Positions 1 through 64,000 of a stretch of 64,000 nucleotides of DNA are shown here, one piece after another (position 1 is the stretch's first letter; each line of letters begins with the position of its first letter). Position numbers and translations under genes: made by a program. Under the pieces are notes generated by a model. That model made no database searches. It saw only the letters and a program-made list of their open reading frames with translations, and was not told the origin of the DNA. The stretch is from [Phialemoniopsis] sp. UDSM-2020 (Eukaryota > Ascomycota > Sordariomycetes > Thyridiales > Thyridiaceae): NCBI GenBank assembly GCA_018873225.1, contig JAEILZ010000002.1, forward strand, positions 3,472,001 through 3,536,000, given 5' to 3'.

Positions 1-372
1 TCGTGCAGACCCTTGAGGAACTCCTCGCTCAGCAGGCCCATGATTGTGTCCAGCGTCTCGCCGAGGTGCGTCAGCGTCTTGAGCAGGTCGCCGAGGCCGC
101 TGCCGTCGCTGTCGCCGAGCCCGGGCAGGCTCAGGTTCTGGCGCGGGTACAGCGGCGCCTTCTTGGCGTCGGCCTGGCTCTTGCGGAGCAGGCCATTGAG
201 CTCCGTGATGGCGTCCGTGAGGTCGTTGCGGGGCATGAGGACCAGGTTGCGGCTCGCGAGCAGGGCGTCGAGGGCATCGAGGTCGAGCTCGGGCGCCGAC
301 GCGGTGCGCGCCGCGCCGACGGCGAGGCCGGCCGGGACCAGCGCCGCGCAAAGGACCTTGAAGAAGCGCATT
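1..372 (-). CDS. Small secreted protein, unknown function (3' end beyond window)
   Basis: The reading frame opens at the ATG whose complement lies at 370-372 and runs off the left edge without a stop, giving at least 123 residues. The first ~20 residues form a classic signal peptide (MRFF start, then a hydrophobic Ala/Val/Leu core ending near Gly-Ala-Ala-Arg), so the product is probably secreted. The mature part is acidic and Leu-rich with a Gly/Ser-rich patch (residues ~83-95, LPGLGDSDGSGLG) and a repeated amphipathic Leu pattern after it. I recognise no domain. Codons are strongly G/C-ending, which supports real coding. It is divergent from the DUF3712 gene, about 2 kb away. No intron is visible in the part present. 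Whether it is an effector-like or cell-wall-associated protein cannot be told from this part. Confidence 0.65.
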
Positions 373-2342
373 GTGTGTGTGCAGGATGACCAGGTGCGAG
401 ACAAGACCTGTCTTCTCGAGATGCAGTATGAATGCTACAGCCAAGTAGCACAACAAGATGTCGAAGAGAGAAAGAGAGAAGAAGGATGGGGGAGGAGGAC
501 AACTGCACCAGGTCCCTCACAACGGCTGGGAACACAGAGATGGGGAGGAACGGGGTCGCATCGACACACATGCAGGAGGGATCGCGGGATGCGTCAAATA
601 TGAGAGCGCAAGCTGCTTTCTGTGCGGCATCGCGCTTCTTGGTGCGGGCGGACTTTTACTGCCTGTCCCAGTCCATGTTCATCCATCCTCCTCCACCTCC
701 ACCACCGGGCGGTTTGGAGCGGTGGATGTTTGGCTCTTTGCGCCGCTTCACTTACAACAACCCGGGAAGTGAAGTGGAGGCATGGCAGAATTGCGACCGG
801 GGAGTGTCAGCTACCTGGGCTCTGCCCCGCCCATCGTGAGGGGAATATTTGCACGGAAACGGAGCTGAGGGTGTCGATCCCCTGCTCCTCCTCATCGAGA
901 GCCATCGACTTTTCCGGTGGGTTTTGCGTGCTCTGGTCGGCTGCTGCACCTGTGCCCCAGCTTTGCTCGACGCTATTTACCCCATGGGTACTTTTCTCGG
1001 GTCTGATCCACTGTCGTGTGTGGGTTTGTGGGAGCGAGCAGCGCAGAGGAGAGTCAGCTCGACTGCTCGAGCCATCGGCAACATCTCGATTTGTTATCAC
1101 ATGTGTGTGTTTTGGAGAGTTGGAGTCGAGAGAATGCGTGACAAGAGTCCCACTGCCGAGGCCTGTCTGGACGGTCGAGTGCGACTTTACTGGACAGAGG
1201 AAAGTGAGAGCTGCACGATGACGATGAATTACCACGTTTGGATAAATTGAGATGGAGACAGAGATGGGGTTAGGCCACGATGGATTGGTGCGCTCTCGGC
1301 GGAATTGTGACCGTGATCCAGTTAGAGCGAGGACAAGCTCACGGCATCCTTGCTGGATTGGGAATGACCGCGGGGACAGCTCGAGATGGGTTGGGATGAA
1401 AACTGCATAGCGCGCCTGTCACGCGCACTAGAAGAGGCATAGTCTGACAATCAAGCTCACGTTGGTTGGAAGTGCTCGACAGGGGCATATGATCACCCCT
1501 GTCCATCACTCTTCCCGACTCCATTTTGTCCACCTCGTGCTCAGTGAGATCAACACACGGACGAGGCTAGCACGGCTAGTTTTTTTCTTTCCTTCCTGAT
1601 TGTTAGTCAAGCTTTGGTTGCCAAGCTATCTCCCCATGCCCCCCATGCTGCCCCCCCGCTCACGGCATCTCGAACGAGTCGCAATCTGTCAATGCAACCA
1701 TATGACGTCCCAAAACCCACCGTATCCTTCCTCCTGCACTCCACACCGCACCGTTGGGATGTCGTGATTGCGGGATAGCCTTGCCTGCTGTCAATAAAAG
1801 GACCAAGGCAGCTGCACGCCAAGACCTCAAGCGCGGCCGGACGGGGAATAGCGAGCTGCAACCTTGTCCACACCGCACACTATCCAGCTCCACCTCCAGT
1901 ACCAGACTTTCCAGCCCACCACGTTGGGCTCGCATGTCGCCGATTTGCATCGGTTGCGACTGGTTCGGAAGGTCAGCTCAGAGGTCTCGTGCGCCCGGGC
2001 GGTCAGCTCATGGTGGGTAGCTTTTTCTCGCTTCTCCAAGTGGGTGAAGTGGGTGATCAGCAACGCTGCGCGATCGGTTCATCGCTAGCTCCCACGACTG
2101 AGTAAACCGACCAGTCACCGCACAGGCGGATGAGGGGAAGCAAGCAGAGCTGTCGTGCAGATCCCTCGGCCTCGATTTATCTGTTGTAGGTGTAGATATC
2201 CCGTGCGTCTCCTCCTCGAGCCCGTGTGTGTGTGTGCTGTGTGCCTCTTGCCCGCTCCGTCGCTGCCCGCCACCTCCTTGAGTCGTTGTTGCCGTCTTCT
2301 CCTCCGTCGTGACAATTGCGCTCAGCTTCAGTGAGCCTGACA
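373..2342. other. Divergent intergenic region, no gene seen
   Basis: About 2 kb between two divergently transcribed genes. Open frames here are short, overlap each other on both strands and lack domain-like sequence. The last 200 bases before 2343 are pyrimidine-rich, with a short GT repeat near 2224-2236, consistent with a promoter and leader for the downstream gene. Confidence 0.6.
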
Positions 2343-3821
2343 ATGGATTCGTTCAAAGATAGGTCTCGATATGAGTCGGGCAGCCACCGTGACTCGACCG
2401 AGATGCGGCCTGCTGTTGCCGCCGGCGAAGGAGCGGCCGATGTCCGCCCATCACAAGAAGGCTCCCGCGGAGACTCCAGCTCGATTGATCATGTCGAGAA
2501 AGTCCCCCCTACGCCGGCAAAGCTGTCCAAGAGGAGACGCTTGAGGAATCATTGCGCTCGCTTCTGGCCGTGGTATTTGCTTGCCAACATCATCTTCTTG
2601 GCCATCTTGCTGCCACTCTTGTAAGTGTCTCGCAAAAGAAGGTTGCAGGTATCGACTGCTGGCAAGAGGACTATCCCACTACCTAAAGTCGGACTTGTTG
2701 AGAAATTGGTGACTAACAGAGGTTCCAGGTTCGTCAAGATCATTCCGGCAGTCGTTCAGGGCATTGTCAACAAGCAAGAGCTCCCAGTCTTCGGTGGCGC
2801 ATACATCGCTATATCGCCGACGCAGCTCAATATCTCGCTCGACACCATGCTTGATACTCCGCTGCCCGCGAGAATTGAGGAGATGCAGGTGCATCTGTAC
2901 AACCATGACACGCCCGACTTCTCGCCATTTGTCAATCTCACGTTTCCGGAGATTCATACCAACCACAAGACAAACGTCAGCATCAAGGACCAGCCTGTGA
3001 CCATCTCTAATCACACAGAGCTAGTCAAGTTCTTCGCCAACGTTTTTGACAACGAGAAGGTCAGCATCGGCAACCGTGCTGACGTCAAGGTCCATCTCGG
3101 TGCGCTCCACATGGGGGCGCATCTAGAGAAGACCGTCGAGATCCCTGCGCTCAACAAGCTGAAGAACTTTGGCCTCACTGACATCCAACTCGTGCTGCCG
3201 CCTCTGGAGAACGGCACCAATATCAGGGGACACGTCAACCTGCCTAATTGGGGCCGTCTTGCCCTGGGATTGGGCAACCTGACTCTGAACATCTTCTCGC
3301 ACCAGTCAGATCTCAGGCTTGGTATCATCGACATCCCAGATGTCAATTTGCCGCACGGCAACAACTCATTCGCGTTTACGGGCCAACTTGACATTGCGTA
3401 TGCCCTGCAGAACATTGGCCCCATCCTGGACAGCCAGGCTGACCCGCTGAGTCGGGGTGCCATCTCCCTTGGCACGACGGGCAATGCCACCATGATGAAT
3501 GGCGAGCACCTTCGCTTTGTGGAGGAGGTGCTCAATAATCGACGTATCATCTCCGAGACGCCTGTCATCACATTGGTCAGCCAGATCCTCGGCGGTCTGT
3601 TGACACAGGGCAGTGGCGATGGCCCACCTTTGCTGGATGTGCTAGGCGATATCGTCGGCAACAAGACCTTTGTTGAGGAGGTATTGCACAAGTTCAACTC
3701 AACGGGTGCGCTCTCCGGCCTGAATGCGACCGCGTCAGGCGGGAAGCCCAAGCACAAGAAGAGGTCGCTGCCGATTGCGTTGAACTTGTTTAAGATGAGC
3801 ATGAAGATGAGGAAACACTGA
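2343..3821 (+). CDS. DUF3712-family (Tag1-like) vacuolar membrane protein
   Basis: Two exons, 2343-2620 and 2729-3821, give 456 residues. The intron 2621-2728 has GTAAGT, a CTAAC branch site and a CAG acceptor. The N-terminus is hydrophilic and disordered (~70 residues), followed by a basic stretch (KRRRLRNH) and one transmembrane segment at about residues 76-96 that spans the exon junction. The remaining ~350 residues form a large lumenal or extracellular part rich in N-glycosylation sequons and beta-strand patterns, as in fungal DUF3712 proteins related to the yeast vacuolar protein Tag1. The C-terminus is basic. The topology suggests a type II single-pass protein of the vacuole or endomembrane system. 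The function of DUF3712 proteins is poorly defined; the family call rests on overall pattern. The intron carries a copy of a dispersed short repeat that also occurs 140 bases downstream of the stop. Confidence 0.8.
2641..2693 (+). repeat. Dispersed short repeat, copy A (inside an intron)
   Basis: Contains GGTATCGACTGCT followed by CTATCCCACTACCTAAAG, matching copy C at 15621-15699 over a 45-base stretch with about eight differences. Relative to C it lacks ~22 bases between two AGG-type positions. It fills the centre of the DUF3712 gene's intron. Confidence 0.7.
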
Positions 3822-3960
3822 TTGATTGATACCAAAGGTCGGGGAAGGTGTTTTGGTGTTTAATGCATATTGGGGTTTTTGTGAATTATTGCTTACGAGT
3901 CTCCGAGTACACGCACAGAGGTGGTCAGGGTACACAGGACATCCCTATTGACCTATATGG

Positions 3961-4020
3961 CTTTAGGTAGTGGGATAACCCTTCGCATAGTAGTCGATAC
4001 CTGTCGAAGTTTCAGCCTAC
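3961..4020 (-). repeat. Dispersed short repeat, copy B (intergenic)
   Basis: Read on the minus strand it has GGCTGAAACTTCG, then ACAGGTATCGACTACTA and GGGTTATCCCACTACCTAAAG, the same order of blocks as copy C. It sits 3' of the DUF3712 gene, in the 376-base space before the next gene; I see nothing else there except a likely promoter. Confidence 0.75.
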
Positions 4021-4197
4021 AGCCTTCGTATATGATAATGTATAAAGTATCTTGGCAAAGTGGTGATGGTGATATCGCTGTCGTGTGCTGGGTCTGGGAG
4101 CACGTGACATCCGCGTGAAATTGCTACTAAAAACATCAACTACCAAGCACTTCCGAGTCACGCTGAACCATCTCCACGGGCAACCAGTCGCTTGACC

Positions 4198-6159
4198 ATG
4201 GCTTGTTCAGCCTGCCACGAACGCAAGGTCAGTCATTGTATCTGGGCAGGATGCCATGACAATCCACGCACTGTGCTGACCACTCTCCAGATCAAATGCG
4301 ACCGCGAGGTCAAGGGCACGCCATGCACCAATTGCTCGAAGGCTGGATTTGACTGCATGTACGCTACCGGGTCCTTGATATTTGCGACTTGGCAATGTAA
4401 GATGTTTCTACACTGGACTGGTGACTGATCAAGCTGCAGGCAATATCATAGGCGGAGGAAGAAGAAGTTCCCTCCTGCCCCTGGTCGCCCGCAGTTGGTC
4501 CTCCCTCGAGCAGACCATCCCGGCACGGAAGCCAGCCCACAGGACCCGAGTGAACCTGAACATGCTTATGTAGCTCGCACTGAGGTATTGGGCGATGTAA
4601 CATTTGATGAATCACTTGTGCAGGGGCAGAGCCAGACCGACGGCGCGTCAGCCGGGCCTTCGCTTGTCGACTCAGCCGTTCTCAGTCTCCACAAAGCCTT
4701 TGAACTACCATCGCCATCAGAGAGGGAGGCTCTGGTTCAGCACTTCATGGAGTCATGCTGGCCGTGGACTCCAGTAGTAGACGTGGCGTGGCTGGGCGAC
4801 ACTCACGGTCAGCCAACTTTCCCCTTGCTTCTCCAGGCCGTCTTTGTCGCCGGCAGCCGAGTAGCGAGCGAAGAAGACCAGACGTGTACCGAAAACTACT
4901 TTCAGAAGGCGAAAGCCCTGTACTTCTATCAGACCTCGACTAGTCCAATCATCGCTGTGGTGGCAGCAATTGTACTACAATGGTGGTCACCGATGGGCCC
5001 GGAGCAAGTTTCTCAGCGTAATTCAGGGTTCTGGGTCCATGTTGCGACAGGTCTCGCTCACCAGTTGGGGCTGCACAAAGAGCCTAAGAAAGGCCCGTTA
5101 TGTGCTCTGAAACGAAGGATATGGTGGTCCCTCGTGGTGAGTGTGCCTCACCTTTGGTATCTGGCATGACTGACACTCGATTTGCAGTGTAGAGACATTC
5201 TCATATCTGTTGGTGTAGGCAGACCGAGAAGCATCAACCTCGAGGACAGCGATGTATTGCCCCCAACAACGAAAGACTTCCCGAAAGAGGATTCACATGC
5301 TCAGATCTTTGTTGCATATGTTGGCATCTGCCAGATACTGGGGGATGTCGTTCAGACCCGTCGGCGTGGCCAGTTGTTACCGGCTCAGAGAAAGACTTTC
5401 GAAGCTCAACTCTACCATTGGGCTCGGGAACTGCCAACGGACTTGCAGCTCTACCACGGTACAGACTCTAGAATCCTCAAGCCCTACGATGTAAGCTCAC
5501 GACAGCTTCACGCTGTGTACTTTGTCGTCGTCATCATCCTGTCGAGTTCTGAGACATCTGCTCCCCCTTCACCCGCACCGCTGGTAGCAGCATCCTTCCT
5601 TGCCGGTATCCATGGCGAGTTCGCCTCCCACGGGGACGTTAGGCGCCTATCGCCAGTCTATGCTTTTCACATATTAACGGCCGCGTTGTCGCTCCTCAAA
5701 GGCTTTCAGGACGCCTCTATCGCCGCCTCCGCGAGTGCAGACTTCGAAACACTTTATCGGGTCTTGCAACGGCTCGCGCAGAAATGGGGCTCTGCCAGAG
5801 GTCTGTTAGCACCCTTGCGTGCAGCCAAACGCGATGCTGAGGCACGACCGAAAGATTACTCGGTATCAATACCCATAGCCGCCGACCTGGGGCCTCTTTT
5901 CCGAGACTTTACCCCTTCAGATCTGTGCCAGGTCTGGGCATCGAGTACATCCCGAAGCTCCGTCCACGCACTGATGAACGATACGCCAGTATCACAAGAT
6001 TTTGTCAACACTGATTTACTGGCTAATGACACCGAGATAGCCTCCACGAGACCAGTCACATTTTTCGACGATGTTACTAACTGGGACTCGTTTCTGGGTG
6101 AATATTCGAATGTATTTGAACCATATTCGACACTAGATCACCAATTCGAGTTACAATGA
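4198..6159 (+). CDS. Zn2Cys6 fungal-specific transcription factor
   Basis: Four exons: 4198-4227, 4291-4358, 4440-5136 and 5188-6159, giving 588 residues. The zinc cluster is at the extreme N-terminus: C-x2-C-x6-C (CSACHERKIKC), then C-x2-C-x6-C (CTNCSKAGFDC), followed directly by a basic linker (RRRKKK). Splicing the first two introns restores this motif exactly. The centre has the fungal-specific transcription factor fold, including the RRIWWSL helix and the GRPRSINLEDSDV loop typical of this domain. The start is the only ATG that puts the zinc cluster in frame. It is convergent with the glutaryl-CoA dehydrogenase gene (stops about 205 bases apart), so a link to lysine/tryptophan breakdown is possible but unproven. 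Nuclear DNA-binding regulator; target genes unknown. Confidence 0.9.
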
Positions 6160-6363
6160 TAGATAGACACAATCTTGTAATTTAAATGTACCTTGCCTCC
6201 ATATTATGAGTGACAAGAGTTGTTTGTGCTCTTCACACACACTTGCGGGACCCCAGAACGCCTCATTCATGGAATGCATCTAGATTTTATATACATTCAC
6301 TACGTTACTAGTACATTGTTCGAAAGCAACATTTTGTTTTTGAACAATTGCCCACAAAGAGTG

Positions 6364-7629
6364 TCAGAAGAAAGCCTGGATCCCCGTCATCGCCCGACCA
6401 AGAATCAGCGCATGAATGTCACTCTGACCCTCATACGTCTGAGTGACAAACAAATTCGCAACATGCCGCCCGATATGGTACTCGTCACTGGCAGCGTTAC
6501 CGCCGAATATTTCCTGAAGAACACGAGCATTGACCAGCGCACGGTCGCAATTCTGACGCTTGATCATGGAGATCATCTCCGGTGCAACCAGTCCCTGGTC
6601 CTTGAGCCTCCCCACTTGGTAGGCAGCTTGCAGGCCAAAAGCCGCATCTGTGGATGCGTCCGCCAGCTTCTTCTGGACCAGCTGGTATTTGGCCAGCGGA
6701 TTTTTGAACTGCTTGCGCTCGAGAGCATAGGTGCGAGCCCGTTCGAGTGCATCCTCCAGCGCGCCCATCACGCCCCAGGCGATGCCATACCTAGCGGAGT
6801 TGAGGCAACTGAAGGGGCCGCGCAGACCCTCGACATTGGGAAGCAAGTTCTCGGCCGGCACGGCGCAGTTGTCGAGATGAATCATGCCTGTGATTGAGGC
6901 GCGGAGGCCGTTCTTGTTCTTGAGGGCGGGAGTCTCCAGCATTCCGGGTTCGCAGTGGTCTCTCTCCACCACGAATCCGCGGATCTTGCCGTCAAGCTTG
7001 GCCCAAACGACCAGAATGTCCGCGATGGGAGAGTTTGTGATCCACGTCTTGCTCCCAGATAGCAGGTAGTATCCCTTCTTGGAAGGGTGCGGCCTGGCCG
7101 TAGTCTCCATCGAGCCAGGGTCAGACCCATGATTCGGCTCCGTCAGACCAAAGCAGCCGACCAACTCACCCTGAGCGAGTCGGGGCAGCCACCTCTCCTT
7201 CTGTTCCTCGGAGCCGTGCTCCGCGATGGGGCCCATCACCAGCGAGCTCTGCACCGACATGCCCGATCGATACCCAGAGTCCACCCTCTCGACCTCACGC
7301 GTAATCAGTCCCGACGCGACACTGCTGACGCCTGGGCATCCGTAGCCCTCGATGGTGGCGCCAAGAAGGCCGAGCTCGCCCATCTCTCTCAGAATGTTTC
7401 TGTCGTAGTCCTCATTCCGGTACGCATCAAGCACACGTGGAAGGAGCTTCTCCTGGCAATAAGATCGCGCTGTTTCCTTGATCGCGACTTCTTCGTCGGT
7501 CAAGAGACTTTGTAGGTTCAGCGGGTCGTCCCACTGGTACTGCGGTCGAGTGGACAAACATCGGCACAACGCCACCGAGCGGCTGGAGAGGCGTTGGCCG
7601 AGAGGTCTGGCAAGTGTTCGGGAAAACAT
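6364..7629 (-). CDS. GCDH: Glutaryl-CoA dehydrogenase, mitochondrial
   Basis: Single exon, 421 residues, close to the usual length (~430 with transit peptide). The N-terminus is an Arg/Ser-rich mitochondrial presequence. Acyl-CoA dehydrogenase domains follow in order: N-terminal helical domain, the beta-domain signature [16 protein letters not shown] (~160-175), [14 protein letters not shown], and the C-terminal helical domain with [15 protein letters not shown]. The C-terminal stretch [23 protein letters not shown] matches the glutaryl-CoA subfamily, and the Glu of YEG is the expected catalytic base. Known reaction of the family: FAD-dependent oxidation and decarboxylation of glutaryl-CoA to crotonyl-CoA in Lys, hydroxylysine and Trp degradation, passing electrons to ETF. 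Other acyl-CoA dehydrogenases are less likely because the [13 protein letters not shown] tail is specific. Confidence 0.93.
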
Positions 7630-8152
7630 GTTCAGAGATAGAGAAGATGATAAAGAGGAAAGTTAGATGATTAACTTGATCATGAACAAAATGAAGGTGA
7701 AAGGCGTCAAGGTGGATCAGGCAGCGCAATGAACTACCATCTTTGTAGTTCAAGGTGTGGAAAGGGCGAGCGCCGAGAAACACCGAGAATCGCCGGCACC
7801 CACTTCGCCCCCCAATGCCGCCAAGCCAAGGGGGGACCTAGGTGTAGGCCTATTTCAAGCATGCGAAAACAATCATCGTTGTAGACAACTCCAAGTTCCA
7901 ATTATTTTTACACAGTAGACAAGGGTACTCTATCTTTGCCTTCTCATCCTGGCGAGACTAGTTCCGGTTTAGATGCATACGGACGTTACTCTTTCCGCCA
8001 TTTCCAGAAACGTCCAACCAAAATACCCGTGAACATCGTTCGCGGGGTGAACATTGTATCCTCATTGTCTCTCAAACAATCTTATGTGCCCTTTTAGAGT
8101 TGGTGTTGCATGCAAAGGCCGCGGTAGGCTCGAGTTCTCGCGTAAGTCCCTC
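7630..8152. other. Intergenic space, promoter of GCDH; no gene seen
   Basis: About 520 bases 5' of the glutaryl-CoA dehydrogenase gene and 3' of the membrane-protein gene. No convincing coding sequence or repeat is seen. Confidence 0.55.
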
Positions 8153-9201
8153 TCAAGGGTTCTCGTTCAGGCGTGTCGTAAGTTGGGTAAAGTTATCAAG
8201 CCGAGCTGTGGAACATGCGCACAAGCCCTTGGTCTTCTCGGCTTCTAGTCGCTCCCTGAAGAATACATCAAAGGGAGTGACCTCCCTGGGATCGGCAAGG
8301 CGGAAGTTGAGAATCCACCCCTCAACAAGACGCCATGTGATGCTCAATTCCATTAGGAAGCCCCAATCATGTCGGCCTACCCAGTATTGAGGTCCAACAA
8401 TGATCTTCGACCCCGACCGCACGATGCAAATCCTGCCGGCCACTTCCTGGGCACCTTGGATAATCTTGCAGTCTCGTCCAAGAAACATGGGGTAGGCCTC
8501 TCTCGGTAATTCCATCTCGAAGGGACCGCAGCCTCGATGCCAGGGATCACTACCAAAGACTTGCTTCCACAACAGTTTCCGTGTGTTGAGGTCTGGAACC
8601 CATAGTGGGGAGTTGCTATTGAGAGCGGCATACGCGGCAGTCTTCACTTCGACAGCAAATGGCTCGATACCGCTTGCTGCAAGGCCACCATATGTGTTCA
8701 GGTCGAGTCTTAGCTGTGTTTCGATATGCCGGGCGATTTGGACTCCTTTGACTATTTTTTCAAAGTTAGTAAATAAGTTGCGGCGCTCTTCTGACATGCT
8801 GGGACAGACTTACGAAGTGCAGTAAAGAGTTTCCAGTCTACTCGTGCATGAAAATATTCCGCAGAGACTTCAAGTGGTGAAGGTTTACCTTCGTTGAGAA
8901 TCTCTTTGCAAACCAGGTCCGTAGCTTGGCGCACCACCGAATCAACATTGGCTCTCGAGAGCCTGCCGATGTCGATAGCGCACTCTAATATGACCCAGCG
9001 CCGTTTTTCAGTCCTCTTCGAGAGACCGGGCCGGGAGGACGCGCCTGGTGACAGGGGGGGCTGTTCTTTCTTCTCTGGGGATAAATAGATGATGGTAATA
9101 ACCAACAGAAAGAAGAGAGAAATGGCAATCATTTCTAGGCTGTTGTTGCTGCTATCTCTAGTCGGGTTAACAATGTAGGCGTTGTTGTTAATTGAAGCCA
9201 T
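8153..9201 (-). CDS. Single-pass membrane protein of unknown family (paralog A)
   Basis: Two exons, 8814-9201 and 8153-8751, with a 62-base intron (GTAAGT, CTAAC branch site, TAG), give 328 residues. Residues ~23-41 are a transmembrane helix (IAISLFFLLVITIIYL), followed by a Pro/Ser/Arg-rich linker and a cytosolic-type domain of ~250 residues. Conserved with its paralog at 28050-29085: SAEYFHARVD, ARHxETQL, LWxQxFGxDPWxRG, PFExELPRxA, AQEVAG and a Trp-rich end near the C-terminus. The intron lies at the same codon and phase in both copies. I do not recognise the family and see no catalytic motif. It lies downstream of a HET-domain gene, a context common for accessory, fast-evolving fungal genes. 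Function unknown. Confidence 0.82.
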
Positions 9202-10013
9202 GTTGCCGGTCGATGGGGATTCTCTTATTGATAGGTTGATTGGTGGGTTGAACTATGGATTGATTGATGGGTCGAAGGAGAATGTCAACCATGATGGTAG
9301 TGGTAGGTTTGGTGATATTTATACGAATTATCCATAGTGGAGTTGCTGTAGTGAATGAGAGACAAGTGTGCAAGAGCGTGGAGCTGGAGGCTGCGTCCAG
9401 TGAAGTTCAGGAGATGCTGGCCTTGAATGAATGCGAAAGTTCAGGAACTTCCTCCACTGTGACTCTTCTTCGTTGTCTTATCCTTTGTCTATATAGTGAA
9501 AGTTTGCTCATCCCACCAAACAAGTCTGGCTTCTTGGTGAACAAAGCTACTTGTCAGTCACCAGACTCTTTCTTTAAGTAGTGATTAATGTAGTTATTAG
9601 TCTATAGGGTTGTTTGACTCTCGAAGAAATCCAAGACATTGCATGCTTGCTTTGAAGCCTTTGCGTGGCTTTGGTATATTAACGCTCTTCCCTGTGGGGT
9701 CTCTGGATTGCTGTGATGTGTTTGTAAGAGATCTCTACAAAACTATTATCATTCTTTGATGGGATTTGCTCCCTGTTCTTGTTGGCAAAGGATTTCTCTA
9801 ACTTGTCGCCCTTTCACAGAGCTCTATGTAGTCGTTGCGTCGTACTCAGCTGGCCTTGGTCCCTGATTCGCCAAGGCGCGTAGTTAGTAGTGAAGGCAGA
9901 TCTTGTGATTGGCAATGCCTCTATGCTTGTTGTGGTGAGTGATCTCATACATTCTTCAGTTGATGAGATACAGTAATCGCAATGCTAGAGCTCCATAGCA
10001 AACCCTACTGAAT
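9202..10013. other. AT-rich intergenic region
   Basis: About 810 bases with no supported gene. The first ~170 bases (9260-9370) resemble the region 5' of paralog B at 29130-29245 (shared GATRGTRGTGG and GGTRATATTKATA-like blocks), so the promoter was probably copied with the gene. Confidence 0.5.
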
Positions 10014-11917
10014 CTAGAACAATGTGATTGTGGTTTCTTCTCCCATCTCCATGCCTTGCCCATACATCAGTCCATGGATATATGTTTCTCCAACTAGGTG
10101 ATAACCCCCTTCACACGGTCGAATCAAAAAAGGAGCTTTCGTGCCATGAATCAAGCAGACGATGTCCTCCTCTCTACAGAGCTCGGGGCCAAAGCCCAAG
10201 TGCCCGTCCACGGTGACAAAGCATCTTCGAGTCATTAGCAGCGGTATCCTTGAACCATACCAGTTTGCTATCAAAGCCATGATTTTCTCAGTAGCTATTT
10301 TGTCTCCCTGTTCGTGCAAGTGGCGAATGGACTCGAGTCTTTCGGCAACCACCAACGGAAGGAGATCGTCGTCAACCTCGGGGGCAACCCATTGCGCCTG
10401 GGCGTGGAAATCTACCAAATCCGAAATGTCCTGGGCGGTGGCATGCCATCCTTCACCCATCAAGAGATCTGCCAACATGTTCGCCAGAAGGTTGGGAAAG
10501 AATGGCTCAAAATTTCTGCGTGGAGACTCGACCGGCAGATGCGATACGCCGGATAGCCAGGCAGCTTGTGCAACCCAGTCTCCAGGTACGTTGAGTGGTC
10601 GAGCAGCACTGGATAGTTTACCGATGATTCTTGCCTTTGTCGTCAAGGTATAACCTAAAGGGGAACGGGCAAGGGCGATGTTGAAGTCCGGTTGTGTTTG
10701 TCCGGATGCTCGAAACCTCCCATCAGCCCAATGGCGGTGCTTGGAGTCTATACCAATGGTCACCCTTGCCCTCATGCCATCGATGGTCCAATCTGGCACC
10801 CATGAAGGAAGATTAGGGAGGCGCCCTGAGACACCAATACCCGCGACGTATATAACTCGGATCGAGTCCGGCCTCTGGGAGAGCAGGTGAACGGTCGATT
10901 TGACGAATACAGACTCCACTGAGTTGTCGGGTCTATAGTTCGGCCTAAGAGCCGGGTGGTTGCCATCCGAGGAGATGTTGGCCAAGGCGTAAATTCTATC
11001 TCGAGGGTCGGTACATTGAAATTCCTTGGTAGACAGAAGAGCCCAGTCTAAGGTGAGCTTCCCTTCTTCAAAAGCAGTTTGTAGGAAGATCATGTGATAG
11101 CATGCTGCTATATTCCGATTTATTTGCCAACACCCCTCGAGGTTTCTCACGGCGTCCGAATTTGCAATGAGTTGCAGCAAATTGCCGGCACTCAACTCGT
11201 TGAGTAAGCCTATCCGGCCCCAAGCGATGAATCTTTGGCCACATACTAGCGCGACCTCCTGTGCGGCAACGACCTCCTGGACAACCCACATCCGGCTGAA
11301 GACTGGACGTCTGAGAAAACGCGCGAGGAGATCCCATCCCCACTCCATCTCTGAGGGTCCGAACCGCGAGCAGACGTGTTTGGCATCTGCATAGACAAGA
11401 GACGCTCCGTCGGAGCTACATCAAGTTCTGCCAGATACTCGCAGCGTTCATCTATTTCTTTGATGAAGTCTAGAGCTGCTTCGCCCTCGCCATCCGGATC
11501 ACCTGCGCCGGCGAAGACTAGGACGCGCTGCGCACGGGAAAACACCCCATGCATCTGCTGGACCTGTGCGGCCCGCTCTTCCAGATCCAGCTGGTTGATG
11601 CACAGAGCGTCGATCCAGAACAGGCAGTCCGGGTACACTTCCACAATCTCTTCTAGCACAGTGACCGCCGAGTCAGCGACGTAAACCACACCACCGCCTT
11701 CAAAGTGAATTTGATTCGTGGCCGTCGGTGTACCCCAATGATAGGAGATGGCCTCAAACTTGGGAAAATTCTCCTCATCATCCAGATCTGCGAGGATGAA
11801 TCGAAACAATTGAGTTACCTCGGGCGGCGTCCAGAGGGCCTGGATGAGGCGGATTTGTCGTCTCCCAAAGGAAAGAGGCACTTTCGCGTAAGGAGAGTCC
11901 TTTGGTGCAAGGTCCAT
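10014..11917 (-). CDS. HET-domain (heterokaryon incompatibility) protein
   Basis: Exon 1 (11420-11917) carries the HET domain start: AISYHWGTP (~residues 56-64) and WIDALCINQLDLEERAAQV (~101-119). Exon 2 (10014-11348) continues with RPVFSRMWVVQEVVAAQ, the third HET block, then DPRDRIYALANI and a ~300-residue C-terminal region ending in the common HET tail (GxxLCREEDIVCLIHGTKAPFLIRP, GExYIHGLM). The two frames are joined either by a 71-base intron (11349-11419, GTAGCT donor, weak AGAG acceptor), giving 610 residues, or by a frameshift; both keep the order of blocks. HET proteins act in non-self recognition and programmed cell death after hyphal fusion. No TIR, NACHT or repeat domain is attached. 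Confidence 0.85.
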
Positions 11918-12823
11918 GGGTCTGCGGCAGGGCTATCCCACTGTCTAGTAAGAATACGGTCTTTACGCAGGAGAGTAGGTGGGAACTTTTGTCGCCCGTT
12001 TGCAATTGGTGATAACGTCCGGAATATGTCTTTTAGCTCATACAATCAAAAAGAATAAACTTCTGGACTACAATTTTGATGCTTTTCTTATTCTGCCGGA
12101 GAATAGGCACAGTTCATTGACACAGCCCCCGAAACTGCCTTGCATGGGCCGGCACCCCTGTTGCTTGGGTCAACTGCACTAGAGCGGGTTCTCAATTGTT
12201 GTCATTTTACTTGCTCGTTCAGGTCCCACTGGGACTTCAAGGTACTTTTGTCACCTGCGGTATGATGCAGCTCACACCGCTCGAAATGCCACAGAGAGCC
12301 ATTGTCGAAGAGGTTCATGACTATATACATGGACAGTGTTTGCTCAGCTGCTCAACCAGGCATCCGAGTAGAGTTTATCACCCATGCGTCTAAAGCCTAG
12401 GGTCTCAGCTCTTGTACCTTGCAGCCTTGCTTGCCGTTTTCCAAGATCTTATATTGCTTTTGCAAAAATGCCTTGAGTAGAGTTTGAGGCAGTTGAAGAC
12501 TCAACGGACTGTTAAGTCAATGTATTGAGTCCCGACTTGGGACAGAGAGGAGTGGCGAATGCCAAGTAGCATGACCTCCAGCGGCGATTAATATGGGGAT
12601 GGCGGATTGACTGGCCCACTTTGCTCATCATATTCTGCCGCGATATTCTCCTGACCGCCTTAGGCGCAGTGTCCAGGGTCAGGGCGGCATGTGGAACGGT
12701 CGCTGAACTATCTTCAACGACATTCGAGAGCCCCTAACAAGAGATCTCACAACGCGCAAGTTCGAACATAGGCATAAGCATGAATTGATTCATAATCTTA
12801 ACAATACCACACCCTCGAACGCC
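11918..12823. other. Intergenic region, no gene seen
   Basis: About 900 bases between the divergent HET gene and a Zn2Cys6 gene. Only short open frames without recognisable content. A weak match to the dispersed repeat core (GGGCTATCCCACT, near 11930-11942) is present just 5' of the HET start. Confidence 0.5.
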
Positions 12824-15336
12824 ATGGCCGATTCCATCCCCAGTTCGTCCCCTGGTGATGGCGGCCCGCGCGAGACACCTTCACTTCGGTCGACTGCCGC
12901 CGGCTCATCAGCCCCATCACTACGGTCTTGTGTGGCTTGTCGAAGACGGAAAGTCAAATGCAACAAGGTCCATCCGTGCGCGAACTGCGTGAGACTGGGA
13001 GCTTCCTGTGTTTTCCCACCCCCAGGCCGGGCTCGACCGAGACCACGTCATCATCAGGCCCCGAATCGCACCATTCACAACACAGGCGTTCTCATGAACA
13101 GATCATTGCAATCGTCAGACCAGATAGCGCTCTTTGTTTCAAATTCCCGTGCGTCCAACAACCAGGCACATGATACCTCTCAGACCGACCTTGAGATTGA
13201 AAAGAAGGAGATATGCATAGAACGGTTCTTCTTCCTTGGACAGAACTTGCCCAAATGGTCCTCATACGTCGAGGTGGAGGGCATCTGCACTCTTAAGTCC
13301 CCAATAGAGGAACTGAGCGGGTTGGTAAGTGTTGGCGTCTCGCTGGCGCCGGGCTTTATTTGTTTGAGACATCTGTCCTTCCAACTGACAAATTCATGAT
13401 TAGGTTTACCGAATCGTGAGGGACGATTCGAAGGAACAAACAAAAAACAGTGAAGGTCTTGTAGATTCTCTAATGGGACTCAACACTGCGCATGAGTCGT
13501 CGACTCTGCAGTGTCCCTCGGCGTTTGTTATGGGGCAGCACTCAGTCGATGCTGTTTGGAGCGGCCAACACCCTTCGCCGTCGCAAATTCCTTTTTACTG
13601 GCAGACCTTTGTCGAAAATGTTCATCCAATGATCAGTATCCTCCACGTGCCCACCTTCGCACCTCTTATGAGGGGCATCCAAAGCAGACTTCAGTCGCTT
13701 AGTCCGCCAGAAGAAGCTTTGATCTTCTCGATATACCTCTCTGCTGTCATCTCCATGGCACCAGATGAGGTAGGTAGCCTCTGACCCGCTGATAACCGTA
13801 ACGACGCTAAATGAGACACAGGTGCGCGACCTTTTGGGAGAAGAGAAGACTAGTTTAGTCACACAATACTGTCGCAGCGCCGAGGCGGCGCTGTCGAAAG
13901 CTGGCTTCATGGAGTCCACGGATCTTATGACATTACAAGCTTTACTCCTGTACATCATCTGTCTACGTCAGTGTGCGAACTCACGCTTGTCGTTGAGTCT
14001 TACTGCAGTGGCGTTACGCATAGCACAGTCCGTGTGCCTGCGGCGTACGGATGACCAATCCTCCCCTTTTGAGACGGAAATGAGGAGGAGGTCGTGGCTT
14101 TGTCTTTGGTTGTTGGACCTACAGACGGCTCTTGACAATGGAGCAGACTGCTTGATAAGAGACAATGAAGATGACACAACTCTGCTTCCCCGGAACATCG
14201 ACGATTCTGAAATAGACCCTACGAGCTTCGAATTTCCGACTTCTAGGCAGGATATGACCGATACATCCTGGATGCTCATCCAGTATGAGATTGGGTCACT
14301 TTTGAAGAGGGTTAAATTCGCTCAACGTCACAATCGCACCACCATATTCAATCAAGAAGAGCTGGGGCTGATGATGGACCGCTGCCGAGACCGACTGAAG
14401 ACAGGCTTCTTTGGATGCATAGTGGAGGATAACCCCCTGCACTGGCTTGCGACGTGGATCGTGAGAGCCTTCTTTGCCACGATCCCACTTCATGTCTATC
14501 ATTCTGTGTTAACACGCGAGTCATGGTCTATTCTCTCGACAGACGTACGAAAAAGCTTACTAGTTGCGTCTATCGATACGTTCGAGTGTGTGCATGTTTT
14601 GGAGACAATGTCAATGCCTCACCGGCGTGGGTGGCTTTTTGGCAGCCATGCCCATTGGCACGCAGCTGCTATCATAGCAGAGTCACTCCAGGTTGAGACT
14701 CTCTCTTCGGAACGTCGCCAGCAGCCTTGGAATACCGTGGAACTGATTTCGAATCTCTACTCCACATGCAGCGGGGGTAGGGGATGTGATGATTCGTGGT
14801 CCGCAGTAGTCGGCTTCCTTCAAAGAACAAAGACCGATCGTGATAAGGACTTGCTTTCCAACTACGTGGATGAATCCAGGAATGACGCCCGAGCGGTACC
14901 GCCAAGAATTGGAATGAAATCGACCGAGACGTCTTCCCTATTCTTTGAAAGGACCTGCTCGAGTATGTCTGACTTTCACGGACCAAGCTTACGCGATGGC
15001 ACATCCATCAGGATCTCAAATTCAACAGTTGATCCCACCCAAGCCCTGTCTTTCCAGGCAGCATCAACTACGGCAATGACTCTTGATACTGGAGGTTACT
15101 TATCAGTGAATGGGAGCCATCCAGCTTGTGAACCTCAGGATCACCCACTGTTGTCTGACGGTGCTGACTCGAGACCATCAGCATTGACAGATCTTTGGCC
15201 CATAGAGAATGATCTCAGTCAGAGTCTCTACCAAGGGACGGTTGAAGGACTAGCGGACGACATGTTCGACGGTGCGACAGATTATTTTTCTGTTTGGGAC
15301 GACGTCGTTGAGGATCATGGCAGATACCTCACCTGA
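12824..15336 (+). CDS. Zn2Cys6 fungal-specific transcription factor
   Basis: Three exons, 12824-13324, 13404-13769 and 13822-15336, give 793 residues; both introns are in phase 0. After a Ser/Pro-rich leader comes the zinc cluster SCVACRRRKVKCNKVHPCANCVRLGASC (C-x2-C-x6-C-x5-C-x2-C-x6-C, ~residues 38-65). The middle (~215-480) is the fungal-specific transcription factor domain, with HPMISILHVPTF, the RRRSWLCLWLLDLQ helix and DTTLLPRNIDDSEIDP. The C-terminus is polar and probably an activation region. The upstream ATG at 12780 is followed immediately by a stop, so 12824 is taken. It points away from the HET gene and towards casein kinase I. Regulators of this layout often sit beside the genes they control, but no obvious target is adjacent. 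Confidence 0.92.
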
Positions 15337-15834
15337 GTTACGGTCAGGATATAGATGAATCGCACGAGCTGTCACACACGCTTCAGTTATGACATATGTC
15401 ATTACACACTCTCCATGTATTTTACGTGTCTCCTGAACTACTGCACGATACAAGCTATGAGATCACTAGATAAACCGCAAGTCATCCATGCCCGCGCAGG
15501 AGCGATGGGCCTAATTGTACGCCTACCGCACCGAAGACTCTCGGTGACGTGAATTTGGCACATCAGCCCTCATTTCATTCCCCAAGATCGTCGACGCTAT
15601 TGGATGCCGAGCTGTTCTAAGGTTGCAGGCTGAAATTTCGCCGCCCCTGTCAGGTATCGACTGCTAGGTGGAGGGTTATCCCACTACCCAAAATCGAACA
15701 GGTCAATATCTCGCAGAGACGTCTTATCTACTCTTATCACCTCTGTATCCAAGCTGTAGCGAATGCAACGGACCGATGTCATGTGTGAAAGTTGTGGATG
15801 TTTGACCAAGACGCGAAAAGCCCTGGCACAAATT
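15337..15834. other. Convergent intergenic space with repeat copy C
   Basis: Space between the stops of the Zn2Cys6 gene and the casein kinase gene. It contains the best-preserved copy of the dispersed repeat and otherwise nothing recognisable. Confidence 0.6.
15621..15699 (+). repeat. Dispersed short repeat, copy C (longest copy)
   Basis: Blocks in order: GGTTGCAGGCTGAAATTTCG, then TGTCAGGTATCGACTGCTA, then GAGGGTTATCCCACTACCC. Copies A and B share the blocks in the same order. No terminal inverted repeats or target-site duplications could be defined by eye. Confidence 0.75.
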
Positions 15835-16850
15835 TCAGCCGCGAGGTTCATCTCGAGCAGCAATCATCTCTTCGCCAGCCTTCTTGGCGATCGCATCGGC
15901 ATTCTTCCTGTATTTGTACACTGTCCAATCAAACACATAGTCATACTGAAAACCCTCGCGCACGAAGAGGTCTCGGAATATCTTGCGCAAGTAGCTGTAG
16001 TCCGGTTTGTCGTCGAAGCGCAGAGATCGGCAGTAATTCAGGTATATCGCGAATTCATTCGGGAGTCCACGACACAAAACCTCCGTCGGTGTCGTCATCT
16101 TCTTTTCCATGATGCGGTCGTACTTTTGCTTCTTGGTCGCAGCCTTGAGACCTTGCCAGGGCAGCGAGCCGCGAATCACGTACAGCAAGACGTATCCTAG
16201 GGATTCCATGTCATCGCGCCGAGACTGTTCCACGCCGAGGTGCGTATTGATAGATGCGTAGCGGGCTGTACCAGTAAGATTCTTATTCTCGCGGTACGGT
16301 ATATGGAAGTGAGTTTTCGGGTCACGGTACTTCTTCGCTAAGCCAAAGTCGATACAGTTGACTTGATTCCCTCGCTTCCCAATCCCCATAAGGAAGTTAT
16401 CTGGCTTTATGTCTCGGTGGATAAAGGACTTCGCATGGACATATTCGATTCGAGAGAGTAGCTGGTCCGCAAGAAGAAGGGTCGTCTTGAGTGAGAATTT
16501 CCGGTTGCAGAAGTTGAAGAGGTCTTCCAAACTTGGACCTAGCAAATCATAGACCATTGCATTATAATCACATTCTACACCAAACCAGCGGACGAAGGGT
16601 ATCCCAACTCCTCCGGCGAGTGATTTGTAGACGCGGGCTTCGTATTCGAGTTGAGGATGTTTGGCTTTCACGCTCTCGAGTTTGATGGCTATCTCTTCGC
16701 CGGAAATGATATTGGTGCCGAGATACACGTCGCCGAAAGAGCCGGAGCCGATCTTGCGGCCGATGCGATACTTATTCCCGACTCGAAGATCCTGGTCAAG
16801 CTGTAAGGTCTTCAAGTCACTTGCGTCAATTTGGGAACAGAACATACCAT
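15835..16850 (-). CDS. Casein kinase I-type Ser/Thr kinase lacking the C-terminal tail
   Basis: The kinase domain is nearly complete and very conserved: [11 protein letters not shown] (ATP loop), AIKLE (Lys), [10 protein letters not shown] (catalytic loop), [22 protein letters not shown] (activation segment with the CK1-specific SIN motif further on) and the [19 protein letters not shown] end. Two start models exist: an ATG at 16850 in a strong GCCGCCATGG context, spliced after that single codon (intron 16801-16847, GTATGT...TACAG) to give [13 protein letters not shown] and 322 residues; or an unspliced ATG at 16845 giving 336. The first matches the usual CK1 N-terminus and is preferred. The protein stops soon after the kinase domain, so the long Gln-rich tail of typical fungal Hhp1/CK1 proteins is missing, and the kinase domain has no introns. 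Probably a paralog of the main CK1. Confidence 0.9.
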
Positions 16851-17401
16851 GGCGGCCATTTGATGAATAGTTGCCTCGCAGTCTTGTCTGTTGTAAAAGT
16901 GTGGTAAATTTGTTCAATGATGCAATAGCGATTTTAAAATGATTAGAGTGAAGGGGCTTCTGATAAATGTGTTCAACCGTATTGAGTTTCGGTGTTGCGA
17001 GTGCAGGCCTTCTTCTCGGCCTTCCCGCTTGGCTGCTCGGCCTTCATCGGCCTTCGGTCTCGGAGCCCGGTGGGGCCACCTGCCTGGGCTCAAGTGAGTG
17101 TGGCTGCCTCAACCCCTGGTCGCAGGTAAAAGCAATGTATATTACTGGCACCTGTAACTCTCGCCTAAGAAATATTCGCCTCGTTGTAGAATGCGTACAT
17201 TTGAACATAACATTCCATATCGCGTCATGAGATCTATTAATAGGGTTACCTGTCTGCTAATAAGAGGACTGAACATTGATAGAAGCTTTGAAGAGGGACC
17301 CAACAACAAAATCGCGGTGCCATCAAACCCTCCATAACGTGCTAAGCAAAATGATTATTCTAGATACATTTGACGGCTTGGAAGAGTAGTCGTGAAGTTG
17401 T
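16851..17401. other. Intergenic space, no gene seen
   Basis: About 550 bases 5' of the casein kinase gene and 3' of the aldolase-family gene. A short G/C-rich imperfect repeat (CGGCCTTC.. blocks, ~17006-17060) is the only visible structure. Confidence 0.5.
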
Positions 17402-18635
17402 TTAACTTGCATGGTCGACGAGAGCAGCCTCTACTTTGACCACAGCCTCGATATACTCATTTTGCATGAGAGCCACACCTTGCTCAGCGCTCATGGGAAG
17501 CAATGGCTTCCGCGGATTCGCTGCGTATTGGAACCTCTGATGTACCATCATCTTCAAGCCGGCGATCTAGATGCGAAGTTAGGGCGGTATATGTACGCAA
17601 AGACCATCGAGACTTACACCAACGCCAGCTGCAACGCCATCAGCTAGTGCCAACATCTGTTGCAGCTTCTGTGCCTCCAAGTATTCTGCCGAGTCCTGAC
17701 TGGCTCTCGAGTCGGCTAGCCTCCAGAGCTTGACGCAAATATTCTGGTAATGCTTATTAGCATGTGGGATAACCCATATCCATACAGGTTGACATACTGG
17801 TGCGATGTTTGGAAGCCCGGAAATGGCCTAATGATGCTCAAGTTAACAAATAGCGAAGCCCAGTTCATGTCATTGTGTTGCTTACCCCTGCGGCTCCGCT
17901 CGACATTGACGGAAGCAAGATGTCGATATAACCATCAATGATCTGGAACTCCTGGTCTGCCTGTTTCCTGGGATACCTTGCCTGAAAATCCTTGGATCCT
18001 ACGATGGCGCCTAACCTTGTTATTTTGCCGACATTGGCGCAGCTGGCAGAATGTTAGGAAGACTTATTGGGTCCCTCATATACAAAGCCCCGGACTTACG
18101 TAAGTTTGACACCGAATATGTTACTGCTCTGCCGAGCCACATCTACGATGAGGTCGCTGCTGAGATCGATGCCGCTCGAGACGCCCGGAAAGTTATACAT
18201 AACAACAGGGATCGGACTGGCCTCGGCAACGTCGACAAAGAATTGCTTGATTGCGACTCCGTTGTCTTTCTGCAGCTGGCCGGCGTAGTAGCCAGGTGGT
18301 ATCACCATGGCATAGTCTGCACCAGCGGCTGCGGCGTCTTTGGCAAGCGAGATCGTTTCGCGGGTGCTTAGTGTCCCGACTCCAGCAACGATTGGCACAT
18401 CTGTCAGGCCTTCCGCATCCAGTGCCGAGCGGGCAGTCTGGATGAGTTGTATTCGCTCTGTTGGCAACAGGTGTCCCGCCTCGCCTGCAGACCCGGCTAC
18501 AACAGGAACCGTGCCTGCCTTTGAGACATACACGACATGCTTGGCAAAGGCGTCAAGGTCGAGGTCTTCGTTCTCGAGAAAGAACGTCGGCAGCGGCGTG
18601 TAGATGCCTCTCGGTAGGGGCCGGTGCATTGCCAT
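17402..18635 (-). CDS. DapA-family (dihydrodipicolinate synthase/4-hydroxy-2-oxoglutarate aldolase-like) lyase
   Basis: Five exons on the minus strand: 18100-18635, 17886-18042, 17798-17827 (30 bases), 17618-17743 and 17402-17566, giving 337 residues, the usual length for fungal members. Class I aldolase (TIM barrel) motifs: GSAGEAGHLLPTER (~47-60, substrate carboxylate loop), IPPGYYA, VMYNFPG with the catalytic Tyr, and GVKLTC with the Schiff-base Lys. The Lys codon and the following LTCANVGKITR are restored only by splicing. Family reactions are cleavage or condensation of 2-keto acids with pyruvate; the exact substrate is unknown. It is the first member of a probable catabolic cluster, with two CGCCGA sites in its promoter. 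The 54-base intron 17744-17797 contains a core match to the dispersed repeat. Confidence 0.9.
17764..17775 (-). repeat. Core match to the dispersed repeat inside an intron (copy D)
   Basis: GTGGGATAACCC (minus: GGGTTATCCCAC) lies in the middle of a 54-base intron of the aldolase-family gene. Only the 12-base core is exact, so homology to copies A-C is uncertain. Confidence 0.4.
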
Positions 18636-19049
18636 GATTGCTGCAAAATGTCAATGTTGGCTTACCACTCCTCACAATGCGGTAAGTGGTTCTCAAAACA
18701 GAAAGATATCGTAGACTCTGGTTCACAAGGCACACTGGGTACACTGGGCAGTGACACATCTGCCACTAGACGATTAGTAGAAACCTTGTTATCGATATGC
18801 GCTGGGGAAGACTAAGACAAGCAATCACTGGGAGATCTTCAAATCGCCGAGTCGCCGAATCCAATGACAAGCTCCGAATTTTCATGACCACGCTACTCTA
18901 GTTCGGACCTACCCCGACTCTGTCAGTCATGCAGCATGCAGGTTCCCGAGGACCGGGAATAGGCGGGTGGGCCAGATCTCAATCACAGATTCATGAAGGT
19001 CGTGGAAAATAACCATTACTCGTAGTGAAGGTGCTTATCTTTGTCTAAT
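18636..19049. other. Promoter space of the aldolase-family gene
   Basis: About 410 bases between the start of the aldolase-family gene and the stop of the dihydropyrimidinase gene. It holds two CGCCGA copies (see 18845-18858); nothing else recognisable. Confidence 0.55.
18845..18858 (+). promoter_or_regulatory. Paired CGCCGA sites, candidate regulator binding site
   Basis: CGCCGAGTCGCCGA: two direct copies of the hexamer spaced 8 bases apart, about 210 bases upstream of the aldolase-family start codon. The same hexamer recurs in the other two promoter spaces of this cluster. Confidence 0.45.
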
Positions 19050-20606
19050 CTATAGCATCTCGAGATCAAAGTCTCCCTCCTCATCTACCCTTTCCCAGAC
19101 ATTGTTTAGCGTAGCTGTCTCACGCTTGACAAACTGGCCGTATCCCTTGCCGCCAACAATACCACCGTTGTCTCTGTCCCAGACTACTTTGCCTCTCAAT
19201 ATGGTGTACCTCGGCCAATTGGCAATGTGACGTCCCTTCAGCGGTGTATAATCCACATCGTGATGTAGCATCTCGTTTGTAAGATGGAAGTTTGGTTCCT
19301 TGCTGTCCGGGTACCAGATCACCAAGTCGGCGTCAGAAACTCCGGGAATCATGGCTCCCTTTCGAGGGTACATGCCATATAGCTTTGCCGCATTCGTAGA
19401 GGTGACCTCGACGAACTTTGTGACAGCCATGTTCTTCGCCGAGAACGTGACTGGCATCCTGGTCTCAATCATCGGGATCCCGTTGGGTATGTACTTGAAC
19501 CGGCCGACAGGGTATTCCTCTGTAATGCACGTCTTCTTGCCCGTCTCGGCATCGTCATATTTGAAGGGGCAGTGGTCCGAGCTGAGGACCGAGAAAGTGC
19601 CGTTTCGGAGGCCTTTCCAGATGAGTTTCTGATCGGCTTCGTTCCTAGGTGGTGGCGAGCAAACACACTTTGCACCTTCGAAACCAGGCTTGTCCATATC
19701 CTTTCTCGTCATAAAGAGATATTGAGGACATGTCTCGGCAAAGATGGGCTGCCCATGAGTCTGCGCCTCCCTGATCCGGAAAGTTGCGCCTGGATCGCTG
19801 ACATGCACTAGCAATATCGGAGTATTGTTGATCAGCGAGGAGAGAGCAATAGCGCGGTTGGTAGCCTCCGCCTCCAGAATGGGTGGCCTGGAGTTGCTGT
19901 GATATTTTGGCGCGAACAGCTTCTTCTCTTCGAGCTTGTCTGTGAGCCAGTTCAAGACGTCGCCGTTTTCGGCATGAATCATCGTGATGATCTTGTTTTC
20001 CCGGCAGGCAAGAAGGATTGTCAAGATCTGGTAGTCGCTAAGCTGCAGCGCGGTATAGGTCATGTAGATCTTGAGAGAGCTGACACCCTCTTCCTCTTTG
20101 AGCTGTTTCAGCTCGGAGATGGCTTTGGGGCCCGGGTTCGCGACCAAGAGGTGCATGCCATAGTCGCAGTAACAGTTGCCGCTGGCCAACTTGTGCGTGG
20201 CGCTGAGCGCGGCGAGCAGAGACTCTTCGTGTTTCTGCTGCGGAGCGAACGACACAATGGTGGTGGTGCCTCCTGCAATGGCGGATCGAGTCCCGGTCTC
20301 GTAGCTATCTGCAGATGATCCCTTGCCAAACATACTCGGCTCCTGAAGATGTACATGGCAGTCGATTCCTCCCGGCTGTTCAATCGGTCAGTATTTTTTG
20401 CATTGCGAGATCAGGTGTCCACTTACCATGACAAAACCGCCCTCCGCATCGATCAGCTTCTTTGTGCTGGCATTTGCCAACGAACCTGATGGGGCAAGAA
20501 TCGCGATCTTCTCATCTTTGATACCGACATCGTATGTAGCAATATCAGACGCTGTTACACATACACCATTGGTGATGACAAGATCGTACTCGTGAATCAC
20601 AGTCAT
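19050..20606 (-). CDS. Dihydropyrimidinase / hydantoinase (cyclic amidohydrolase)
   Basis: Two exons, 20427-20606 and 19050-20375 (51-base intron), give 501 residues. Amidohydrolase motifs: PGGIDCHVHLQEP (HxH metal site, formed just after the splice), GGTTTIVSF, SLKIYMTY with the Lys that is carboxylated in this family, MIHAENGD (His), LVHVSD (His) and LSSDHCPF (Asp). The family hydrolyses 5,6-dihydropyrimidines, hydantoins or related cyclic ureides to N-carbamoyl amino acids using two divalent metals; no mitochondrial or secretory signal is visible, so it is probably cytosolic. The start ATG at 20606 gives the standard YDLVITNG opening; the frame extends upstream only with non-ATG codons. 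It faces away from the Zn2Cys6 gene at 21096, sharing a 490-base promoter space. Substrate is uncertain. Confidence 0.92.
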
Positions 20607-21095
20607 GTTCACAGCTTGCACACTGGCTATGCGGGGTTCACTACAGAGCAAGGATGTGAAGTTGTCTCGCTACAATTTTCCACAGCAGAGTACGAAGCAG
20701 CTGTGGTGCTAACAACGCAGCTGGCGGTTAGTGCACCTAACCTTGTTGCAGCGGGCGACTCTTCGGAATAGAGTTGGCCGCCGCTAGATAACACGGCCGG
20801 ATATAATATCCACTAGCTCCTTGGAATTGGGAGCCTAAACATCGAATTGTAAACTATGAGATAACAGAAACTGCTATCTTGATCGGCAAGGTGGGTGGTT
20901 ATCAGTCGGTGCTTTTGATTTGATAAGGCTCAGCGACCCGCCGATTAGCAACCCCTAGCCCCTTTTAGTCAAGTCCACTCACTACCAAGTACGCCGCTGA
21001 TCACAACGCGGGGAATGATAGACCCTGTCATTTCCGGTATCCGGGGATCGGGACATTCGAAATGAGAGTCGTCCAATTCGTCTATCAGGTTGGCG
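20607..21095. other. Divergent promoter of dihydropyrimidinase and cluster regulator
   Basis: About 490 bases between divergent starts. It contains one CGCCGATTAG element (20939-20948), identical over 10 bases to one between the dioxygenase and transporter genes. No gene is seen. Confidence 0.55.
20939..20948 (+). promoter_or_regulatory. CGCCGATTAG candidate regulator site
   Basis: Ten-base match to 25033-25042. It lies 148 bases upstream of the regulator's start codon and about 330 bases from the dihydropyrimidinase start, so it could serve both genes. Confidence 0.4.
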
Positions 21096-23306
21096 ATGCA
21101 GAGAGTTACGCGGGCACAGGCCAACGCAGGTGAGTCTCCCAAGAAATAGAGTCACGGGACAGGAACTGATCACTGTCGAATGACAGGCAGAGTAGCTTGT
21201 ACAATCTGCCATCACCGAAAGGTCAAATGCGATGCTCACGATGGCGGCTTCCCGTGCACCAGCTGTCAAAAGTCAGACCGCTCTCGAGACTGTCATCTGT
21301 ACCTGAAACGCAAGAGAACCTCCAGGGCAAGCAAAGCTCGAGATGACAAGACACCACGTCCCTTTTCAACACCGGGTTCGGTCTTTCTGCCCGCTCCGGC
21401 AAGGGACTCTTCAGTTTCCACCCAAGCAGAGATAGATATCGAGTCTATCCTTGCCGGTAGTGACGCTGCCTCTCTAATCGCTCATGCCACGCCTAGACAT
21501 GTCGAAGAGGGGCAGGTATGCGCTTCCAAATTGGTGTTCCATAACCCTGCAAGAGGCGGTGGGCAGATCGCCCAGGATGAGGGAAGCAGTGGAGATGCCC
21601 GTATTGATCCCTCGATGGACTCGGTTGACGGGGAGTACAAGCGGTATCTGGTCGAATTCATCGACCAGCCTCAGATCACCGAAAGACCCATCGACAAGGA
21701 TGCGAGGATCATGTATGTGGGGAGCGAAGTCTCAAACGTAAACTTCCTCCTAAGACAACAACTTGGAAGCAAGGCATCCGGCGTGTGCCACTACCCGACG
21801 AACCGCATCGCTCGTCAGCATACCTGTCACGAGCCGGACCGGTTGCCGGTCGAAGCCTTTCAATTGCCGCCGAAGCAGGTGGTTGATAGCCTTCTGGCGG
21901 CTTACTTTGAGCACATCAACCCCGGATTCCCCGTAGTCGACGAGGAGCTGTTCATGACGCACTATCGCGCGAAAGATCCGCAGAATGCACCCTCACTATT
22001 GCTTCTCCATGCGATCATGCTCGCCGGGGCTCACGTGCTCTACGAACAACCTCAGAGAGACGCATACAAGGCATTATTCTTCAGGCGAGCAAAGATCCTC
22101 TTCGATGCACGGTTCGAGCGGAATCGTGATGTCGTAGTCCAAGCTGCACTGCTACTTACGTGGCATGCCGATGGTCCGGAAGACGTGGGAGCTAATGGCT
22201 GGCACTGGGTTGGGGTCGCCGCCCGACATGCAACTGGCCTTGGTATGCATAGAGATGCGGAGAATAGTACGCTTGTGGCGCACAACAAGAGGATGTGGAG
22301 GCGTGTGTGGTGGCTCTTGTTTCAGTGCGATGTCCTCGTGTCACTACAGTACGGCCGACCACAATCAATTCATCTGGACGACACAGACGTCAAGATGCTT
22401 CAACCAGCCGACTTCCAGGGTTGTGGAGCAAAGACACGAGTTGAGCATGTGATCCACGCCACAGAGCTTTGTGTGATCATCTCGAAGATTCTTCGACAGC
22501 AGATTCACTCGGGCAAATCAGCAGAGGATCGGATGGCGTCAATGCGAAAAGCTGATGAATCCCTTGCCAATTGGTCAATCCAATTACCGCAACCGCTACA
22601 ACTCAATATCGGCCCCAACCTTGACCCTTGGACTGCAATTCTTCAGCTGCAATACAATACGGTTTTACTCCTACTTCACCGGCAACAGCCGTACCCCAAC
22701 CCTGGCGACGGTGTCCGACCCGACGACGTTGATATATCTGCAAATGCGGCAGTAGCCATACAACAGATATTCCTGTATCTCAGTGACAGAGGCCAAGTCA
22801 AATATCTCTGGACCTCGGCAATTAACTACCTCTTCACAGCGCTGATCCAGCTCAGCGTCGAGGTCCGGATAGCCAATCCGGTTCTCGCCATATCAGCCAT
22901 AAGGAGATACGACTCAGCCTTGTCCTGTTTGAGAAAAGTTGCAGAATATTGGCCAAACGCGCAATCAGTTGTTGAGTTCTTTGAGAACTCGGTGCGGCTG
23001 CAGGCCAGTAACGAAACCACAGTAGATCAGGGGCGATTCGCAGCAGGCGATCCAAATGTCAACGATATGGGCCAACAGTTAGATCCCCGAGTAGTAGATC
23101 AGTCCGAGAACTTCAATATCGCTCTCCAGTCTCTCGAGTCGAGCACGGACGCCGATGGTCTGGATCTGGCTCAGCTCTTCACCAATATTGTAACAGGACG
23201 TCAATTTCAGCAGGCGGAGGTCGATGCTGTTAATCCGTGGAGCGACTGGCAAAGGATTTACTGGCAACGGCCCGAGTGCCCCGATGACATTTTATTCACC
23301 TTCTAA
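21096..23306 (+). CDS. Zn2Cys6 transcription factor, probable regulator of the catabolic cluster
   Basis: Exons 21096-21129 and 21187-23306 give 717 residues. The first exon codes only 11 residues plus one base; splicing yields NAGRVACTICHHRKVKC. The zinc cluster is CTICHHRKVKC...CTSCQKSDRSRDC, followed by a basic linker (LKRKRTSRASKAR). The fungal-specific transcription factor domain covers ~235-480: YFEHINPGFPVVDEELF, DVGANGWHWVGVAARHATGLGMHRD, RRVWWLLFQCDVLVSLQYGRPQSIHLDDTDV. It sits in the middle of the catabolic block, divergent from the dihydropyrimidinase and convergent with the dioxygenase, the usual place for a pathway-specific regulator. The CGCCGA hexamers in the cluster promoters are candidate targets; one is in its own promoter, suggesting autoregulation. 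The role is inferred from position. Confidence 0.92.
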
Positions 23307-23417
23307 TACGAATTATGATTGAACCAAAGTCTTAATAGTTATTATGTATTTGCTATACGATCTACTCTGTAGGACTAGATCCAAGTGACTGTTTGTTCAT
23401 CCATGGCATTCACATGC

Positions 23418-24667
23418 TCAGCACAGACCAAGCTGGACCCTGCCAATATCCCTCTCACACTCGCCATCATCCTCTTCAATCTTTGCTGGGATCGGCTTGT
23501 TAGCCAGAGGAGTCAACCTAAAGGCATGGCGACGCTCTCCAGCAGGGTAATCGAGGGTCTGAGAGTGGTTAGTGATCCTCTGGTCCCAAACAAGCACAGT
23601 GCCGGCCTCATATCGGATACGGCATTGGAAGTCTTGACGCTTGGCGATGTGGTCAAATAAGAAGCCAAGCAAGTAATCTGACTCTTCCTCGTCGAAGCCC
23701 ACTGACCAGATATTAGCAATTTGCAACGAGACAATTACTCCAGAAGAAAAGTGACTTACCAATCTTCTTGGTATATACGGGGTTCACGTAGAGAGCCTTC
23801 TCCTTGGTGACAGGGTGTACGATGACCACGGGGTGTTCCTGGACGAGCTCTTGCCTCCGCATCACCGCCGCTTCGCCGTTCTTCAACTCCTGCGTCACAC
23901 CATCGTTGTTCGTGTGGATCGCAGTGAGGCCCTCAAGCCTCTTACGGAATCGCGGTGAAAGAGACTTGAATGCCTGTACGCTCGAGCTCACCAGAGTGTC
24001 ACCTCCGGCAGCCGCTGGGGACTCCAGCATGCAGATGAATGTGGTGCCGGGCGTTTGCGGTTCAGGCGACTGATCTGTGTGCCATTGGATAGGGGACCTT
24101 CCTTTCCACGATTTGCGAACGCGAAGATCTCTGCGATCGCTAATTAGTGGTAGTTGGAGCAAAATGGGCGCGTGATTCTCACTCTTTGTGGTCATAAATG
24201 ACCATGTGCTCTGCGCTCCCAGCAGCAGGATGCGGCGCCCATCCGTGAACATGCAGAGGGCCAAAATGGCTAACAATCTTCTTTTGAGCCTCAAAACCGA
24301 TGTCCCGGAAGTCCTGATTACGGAAGACCAAGGCGCCGCGCTTCGCTGCCATCAAGGCCAGCTCATCGAGACCAGCAGGCGATAATTGCGACAGCTGGAC
24401 GCCCTCAATCTCGGTGCCGATATGCGGCGACAGGTCGATGACCTTGGTGGCATCGGCCAGCAGGTTGGCCAATGTTGGGTCCGCCCGGTGGCCAGGATCA
24501 TAGTGATCGAACGTGCCAAGATCCTCAACCTTTTCCAAGGGATCATAGAAGGGCATGTAGTCCGGGTACAATGGTTTATCGTCGGCATTCTTTGCGCGGG
24601 TGGTCAACTTCTTCGCCAGCATGCCCTCGGTGGGCGATGCCACAGTCTCGATAGCAGAAGGTGCCAT
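23418..24667 (-). CDS. TauD/TfdA-family Fe(II)/2-oxoglutarate dioxygenase
   Basis: Three exons, 24183-24667, 23760-24130 and 23418-23701, give 379 residues, typical for fungal taurine/sulfonate-type dioxygenases. The iron site is WHTDQSPE (HxD) and the distal His in RITNHSQTLDYP; the 2-oxoglutarate-binding Arg is in GERRHAFRLTP. The N-terminal block PLYPDYMPFYDP...FDHYDPGHRADPTLANLL and SPHIGTEIEGVQLSQL are hallmarks of this subfamily. Known members hydroxylate next to a sulfonate, sulfate or ether carbon and release sulfite, sulfate or alcohol; here the substrate is unknown. No targeting signal is seen, so it is probably cytosolic. It is divergent from the transporter gene with a 690-base promoter space holding six CGCCGA copies, which argues for co-regulation. 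Confidence 0.92.
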
Positions 24668-25354
24668 AGTGTGAATGGTGTGATAAGGTGATTCGCGCAA
24701 ATAGAAACTAATCACTCAGAATGCTGTCATCAAGCGAGATGCTTAGTCGAATCTAGCCAACACTTAGTTATCAGTGTGATGCATGCGACTCCTTAAATGC
24801 AAAGTCATCTAAGTTCAACAAGGAGGTCGAAGTTCAGGCGCCGAACATTCCAGAGCAGGATCGGCTCATGTGGTGCGACTTTCGGCGATTATTGCCACCG
24901 CTCCGGCGCATGTCCGTTGATGCGACCTGAATAAGCGCGGAGTGCATCACTGACTGATCCATTCCCTGATATCTGATAGATGCAGACATGATAGCCTACT
25001 CGGCGACGTTTCGCGTTATCCGGCATCATCATCGCCGATTAGTCACAGCCAATGAAAAGCGCCGAAGTTCAACTTCAATCGCCGAGACAGAACCCACTCC
25101 TGATAACGACTGGGGACGCTACCCCAGATTTACCAACCCACATGATGTCGCCCTCTGAAGGGGTTGGCATTAGCACGGCTTAGCTCGAGATAAGCATCAA
25201 GATAGTTGATATATCGCCCACCACTCCATCCTCCAACTGTATCATGTTGAGCAGAGCATATATAGCCCTTCAACATCTAAGGATCAACCCGGTCCTGAGT
25301 TGTTGATCATTACCCTTCAGCATCATTGGTCATAAGACTGAATCACTTACAGCC
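24668..25354. other. Divergent promoter of dioxygenase and transporter
   Basis: About 690 bases with no gene. It holds a dense group of CGCCGA sites (see 24839-25085) and, nearer the transporter, a TATATAGC-like element around 25258-25265, about 90 bases before that start codon. Confidence 0.6.
24839..25085. promoter_or_regulatory. Cluster of six CGCCGA sites
   Basis: CGCCGA occurs at 24839-24844, 25033-25038, 25060-25065 and 25080-25085 on the plus strand, and its complement TCGGCG at 24882-24887 and 25000-25005. Most copies are followed by A or G then A/T-rich bases. In random sequence of this length about 0.1 copy would be expected, so this is a strong candidate operator array for both flanking genes. 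Confidence 0.6.
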
Positions 25355-27150
25355 ATGCCTTCTTCCGAAGTTTCTTCTGCCGAGGATGTCGAAAAGCGCG
25401 TTCCCGAGCAGAAGGTTGCTGCCGGGGACACCTCCGAGGGCTTCGTCTCCAGCCACAACCCCGAGTATGAGCGTTACCTTGAACTCCATCGTCAGTTCGA
25501 AGGTGCTAGTCGCAAGAAGCTTCTACGAAAGCGTAAGTCTGGCTCGCCCAGTCTGCTGAAGCCGTATATGACGCCCATGCTAACGGGAGGTCAGTGGACT
25601 GGCGACTGCTGCCAACCTTGAGTTTTCTGTACCTCATGTGTTCTCTTGACAAGAGCAACGCAGGCAATGCAAAGGTTCGTAGCTGGCTTCTAGAGGGACC
25701 CTTGTGACAACTCTAGCTAATCATGCGCCCAGCTGTTCGGTTTTCTCGAAGATGTCGGCATGACACCAACCCAGTTCAACCTGGCGCTGATGTATCTTTT
25801 CTTCACCTACGGTCTCTGCGAACCCGTCTCCAACATTATGCTCCGTCGTCTGGGACCCAAGATTTGGTTTCCCTGCATTGTGGTTGCGTGGGGTCTCGTC
25901 ACGACTTTGACTTGCCTCGTCAAAAACTATGGGTCCTACGTCGTGATTCGCCTTGTGCTCGGCATGACTGAGGCTGGCCTTTACCCGGGATCGTACTTTA
26001 TTCTGAGCATGTGGTATACACCCAAGGAGATTGCTACAAGGTAAGGGATCCAAAACTGCTAGGAGCGGAACGACATGCTGACATTGGTCGACAGAATGGC
26101 CATCTTCTACGGTGCTAATACCGCTGCCGGTGCCTTTGGTGGTGTCATCGCATACGGCGTCGGTAACCTCGACGGAGTGCATGGTTGGAAGGCCTGGAAG
26201 TGGCTCTTCCTTATCGAGGGGATCATTACCATCGTTGCTGGGTTAATGACCTACATGTTCCTGCCGTAAGTTACGACCTGAATTGTCATCCAAAACATCA
26301 TGTACTGACAGGACCAAGACATTTCCCGCACCAGTACGACGAGAAGACCAGGTCGAGGTGGCTCACCGAGTCTGAGCTCCAATACGCGCAACTCCGAGTC
26401 AAGTACGCTTCCGGCCCCGACGCCCCGACGTACGTCTTCCGCTGGAGCGACGTCGCCGCCGCTGCCAAGGACCGCAAGACATATCTCATGATGATGCTCT
26501 TTTGGTGGGGTGGATCAGTGCCGACCTACTCGCTCTCCTACACACTGCCTACCATGGTCAAGAACCTGGGCTACACGGCTGTCAAGGCGCAAGCCCTCAC
26601 CACGCCACCATACATCTTCGCCACTTGCGTCTGCGTCTTTGTCGGATGGATGAGTGACCGCTACCAGCGCCGCTTCTTCAGCATCATGAGCTGCTACTGC
26701 TTGGGCTTAATTGGGATCATTATTCTGTGGGTAACTACGCACTACCAAAACCTTTACGGAGTCAGCTACTTTGCCATCTTCCTTGCTGCGGCTGGCTACT
26801 CGGCTCAGGCCCCTATTGTCGGCGCCTGGACTTCTGTCAACGTACCTAACCCCTCCAAGAGGGCCGCTGCCATCGGTCTTCTGATGCTGTTCGGCTCCGT
26901 CGGAGGCGGCAGCATTGGCAGCAACATCTATCTGGCATCAGAGGCTCCAACTTACCCACTTGGGTTTGGTTTCTCGATCGGTGCAACCGTCGTTGGTGCC
27001 ATGATCCCAGCAACCATCCACTGGCTCTTGATGCGGAGAGAGAACAAAAGACGAGACGCCATGGATATTGACGAAATCCAAGCCCGTCACACACCAGCTG
27101 AACTAAGCGAGATGGGCGAAGACTCGCCGCTTTTCAGGTATACATTGTGA
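25355..27150 (+). CDS. MFS transporter, anion:cation symporter (Dal5/allantoate permease-like)
   Basis: Five exons, 25355-25532, 25595-25674, 25733-26040, 26095-26265 and 26319-27150, give 522 residues. The last acceptor is CCAAG at 26317-26318, chosen because it alone keeps the frame (FLPHFPHQYDEK). Signatures of the ACS family: VDWRLLP-type start (here LDWRLLPTLSFLYLMCSLDKSNAGNAK), KIWFPCIVVAWGLVT, RLVLGMTEAGLYPGSYFILSMWYTPKE, WKWLFLIEGIITI and the RWLTESEL loop. About 12 membrane segments are expected. Family members import allantoate, ureidosuccinate, nicotinate, tartrate and similar anions at the plasma membrane. Beside a cyclic-ureide hydrolase, a ureide or carboxylate substrate is attractive but inferred. 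The dense CGCCGA sites upstream suggest control by the cluster regulator. Confidence 0.93.
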
Positions 27151-27675
27151 TTGACAGCTGATCTAGTCATCTGTCTTGAGAGTGCAAATGGGTAGGAAGT
27201 AGTTGCGCCGGTTCTGATTAGTTAGGGCGCAACTAGGGTAGAAGTTATGTGTGATTTGTCCATCGGCCAAAGGGTTATCCCATAACCTAGGTATACCTGA
27301 CAATTAATAAAGAAGACAGCGTGTCTCCCAGTCTTTGACATGCTTTCAAAGACCTAGGCCATTAATTCCTACTAGTCAAAGTCTAGTCTTCTCTTCTTCG
27401 TGAGTGCAGCAGAAGACAAGGGAAACCCCCCAAGTCGCCCAGTGATTAGTGCCAATGGGGAAGTGCGACCAAAATGATGGGAAGCATCGCCTGCGCTGAT
27501 CTTGCATAACGGGGTACAATTTTCACTTGCAGTCTACTAAAGATATTAACTAGGTACTAGTAGCTGTGCCTTTTGTGAGTCCGAGATTGATTGGAATTCG
27601 TCACCGATTTACAAGGGGGTTGAGACAGAACACACTCAGACATTTTGTGTCAAATTTCTTAAACCTAACTACAGG
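27151..27675. other. Intergenic space, no gene seen
   Basis: AT-rich sequence 3' of the transporter gene. It contains a partial match to the dispersed repeat at 27271-27300 (GGGTTATCCCATAACCTAGG with a nearby GGTATACCTGA). Confidence 0.5.
27271..27300 (+). repeat. Partial dispersed repeat (copy E)
   Basis: Shares the GGGTTATCCCA core and a nearby AGGTAT..CCTGA block with copies A-C, but the order and spacing differ, so this is a weak or rearranged copy. Confidence 0.35.
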
Positions 27676-27822
27676 GTGATCCCTATTGGTCTATGTCCTA
27701 ACGTGGACATTACAAGATCTGTCAAGAGTAGAAGAGATGCCCTAAATACAAGGTTCTCCCTATTGGTCGATGTCCTGTCGTGGACATTACAAGATTTGTT
27801 ACTACAAGAATAGAAAGAGATG
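27676..27822 (+). repeat. Tandem direct repeat, unit ~78 bases
   Basis: Two copies (27676-27721 and 27755-27799) share CCCTATTGGTC-ATGTCCT and CGTGGACATTACAAGAT-TGT, followed in both by a purine-rich AGAGTAGAAGAGATG-like run. Offset 78 bases. It directly precedes a gene remnant. Confidence 0.75.
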
Positions 27823-28030
27823 TCTTCGCCGATGAGCATGCACATCGACAAGGCGCCCATGTGAAACCTCGAGATCGCCGACGTCGCGGCCAAAGACTAC
27901 CCGTCCCTCTTCGACGGCCGCAGCCTCCTGCGCGAGTGGCAAGGGGTGGCCCGGCAGGGCAATGACAGCGTCTGCAAGAGGACCCTCAACGTCGACTCCG
28001 AAGACTCCATCGACAACGGCGGTAAGCCCT
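27822..28030 (+). pseudogene. GC-rich gene remnant of unknown family, with an in-frame stop
   Basis: An open frame from an ATG at 27822 reads 14 codons to a TGA at 27864-27866, then continues for ~50 codons with normal G/C-ending codon choice (containing LFDGRSLLREWQGVARQG and DSEDSIDNGG) until a GGTAAG that looks like an old donor site. Codon use is unlike the AT-rich flanks. No downstream exon is seen; the sequence beyond is the antisense of paralog B. I do not recognise the family. It is probably a truncated fragment carried in with the tandem repeat or the duplication. Confidence 0.4.
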
Positions 28031-28049
28031 ACTTTGCGCGCAAATTCTC

Positions 28050-29085
28050 TCAGGCATTGGCGTTGAGTTGCGTCGTGATCCTCGTAAAGTTGTCGAGGCG
28101 AGCCTCAGCGGATCGTCGCAAAGCCGCGGTCTTCTCCTCCTCCACTCGGCGCCTGAGGAACTGGTCAAAGAAAGGTGCGAGATCCGGTCGGAGGCGGAAG
28201 TTGCCAATCCACGACTCGAGAAGCCGCCAGATAATGCTCAGTTTGAGCAAAAAGCCCCCATCATACCGCTTTACCCAGGACTGAGGGTCGACCACAACTC
28301 TTGAGCCGTTTTGAATTATACAGACACTGCCCGCAACTTCTTGTGCCCTTCGCAGTATCTCACAGCCCTGTCCCAGGAATTTGGCACAGGCTTGTCGTGG
28401 CAACTCGATTTCAAAGGGGTCACGGCCCCGTTGCCAAGGATCACCGCCGAATATCTGACGCCAGAGGTTCAGCCGGGTATTGAGAGACTTTGCCCAGTTC
28501 AGCGGCGCGTTGTTCATGGCGTTGAGTGCGGCGGTCGACACTTCAACTGCAATAGGCGGAACGCGGATAGCATCGTCACCTCCAAAGGCGGTCGTATCGA
28601 GTATTAGCTGGGTCTCCAAGTGTCGAGCGATGGGCACGCCTTGAACTGTTCATCAAATTTAGCAAAGTCGTAAGACTCAAGCAACCATCTAGGGTAGACT
28701 TACGAAGCTTATAGAAAAGGACTTGGTCGACACGCGCGTGGAAGTACTCTGCCGAAACTTCAAAGACTGACAACCTAGCTTCTCGGATAATCACATTGCA
28801 GACCGTCTCAGTAGCGAGACGGATCAAAAGCTCTATGTTGGCACTTGAGAGCTTCTTTACATCGATGCCATAGTTTATGATGTCCTTACGCCGCTGGATC
28901 GACCTGGGGCTGATACTCGGCCAGGAAGACGTGCTTGTAGCCACATGAAGATCCTTTTTGATGATGAAGCGGGTGGAAAAGATGGCGAAGATGATGAAGA
29001 AGATAAAATAGGCAACGTCCATGATGCCACTATCACAATCCATCGCGTCGTTGATGATTCTCAGGTTGTGGTTGATGGCAGCCAT
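28050..29085 (-). CDS. Single-pass membrane protein of unknown family (paralog B)
   Basis: Two exons, 28704-29085 and 28050-28645 (58-base intron), give 325 residues. Same layout as paralog A at 8153-9201: short N-terminus (MAAINHN against MASINNN), transmembrane helix at ~23-42 (VAYFIFFIIFAIFSTRF), polar linker, then the conserved domain with SAEYFHARVD, PIARHLETQL, LWRQIFGGDPWQRG, PFEIELPRQA, AQEVAG and SWIGNFRL. By eye about half of the positions in the domain agree. The intron position and phase are identical. Function is unknown. The two genes bracket roughly 19 kb that includes the HET gene, two regulators and the catabolic cluster. Confidence 0.82.
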
Positions 29086-29814
29086 TTTGTTGTTGCGGTT
29101 AAGGATTGTCTTTGGCTGATGACTTTGAAAGTAACAGAAATCAAGATAGTGGTGGGGCTGTTGGTAATATTGATATGGGCTCTTTTGAGATTAAAATTAA
29201 TATGACTATTGGCACAGAGGAGCTGTTAGAGTGAATGGATGGCAGCCTGGGCCAGTAACCGTTGTATGAGCTGGGTGAAGGGATGCCCAGAAGGCTTCAT
29301 CAGCCTTTATTAACAGAGCATGCTCCCACATCTTGAGTCGAATACAATGTTTGTCTTTCCTTGTCAAATAGCCTTGCGCATCTTAACAAAGACTCGCGCT
29401 TTCTGGACATCACAGGCCGTTTGATCCCCAAATCAGCCCGTGAATCACATATTCGCTTTCAAGTCTGAAGGCTCAAGCTGGCTTTGGCATACTCAAGTTG
29501 TCTTCTTTGCGGCGGCAAACAACACTTTGAAAGCCTTTGTCGTGGATCCATCCTTGTGCTGCCGTTAGCTCCCTCATGTACCTTGTGCTTTGTTTCCATT
29601 GCCAATGTGCTCTTCCATCAAATGGTTCCTTTCATGGCCACCAAGGGGGATCCTCGATGACTAAAGTGGATGCAAGCAGACTGATTGTAAAGCCACGACT
29701 ACTTTCTTGAAAGCCATTAAATGTATATAGCGGATACCTATTACGGATTACATATAGCCAAGAACTCTAGGAAACAAGCAAAAGTCACACACACGGTCAA
29801 GCCTCACTGGTTAT
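29086..29814. other. AT-rich intergenic region
   Basis: About 730 bases; the first 160 resemble the 5' region of paralog A. No gene is seen. Confidence 0.5.
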
Positions 29815-32345
29815 TTACAGGAGAAGGAAAAGAACACCAAGAACAGCCACCACAGAGCTCAGATACCCAACCAGCTTAGTCGCGTCAGCAACAACCACGG
29901 GAACGACGTTGGTGCCATTCACAACTCCCGAGCCGCCGCCCGTGACAACAACGGTGCCCTGCTCAAAAGTAACGCCGCCAGTACAGGTGTCGCATCCCTG
30001 CGGCTGGTACACAACAGTGCCGTTGTCGTTACCAGTACTGCTGCTACTGCTGCTGCTGCCACTGATCTCGCCGCCGATATAAGGCACAGCGCGATACACG
30101 ACGAGCGAGCTGCACGACAAGCCGCCGCATCCCGCAGGGACGTATCGGAAGCCGCCTGCGCAGCTGCAGGCCTCGAGCTTGAATAATGCTCCGCCGCGGC
30201 GCAGGTCGTCGCCCTCGCACAGCTCAAAGACGTAGCCGCGGGGGTGGCAGAAGCCCGTGGCGCAGGAGCCATGGCCGTTGTCGGGGACGGCAGTCGTAGT
30301 CGACAGGGCAGTGACCACCGTGGTGGCGGTTGCGCCGGCGGTGCCAGCCCCGGCTGTGATAGCAGCTGCGACATCGGTGGCTCCGGCGGCGTTGGCACCA
30401 CCGCCGCCGTTGGTTGGTCCAGCAGTGGCAGCGCCGGCGCCTCCACCCTGGGCCCGCGTCCTTGATGGAGAGACGGGTGAGAGAATGTAGATGGCGAGCA
30501 GGGCGTTGGGCGGTACCGGGCCCTCAGCTTGGCGGCGCTGCAGGCCAGTCTCGCCACTCGTGTCGCGGTATCCGCCGCAGCTCTCGAGTGGGTTGCCTGG
30601 GCATGGGACATCACACCTATCCCTGGCCACTTCGACGATGGCGTCGTAGTTGTTGGAACAGTAGCAGTCACTGTTTGGGCTCGAGTTAGCATCGCGTGCA
30701 GCAGGAATAAGGAGAAGGGTGAGGCGTCAGACGTACTTGACATGGGTACCAGAGTAACGCATGCCGGAGCAGGCAGAGATGCACATCTCCAAGGTCATCT
30801 CGTCGCTGGTGAGCTTGAGCCTGAACGAGGGGTAGTTCTGGACCGAGCCGGTGCATGCCTTGAACACGTACTGGTCCACCCGAGGCGGCAGGCCACCGTT
30901 CGATGGACTCTCTGTCGGCGTGACGGGCTCACCAGTAGATGCCTGAGAAGGCTCAGAAATGGTCGGCTCAACCGAGGTGGGTAGAGTGGTGTTGACGGTG
31001 GTGTCAGTCGGGGCGGTCGTCCGCGCTGTGGTTGGAAGACAACCAGTCGCATCGCTACCAGAGTCACACAGCCCCGTGGCCGGGTCTCCTGAAGATGTTT
31101 TGCATACGCCATTCCGCCTATCAAAGCCATACCTGCAGCGGCAGTCGGTACCACAGATATCAGACCCCCCTTCACCAGCGTCGCATTCTTCGTCAGGGAA
31201 GCCTTCTCGGTCACGCTCGATGTATCCATTACCACAGCCGATGAAAGGCAAGCATTTGCCTGTGTCCGGGTTGAGGCCGAACTCGCAGCCATCCTTGGGA
31301 CGAGCGTTGCAAGCGCCGGAAGAGGATAGGCCATAGACACACTTGCACTTCTTGTCACAGAGAGCGTCCGCAACGCCGTTGTTGGCTGAGCCAAGGTCGC
31401 ATTCTTCCTGAAAGGCAGTGTCCCGCCTGCCATTGCCGCAAGCAGGTGCTGTCATCAGCCTGCCCAGCACATGGGGAACATCCTGGCTAGTGCCCCCCAA
31501 CCCGGTGTCGGCGTTGTTGAACCTGATGATGTACTCATAGCTGGCGGCCCCGAGGTCTGTGGGATACGTTGTGAATATTTCGCGGACGCCACAGTGCCAG
31601 CTCTCAAGCTGCAGTGTACTGACATCCCGGAAAAGCTCCGTGTCTGCACCTGGATAGTATTCTACGGGGCTTGATTCACAGCCTGCGGACTTGCCGACGG
31701 TCGGGGTTAAACGTGGCGTGCGCGCCTTGAACGTTCCGAAACCCGCGAGCGCCTGAATGGTCGACGCTGTCGGAGCCGTCAGAGAATAGTAGCAGCTCAT
31801 GCTGAAGTAGAGCCCAACGGCCGGGTAAGCCGTGAGCTGGGCCGCCGCATCACCCACAAAATCGACCATATCTGCTGTAGAAGTGGAGGCCCCAACTCGG
31901 TATGCGTTCTCATCAGCGAAACTGGTGCCAACAATCATGACGGGACCAGTGGCTGCCTGGGCTAGTCTGGTCCGGACCTCTGGATAGTCGCTAATGAAGG
32001 TGAGGTCATCTGGGTTGCAACTACCGGCAGTGTCTGGAATGAAAATTGCGTTGTATTTGCCGAAGTCCTCGAGGGTCAGTGCCCTGAAATCGTCCTTAGA
32101 GACCATGGTCACTGATCAGGGACATCAGCATTGCTCAAGCGACCGTGAACACAGTGGGTCCGGGTCTTACCGGTATATCCTTTGCTCGTAAGAGCCCCGG
32201 GCTCAAAGGCGGTCGAGCCGAAGTCAACCGCCAATATCTTCTTCCCATGACTGGGCAGAGGCGGGTTCACCGGGCTGGCGACGGTGATCACGGCCCATCC
32301 AGCGACAATGGCAACGACGATACGCTTGCATGTAATGACCGCCAT
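29815..32345 (-). CDS. GPI-anchored cell-surface protein with WSC domain and Cys-rich repeats
   Basis: Three exons, 32171-32345, 30737-32111 and 29815-30670, give 801 residues. Order: signal peptide (1-~25, KRIVVAIVAGWAVITVA), a ~210-residue N-terminal domain of unknown fold, a Cys-rich part with two CGNG-x-EECD/CDAG modules (~245-345) resembling Notch/DSL-type cysteine repeats of fungal surface proteins, a Thr/Ser/Pro linker, and a WSC domain whose CYCSNNYDA and CPGNPLESCGG motifs are rebuilt across intron 2. A Gly/Ala/Thr-rich linker, a second Cys-rich stretch (CATGFCHPRGYVFELC), and a hydrophobic C-terminus after a small-residue site follow, as expected for GPI attachment. WSC domains bind glucans and act in cell-wall sensing or attachment. 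It is likely wall- or membrane-bound and heavily O-glycosylated. Confidence 0.88.
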
Positions 32346-33653
32346 GTTGGAAGTAGAGAACGGACAGTCGTATTCGACCAAATTGAGAAAGCAAAGTGCA
32401 GTTTCAACAGGAAGGTTGAGGCCGGGCCAGGGGGATAGTCGTCCTTCAAGTACGCGAGTCCGCACCGGCCACACGCGTTCATGTTTGACAAAATCACTCC
32501 GTTCTCCCGGCCGGCGTCAATTGAGGAGGAATGCATGATTGCAGTCGTGACTGCGTCGCGACGCTGCACAACTCATCGTGCAAATTGATGAGACATGAGG
32601 AGTCAAGTGGGTGACAAATTAGTTGGCGATTTGTCTTCTCGATATACCTCAATCCTTAACTGATCAGTCAGGATTAATACACTATCTAAGCGTATCTCGG
32701 TCACTCAGTTTAGTAGTAACTTGGGTAGAGATTGATCCCAAACCGTCAACCATTCTGACACCCACCTGGGAGTATGGAATGCAAGCTTGCGGCACTGGCA
32801 GCTGCTTAAATTCAAGCTTATTTGTAAACTTCGACCAGAGTCGACGCCACCATTCCGTATTAAACCCCCTTGGACCCAATTACCAAGATTCACTCCCTTC
32901 CACACAGCATAACACTGTACCGTGTCAAGAGACGCGTCGAGGCGCAGAATAGTTTCTCGACTTTGATTACGACTGATCTTCGCTTAGACGACATTTCATC
33001 ACAGTCTGCGCCATGATTGTTTGGAACCCGCGTGTTGAGCAAAGAACACACACCCTTCCTGCGTTCCAAAGCTCTGAAACACGGGACGAGGGCTCGCCTC
33101 ATACGGTAATGAAGTTGAAATATGGGGTTGCATCTACCGAGACGCTCCACTTTTCCGGCCCTCGTCCAGTGCGGACCCGGACAGCGTCACCGTTCCCTAC
33201 CATGAATTATGTTGCTCTTGCAGCAGGAGAATGAACAAGTTCGAACACACCGACCCTAAATTTCTTGATCTTTGCCACTCATTTACTCTGAGCTCGCTTT
33301 TTCAGGCCGGGAATGCTGCTATGAGCTTTTCCGAGAGCAAGACCCTCAACACACAATAAACAAGCACTGAGACACAGACATGTGCAAAGACGCGATGCAG
33401 AACATCTCTCATTTGAGAATCGCTACCCAACCCAAGTTTAACCCCATGCTCCCCTCCCAAAGTCCTTCCATCCCCTATTCTAATATGATCCTCCCATTTC
33501 ATTATACAGAAAATTCCAAGACGTCAACAACACGGGGCGCATTCCCCTCCCCGAAAATGGACTTTTGACTTCCACACCCCGTCTCCCAAGTCCTTACATA
33601 CAAATCAAGAATTACATTCTCCCCAATCAGCTCAGGGCGCGAGATCACCCTCT
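32346..33653. other. Intergenic region, no gene seen
   Basis: About 1.3 kb with only short open frames on both strands. It contains the promoter of the WSC gene and the 3' flank of the alpha/beta-hydrolase gene. Confidence 0.55.
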
Positions 33654-36561
33654 CTACCTCGCCTGTCCGATAGTGCCCCTCCGCCCCCTCCCCTCATGCT
33701 CCCGCTCCCTCCTGTCCCCTCCATCTCTCTCCCTCTCCCTCTCTCGTTCCCTCTCCCTCTCACCCTTCCGCCCACTCACACCAGTCAACCTCCCCCAATC
33801 CTCCCACTCCTTCGACATCTCCATCAACACGCCCCCCATGACCGCCGCGCTAGCCATAAGCCCATGACCCTCGCCCTCCAGCACGCGCACCTCGCACCGC
33901 CGCATCGTCTTGCCCAGCCACCGCACGTTCTCGACCGGCACGCGAGTGTCGCGCGACCCGTGGTGTATGACGACGGGCCTCGTGATGTCGACGTACCGGA
34001 AGCCGATTGTGTGTCGCCTCTCGAGGCAGATGAGCAGGTCGACCGCCGGGTTGGCCCCCGTTGTCGCGAGCTCCCAGATGGCGTGCGTCAGGCGCATGTC
34101 GTAGTTCTCCTGGCGCTCCTTATCCGCGAGCGCCGATGCGGCCGCCGCCAGTACCGCGGCTTCGCGGGCAGCGTGCGCTGCCGAGGCTGTCGAGCTCGTC
34201 TTGCGATGCACGCCGGCGGTGCTGCTCGACTCGGTACCGGCGATGGGGTGGTTCGACCCCGTGGGTGTCGGGCTTGCGCCGAGGGGTCGGATGCGGTCCA
34301 TCTCCTCGGTGATCGACTCCTTGGGCGGCACACCGGGCGGGCCGTTCTTACCGTCATGGTGGTTGTGGTTCTCCTTGTTGTCGGTGGGCAGAGGTGGCGC
34401 GGCGGCGGCTGCTGCTGCCTTGTCGGCACGAAGGTTCGCCGTCGACTTACGCTTGCGCTGTTTCGTCTTGGGGAGAGAAGACGTGATACTGCTACTAGTA
34501 GCGGTCATGAAGCTCGAGTTTGCTGCCTTGAGAAGGGGTGTAGGTAAGGCGCGCAGGATGCGCTGGGAGGTGGGGATGGCATTCGTGGGCGGGAGGGGTG
34601 TTTGGGCGGAGGCGCCAAAGACAGACATCTGCGACGGCGGAATCCAGGGTGCAAGTAAGTGAATGCGGCCGCGGATGTGCTGGGGCATGCGCAGAGCTGT
34701 AGCGAGAGCGTAGATGGCACCGGCCGAGTGGGCGAGAATGGAGAACTTGGTAATCTTGAGAGCCTGGCAAATGGCGTAGACATCATCTATAATATGGTCA
34801 GCCTGATAGTACACTTCTACAGGTTGGAAGGAACATACCTGGCCAGCTGAGCGGCGTCGCCGTCCCGTCCTCATAAGCCTCGCTGTCTCCAATGCCAGGC
34901 CTGTCGGGCGTGATGAGCCGCAGCTTGAGTGTCAGCGCCAGCTCGTCGTAGAATGCCGTGATGTACCGCGTCAGGCCCATGCCGACGCAGCAAAACACAG
35001 CCGAGCCTTCGCTGTCGCCGACTTCGGAGAAGGAAATCACGCGACCCGTCTGGGGGTGCTTGATCTTCTGCGACAGTCTGGGCGAGCAGAGGTACGACTC
35101 GACCGCGTCGTCGATGCTATCGGCGCTTTGAGGACGCTCGTACGAGACGTGCGCCGCGGTGGTGCTCTCCTCCTTGCGCTTAGCCGACTCATCCGCCGAC
35201 GCGTCCTTGTCATCAGGGCGCGGGCTCAGTGGTGCCGATAGGCGCTTCAGGCGCGAGCTCGAGCGCTTCGTCTTAAGCCCTTCGAGAGGCTCTGGTGTGT
35301 GTCTTCCCGACCGCCGCCGGCCGTCGTCACTGTGGTCGCGCCGCCTGCTCTGGGACACATTGGGCGAGGGCGCGCCGTCGTCCTCGATATCGGTATGGTG
35401 GTTCTCAGGAGGCACAGGCAGCTGTTTACCCTCGTAGGAGCGGTGCCTGTCGGACGCCTTAGAATCTCTGCCGCTCCTCTCATCTTCCCTGCGCCGACTA
35501 CTGTCGCGGTGACTATGTCTGTGATTACTATTATGATTATCGTGTACTTTCCCCTCTACTATAACGTCGTGTGAATCGCTGTGTCTCTTGGAAGACCTCT
35601 TGGACGAGCGCTTGGCGTTCGAGCTCGTCTTGCGTAGGCTGGAGTCCCTCGTCGGGATGGGCCGGGGGCTGGTAACCCCGTTTTCCGTCATGTTGCTTTC
35701 TGCTTCTTTGGTATGTGTGGTATCTGTGTGTGGTTCCTCGCTAATAGCCGTCTCGGCCAGGAAGGGGTCGGGTCTCGGTGATAGAGCGCGCTTTACGGCG
35801 AGGCGGTCACCGCCCACTGCTCCAATGCTGGCGCGTCGCTTTTCGGCTTCGTTTTCTCGTAAGCGCTCCTTGCTGCTCATATACATCAACCCCTTGTGAG
35901 AGCGGCTCGTCTTCTTTCCCCAGCTGTCGTGCGACTTGCGCTCCTTCAGTTCGGGAATGGGCGAGGTGGGACCGCGCTCGATGGACAGGTTGCCAATGCT
36001 CTGGGTGTCTGCATCGCGCGACGCAAGCGACGATCCTTTGGAGGAGGGCCGGGAGATGCTGCTCCGGCCTGCGCTCAGTATCGACTTGAGGCGCCCCTCT
36101 CCCGAGGACTCGCGCCCGGGCGACTTGGGTGCGGTGAGAGGGGAGAAGCCGCTCGGGGGCTTGGCGGTGCGGATGACGGGAGGGCTGGCGGCAAGGTCGT
36201 CGAGGCTTATTTCCTCGGTCTTGTAGCTCTCGCGGATGAGGGGCGCGTATGCGCCGTAGTCGACGCCAAAGGAGCCCTCGATATCGGATGCGGCCGCGGT
36301 AGGTTCTGGGAAGCCGGTGGCGCTGCCGAGGGGGCTGTCGAAGTGGTTGCTCGCGGGCTTGGAGATGATGGAAAGGCTGGTGATCAAAGACGAAATCACC
36401 TCGGGGGATGCGGGGGCTATTTGGTTTCCGTGGGCGGAGGAGAGGCCACGGTCGTGACGGTGAGCGGTGGAGGACGAGTGCAGAGGCTGGCCCTCCTTAC
36501 GTCGGCCGTGGTGCTGGTGGCGGGTCTGTCGAGGGATAGGGGAAACGGCAGAGTAATCCAT
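33654..36561 (-). CDS. Alpha/beta-hydrolase with long disordered N-terminal region
   Basis: Two exons, 34839-36561 and 33654-34786 (52-base intron), give 951 residues. Residues 1-~490 are low-complexity and Ser/Arg/Lys/Pro-rich with many basic-Ser sites (KRSSKRSSKRH, RHRSYEGK), so intrinsically disordered and probably phosphorylated. The hydrolase fold starts at ~500: SEVGDSEGSAVFCCVGMG, RLITPDRPGIGDSE, then ILAHSAGAIYAL (nucleophile elbow A-H-S-A-G in place of G-x-S-x-G), a ~230-residue insertion rich in Ala/Ser/Lys, VIHHGSRDTRVPVENV (acid) and EGEGHGL (His). The C-terminus has an alternating Glu-Arg run encoded by a CTCTCCCT microsatellite. The substrate is unknown. The complete catalytic triad suggests an active enzyme, possibly regulated or localised by the tail. 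Confidence 0.88.
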
Positions 36562-39408
36562 GGCCGGGCGCGAACGGTTCGTCTCGAAGGATTGTCGATC
36601 AGAATTGAGCGGCCAGAGGCTCTGGCGCGCTGGCGCTTCGAGAGATGGGACGAGAGATCCAGACGTGTGTCAACCTTGCGGGAGGTGGACCGGTCAAGCT
36701 CGCATGCGAGCAGAGGATGCGTCGGTGCGGTACCAAGCGATTGCACAGATCGGAGGCAGAGATGTGAGAGAGCGAGGAAAAGAGTGGAAGCTCTCCTCTG
36801 CAGTAGCACCGTTAGAAAAGCTGCAGGTAGCTCTTGAAGCGAAAATCCCCGGGGTGCAGCGAGACAAGAGTCAAAGCATCGGACGCGAGGAAGAGTGGTC
36901 TTGGGAGGGAAAGGGGCTCTTTTTTCTGTTTGGGAGGTCGATCAATGGGTCTCGAAAGTGCGCCTGTGACTGTGACAGGAATGCAGGAGCGATCACTGGT
37001 GAGCAAAAGAGACCAGGGTTGTTGTTTTCTCTCTCTTTTTTCGTCTCTCAATTGCAACGCAGCAAAGCAAGGCAGAGATGTAAAGACAAGGCTTGGTATG
37101 TGTTGTATGCAAGAAGATGGAGAAAGCATCCCACGAGTATTCTTAATTTTCCTCTTGCTGCGATCAATTGTTGCAGTGCCGATGGGTTTTGCAGATGGGA
37201 GATGATGCCCTTGGCCCTTGGGCTATGGGGGCGGGCGGTCTTCTGGGCGGCCCCCGTCTAGGGACCTGGTTTAGCTTACCACCCGCCCGTTTACTTAGCT
37301 TAGTCTCGCTAGTTAGGCTGGAGTAATAACTGGTGATGGGGCCAGTGACCCGCAGCGGCGACCATCCAGAAGCCCTGCAGGACCATATGGAACCAGGGTC
37401 TCTGCCTTTCTGGGTGTCGAACGGAAAGTGTTTTGGACCACGGGACCGGGGAGGCCAGTGCGTGGGAGAGGGTTTGCTGTGTGTGGGTGGGCTCTTTTTC
37501 GCCGCTGCTGCAAGGGAAGACGGAGAGCTAGCGAGAAAAGGGGATGCTGATACCCCTGACCTGGCCCATGGAAAATGAAAAAGACTGGTTAGAATCATTC
37601 TCGTGCTGTTTCCGTCCCTCCCGAGTTTCGTCATCAATTTCAGTCTGCTCTTCACGTATTCGCTTCTTCTTCTTCCAATTGATGCTGGAACGACCGACTC
37701 CACGCCACAAATCCCTTGGCTGCGGCGCGCGTCCATGGAAGTGAACCCCCTATCCTCTCCTCTGCATTTTCGCCCTCTTTCCTCTGTGTCTGCTAGGACG
37801 GAGACGGGTCCAGGTAAGTAGGTCCCTTTCGTCAACGCCCAATCGGAGTTTAGGCGAGGTGATCACCTTGCTTGTTCACGGCCCCATTTTATGCAGCATC
37901 CATCACCCCTGAGCTGCATGGTTTTTGCTTTTTAGTGTTCAGCACTGCAAGCGCTAAAGCACAAGGGAGCAACCCGATTTCTGGACAGCTTCGAAGGGCC
38001 CAGTGATTGGTGCTTGTAAATCGTGAGTTGGCATCGGAATTGAAGATCCAGATGACGATGGCGCAGGTGTATCTTCCAAGAAGGAGGATCCGTCGCGCTT
38101 CATATGCTACCGGCCCAGCGTACAGGTACCCAAATGCCCCGTAGTCTGGTCTGGTTCTGGTGTAAACAATCTCGGGAAGAGGGTCCGTCCGCGGGATGAC
38201 CCGATCAATAACGAGAATGCTGTTCTTGGTAATATGTTACTGTACAACAAACGTGGAGGACGAAATAGGTCACTAGGCTTGATCCGTGTAGACTTCGCAA
38301 TCTCGAAGCGACGTCAGAAGACACATGCGTCACGTACTATTTTCCTTTTTTCTATTAGATGTCACCTCATTTGCAATGCGCTGCCTCCCAATCCAACCCC
38401 ACGGTCGCAGATGCGTGAAAGCAAGGAAGTTCGTGGGGCATTCCACGAGATTACCGGCCAGCATCAGGGATCGAGGGTTCAACCTTGGGCCTCAAGACCT
38501 GCCAAACCTGACCCTCGGAGTTCGGAAAACGTGTCATGGGCTGGACGATGCCTCAGATTGTTCCCTTGTGCCTCCATCGCCCCCATTCCCGACAGCCCTT
38601 GACAGCGCGCGCGCGTTCTGTTCCTGGCATATATGAGAGCAATTAATTCGGCGAAAACATGCTTAACAACCCACCATATCTGCCGGCAGCATTTTTCGTT
38701 AAGGGGGCCCCAGCTCAGGCCCCGGAACCCCGGAGATTATTGACCAGGAACGCAGGATGCCAGACGAGAATGGACAATGGGTCAGTGTAACGACTCCCCA
38801 TCACGTCGCGTTTTCGAGTAGCATTCAAAGCTCTGTGAGGCAAATATTACACTCGAGAATCTCGGAGACGACTACCACCGTAACATTTTTATATCAGGGA
38901 AAGGAGGCTCCAGACCACTTATACAACATGGCCTAAGCTTCATTTACGCTCCGTGTATGTACATCGCGTCAATTGCTGCAGACAGTCCAGCTTAATTAGG
39001 CATGTAGGTACAGGCAAATCGAGGAGATTTGCTTGTGCACTGACCAGGACCCTGGGCCAACAGATACCGATCGGCAGCAGAGCCGTGCCATGCCATGACA
39101 CCTAAGCGAGCCCCTCCTAACGTGCATTGCACTCCAAACCCAGGTACAGAATGATTCAGTGGGATGGGGACAGATCAGAAGTCAATTGGTAATTTCTTGA
39201 AAACAAAGACGTCTTGTTGCTCAGTTTCAATCTAGGACAATCTGTCAAGTGATAAGATACAATAAACAAGAGCAAAACGGAGGAAAATCCTTGTGCTGCC
39301 AGCTGGCTACGGTTTGATCAATCTTGTAGGCCCATGTTCCACATATTTCTTTCCCGCCTGGATGAGCTTTTCGTTGGCTACAGACGTGTCCAGCCTTTGA
39401 TAGTACAA
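36562..39408. other. Large intergenic region, no gene supported
   Basis: About 2.85 kb. Several open frames reach 100-230 codons (for example 36560-37261 plus and 37164-37835 minus) but they overlap, lack recognisable motifs and have no coding-type composition. The region near 36800-37200 has many purine- or pyrimidine-rich tracts and probably includes the long leader of the hydrolase gene. Nothing recognisable lies in 38000-39400. Confidence 0.55.
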
Positions 39409-41143
39409 TTACTTGTACAGCGTTATACCGCCATCGTCACAGTCAGTCTCTTCTCCCAGCGATATGTACAACTCCTCATCGTCGCTTGTCGATGGGGTCG
39501 CGCTCAGGTCGGTTCGATCGGCCTGTGACATGGTATCACTCCCGGAGGCAGACTCTTCCGGGTTCTGGAAGTACTCTGGCCATTCCGAATGGGTGTTTGA
39601 ATCGTGATTCTTGTATCTAGTTTTGCGCTCCACGAGTGTCCTCTTTGCATCTTGCCGCACGCTGTCGGTAATTTCTTCCAACAGCTCAAGCCTGGTCTGC
39701 TCCGCGCCTGGCCCCTGGTCCTCGTACAAGTCCGGGAGGCGCCATCTGGGGTACAGGTTTCGGTGCGAGCTTCGAATAGTGACGTCGTCCGGGTGATTCT
39801 GAAAGTAATAGGCACAGAGGCGGCATGGGGGCTTGCTTGTGCCAATGTACTTCCAGCTGTTCCAGTACTGGACGCCTCGATTGAGGAGGTAGTCATGGAT
39901 CAACATCTCGGCATGGACCATTGGTCGCTGCATCTTGGGCACTTGCGCCCGAATGAGTTTGTTGAGTTCGCACATCTGCTCGAGATCTGCGGCCTTGGTC
40001 AAATACGTTTCCGGATCATCAATGTCCATTCCACTGATGATCTCAACTGCCGTGTGGTCATCAGAAGATTTGAGGGGTCGACCGCGAGGTTTCTTGGATG
40101 GGACTACGGTGATGGTGAAATCGCGAAAGAGTGCTGGCCAGCGCTCCTCGGAAGAGATGATGATCTCTGCTGCCTGACGATAGGAGTGCAAGCGCCCAAG
40201 GTAATGACGCAATTCGCACCAAGGCTCCGAGCTTGAGAGTTCCCCATCCTTCGCTTTACCGATAATAGCCTCCTCAACCTTGCTTCCTTTGATGGAGACT
40301 ATGGCCTTGATGAGGGTCTCACAATCAGACAGGACTAGAGTAGCAGTATGTCAGAACATATCTCCAGGTTGCATAAGATTAACCCACATTTAGCCCGATT
40401 TTCAGGAGATGTTCCAATCTCCGTAACGAAGCTAGCCCTCGATAACAACAATTCCAATTCCGTTTGGAGAGTTGCTGGTCAATGTTAGCGAAGTGCTTCA
40501 TCTCAACAACAGATATGGGTCCACCTCACTATCGCTCGTGTCTTGCCTAGAGCAATGTGCAAGACATTCTCTCAGGTGTTTGCACAAGTTGTTGATGTAA
40601 GGCCTGACTCTTTCGTAGTTGAATAGCAAAATATGCCACAACACTTGCTTGAGCAGAGTCTTGGATTTGACCTTTTCTTCACGAAGCTTGGGCACAGACT
40701 CGAGGAGAAGCTTGAGGAAGCTCGATACATCCTCTAGCTGGAATTGGTCTCGGTTGTTGGATCCGATGATGTACTCGGGCCCAACAGAACCCTGCAGAAC
40801 AGCTATGGCGGAAATTGTGTCGCCTCCCCGCTCGCTGTCACAGACTTGTGCGAGCTTGTAGACAAAGCACCGGAAGGCCTGTGCCCCGGTCACCAGGGAG
40901 TCACTCCCCGACGGGGCCGCCTCGTCTTCTCGGGCTCGAGAATGTGGGAATGCCCCCTTGATCGCGCATTCGAGAGCGATAGGCTGATACAAAAGTCTCT
41001 CAAGGTCAAGATCAATTGGGATCAACCTCCGCGGCCCGACAAGGCTTTGAGTGCCATCTTCTGATCATTCTTCGTTAGTATCGACGTGCCAACAGGGCTA
41101 TGAAAGATTCTGTGTAGCACTTACCCACTGCGACATGTGCCAT
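39409..41143 (-). CDS. OTT_1508-like deaminase-fold protein
   Basis: Four exons, 41125-41143, 40530-41060, 40388-40474 and 39409-40334, give 520 residues; the first exon codes only six residues. The donor at 40524-40529 (GTGAGG) was chosen because it alone links the third exon (TLQTELELLLSRASF) in frame. The C-terminal half has a zinc deaminase signature: MVHAEMLIHDYL (HAE) then GTSKPPCRLCAYYF (PCxxC), ~30 residues apart, with NHPDDVTIRSSHRNLYPRWRLP after it, as in the fungal OTT_1508-like deaminase family. The N-terminal half is helical with no known motif. An acidic Ser-rich tail ends the protein. Such domains occur in nucleic-acid or toxin-like deaminases; the substrate here is unknown. 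Divergent from the C2H2 gene. Confidence 0.8.
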
Positions 41144-42247
41144 GATTGTTGGGTTTCAGTGAACTTGTGATGATGATTGTTATCTGTTGCTTGCTGGGCT
41201 CTCGACGATTGTAATAGCTTGAGATGTTTGAATGCTGATGAGACTGACTCTACCCCGATATGAGCAGTATCATGGCCTCCTTTTATACCCCAAGAAGTCG
41301 CCATTTCGCGAGACGCGCCCAACAAAGCATGGAACCTGCTCGAATGGAAATATCTCGACTTCTTCCATGGACACTGAAAGAAGCGATACACACCGAATCT
41401 GAAATAGCAGACTAATGTGGGAGGGAACCATTTACTGACATACTCATTTTGCGATTGGTCGTCGGTCATGCAGGAATTGCGCGGGAGGTCCCCCATTTTC
41501 GACGTTACAGCCTCGTGTTGGCCAGAACCCAGCTCAGCTCAAGGCATCAAGCGACAAGGCATACCTGCAGAAGAAAATGGCATCATGTAATGGCTTGTCA
41601 ATGGCTCGGGACGCACGTTAGTGTTTGTTCGAAGAGATGTAAGGTTTTCCCCAAGGCATGCCCGAGCCAGGTGGCTTTAGGTGGCGGCCTCTTGATCGGC
41701 CTCTGCACTGTCATTCAAGATGATTGGAAGATCACTTGCGTTGGAAGAATTCGCGTAGAGGAAATGAAAAACCTGTGGGCGCACTCCTTTGACGAGCGAC
41801 TCCTCCACATCACCAAGTCTCATGTTTGGTGATATGGTGACATGAAGAGCTTCACAGTCAACCGCACATTTCAATTCCAGACTTCAACTACCAATGCCGA
41901 CAGCTTACACTCTCCTTTCATGACTGTTTGGAGATAATTCTTTTCTAAGGAAGGTCTCCTCTATCGAGAACCATTCAGCTCATTTCTACGCCATCGTGGA
42001 AGCTCTACTTCAACAGGTCGCCGTCCTCAAAGCTACTGATTGAAAGTTCATCACCAGTGACAAACAGCCATCAACAAAGAAACTTGTCAGTGACCGTAAG
42101 TGACTCCCACTCGGTTGCTTTGTCGAGTACCTCGCCGAGACCAGGACCTTCCAAAGTCTCGAAATTGTGCCTTTTGTGTATCTCCTCACCTTGACTGACT
42201 AGTGGCGCTGACGTGTAACATCTTCAGCGAAGCCTAGATTGCCCAGA
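41144..42247. other. Divergent intergenic region, no gene seen
   Basis: About 1.1 kb between the deaminase-like and zinc-finger genes. The right part (42060-42235) looks like a transcribed leader and may contain a non-coding intron (GTAAGTGACT near 42095). Confidence 0.5.
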
Positions 42248-43197
42248 ATGTCACGGATCCATTACGCACGAGCTTTCAGATCGGGTGCGGTGGACCCTAC
42301 CATGTGGGAGGGAGACCAAAACTACGACTCTGAAAATACCCCGATGATACATCAGCCTCCTGAGGGCGGGGGCAGGATTGCTGAAGAAGTAGGACCATAT
42401 GCACCTTTTTCAGACGAGCCCGCCACAATGGATCCTGCCTGGCTGCATTATGGCGGGAATATGCTCGAAAGCACCTATCAGTCGGCTGCTGGGACCATAG
42501 CCACGAGTCAATAGTCTCAATATGACCAATTTCCGACCGATCAGACGAGCTCCCCTGAGCTTACAGGGCCAGAATCGACCTATGGGATTGCTACTGGTGG
42601 TGTCAATACTCTGGCAAGTACACCTATTTATCCCTGAGTGTCCCCACGACTGACCGTGACTTTCTCCCATCGAAACAGGGCAGTGAGCGCAACACAGACA
42701 CCAACATGGCAGTGAAATCGAGATCCAGATCAAAGGATCAGGAAAAGAAGAAAGCCGTGAAGCACAGAACAGAAGTCGACTCCCAACTTTGTCCTTATTG
42801 TCCGAAGAAATACACAAGGCCATGCGAGCTCACGTATGTTCCATGTACCCCATCACACAACAATCCTGTCAACTCACACCCTTATGTCATACTTGAGTAT
42901 TCTTACCGTATCAGACCGCAACTAACAAATTATTCTTCAAGCAAACACATGAAAACTCACAATCCATCAATCCCATGTTCTGCGGACCCATTTTGTCCAT
43001 ATCTCTTCCCCGACAACAAGTCCATGAAGCGGCATGTTCAGCTTTATCACAGGCCTTACGCTGCAGAGAATCTTGAAGACCCGGGGGCCGAGTGTCCCGA
43101 GTGCTTTGAATACCAGGCAAGAAGAGACAACCTACAACGCCACATTCTTGAGATGCACAGGGGCGAGAGGAGAAGGCGAGTTGGCTCTCAAGGGTGA
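42248..43197 (+). pseudogene. C2H2 zinc-finger protein gene with one in-frame TAG
   Basis: Exons 42248-42613, 42679-42833 and 42942-43197 keep one frame of 258 codons, broken only by TAG at 42512-42514 (codon 89). Sequence after the stop is still protein-like (SQYDQFPTDQTSSPELTGPE). The first intron has a GC donor (GCAAGT) and CAG acceptor; the second is normal and 108 bases. The fingers are CPYCPKKYTRPCELTKHMKTH (completed by splicing), CSADPFCPYLFPDNKSMKRHVQLYH and CPECFEYQARRDNLQRHILEMH, followed by a basic end. This is the layout of a fungal C2H2 regulator. CAG to TAG is one C-to-T change in a CpA context, the RIP-type signature. Alternatives are readthrough, a sequencing error, or translation starting at the ATG at 42706, which would keep all three fingers. 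Confidence 0.75.
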
Positions 43198-43518
43198 CCC
43201 TACCGGATATATGGTTAGAACACAATGCGTGGGAAGGTTGGAATGGAATACAATCGCTCGTCTATGTGAGAAATGATTCGGCTTTGGTTTGATGAACGTC
43301 TTCTTATCAACGACTACGCTTTACGTACTCTCTACACTCTTTTCTCAACGTTTCGCTTTCCTAACCTATGCTTTCTTTGCCTTTGACTTTCCTAGTTCTC
43401 ATTGATAGTTTTATTGGTTGTTTATCTGCAGTTAGCACATGAATGAACACGAAAGATGTAAACCCTCCGGCCTTTCAGACGCAGGAAATCATCCTTATCG
43501 ACCTGATCCACACCTCAC
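43198..43518. other. Convergent intergenic space
   Basis: About 320 bases between two stops; pyrimidine-rich, no gene or repeat seen. Confidence 0.5.
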
Positions 43519-44720
43519 CTAGGCAAATGTTGGTGTCAACCCATCACCAACCTTGTTCAGCCTCTCGTTTTCAACATCGATCTTTCTTGAGCTGATGTTG
43601 GCAATAGTCCGTGCCTTCACCCAGTCCTGAGCCAAAATTACATCTTCCGGATTCTCGCTAGCAAGCATGCCCTCCTTCTTGAGCACATCACTCTTTGCTC
43701 CTCGGAGCACCTCGTTATCGCCAACACGTACGAAGTAGAGAACGCCAAGCCGGTCAAGGTGGGCTTGATCGGCTGGAGGCGCGACGACACGGTGGATGCT
43801 GCTCTTCAAGAAGCCGTTGGACAGGAACTGCAGCTGGTCGGCCACGTTGACGGTGATGGACTCGGGGTACGGTCGGACGTACTTCCATTCGCCTTTGGGA
43901 GTCCGGACCTGAAGTGCGGTGATGGGCTGACGGAACAGAAGTGTCATCGAACCGAAGTCGCTATGGCCCTTGAGCCATATGTTGTCAAGCGCTGCGTTCT
44001 GCTCTGGCGTGCGAGCATGATACTTCATGTAACGCAGATAAGAGCTGTGCTCATCCTCGTATTTGTGAAGATCGGCGAAATGGGTTTCGGGCAGGTTCAG
44101 CACCATGGCAAATAGTCGGAACAGCTTCATCACGATCTCGTTGTGGATGTGCTTGCTGAACTTTCCAATACTGTCCCAGTGCTTGGTCAGGACGCTCGGG
44201 TGCGGCCTCGGGGCCACGTCCTTGCCGAATCTGGGGACGTTGTACACCTCGGTGTTCTCAGGCACGCCGGGCTTCACTTCCCTGAGGCCGAAAGGTTTGT
44301 AGCCAATGTACTCTCCCTGGTCGACGTTTGCCAGGCAAGCCATCTTTTCCTCTAACGGAAGCGCAAACAAGTCTTGTGCGATGTCATACTGCTCGTCGAT
44401 CTCGGCCTGTGTAAGACCGAAGTTGATGACGTAGATAAATCCTAGTCAGACATGTGAGCTAAGGGTATGTCTGCTATGAGCCAAAGGTCAACATACCAAC
44501 GTTCTTCAGAGCATCGTATAGTTGTGCAGCGAGCTTTTCCTTGCCTCCCGGCTTTTCGAACAGAGATAGGTCGATGATAGCAAGGTCCACCCAGTCAACT
44601 TGAATATGGTCAGCAACAGTCGGATAGTCTTGATATGAAGGACGTACATTGTTGAGCAGACTCTGGGGTTTGTGAATACGCCAATTTACTCACTGCGGCG
44701 CCTTGGACCATGGTAGACAT
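43519..44720 (-). CDS. Isopenicillin N synthase-like 2-oxoglutarate/Fe(II) dioxygenase
   Basis: Three exons, 44648-44720, 44497-44598 and 43519-44441, give 365 residues. N-terminal DIOX_N block: VDLAIIDLSLF, LYDALKNVGFIYVINFGL (restored by splicing). The double-stranded beta-helix core has the iron ligands HSD (KGHSDFGSMTLLF) and the distal His (LKSSIHRVVAPP). The co-substrate position normally read as Arg-x-Ser is here Arg-Leu-Gly (DRLGVLYFVR), so the Ser is missing. Family members oxidise small molecules, often in secondary metabolism or hormone-like pathways; the substrate is unknown. No targeting signal. It is divergent from a YCII gene about 600 bases away, which may belong to the same small pathway. 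Confidence 0.9.
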
Positions 44721-45320
44721 GATTGCGGGATATTTTGATGCTGGACAAGTAGGACGTGAGCTCGAGTCTATTGCTTCTTTGCATCTGCTCTGGGCACTTG
44801 GCCCCATCCGGGGAACGTATGGGGTAATGCTTATTTATTAGCAGTCAAGCACTGGAGGCGGCAGTAGCCATACGCGGGGTCTCAAACTTAGATGCTTTGG
44901 CGCCACGCGGCCGGATCCCGGGCCGAGTGCTGTGATGTGGAGGACTTGGGGTAATGGCGGCATCAAAACTGAACACCGCAGGTCGAAAAGATTACTAGAG
45001 GTGGTCTCGAGTCGAGGGCTCGATATCAGTGTTACACGGGCGGACCCCGGACCGAAGGGTCAGATGAGGTCTGGATTGAATTGAGGTTAAGAATCGTCGT
45101 GGCAGGACAAGGTTCACGAGCCGCTCTAAGTACGTGCAGAAGTGGGAATACCTGGGCTCGCCTCGAGGCTTGACATCACCGCCACAGGGTCGGATCCCGG
45201 ACCGGCCGACTTGATTTGGCCTATTCTTGATGATATGGAGGAGTTGAGAGCAAGCACTCTCCAAGTATTCCAGTGTTACTTGCTTCGTTCCATTGCCTTT
45301 GAAGTCGGAATACTGCTATC
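44721..45320. repeat. Decayed direct repeats with a shared DPGP-coding block
   Basis: Three G/C-rich segments near 44900-44935, 45012-45060 and 45160-45210 share CGGAyCCCGGrCCG and, read in matching frames, an [I/V/A]-T-x-x-DPGP pattern (ATRPDPGP, VTRADPGP, ATGSDPGP). Stops and shifts interrupt all of them. They look like fragments of a repeated, dead coding sequence between two live genes. Confidence 0.4.
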
Positions 45321-46021
45321 ATGTCATCCACCGAGAGTGTACCCGCCCGGACCTTTGATCCAGCGACAATGGAGTTGGAGTGGCTGGTTCTTGTGGAAGA
45401 TTTTCCAGGCAAGGAGAGAGAGAGATATCATACCAGGCCGTGAGTTTCATGCCGTACTTGAATTTAGAGCGTCGCACATAAGCCGGCCCCTTAGAGATTA
45501 ACATGTATTTACATTTGTGGTACTCGGATTACTGACGACTTTAATTGCATGTCAGACTCCATGTTGAACATGTGTTGCCAAAGACGGACCCCAAGGATGG
45601 GGTATATAACATGGGAGGTAAGACCTTGTGGTCCAAAGTGCAGTGCCTCCGACCATGGTCATGTTTTCTGGACTGACACAGTCTGGGTCAAAGGAATCAC
45701 TCTCCTCGAGCCTCCGCAAGATGGAATGCCCCTCAAAATTGGCGGTGTCATCTCAGTCATAAAAGCGGCGACTATCGAGGAGGTGTACGAAGAGATCAAA
45801 CAAGACCCGTATTATAAGAATGGAATATGGGATCCCAAGACTGTAGGTAGCCGGTCCTAGGCACTCATTAATCCATCCTGAAGTACTGACAGAAGCGCCA
45901 CCAGATCAAGGTCATCCCGGTAAGGCTATCCTTGAATGAAGATATGTACTCTGATCCATTAACCTGAGCATGCAAGTTTATTTGTGCGGTCCGGAATCCG
46001 GGAGGGTATCATGGAAAATGA
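45321..46021 (+). CDS. YCII-family (YciI-like) small protein
   Basis: Five exons, 45321-45439, 45556-45617, 45682-45842, 45905-45919 (15 bases) and 45977-46021, give 133 residues. The protein has the ferredoxin-like YCII layout: ELEWLVLVEDFPGKERERYHTRPLHVEHV with the conserved Arg/His pair, then a short YNMGVWVKGITLLEP strand, GGVISVIKAATIEEVYEEIKQDPYYKNGIWDPKT and the terminal IKVIPFICAVRNP. The 15-base exon is needed to give the family's IxPF ending; an acceptor 12 bases earlier is also in frame. Fungal members are small cytosolic proteins, often beside oxidoreductases; a few act as dehydrochlorinases or catalyse related small steps, but most are uncharacterised. Likely co-regulated with the divergent dioxygenase. 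Confidence 0.85.
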
Positions 46022-46184
46022 GTGCTCAGACATATCAGTCGATTGCGGGACCCCCAGTGAGGGCTTGAAGTTGAGAATCGTTGCCAAGAGCTTGGCAGCA
46101 CTCGACGTGGAGGAATACAACCTGTTGAGATGTATATGCGGTATTCTGTCGATGAAAACCAAAGAGTACTTTGATATGTCTTGA
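46012..46184 (+). pseudogene. Possible remnant of an FAD-monooxygenase N-terminus
   Basis: A 57-codon frame overlapping the YCII stop reads ISVDCGTPSEGLKLRIVAKSLAALDVEEYN. This resembles, by eye only, the leader plus first beta-strand of fungal FAD monooxygenases, but the dinucleotide-binding GxGxxG is absent. A similar LRLRIVVAGQGSRAAL stretch occurs near 45080-45130. Low confidence. Confidence 0.2.
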
Positions 46185-47050
46185 CCAGAGTCAAAGTGTT
46201 TCTCAATATTTCAACTTCATGGAGTGTCACGTAGAAGATTATTGTTGTTGCATCTTCTCAAAATGAATGCGCGGAGTTGTTGATGCTAAATTTAGGGGCC
46301 GGCAGGTGTCGAGGACAGGCAGGGACAGGCCCTGCGGTTGGAAAAGTGGAGAGGATCTACACCACCAAAAAGTGTTGGTGGCTGACTGATCTCGCCTGGA
46401 GACTCCGGTGTGCCATTTCATGGTCTCTCTGCCTGGCTGTCCTTTTCTCTCTCCATCTCATCTCCATTCCCAGCATCGCGAGACCATCAGACAGGCAGGT
46501 CCTATCATCGCAACAGCACCATCGACACCCGCGCCGCGAAATCGCCCATTCCCACGCCATCGATTCCCGTGTCAAAATTCCGCAGCCAGGACGAGTACGA
46601 CGCCATTTCACATTGCGATAAGGCACGAGGCGTGGCCCGCCCCCGGATTTGTGCTAGCACTGTCGTCATAGAAGGGGCGAGAAAGTGACCACACGACCAC
46701 CCGTCGAATATACAACCTTTCCGCTCCATTCCTCGTCTCCTTTCTAGAAACCTTTTTTCCCCTTCTTCGACGGAACATATCCAAGATGTCTTGGGAACTC
46801 ACCCGTCGCCGTTTCTTTCGGACGATTAATAGCAGGTTCATCTACGGTCGCGTGGTACGTTGGCAAATCCCCCAGCACTCTGACCCGCTGACGGTCAACT
46901 TTCGTCACCATTTTTCGATATTTGAGATGTTTGGTCAAGATCATCTCTCTCCACACTCGATTCTTGGCTTCCCATATAACTTGATTGCTAATTCTTTCCC
47001 TCTCTTGCTCCTTCTAGCCTTTACTACACACAGTCATTTTCCTCATCCAG
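46185..47050. other. Intergenic region and leader of the Mpv17-family gene
   Basis: About 870 bases. Open frames on both strands around 46350-46700 are overlapping and lack motifs. Pyrimidine-rich tracts just before 47051 fit a transcribed leader. Confidence 0.5.
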
Positions 47051-47903
47051 ATGGCTATCGTCGCACGACTAACAGCCCGGTTCAATGCCTACTACGAGGA
47101 GCGGCCGTGTACGTGTCCATCTCTCGTCTCCCTCATATTCGCGATTTGCTAACATTCTGGTGCTCCCAACAGTGCTCACCATGATGGTGACCAACGCCGT
47201 CCTCGGTGGCATCGCCGACACCGTCGCCCAATCCATCACCTCCATCCGACAGCGTGCTCTGCGCAAGGGCGCATCCTCCCCGAATCCCAAAGACGACCCC
47301 ATCGCCATTGAGATCCACGAACTCGACCGCAAGAACCCCTTCAACGAGCGCGAGCTGATCCCCGACTCCAAGCTCCTGCCGCCGCCCTTCGACTTTGAGC
47401 GCCTCACCCGCTTCATGGCATACGGCTTCTGCATGGCCCCTCTCCAGTTCAAGTGGTTCCGCTTCCTCGAGAAGTCGTTTCCCATCTCCAAGACCAACGC
47501 GTTCGGGCAGGCCATGAAGCGCGTCGCCTTTGATCAGCTTATCTTTGCGCCCTTTGGCCTGGCGACATTCTTCACGGTCATGACGGTGGCCGAGGGCGGT
47601 GGTCGTAGAGCGGTCACTTCCAAGCTGCGAGACATGTATGTGCCGACGCTCAAGGCAAACTACGTGCTCTGGCCGGCTGTGCAGGTGGTCAACTTCCGCC
47701 TGATGCCGGTTCAGTTCCAGCTGGTAAGTTTTGCGAGAAAAGGGACGACGATTTGTTGGTGGAGAACAACATCGCTGACGTTGCCATAGCCTTTTGTGTC
47801 GACTATCGGAATTGCTTGGACGGCCTACCTGTCCCTTACGAATGCCGCCGAAGACGCACAGCATGACAAGATCCCCGACTTGCCCGAAGTCCGCCTCGAC
47901 TAA
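47051..47903 (+). CDS. Mpv17/PMP22-family membrane protein (Sym1-like)
   Basis: Three exons, 47051-47108, 47173-47723 and 47790-47903, give 240 residues. The first splice creates YYEERPLLTMMVTNAVLGGIADTVAQ, the standard Mpv17 opening. Then RLTRFMAYGFCMAPLQFKWFRFLEK, KRVAFDQLIFAPFG, YVPTLKANYVLWPAVQVVNFRLMPVQFQLPFVSTIGIAWTAYLSLTN, which contains the family signature W-P-x-x-Q-x-x-N-F. Four membrane segments are expected. Family members reside in the mitochondrial inner membrane or peroxisome; yeast Sym1 supports ethanol and heat tolerance. A ~50-residue loop after the first helix is longer than in yeast. Which organelle applies cannot be told here. Confidence 0.92.
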
Positions 47904-48948
47904 GGATACAAGAGTGGTCCATTTACAAGGAGGATGTACAATGTAAATTGCAGCGGATTTTGTGACTATTCATGGTTCACGCATCAAGGAACAACGATAG
48001 AACCTTGGAGACGGCACAAACCTCAGGGTCGGCGTATGGACGAATTGTATTTAATGGCGTTACGGCATGAGAGCAAGCTTGTCTGAACTTGTCTTTCTTT
48101 TGTTTTGCCCGCGGGCACGGACGGACTGGACGATTGACTGTATTCAAAGTACATATGGGAAATAGGTGAACAAATAAAAGGGATCTAGAACATCATTGAG
48201 TGGTGTCTATCAAAGCTCGGGCCGACTCTGTTTGATCCGTCTGTTGCATTGAAGCACAGCTTGCGAGATGGAGGTACATGTACATCAGCTGATCGATGCG
48301 ACGACAAGTTTTGCCTCACTCCTTTCCGTGTGGCATTGGCAAATCCGGAGGCGTGGCAGTGTAACATGCTTCTGATTGCCATGCAAGTCGGATCAGGCAT
48401 GTTGGTGAAAGTGGTGGGAAATACATCAGCTAACCATCACGTCACCTCCTGCATGAGTACCTGGAATCTCTGCTCTGGAGATAGAACAGCACTTGAAGCG
48501 CAATTGTTGAGGCGGTAACTTAGGGAGAATATTCGGGTGCGGTAGCCATCTTCAAGTATATCAAAGAAATAAAAAGAATTGCCGGGAGACATCGAGATCG
48601 ATCGGAAGTTCGGATAACCAGGTCTATCCGAGGTCAAGAGCCATGGTAAGGCATCCCGGTCAAGTCGCGGGCTACCAAGGTGACGATGTGAATCCCGTAC
48701 CGTTCCGTTACCCCACCACCAGCAAATTTACCCCTCCAGCAGGCGCAAATGTTGACCAAGAGCTGCAGCGTCGACCAGGCAAAAGCTACTGCGTCTTTTT
48801 ATAAGTGTCTTGGATGTTTGGTTGCTACCGACGTCTCTCTCCCATTGTTTTCCTGAGCAGATTCAAAACTCAATTCCTAATCTCTTCACCACCATCACCA
48901 TCCTATTTGCAACCTTTTCTCCTCACACAACACACGAAGATTGCAATC
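47904..48948. other. Intergenic region and PGK promoter
   Basis: About 1 kb without a supported gene. The final 150 bases carry a TATA-like element and a pyrimidine-rich leader (separate entry). Confidence 0.6.
48796..48805 (+). promoter_or_regulatory. TATA-like element of the phosphoglycerate kinase gene
   Basis: TTTTTATAAG lies 144 bases upstream of the ATG and is followed by a long C/T-rich leader (about 48830-48910), the common arrangement for strongly expressed fungal glycolytic genes. Confidence 0.5.
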
Positions 48949-50283
48949 ATGTCTCTGTCCAACAAGCTCTCCATCACCGATGTCGACCTCAAGGGCAAGC
49001 GGGTCCTGATCCGCGTCGACTTCAACGTGCCCCTCGACGGCTCCGGCAAGGTGACCAACAACCAGCGCATCGCGGGCGCCGTGCCCACCATCAAGTACGC
49101 CATCGATAACGGCGCCAAGGCCGTCGTCCTCATGTCGCACCTCGGCCGCCCCAACGGCGCCGCCAACCCCAAGTACAGCCTCAAGCCCGTCGTCCCGGAG
49201 CTCGAGAAGCTGCTCGGCGGCCGCACCGTGACCTTTGCGCCCGAGTGCGTCGGCTCCGAGGTCGAGGAGATTGTCAACAAGCAGACGGACGGCGGCGTCG
49301 TGCTGCTCGAGAACCTGCGCTTCCACATCGAGGAGGAGGGCTCGGCCAAGGACAAGGAGGGCAACAAGACCAAGGCCGACAAGGCCAAGGTCGACGAGTT
49401 CCGCAAGGGCCTCACCAAGCTCGGTGATGTCTACGTCAGTACGTGTTTACCGGCACCATTTCACCTGTAATCAACATTACGAGGGACAAAACAAGCTAAC
49501 CAAGCATTGCAAACAGACGACGCCTTCGGCACCGCCCACCGCGCCCACTCGTCCATGGTCGGCGTCGACCTGCCCCAGAAGGCGGCCGGCTTCCTCATGA
49601 AGAAGGAGCTCGACTACTTCGCCAAGGCCCTCGAGTCCCCCAAGCGGCCCTTCCTCGCCATCCTCGGCGGCGCCAAGGTCTCGGACAAGATCCAGCTCAT
49701 CAACAACCTGCTCGACAAGGTCAACACGCTCATCATCTGCGGCGGCATGGCCTTCACCTTCAAGAAGACGCTCGACAACATCCCCATCGGCAACTCGCTC
49801 TTCGACGAGTCCGGCGCCAAGACGGTGAAGGAGCTTGTCGAGAAGGCCAAGAAGAACAACGTCAAGCTCGTCCTGCCCGTCGACTACGTCACGGCCGACA
49901 AGTTCGACGCCAACGCGCAGACGGGCACGGCGACGGACAAGGACGGCATCCCCGACGGCTGGATGGGCCTCGACTGCGGCGACGAGTCGATCAAGCTCTA
50001 CACCGAGGCCATCAACGAGGCCAACACGATCCTGTGGAACGGCCCGCCCGGCGTCTTCGAGTTTGAGAAGTTCGCCCACGGCACCAAGGCCACGCTCGAC
50101 GTCGCCGTCAAGGCCGCCGAGAACGGCAAGATTGTCATCATCGGCGGTGGTGACACCGCCACCGTGGCCGCCAAGTACGGCGTCGAGAGCAAGCTCAGCC
50201 ACGTGTCGACCGGCGGCGGCGCCAGCCTGGAGCTGCTCGAGGGCAAGGAGCTGCCCGGTGTGACTGCCTTGAGCAGCAAGTGA
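48949..50283 (+). CDS. PGK1: Phosphoglycerate kinase
   Basis: Exons 48949-49438 and 49517-50283 give 418 residues, the usual length. Motifs in order: [14 protein letters not shown] (PGK signature), [33 protein letters not shown] (formed at the splice), [28 protein letters not shown] and [13 protein letters not shown] with the [13 protein letters not shown] nucleotide site. It transfers phosphate from 1,3-bisphosphoglycerate to ADP in glycolysis, in the cytosol. Codon use is extremely C-ending (GTC, CTC, AAG, GAC), as in the most highly expressed genes, and this creates long antisense open frames that are not genes. Convergent with the Sem1 gene. Confidence 0.98.
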
Positions 50284-50627
50284 CTTGCACGAATGTAAAC
50301 CGGTGGGCAGAGAAGGAAAACAAAGGAAAGGGAAATAGATATCAGTAGGGAAACCCAGATTAATTAATGGAGGGCAAGAGAAAGCCCAGAGGCTCATCAC
50401 GGGCATCATAGGATCCCAACAGAACAAAATAACCCCAATGAAAAAGAAATATTTGATCAAATCCCTTCAGTTTTTATTTCATGCTGTAACCCTTGTTCTT
50501 GCACGTCTATGTGGTGATAGTCAAAGAAAACGCATGCACTTGGTCCAGTGCCCTTCAGCACCCACTGGCATCCTTATCCACGGCTCGTTCTGTTGATTGG
50601 TGAGACTCCTCTTTGCTTGTCTGTATT
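50284..50627. other. Convergent 3' regions of PGK1 and SEM1
   Basis: About 340 bases of 3' untranslated sequence from both genes; no other feature. Confidence 0.6.
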
Positions 50628-51118
50628 CTACCTCCGCTTGGACGCCTCGACCTTCTTGAGTTCCTCCCTGTGAAGCTGGGTTAGTGCCATGTTAAGGATG
50701 GATAAATGGGATGTGTGTCTCTCTCTAGCCGACATACTTGAGCTGTGCGGAAAAGTCGTCGCTCGTGTCATCATCGTCCCACGACTCCTCCCAGAGGTGC
50801 TGGGTGCCTCCGCTGCCTGCTGCCTCGGTCTCCTCGGCGGTCCAGTCTAGATTCAGGGGAAGAAGGTATGTTAGCCCAGAATGTTCCTGTGACAATGACG
50901 GCGAATCATGGTAATTGCGACGAAGGGGGAGGGATGCGTGCACCGGGCGTTGGGCATGGTATGGCATGGTGATGAAGATAGCAGGGCTAGGACGAACCTT
51001 CTACAGGGAAGTCCTCAAACTCATCATCCTCCTCAAGGGCGGCCTTTTGTTGTTGCTGGGGCTGCTCGGGCTTCTGCTCTGAGGTGGTGGGCTTCTCGTC
51101 TTTCGTCGCGGACGCCAT
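50628..51118 (-). CDS. SEM1: 26S proteasome subunit Sem1/Dss1
   Basis: Three exons, 50998-51118, 50738-50846 and 50628-50667, give 89 residues. The product is very acidic with the two Dss1 blocks, LEEDDEFEDFPVEDWT and HLWEESWDDDDTSDDFSAQLKEELKK, each containing the conserved Trp/Phe residues. The N-terminal 30 residues are Lys/Gln/Pro-rich. Both splices fall inside the conserved acidic blocks and restore them. Sem1 is an intrinsically disordered lid subunit of the 26S proteasome, also part of TREX-2 and BRCA2-type complexes. Genes of this size are often missed. The short basic C-terminus (KKVEASKRR) is normal. Confidence 0.95.
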
Positions 51119-52525
51119 CGTGTCGATGAGGTTTCTCTCGGGAGATAGATGTGGAAGGCTGGAGGGGGTACGATATGTGTTGGTCAAGTCGTACTTAAAG
51201 CTTTGAAACAGGGCTCGTGAGGCTCTGTGTCGAGTGGTGATGGATAGAGATTGTGGAAATGACGATAGGTGGATGGATGGCGTGCCGCCAGCAGCCTTGA
51301 GGTCGCGGATTCATCAGCCTGGCCCCAGCTTCACTGGAGGCGGCGCTCGCTGCACGGACCACCTTGGGTCAAGTGCACTGTGCGAGCGAGACTGGAGCGA
51401 AAGGTGTTTGCGGAATAATCCACTGCCCGAAGCGCTGAGCTGGTCAGCTCCAGCCCCGCTTCAGCACCTGAGCTTCTTGGAGCTTCGCTAAAGTGGGCAC
51501 CTGAAAACCGCTGGCACCCGCCAATTGCCCAATCTGGACAGTGAGCAAAAGTGCTGGAAACAGCCAAGGTTCGGACGGGTCGGGTGTCTTGGACGATCAA
51601 ATCCCCATTGCTCTTTTACTTGGTAATGGGCGCATTTAAACGGTTCTTTGGCTCCTCCAATCTTCACATGTTCGCTATGGACATTTTAATAGGGCGGGCT
51701 TTTATCTGGAGAGCTCAACGGCAGAGTCTGGGGAAGACAACAAACACCCGTCCTAGGGCTAGAATCCTTGAGGGTCGTTGCTGCACGCACAGATCGTCCA
51801 TTCATCCATGCATCGTAGAGATAGCTCTGTCATCCCATTTGATCTACTTGACGTAGTACTACTGTCAGGGACGCGCATCACACCCAGAGGAGCACTTGTT
51901 CCTGGTCTTACTCACTCGTGGCCCCTCCCTCGACGTCATCCATCTCTGTGGGACACAGACCCCAATATCCGTCAGATCTAAACCACGCTGTTTGCGTTGC
52001 GCGAGATATTGCCCGTATTGTAGCCAGCTTCGAAATTATCGAATTGGGCTCTTTACTCGTACCTGATTCCCGAGACACCACGCATCGTCACACAGACGCG
52101 CGTGCGTACATGCTCCGTTCCTCGTTCTCGGTTTCTTTTTGATCTTACTTGTCTTGACTCGGCTAGATTTAAAGGACTCAGCCCTGGAGGCAAACGGATT
52201 TCTCCAGCCCGTACTCGCCTAGGTGCCTCGCCTTCAAAGCTATCGCATGGCCAGGCCCCACCATTCTTCGCGTTCGTTTGCATTGCGTTGCATCCATCTT
52301 CAAGCTGACCCCTTCAGCCTGGGGGTTGCTTTCTTGCTGCATCTCACCCCTCCTCGTCGTGGCTTTCTTCCTTTCTAAAACCTAGATTCGAGATTGTCTC
52401 AATATCTTCCTTTGTATCTGTTATATCTGTACAAACCATCTCCCTTTTGCACTCATGCCCGAAGCTTCCGGAGCATTGGAAGCTTCCGCTTAGCTCTCTA
52501 TCTCCCTCCCCTTCTTTCCTTGGCC
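51119..52525. other. Divergent intergenic region, no gene seen
   Basis: About 1.4 kb between SEM1 and IML2. Only short open frames; the last 250 bases are pyrimidine-rich and probably the IML2 leader. Confidence 0.55.
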
Positions 52526-55018
52526 ATGTCCTCGATACGCGCCTGGTTCCGGGGCTCTTCCGCCGCCGCCCCCACGGCTCCGACCAAGACCACCACACTC
52601 ACGGTCCCCGAGAATGCTTCGGGCGGCGGCGGCGAGCTGTCCCCAGCCGACCGCGAGATCTCGGACCTCGAGGACGCCATCGCCTCGGCCGGGCTCATCA
52701 TGAACGACGACATCGACGGCGCCGAGGCCCGCCTGCGCCTGCGCAAGGACGCTTCCTCCTTCCACATGCTCGGCCTCGGCGTCGCCATCTTCATGCGCTC
52801 CATCCTCGGCTTCGAGAAGGAGGTCATGAACGAGGCCTCGCAGCGCCTGCTCGACTGCGAGAACCGCGCCTGGGCCGACATGAAGAAGGCCCAGAAGGAC
52901 GCCGCCGGCGCCTCTGGCGGCGGCTGGTTCTCGGGCGGCAAGGTCGCCCTCTCCCCGGCCGAGGTGACGGCCGCGGCGCCGGGCAACATCAGCCAGATCT
53001 ACCCGCCGGGCAGCGAGTTCGCGCTTGTGTACAGCGAGGCGCAGCTCATGAGTGCCGTCGTGGCCGTCATCCACGAGAGCCTGACGGAGGGGATCAAGGG
53101 ATTCTACAAGCTGCGCAAGGCCTACCTGACGCTCAGCGGGCTCATGGAGACCGAGGCCAAGCTGCTGGAACGGTTGAACGGCGACAGGGCACCGGGCAGC
53201 GCCAACGGCTCGGTCAAGAGGCCGTCCGTGGCCGAGGAGCACATGCCTGGTAGCTTCGACGAGGCCGAATTTGAGGAGTATGGCTTTTCGGACAAGCCGC
53301 AGGAGGTTGGAGAAACAGGGACCAAGGAGAAGGACGACCGTGATCTGGACTTTGTAGATGCCAAGGAGGAGCAATCGGGCACGCAGACACCTGCCACGTA
53401 TGAGGGACACCTGGGCAAGGCCGGCTCGGTCGACCCCTCAAGGACAGGCACGCCGGCGCTAGAGAAGCAGGTTGCCAATCTACAACTATCATCAAAACCT
53501 ACGGAAGCAGACTCATCTCGACGCCTTACTCGCAAGACATCGGGCCCGGACACAACCTTCTTCGACAATCCCGTCGACGCCTTCGTACACTCGGGCGCCA
53601 ACATGTGCTTCGGCACCATGCTGCTCATCATCAGCATGGTCCCGCCCGCCTTCTCGCGCCTGCTCTCCATCATCGGCTTCCGCGGCGACCGCCAGCGCGG
53701 CGTGCGCATGCTCTGGCAGAGCACCAAGTTCGCCAACATTAACGGCGCCGTCGCCGGGCTCGTCCTGCTGGGGTACTACAACGGCCTGCTCGCCTTCGCC
53801 GACATCCTGCCCATCCCTTCGGACGTGGCCGACCTCGCCGACGACGACGAGGTCGTAGGCTACCCGCAGGAGCGCTGCTCCTCCCTGCTCGCGTCGATGC
53901 GCCGGCGATACCCGGACGCGCGCCTGTGGCGGCTTGAGGAGGCGCGCGTGCTCGCCAACGCGAAACGGCTCGATGCTGCGGTGGACATCCTGCAGGCCAA
54001 CACGGACAGCAAGATGAAGCAGGTCACGGCGCTCAACAGCTTCGAGCTGTCGCTCAACTCCATGTTCCGCATGGACTACCCGACTATGCGTGACTCGTTC
54101 CTGCGCTGCGTCGAGCTCAACGACTGGTCGCACACGCTGTACTACTTCCTCGCCGGGTGCGCCGAGGTCGAGATGTATCGCGACGCATTCCACCGCGCTG
54201 CGGCGCTTGCGGCAGACGACAAGGGGAAGGCTGAGGCCGAGGCCGAGGCCAGGAAGCACAAGAAGGCCGCCGAGGGGTACATCCGCAAGGCGCCCGAGGT
54301 GGCCGGGCGCAAGAAGTTCATGGCGCGGCAGATGCCCTTCGAGGTCTGGGTCAACCGCAAGGTGAACAAGTGGACGGAGCGGGCGGCGTCCCTCGGGGTT
54401 GACCTTGCCGACGCCGTGGGCGCGAGCCCCGTGCAGGAGATGGTGTATTTGTGGAACGGGGCTAAGAGGATGGACGGCCCCTTACTGGAGAAGGCGCTTT
54501 CGTGCCTCGAGTGGTCACGGTGCACGGCGCCTGCCAAGGCAGTGGAAAAGATGCGCGCCGTGCCAGACGAGAGCGCCATCCGCGGGCTGGCCGCTTCGGC
54601 GCTGATACGCGCCTCTGGGCGGATCGACGAGGCGAGGAGTGTGTTGAAGGAGGAGGTTTTGTGCCATGACAAGTACGTACACAGTACCCTTACCGGTCTC
54701 CAGAATGGCATATGCTAACACTGTGATGATAGGCCAGCCTTCAAGGGGCCCACAAAGGACGACTACGTTTTGCCGTCGGGCCACTATGAGCTCGGTGTCC
54801 TGGCGTGGATGGAAGGGTGCAGCCCTCCCGCCGACCTCAAAGGCGATGAGCAGGCCCTCGAAGAGTACCGCCGCAAGAAGACGGAGGAGGCCCTCGAGGC
54901 GCTGGAGAGGGTGGCCCGCTGGGAAGGCTTTGTGCTCGACGCGCGCATCGGCATGAGGGTTCAGACGGGTATCGACAGCGTGCAGTGGCTGCGGAGGAAG
55001 AAGGGTTGGGCTACGTGA
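52526..55018 (+). CDS. IML2: Iml2-like inclusion-body clearance protein (TPR-containing)
   Basis: Two exons, 52526-54672 and 54733-55018, give 810 residues, matching the fungal Iml2/TTC39 family. The N-terminal part has DREISDLEDAIASAGLIMNDDIDGAEARL and SSFHMLGLGVAIFMRSILGFEKEVMNEAS; the middle has an acidic disordered insert (~265-345) before DAFVHSGANMCFGTMLLIISMVPPAFSRLLSIIGFRGDRQRG, and the C-terminal half carries TPR-like helices (RMDYPTMRDSFLRCVELNDWSHTLYYFLAGC, YVLPSGHYELGVLAWMEG). In yeast, Iml2 acts with lipid droplets in clearing inclusion bodies. The start follows a pyrimidine-rich leader and is the first ATG that gives the conserved N-terminus. Very G/C-biased codons produce long antisense open frames. 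No enzymatic motif. Confidence 0.92.
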
Positions 55019-55666
55019 TGAAAGGGAGGTGATGGAAAAGCAGGATTGCTGCATTGTTACATATGACGGAGTTGGCATATACTTCGGCTCACAGGGGGGA
55101 TCTTGTGTTGTATAGACTTGCACTTGGCTGGGATTTGGACATGGGATAGACATTTGAACTATAAGAAAGGCGAGTTGATCGGCAACATTTGCCCTGATCC
55201 TCTATCAACTCCGCTTCTCCTTCTTGGTGAAGCACTCGAAACTGTTGGAATATGCTATATGAATAACATATAGAATCGATTCAACAGTTACCTCGACGAT
55301 GGAACAGCACAGCATATGACTGGCAGGTCCCGCCTCGGCAGGCCCACAATGTCTTTTCTGCGAGACAACATCGGAGTTGCCGTCGTTTCTCGGCCTGATA
55401 CTATGTGGTGGGTAGCTTTCTATTGGATGGACATGCATGCGTGTGAGATCCGTTGGTTCTCAAGGCTGTATAACTCAACCATAGTGAATGCGCTGTTGGC
55501 ATAAATCCAGATTGCTACCTTCCATCTTTGGTCTAAGCTCTGTGTAACCCGTGATAGATGGTATATAAGTATATCATCAACTTTCATGCTGATGGAAGAA
55601 TTCTTTGAACAATCAATCCTCTCGCAACTCGTTCTCTTCACTTTATCCACCATCGCAACTTTCAAG
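55019..55666. other. Intergenic space, no gene seen
   Basis: About 650 bases; contains the TATATAA box of the next gene near its right end. Confidence 0.5.
55562..55568 (+). promoter_or_regulatory. TATATAA box of the small orphan gene
   Basis: TATATAA lies only 18 bases before the in-frame ATG at 55586 and 99 bases before the ATG at 55667. A start of transcription 30 bases or more downstream would exclude the first ATG, which decides the start chosen for the next gene. Confidence 0.5.
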
Positions 55667-56032
55667 ATGTCCGAGTTGGCTCCAGTCCAATACACCATTG
55701 ACCCCTCGACCAACCCAGCCACATGGCCCGGTCCCAACCAAGCACCTAGCTACATCGATATCCCCAAAGTCGATGTCATCTACATCAACATGAATGGGGC
55801 TTCTGATTTCGCCAGGCTCCGCACGGGCACCAACGAACATGTCCATCACGCACTCCTACAGGTGACCAAGCACGTGGCTCGCGGTCTGTATCGCATCATC
55901 AGCTTGAATGTCAGCGAGTACTCATGTGTGGTGGTCATGTTTTGCGAGAAATCGAGGGAGGAGCTACTGTGGAAGAATGGGTTTCCTTGGGACACCGAGA
56001 GGGACCCCCAGCAGGATGTTGTACTGAAGTAA
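55667..56032 (+). CDS. Small protein of unknown function
   Basis: Single exon, 121 residues from the ATG at 55667 (MSELAPVQYTIDPS). An in-frame ATG at 55586 would add 27 residues but lies too near the TATA box. No signal peptide with this start. The protein has a mixed alpha/beta look: DIPKVDVIYINMNGASDFARLR, a middle stretch VHHALLQVTKHVARGLYRIISLNVSEYSCVVVMFC and a Trp-containing acidic end. I recognise no family. The neighbours (Iml2 and a desaturase-like protein) give no functional hint. The codon use is ordinary and the frame is intact, so it is probably a real, lineage-restricted gene. Confidence 0.55.
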   Translation: MSELAPVQYTIDPSTNPATWPGPNQAPSYIDIPKVDVIYINMNGASDFARLRTGTNEHVHHALLQVTKHVARGLYRIISLNVSEYSCVVVMFCEKSREELLWKNGFPWDTERDPQQDVVLK

Positions 56033-56400
56033 TTGGCAGCGGGTTGTGGGCACAGAGTTTGATATTGTTTGTCAAGTGCCAACTCTCAAGAAGATGACAA
56101 AAGACGTGCATGATCCCAGAGATGACAACAGAGGTAGCACCAGAAGTGATGTGAAATTCGGCGGAGGCTGTCGATAAGACTAATTGAATAATAAGAGGAC
56201 GTCCTTATCATGATGTACAGTCGCTTCTTACAGCGAAGTACACAATCCTAGTTATGTTATTCCTGCCCAAGAGCAAACTTTTCCATACACCTTCAACGCC
56301 AGGCTTGAAAAGCTTGTTGTACATCATCTTAAATCGGCCTGACTAGACATTACCACGAGATCCTACGACAATTCAGAGCAGAAACACACGAAGTCCCCCA
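56033..56400. other. Convergent intergenic space
   Basis: About 370 bases between two stops; no feature seen. Confidence 0.5.
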
Positions 56401-57432
56401 TTAGGCGACCTCGCTCCTCCTCTTACTCCTCCGCGTCCCCTTGCGCCCATTCTTCAACCCTTCGATCCCCTTCTGCACAGCCGATAAGCCGTCATTGACC
56501 GCCTCCTCCCCTTTCTCCTTGACGTGGTGCTTCTCCGCCTCTTCCTTGACATCCTCCATCACATCCTTTCCCAAGCTCGTTCCGTGAATCCAGTCCAGGA
56601 AACCCCATGCGCCGTAGTTGCCCCGCCCGCCGCTGCAGTAGTGCAGCGTGGTCCGCCTTGCGATGCCGCCGGCGATGATCCCGGGGACGACGCTGTACCC
56701 GCTCATGGCCATGGTCTCCTCGATCGTCACGAGCGCGATGAAGAGCAGGTACGTCAGCAGGTGCGGGCGCAGGACGAACGCGGGCAGGTACTGCGGCAGG
56801 AAGCGGTGCAGCAGGCACGGCACGGGGTGGTCGGCGAAGACGAGCAGCGAGAAGGGCGGCTGCCGGCGCGCGTGCGCGTAGCTCTTGCTGTGCCAGCGGC
56901 CCACGGCGCCGCCGACGCGGGAGCGGCCGGCCTGCGGTAGGGCGTAGCGGTGGATGTAGTAGGTCAGGCCTTCGCGCAGGGCCATGAGCAGGATGATGTG
57001 CTTAATCATCTGCCAGGGCAAGGGCAGCGTCGTCGCGGTGCGGAAGACGGGCCCCCGACCTAGCGCGGCGTGCCCGAGCGTGACGCCGGCCTCGACGAGA
57101 GTGCCGAGGAAGAGGTTGAGCAGGGCGAGGCCGAGGAGGCGGGCGAGCCGAGCCGGGTCGCGTGGGGGCAGGCCACGGCTGCCGCGGTACTTGATCGACT
57201 CGGCGAGGGAGGGGAGGAGGGTGTCGAAGCCGAGGAAGAGCAACGACGGTAATAGCCAGAAGAGCAGGCGTAAGAAGAGGACGCCGACGAGCTCGATACG
57301 CAACGGCGGGTGGGAGAGGACCAGGGTGGACCAGGTCATGTAGAAGAAGAGGAGGTTGAGCGACGTGGACCACGAGGTCACGGCCGGCGCGAGGAAGTAG
57401 GATACTATGGGGAGGGAGAGTAGGACGTCCAT
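56401..57432 (-). CDS. Sterol-desaturase/fatty-acid-hydroxylase-like membrane protein
   Basis: Single exon, 343 residues. About five to six hydrophobic segments (for example LLFFYMTWSTLVLSH, VLFLRLLFWLLPSLLFLGF, LLTYLLFIALVTIEETMAM). The order of motifs follows the fatty-acid hydroxylase superfamily, but the His boxes are eroded: YYIHRYAL in place of HRxxHH, WHSKSYAHARRQPPFSLLVFADHPVPCLLHRFLPQYLP, and TTLHYCSGGRGNYGAWGFLDWIHGT at the end of the core. A Lys/Glu-rich, helical C-terminal tail (DVKEEAEKHHVKEKGEEAV) ends in a basic cluster resembling an ER-retention tail. Such proteins use a di-iron centre in the ER membrane; whether this one keeps all metal ligands is doubtful. Confidence 0.75.
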   Translation of the reverse strand: MDVLLSLPIVSYFLAPAVTSWSTSLNLLFFYMTWSTLVLSHPPLRIELVGVLFLRLLFWLLPSLLFLGFDTLLPSLAESIKYRGSRGLPPRDPARLARLLGLALLNLFLGTLVEAGVTLGHAALGRGPVFRTATTLPLPWQMIKHIILLMALREGLTYYIHRYALPQAGRSRVGGAVGRWHSKSYAHARRQPPFSLLVFADHPVPCLLHRFLPQYLPAFVLRPHLLTYLLFIALVTIEETMAMSGYSVVPGIIAGGIARRTTLHYCSGGRGNYGAWGFLDWIHGTSLGKDVMEDVKEEAEKHHVKEKGEEAVNDGLSAVQKGIEGLKNGRKGTRRSKRRSEVA

Positions 57433-57962
57433 TGTGACTGATTTTGGTCGGATTCGTTTACCATGAGAGATGAAAAAGCTTGTGAAGGTTCACGATCTTC
57501 GCAAGACGAGAGAGAAGAAGTGTCTGACCTACCGGGACAACCATACAAATGTAGCGCGCTGACTAGACTACATACCAGAGGCACCAAGCCTCGCGTCGCA
57601 TCATGACGTGTGGCTTGGGGGCCGAGTGGCTCCTCGAATTTCTTGATCTTGTGAAGCTTGTTGATGTGCCCGATGACGTCGTTTTACAGCATTCCTTGCA
57701 AAGGACCAATCACATGCAGCAATGCCTCCCCAAAGCAATGACCCGAACATCAAGAACCCGCTAAGCCAAATTCGGATGCGATTCTTCAACACCACAGTCG
57801 GTCGAGTCCAGCGATGGGGAACGAACCTTACTCTTGAGAAACGAAAAGGGCTACTTCTATATTATCTTTGATATGCTATACTTATGTAGAGGTTGCTCTT
57901 GTCGAATCTCGGCCCAGGCCAACGCTGTCTGGTTATCCTACTTACTAAACTAGGTACATCCT
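57433..57962. other. Intergenic space, no gene seen
   Basis: About 530 bases. A weak match to the dispersed repeat (GGTTATCCTACTTACTAAAC, 57931-57950) lies just 3' of the FAD oxidase gene. Confidence 0.45.
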
Positions 57963-59744
57963 TCAAGCCTGGGTCTTGGAGACCTTGATGCCCCCAGGAA
58001 CGCGAGTCTGGAAGAAGCCAGTAGGATCGTACTTTTGAGCAGCTGCCTTGAGCTTGGCAAGAGTCTCTGTGCCCATCTTGCTCAGCGGATCCTGGTCATA
58101 GTCTGCGTAGTTGAGATACAGCCAGTCGGTATATGTACTGTTTTCTCGCGCATAAGTCTCGACATCATCGCGCCACTTCTTGCATTGCGCGTCGGCGTAT
58201 TGGAAATGATCCTCTTCGCCCACGAGAACGCCGGCAATGAACAAAATACTGTCTTCCTTGACTTGCTCGGCGAACCCAGTGGCGTTGCCGCCCCTCTCCT
58301 CGCCTAGCTTGCCATAGTAGGCTGGCAGCGGCTGGAGGATAGCCATAGTCCACGTTTTACCCGTGGGCCATTTCGACTTGAGATCATTCACAATTGCTTC
58401 GTGTCCTTCAACTGCCTTCGCAATAGTTGCGGGATCGTTCTTCAGGACGAGATTCTTCCATGACGCGCTGTTTACAGATTAGCTTGCTGTGAGGAAGCGC
58501 TTGAGGCTGCTTGGACTTACTAGAAGCCTCCCGTCTGCTCGCATTCCTTGGCAAGAGTAGCCATGGTCGTCTTCTTGGTCATGTCCATCGGCGGAGCAGG
58601 CGTGGGTATGGCTAGCCACTTATCGAATGCCTGAGGCCGTTCTTCGCCCTTGGTGTTCACCAGGAATTGAAGGCCGACGATGCCCGGGCCAAACAACTCT
58701 GGCCGGTAGGCCCAGACAGCAAACCCGGCATTGTTGGGATGTTGCTGCAAGGAGGAGGTAAGGCTGCTGAGAGCATCAATTTGTTGCGGCGTGGACGATG
58801 CTGCGTCGATCATCCGTATGCCGCCCCAGATGGACGGCTCGGAGAAGGTGACATAGTCGAATCGAGTGACAATGCCGAAGTTGCAAGAGCCTCCCTTGAG
58901 GCATTGGAACAGGTCAGGGTGCTCCTCTGCATTGGCTTCGATGACCTCGCCAGTGGCCAGAACGACCTCGAAGTTGGCAATGTTGTCACAGGAGAAGCCA
59001 TATCGAGGTGAGAACCAACTGTAGAAAGACCGAATTGGTAAGCAAAATGGAAGCATAGCAAAGGCCGACTCCTATCGGACCATCACGCAGTGCCAGAACT
59101 TACGAGACACCTCCTCCCAAGGAAAAACCACCGACACCGACGTTGCCTTCGCGGCCGCCTGCGACCACGAGCCCACCATGTTTATCGAGCTCTGCAAATA
59201 CACTGGTCCAGGTCGCGCCAGGCTGGATGGAAGCGAGCTTGGTCTCGGGGTTGTAGGTCGTCTTGTTCAAGAGTCCGAGGTCGATGGTGATGCCGTCCTC
59301 GCCTATGTTGCTGCTGCCCTGCCAGGTGGTGTGGCCGCCGCTGCGGACGGCGAATGTGCCACTCTCGGTACCAGCAAGTACCGCCACTACTTTGGCTACA
59401 TCTTCGGTCGTCTGCGGTCGGATGAAACCATGTGGCCGGACCCTCTGGCAGCTGGACCAGTAGCTGGACACACGCTGCTCGTAGGCTTCGTCACTTTGGG
59501 ACACCAATAAGTGCCCCAAGCCAGCCGTCTTAAGGCTTTCAAACTATGATATTGAGGTTAATATTCGCTCGACCATGGTTTCCTGCCGAGTGCAAACTGC
59601 ACAGAGGGGTAGGTGTGGAGAGATGCGAGACTGGAAGGCGGACGGAAGATGGATGGTGGGGGCGGAACCGTATGCGGGATACCCAGCATGTACCGGGTGA
59701 ACAAGAAGGTGACTTACAATAGAACTGGCAGCACTGGCAGTCAT
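57963..59744 (-). CDS. Berberine-bridge-type FAD-linked oxidase
   Basis: Four exons, 59718-59744, 59104-59543, 58521-59018 and 57963-58467, give 489 residues. Exon 1 codes nine residues; splicing produces SSIFESLKTAGLGHLLVSQSDEAYEQR. The FAD-binding domain has VRPHGFIRPQTTEDVAKVV, AVRSGGHTTW (His expected to bind FAD covalently), IDLGLLN and GVGGFSLGGGVSWFSPRYGFSCDNI. The substrate domain follows and the C-terminal BBE motif is WLYLNYADYDQDPLSKMG...KYDPTGFFQTRVPGG. There is no clear secretion signal. These oxidases use oxygen to oxidise alcohols, amines or sugars and are common in secondary metabolism; the substrate is unknown. Confidence 0.92.
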
Positions 59745-61463
59745 GGTCAAGTAAGCACACTGTGTTCGTCAAAGTTTCAGGTATTGGAGTAATCACTTGG
59801 TTCATGTGAGTAGGAATTTCAAAAATCTAGAACTTTGAGGGGAGCAGGAAACTCCTGGAGACGCAGCTCGAGACTCTTCGGAGCCAGAAAGAGGGCTAAT
59901 TAGGGGAGGATCTCGCCCAGTTGTTCTCCACCCACGTTGTGGCACTAGATGCTCATTTCTCTAAACTTGGATTTTGCCCCCTCTTACGAAAAGGGTACAA
60001 TGCCCCCTGAAGATTATTCTTTATCGTAAGTTGATTCTTGATATGGTCAGCTGGCCGACAAGTGGGTGCCAGAAAGGTTGATGGCTTGGGCTCAATCTCT
60101 ACTCAAGTCACCAACAGACTGAATGGTTCGTATGGGCTTAGGTCTTAGGTGATGGGATCATCCTAGGTGATCAGTTATGTATTGAGGTACATCGAGAAGG
60201 CATACCTTCAAGCAATCTGTCACCCACTTGGCCGAGTACGGTGCCCAGGCACTTGAGGGGAGATCAGATCCAGAGAAGACATTGATAAATGGCGGGCAGG
60301 TGTCAGAGAAGCAGGATTGATCAACTTCTACTTAGGTACGCTACTCGCACGCTCAGGGGATGCACTAACATTCAAAACGCTTAGGTAGCGGAAATCGTCT
60401 CGAATTTTATGGTCACTAAGAACAAAGTCCAGAGCAATGAGAGTGGAACCGCCGAGGATCCGGCGTGCTAGGGTCGGTCCGCGAACCCCGCCCGCGTGAT
60501 TCGTAGTCCAACGGCTTGAAATCCCCTTCTTTTTCTATGGTCCGATGATGGATGTATGTGAAGAGGAGAGAGTTTTATTTGTCTCTTCCTTATCGTGTAT
60601 GGGTTCTGTACCACTTGTATTGGGTCTATTCCATCAGTTCGTACAGAACCTTCGGCCCCCAGTGAGTGTCAGAGCTTTCGAGCAAGGGCTAAAAGTTTGT
60701 TGGGCCCCTATGTGGTCAAAGTGGTGTCAGCTAACATGGGTGCACGTAAGTAACGTTGTCAGTTCCCACATTTTGCTGTCCAACAATCCGGGGAACGCAG
60801 GAAGAATATTCCCAGCCAATGGCTTGCCAGCCTTGCCCCCGACTAGTTTCAACTCTATCCGCGTAATGGCAACCGTTTAAAAGTTCGCCCATGTCAAATT
60901 ATGATTTGCACACGTTATGTCCGCTTGAGGGATGGCACAGGCACCATGGATTCGGTTGTATGCATAACCCTTGTTTCCAATTCTTGCAGGGGTTCTAGTC
61001 AAACCACTACAGAACTTGGCGTAATCTTTTAGGGCTAAATACCTGCACGGTCAAGGGACACACTTGTTTTTGAAGGTACTGATGGCTTGAGCTTTTCGGC
61101 CCCCACAGCAGGGTGCTCATGTCGACATCTCTATGGAGCAAGTGAACAGTGAGCCGGTACCGATTCCGCGCATATGTATATCAACGACATGCACCCCTGG
61201 CCTAGCGCAGAAGGAAACTTCGAGTTCTGGTTGAGCATGTTACCGAATCTTGGGCGCCTGGAGGACCGTTGACAGGGTAGAAAAGTTCTGCAACGCACTA
61301 GCTATGGCGATCTCCTCATCCTCATTCACAGCGTTCATTGTTTAAAGGATATGGAAGGTTTCATCCCTCGATGTTCTGCTCGTACTCTTGTCCATTCTTC
61401 TTCTAAAAGTTTCTCTTCTTGTCTTTCTTTGAGCTGATTTCGGGAGTTCGTCATCACTGCATC
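59745..61463. other. Intergenic region, no gene supported
   Basis: About 1.7 kb. A 111-codon frame at 60545-60880 has no motif and no coding-type composition. No transposon or repeat is recognised. Confidence 0.55.
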
Positions 61464-63090
61464 ATGTCTTTTCACGTCTATCCTGACGGCAACGTCGTCA
61501 TTGCGCCACCGCCGCCAGACTACGTAGTGAACATCGACAATCCCCAACGCCAGTACGACGTCGCAACTTATGTCGGCACAGGAGTAGTCGGGTTTTTTAC
61601 CCTCCTGTTCGTTCTGCAGAGGTTTTACGTCCGGATCTTCATACACAGAACCTTTGGGTTTGAAGATGGTCAGTCCTTCTCCCTAAAATACAATGAAGCT
61701 GCACACCCTGAACTTTTTGACTAACGCAATGCAGGGCTCGTGTTATTGTCCTATGTCAGTATTGTCCTCTGCCGTCGCACCCATGTGCATGTACAGAGCA
61801 GATGGCTCTCTGCAGCTTATTGAGATGGCGTCTCTGACATGATATGTAGGCACTTGTTACGGCCTTGTGCGGGCTCGTCATCAGTAAGGCCTTACTGCCA
61901 TCGAAATCTGGCGGACCTTGTTAGCTGACATGTGTGAACTCCTTGACAGAAGCCCTAGCGGTCCCATGTATCGGCCTTCATACTTGGGAGGTGACACTCG
62001 CTCGATTCGCGGTCTTTCAGCATTTGGTATGCACGCTTATGATCACAGTGGAAGTAGCGTGCTGACACCCTTGGTTCATGACTAGGTCCTGTACCCCTTC
62101 CCGGTCCTCTACCCGCCAGCGGCTCTCTGCGCCAAGACAGCGATGCTCATGTTCTACCGCCGCATCAGCCCGAACCAGTGGTATCAGTGGACTATCTACT
62201 TCGCCATGTTCTTCATCATTGGGTCGCAGGCCAGCCTCTTCTTCGCCGCGGCGTTCGCCTGCAAGCCGATTGCTAGAGCCTGGGACATGTCCATCGCGGG
62301 GACATGCATCGATCAGACCGCCGTGTACTCGGCTACCGCTATCACGGGCGTCATTTCCGATGTGATGCTGATTTTGATCCCGATTCCGATGGTGTACAAG
62401 TTACAGAGACCGTGGCGACAGAAGGTCGGCCTGGTCTTCTTGTTCTCCGTTGGTGTGGTGTAAGTCGGCTGTCTCTGTTGAGCCGGAGTCGCTTCACTCG
62501 CTAATAGGCAACCAGGACGATTTGTACCTCTTGCATTCGGCTTTACTACATCATGACGCAGTTTGGCGGTACCGACATCACTTGGGCTATTGGTCCAGCT
62601 GGGTTCTGGACGTAAGTGATGATATGACACTCCTACCAGGGTGACGCTCCAGGGGGCGACTTATACGACACTTCCAACAGTGATAACTTGCTACAGACAT
62701 TGTACTAACCGTGTTTTATGTATCAGGTTGATCGAATGCCAAATGATGGTGCTTTGTACCACGCTAGGATATCTCCGACTTTTCCTCTCCCACGTCGCCC
62801 CCGGCCTTCGTCTCGGGAGCACAACGACCGAGGTGTCAGACCGCCACGAGCGCACCCCGGGCCAGGGCAGCTCGAACATCGTGACGATTGGCGGTGGCGG
62901 CGGCGGTCCCGCCAGCCGGAAGAAGAACCGAAGCAAGTACAGCCGCTTCGAAGACACCGAGTACGGTATGGATACATTCGCCGACAACTCCGGCCAGGAT
63001 GGGGCACGCAAGAGCCCGGACCACTGGGAAGAGACGGACAGCCAGAATGGCATCCTGCGCACAAAGCAGGTGACTGTCGAATATACCTAA
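61464..63090 (+). CDS. Rhodopsin-domain integral membrane protein (PTH11-like, no CFEM)
   Basis: Seven exons, 61464-61668, 61735-61754 (20 bases), 61850-61883, 61950-62026, 62086-62459, 62516-62611 and 62727-63090, give 389 residues. Seven membrane helices are predicted: ATYVGTGVVGFFTLLFVLQRFYVRIF, GLVLLSYALVTALCGLVI, VLYPFPVLYPPAALCAKTAMLMFYRRISP, IYFAMFFIIGSQASLFFAAAFACKPIARAW, CIDQTAVYSATAITGVISDVMLILIPIPMVYKLQ, KVGLVFLFSVGVVTICTSCIRLYYI and ECQMMVLCTTLGYLRLFL. The CKPIxxxWD motif and DxxLxxIPIPMVxxLQ are standard for the fungal rhodopsin domain. No CFEM domain precedes it. The cytosolic tail is Gly- and Ser-rich and ends in TVEYT. Some relatives (Pth11) act as G-protein-coupled surface sensors in plant pathogens; the ligand here is unknown. 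Confidence 0.92.
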
Positions 63091-64000
63091 TGTCATTCGC
63101 TGGCATTTGAGCCATGTGGAATCCCGGAGAGCAAGTATATTTGACTTGCAGGTGTGCCATCTTCTACAGGTTTCGAAGTATGGTCGGCTTTGCGTCGTCA
63201 AACGGTGTGCCAGAGAGGACTGCATCACAAGCCGACGACTAAAACAATGTATCTATGGGCCAATCATCCAACCGCTCCTCCTGATACAGGGCATCATTAG
63301 ACCACAGTCCAACAAGGATGAATCCAGCTGCAATCGTGATCACTTTTGTTTTGTATTACGGCCGGAAAAAAGAGCTTCGCAAGCCAGTTGGAGCCCATCC
63401 TTTGGACTTTGCCTAGCATGGGCACCTTCATGTAATGCGCCGCTCTCAGGGCAATTGAGACAGAATCGGAGCTCGCCGATGTCCGCAAAGACGAGGACGG
63501 GCACCTAGGACTCCGGTTCCGTACATTCTCCACTCCATCGTCATAACTCCAAGTAGCAATTTAGCTTCTAACGCGCGAGAGAGATGTCCATTTGCAAGAC
63601 ACTATACGGTTGCAAGACACTATTTTTGCTCACGATGTCACTTCGATCTTTCTGGGAAGACCAATTTCTATGCGTTCCAACACATTCATGAAGATCTGTA
63701 TGTCACTTCAGACTCACACAAGGTCCTGAATCCTTCGCGTTTTGCGCTGTCCATTAGCCATCCGGGCCGGTCACGTTTAGGGACAAGATCAGCCAAAAAA
63801 GGGGCTGTGATGACAGAGTAGCTAATGCTCTGGTGGCCCTTTTAAGCATAAAGGGAAACTGTGGGGCCAGATTCAGCCCCCAAAGCTAATTCAACGAAAT
63901 AGGTATGCATAATGAGATAGGTTGGTAGCCTGGGGACGAGAAGCATTGGCTCGCCAGCGTGAAGGACAATTCAGCCCCCATCAATATGTCCCGAAGCATA
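63091..64000. other. Right-end intergenic sequence, no gene seen
   Basis: About 910 bases after the last stop. Only short, unconvincing frames and no recognised repeat up to the window edge. Confidence 0.5.

What the first reader, a model, noticed from the sequence alone, without database searches (positions are those of the whole stretch)
17402..27150. Probable catabolic gene cluster: aldolase, hydantoinase, regulator, TauD dioxygenase, ureide-type permease
Five neighbouring genes with no housekeeping gene among them encode uptake (Dal5-like anion symporter), ring opening (dihydropyrimidinase/hydantoinase), oxidation (TauD-type 2-oxoglutarate dioxygenase), C-C cleavage (DapA-family lyase) and control (Zn2Cys6). 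Each enzyme family is read from motifs; the combination is, to my knowledge, not a described pathway. It could degrade a cyclic ureide or a substituted hydantoin, or a sulfonated or ether-linked relative. The substrate is inference.
Basis: partly seen in the sequence, partly recalled or inferred. Interest (0 to 1): 0.75.

Follow-up and report, generated by a model that had tools for sequence, protein, structure and literature searches.

The report
Fungal nutrient-scavenging gene cluster, substrate unknown
Five neighbouring genes in a filamentous fungus look like one jointly controlled unit for importing and dismantling a small organic molecule, probably as a nitrogen source; two of the enzymes are also found side by side in a range of other fungi, and what they break down remains unknown.

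Summary
All five genes are present, intact and end exactly at the quoted coordinates (17402-27150), and the enzyme families are right: DapA-type lyase, D-hydantoinase/dihydropyrimidinase (H), Zn2Cys6 factor, TauD dioxygenase, MFS permease. (1) Linkage in other fungi is conserved but uneven. DapA and TauD share a contig or adjacent tags in 21 named fungi plus one unnamed contig (6 named counter-examples); H shares DapA's contig in 8 of the 16 organisms listed with both. The same genome holds a second MFS-TauD-Zn2Cys6-DapA locus without H. So TauD+DapA is the core and H a frequent accessory. (2) The three cluster promoters carry 9 CGCCGA (0.6 expected) and 16 GATA sites (5 expected), suggesting one pathway regulator plus nitrogen control. 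The genome's two other close H paralogues each lie with a carbamoylase-type amidase; this one does not. Best reading: a nitrogen-regulated catabolic cluster in which TauD oxidatively frees a 2-oxo acid that DapA cleaves, H sometimes feeding in a ring-opened ureide. Chemistry and substrate are inferred. Sulfonate scavenging is the main rival. Seven searches of an open-access library listed no paper describing this set.

The parts
17402..18635 (-). DapA/DHDPS-family class I lyase (HOGA-like fold), 337 aa, 5 exons; Schiff-base Lys177, Tyr147, GSAGE carboxylate loop (roles recalled)
   Evidence: model; Pfam DHDPS
19050..20606 (-). D-hydantoinase/dihydropyrimidinase-type amidohydrolase (H), 501 aa, 2 exons; His67, His69, Lys162, His194, His251, Asp327 (roles recalled)
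   Evidence: TIGR02033 443.3 bits, cut-off 393.25; 2fty best PDB match
21096..23306 (+). Zn2Cys6 transcription factor, 717 aa, 2 exons; presumed cluster activator
23418..24667 (-). TauD/TfdA-family Fe(II)/2-oxoglutarate dioxygenase, 379 aa, 3 exons; iron ligands His179/Asp181/His331, Arg343, and Arg347 and His141 in the places of TauD's anion-binding residues (roles recalled)
25355..27150 (+). MFS permease, 522 aa, 5 exons
18636..19049 (.). DapA promoter stretch with 2 CGCCGA and 2 HGATAR sites (counted on 18636-19050)
20607..21095 (.). divergent H / Zn2Cys6 promoter: 1 CGCCGA, 7 HGATAR
24668..25354 (.). divergent TauD / MFS promoter: 6 CGCCGA, 7 HGATAR

Best explanation
A co-regulated, probably nitrogen-controlled catabolic cluster. 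The MFS protein imports an organic anion. The TauD enzyme hydroxylates a carbon next to a heteroatom of a small anion, which then falls apart to a 2-oxo acid (or aldehyde) plus the released N-, O- or S-compound. The DapA-family enzyme forms a Schiff base with the 2-oxo acid and cleaves it to pyruvate plus an aldehyde. H is a frequent, not obligatory, feeder enzyme that opens a hydantoin- or dihydropyrimidine-type ring to an N-carbamoyl acid. The Zn2Cys6 protein switches on the three promoters through CGCCGA elements and a GATA factor adds nitrogen control. Shown: intact genes, families, catalytic residues, linkage in other fungi, shared motifs. Inferred: substrate, order of steps, the reactions, and binding of the factor to CGCCGA.
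Against: DapA and TauD lie on different contigs in 6 named organisms and H and DapA in 8 of 16 (draft breaks and paralogues may inflate this). Xylaria and Nemania species are in the H list but not in the listed TauD rows. TauD-family plus Dal5-family transporter pairs are already linked with sulfonate use in other fungi (passages of PMC5303821), and a 208-bp sulfatase relic lies just beyond the MFS gene. CGCCGA was noticed by eye before testing; some 6-mer reached 9 or more in 3 of 1000 shuffles; 6 of the 9 sites are in one promoter. The C7 locus has only 2 CGCCGA in the 1411 bp looked at. GATA sites are also fairly frequent upstream of the C6 hydantoinase (5 in 760 bp). Absence of a CYS3-type site says little (0.12 expected). 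Conservation of permease and regulator in other fungi was not tested directly. No expression or substrate data.
Confidence: 0.5

Rival explanations
1. Sulfonate or sulfate-ester scavenging cluster: the permease imports a sulfonate, TauD releases sulfite, and DapA and H process the carbon skeleton.
Against: GATA enrichment, and no CYS3-type decamer (0 seen, 0.12 expected, so weak). The five aligned basidiomycete rows of about 50% identity have HPTSGN where the 21 others have HGW(A/M)PHP; whether those five are JLP1-like was not tested. Neither DapA nor H has an obvious job in sulfonate use.
Confidence: 0.25
2. Two modules side by side: an orphan TauD-DapA-MFS-Zn2Cys6 catabolic unit, and a hydantoinase that works in another pathway and merely sits between them.
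For: Second locus on C7 lacks H. H on another contig than DapA in 8 of 16 organisms. Linked H rows do not form one clade; at least 10 state changes on the tree.
Against: H shares its divergent promoter with the regulator, GATA-rich with one CGCCGA. H lies on a contig with DapA and/or TauD in 11 named organisms plus one unnamed contig besides this genome. The six H-linked TauD rows in the tree are all of the focal clade; three more H-linked ones (P0254, P0255, P0257) are 79-84% identical to the focal TauD.
Confidence: 0.2
3. Hydantoin or reductive pyrimidine degradation of the known type, with H followed by an N-carbamoylase encoded elsewhere; TauD and DapA then handle side chains.
For: About six TIGR01879-type amidase genes elsewhere in the genome. 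H keeps the dihydropyrimidinase/hydantoinase residues.
Against: The genome already has H with carbamoylase-type amidase at C8 and C6. None of the 14 TIGR01879 matches in the genome lies in this window.
Confidence: 0.1

Closest known systems
Fungal JLP1/Soa1-type sulfonate use (TauD-family enzyme next to a Dal5-family permease)
   Same: TauD-family dioxygenase beside an MFS permease (PMC5303821, passages)
   Different: Here with DapA lyase, H and own Zn2Cys6 factor; a TauD group with HGW(A/M)PHP (21 of 21 non-outgroup rows) and a Cys-ending tail (18 of 21); GATA-rich promoters
Hydantoin-utilisation clusters (hydantoinase + N-carbamoylase, often racemase and NCS1 permease; recalled)
   Same: D-hydantoinase-type enzyme over the TIGR02033 cut-off; layouts of this kind exist in this genome at C6:320-328 kb and C8:23-27 kb
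   Different: No carbamoylase-type amidase match in this window and an MFS permease; TauD and DapA instead
TfdA/RdpA aryloxyalkanoate dioxygenases
   Different: About 30% identity in the aligned core, bacterial; no DapA or H partner known to me (recalled)
Human 4-hydroxy-2-oxoglutarate aldolase (HOGA1, 3s5n/3s5o)
   Different: HOGA works in hydroxyproline breakdown (recalled); substrate here unknown

Membership tests
D-hydantoinase/dihydropyrimidinase | score over curated cut-off TIGR02033 | tested here: met
   443.3 bits, cut-off 393.25
D-hydantoinase/dihydropyrimidinase | binuclear metal ligands incl. carboxylated Lys; Tyr, Ser, Asn of the substrate site | tested here: met
   His67, His69, Lys162, His194, His251, Asp327; Tyr167, Ser300, Asn358 aligned to 2fty; residue roles recalled
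Allantoinase | score over TIGR03178 cut-off | tested here: not met
   214.5 bits, cut-off 357.85
Hydantoin-5-propionate amidohydrolase ErtD | score over NF058538/NF058539 cut-offs | tested here: not met
   129 and 182.6 bits, cut-offs 600 and 650
Hydantoin-utilisation (hyu-type) cluster | N-carbamoylase near the hydantoinase | tested here: not met
   none of 14 TIGR01879 matches lies in this window; present at the C6 locus (367.6 bits, cut-off 204) and, in two ORFs each under the cut-off, at C8
TauD/TfdA dioxygenase | HxD...H iron triad, 2-oxoglutarate Arg, Pfam TauD | tested here: met
   His179, Asp181, His331, Arg343; Pfam 1.5e-52
Taurine dioxygenase (NF007104) | score over curated cut-off | tested here: not met
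   157.2 bits, cut-off 313 (a model made for bacterial and archaeal genomes)
JLP1 sulfonate dioxygenase | sulfonate turnover; orthology to JLP1 | not tested
   no JLP1 sequence was compared; activity not testable here
4-hydroxy-tetrahydrodipicolinate synthase (DapA) | score over TIGR00674 cut-off; Arg after YNxPx | tested here: not met
   101.2 bits, cut-off 206.15; YNFPGV, Val152 where DapA has Arg138 (Arg recalled)
4-hydroxy-2-oxoglutarate aldolase | retro-aldol of 4-hydroxy-2-oxoglutarate | not testable with these tools
   fold and Lys/Tyr agree, activity unknown
Dal5/ACS permease family | placement among Dal5-type MFS symporters | tested here: inconclusive
   MFS_1; 2A0114 165.4 bits, cut-off 395; no fungal reference compared

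The most novel reading that the evidence does not exclude
A carbamoylase-free ureide pathway: H opens a hydantoin to an N-carbamoyl acid; TauD, in TfdA/RdpA fashion, hydroxylates the alpha carbon so that the product collapses to urea plus a 2-oxo acid; DapA cleaves that acid to pyruvate plus an aldehyde. TauD thus replaces the carbamoylase-type amidase that accompanies the two other close hydantoinase paralogues of this genome.
Probability: 0.12. Interest if true: 0.75.

Novelty: new variant of a known kind. Interest (0 to 1): 0.5.

Why it matters
A TauD-DapA pair kept together in many fungi, of several classes (class names recalled), and without a substrate that I could find in print is a concrete gap in fungal nutrition. 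The cluster supplies its own regulator, a candidate binding element and testable enzymes. If the ureide reading is right it would be an oxidative way of freeing urea from N-carbamoyl acids.

Tried and rejected
Bacterial counterpart: a scan of genome contigs with the TauD alignment confirmed 1 of 37 candidate stretches, at 27% identity; its surroundings were not examined. UaY/PPR1-type TCGG-N6-CCGA (recalled): 2 in the window, 1.06 expected, neither in the cluster. The longer WTCGCCGA occurs 15 times in the window (4.77 expected), 4 of them in the cluster promoters and the rest elsewhere. Contigs 257488 (P0014, DapA, Sporothrix thermara) and 257487 (P0201, H, unnamed) differ by one base in length and were not counted.

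Limits of the linkage counts. They come only from the 120 best rows of each search (of 439, 8000 and 678 matches), with members of 90% clusters hidden, and from contig lengths typed by hand into, where two neighbouring TauD rows (P0357, P0358) were swapped; the Neocucurbitaria row is P0358. DapA-TauD on different contigs: Coleophoma crateriformis, Periconia macrospinosa, Colletotrichum kahawae, Aspergillus stella-maris, A. oleicola, and the basidiomycete Macrolepiota fuliginosa (its TauDs are of the 50% kind). Penicillium roqueforti rows are from different strains and were not counted. The 8-of-9 tag count leaves out JGI model numbers (Baudoinia, A. oleicola), which are not positional (recalled); the miss is Coleophoma crateriformis. 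DapA-H on different contigs: Xylariomycetidae FL2044, Xylariaceae FL0804 and FL0016, Sporothrix eucalyptigena, Cephalotrichum, A. filifer, Lachnellula suecica, Acephala; Xylariales PMI_506 also has a second H on another contig. H-TauD far apart by tags: Cirrosporium. In the trees Neopestalotiopsis is an exception (DapA in clade I, TauD in II) and DapA clade II is not one clade. The H tree used 46 of the 120 listed rows. Control intergenic stretches were gaps between long ORFs chosen by hand and may contain exons.

Literature: searches found no paper; 27, 28, 40 and 72 listed 15, 4, 6 and 10 papers, none of which by title and start of abstract describes this set; riboflavin catabolism (PMC12746152, passages) does not match.
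Full report
What is there. The window lies at C4:3472001-3536000 of a 44-Mb, 11-contig genome, fungal by its gene structure and its nearest proteins. The closest named relatives in the protein searches are ascomycetes, mostly Sordariomycetes (class recalled); the species itself was not identified. In order: DapA (-), hydantoinase H (-), Zn2Cys6 (+), TauD (-), MFS (+). H and the regulator share one divergent promoter, TauD and the permease another.

Families and residues. H passes the D-hydantoinase cut-off and fails those of allantoinase and ErtD; its best solved relative is the dihydropyrimidinase 2fty (from Saccharomyces/Lachancea kluyveri, recalled). DapA fails the DHDPS cut-off, and its model (pLDDT 95) is nearest to 3qfe from Coccidioides and to human 4-hydroxy-2-oxoglutarate aldolase. 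TauD (pLDDT 83) is nearest to E. coli TauD, then RdpA/AAD-1. Its iron ligands, the 2-oxoglutarate Arg and the residues in the places of TauD's Arg270 and His70 (roles recalled) are invariant in the 26 rows aligned. It belongs to a fungal group, with a few basidiomycetes and a yeast in it, that has HGW(A/M)PHP (21 of 21 rows) and a Cys-ending tail (18 of 21); both are absent from the five basidiomycete rows of about 50% identity.

Conservation. The protein searches give contig lengths and locus tags, so shared contigs can be read off. Of the 120 best DapA and 120 best TauD rows, 22 contig lengths are shared. One is a coincidence; of the other 21, 20 have the same named organism in both lists and one is an unnamed contig with the same sources. 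Neopestalotiopsis (g7763/g7764) adds one more by tag. Where sequential tags with one prefix exist in both lists, 8 of 9 species have them 1-3 apart. Six named organisms have the two on different contigs. H shares a contig with DapA in 8 of the 16 organisms where both are listed, and five named organisms have all three on one contig (Thozetella, Xylariales PMI_506, Clonostachys, Stachybotrys elegans, Apodospora). In Phialemonium, Cercophora and Anthostomella H and TauD are two tags apart, as here. A gap of one tag between DapA and TauD, as in Sporothrix stenoceras, leaves no room for both H and the regulator between them. A fused gene model in Neocucurbitaria carries TauD and Fungal_trans domains, in keeping with the TauD-regulator neighbourhood.

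A second locus in this genome. C7:330-338 kb holds MFS, TauD, Zn2Cys6 and DapA without H; DapA and TauD are 60% and 63% identical to the focal pair, but permease and regulator are only about 26-27% identical over partial matches. TauD falls into two clades (82/93 and 90/98, not starred); the six H-linked rows in that tree are all in the focal clade. So the pair looks like the conserved unit, and transporter, regulator and H vary. The H tree places the focal H in a 42-row clade (SH-aLRT 98%) apart from the genome's two other close paralogues, with linked rows scattered in it.

What the other hydantoinases tell. The C8 paralogue (61% identical over its main exon) is divergent from an adjacent carbamoylase-type amidase (TIGR01879, in two ORFs of 197.7 and 108.6 bits, cut-off 204). 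The C6 one lies with such an amidase (367.6 bits, about 4.6 kb away), an AroM-type protein, an NCS1 permease and a Zn2Cys6-like ORF (the last recognised by eye): ordinary hydantoin-utilisation layouts. None of the 14 TIGR01879 matches in the genome lies in the present window.

Regulation. The three cluster promoters (1591 bp) hold 9 CGCCGA (0.62 expected from 1000 dinucleotide shuffles, none reaching 9) and 16 HGATAR (5.14 expected, 1 of 1000 reaching 16). Sixteen control stretches of this window (19,340 bp) have 0.47 and 2.28 per kb against 5.66 and 10.06. The 6-mer was seen by eye first; over all 6-mers the highest count reached 9 in 3 of 1000 shuffles. HGATAR is the AreA/NIT2 site and ATGRYRYCAT the CYS3/MetR site (both recalled); the latter is absent (0.12 expected, so only weak evidence). 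The C7 MFS/TauD promoter has 6 HGATAR in 558 bp; CGCCGA occurs twice in the 1411 bp looked at there, as a different regulator would predict.

How it probably works. The pairing of a TauD-type oxygenase with a pyruvate-type Schiff-base lyase suggests that the first frees a 2-oxo acid which the second splits. The GATA sites favour nitrogen release. H would supply ring-opened ureides in species that have it. None of these reactions was tested. The sulfonate rival rests on published JLP1-transporter pairs (passages of PMC5303821) and on sulfur-controlled TauD-family genes in Candida parapsilosis (passages of PMC11502921), and is not excluded.

Novelty. Seven searches of an open-access library listed no paper that, by title and start of abstract, describes this gene set. 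The enzyme families are all known; the TauD-DapA unit with H appears undescribed within that limit.

Noticed in passing
window 27834-28041: Relic of a sulfatase gene: 208 bp at 84% identity to C10:1049040-1049247, whose ORFs read as a sulfatase (identified by eye); the frame is broken here.
   Followed up: partly
G000 C6:320-328 kb (L044): Hydantoin-utilisation-like cluster in a fungus: hydantoinase, carbamoylase-type amidase, AroM-type protein, NCS1 permease and a Zn2Cys6-like ORF.
   Followed up: partly
G000 C8:23.5-29 kb (L042, L043): Hydantoinase divergent from a carbamoylase-type amidase, with an amino-acid permease (Aa_trans) next to it.
   Followed up: partly
window 8153-9252 and 28050-29190: Two ORF sets that by eye look like paralogues of one uncharacterised protein family, some 19 kb apart on either side of the cluster; the two ORFs scanned (8153-8809, 28050-28649) had no Pfam match.
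   Followed up: no
window 39409-40350: OTT_1508-like deaminase ORF (Pfam PF14441).
   Followed up: no
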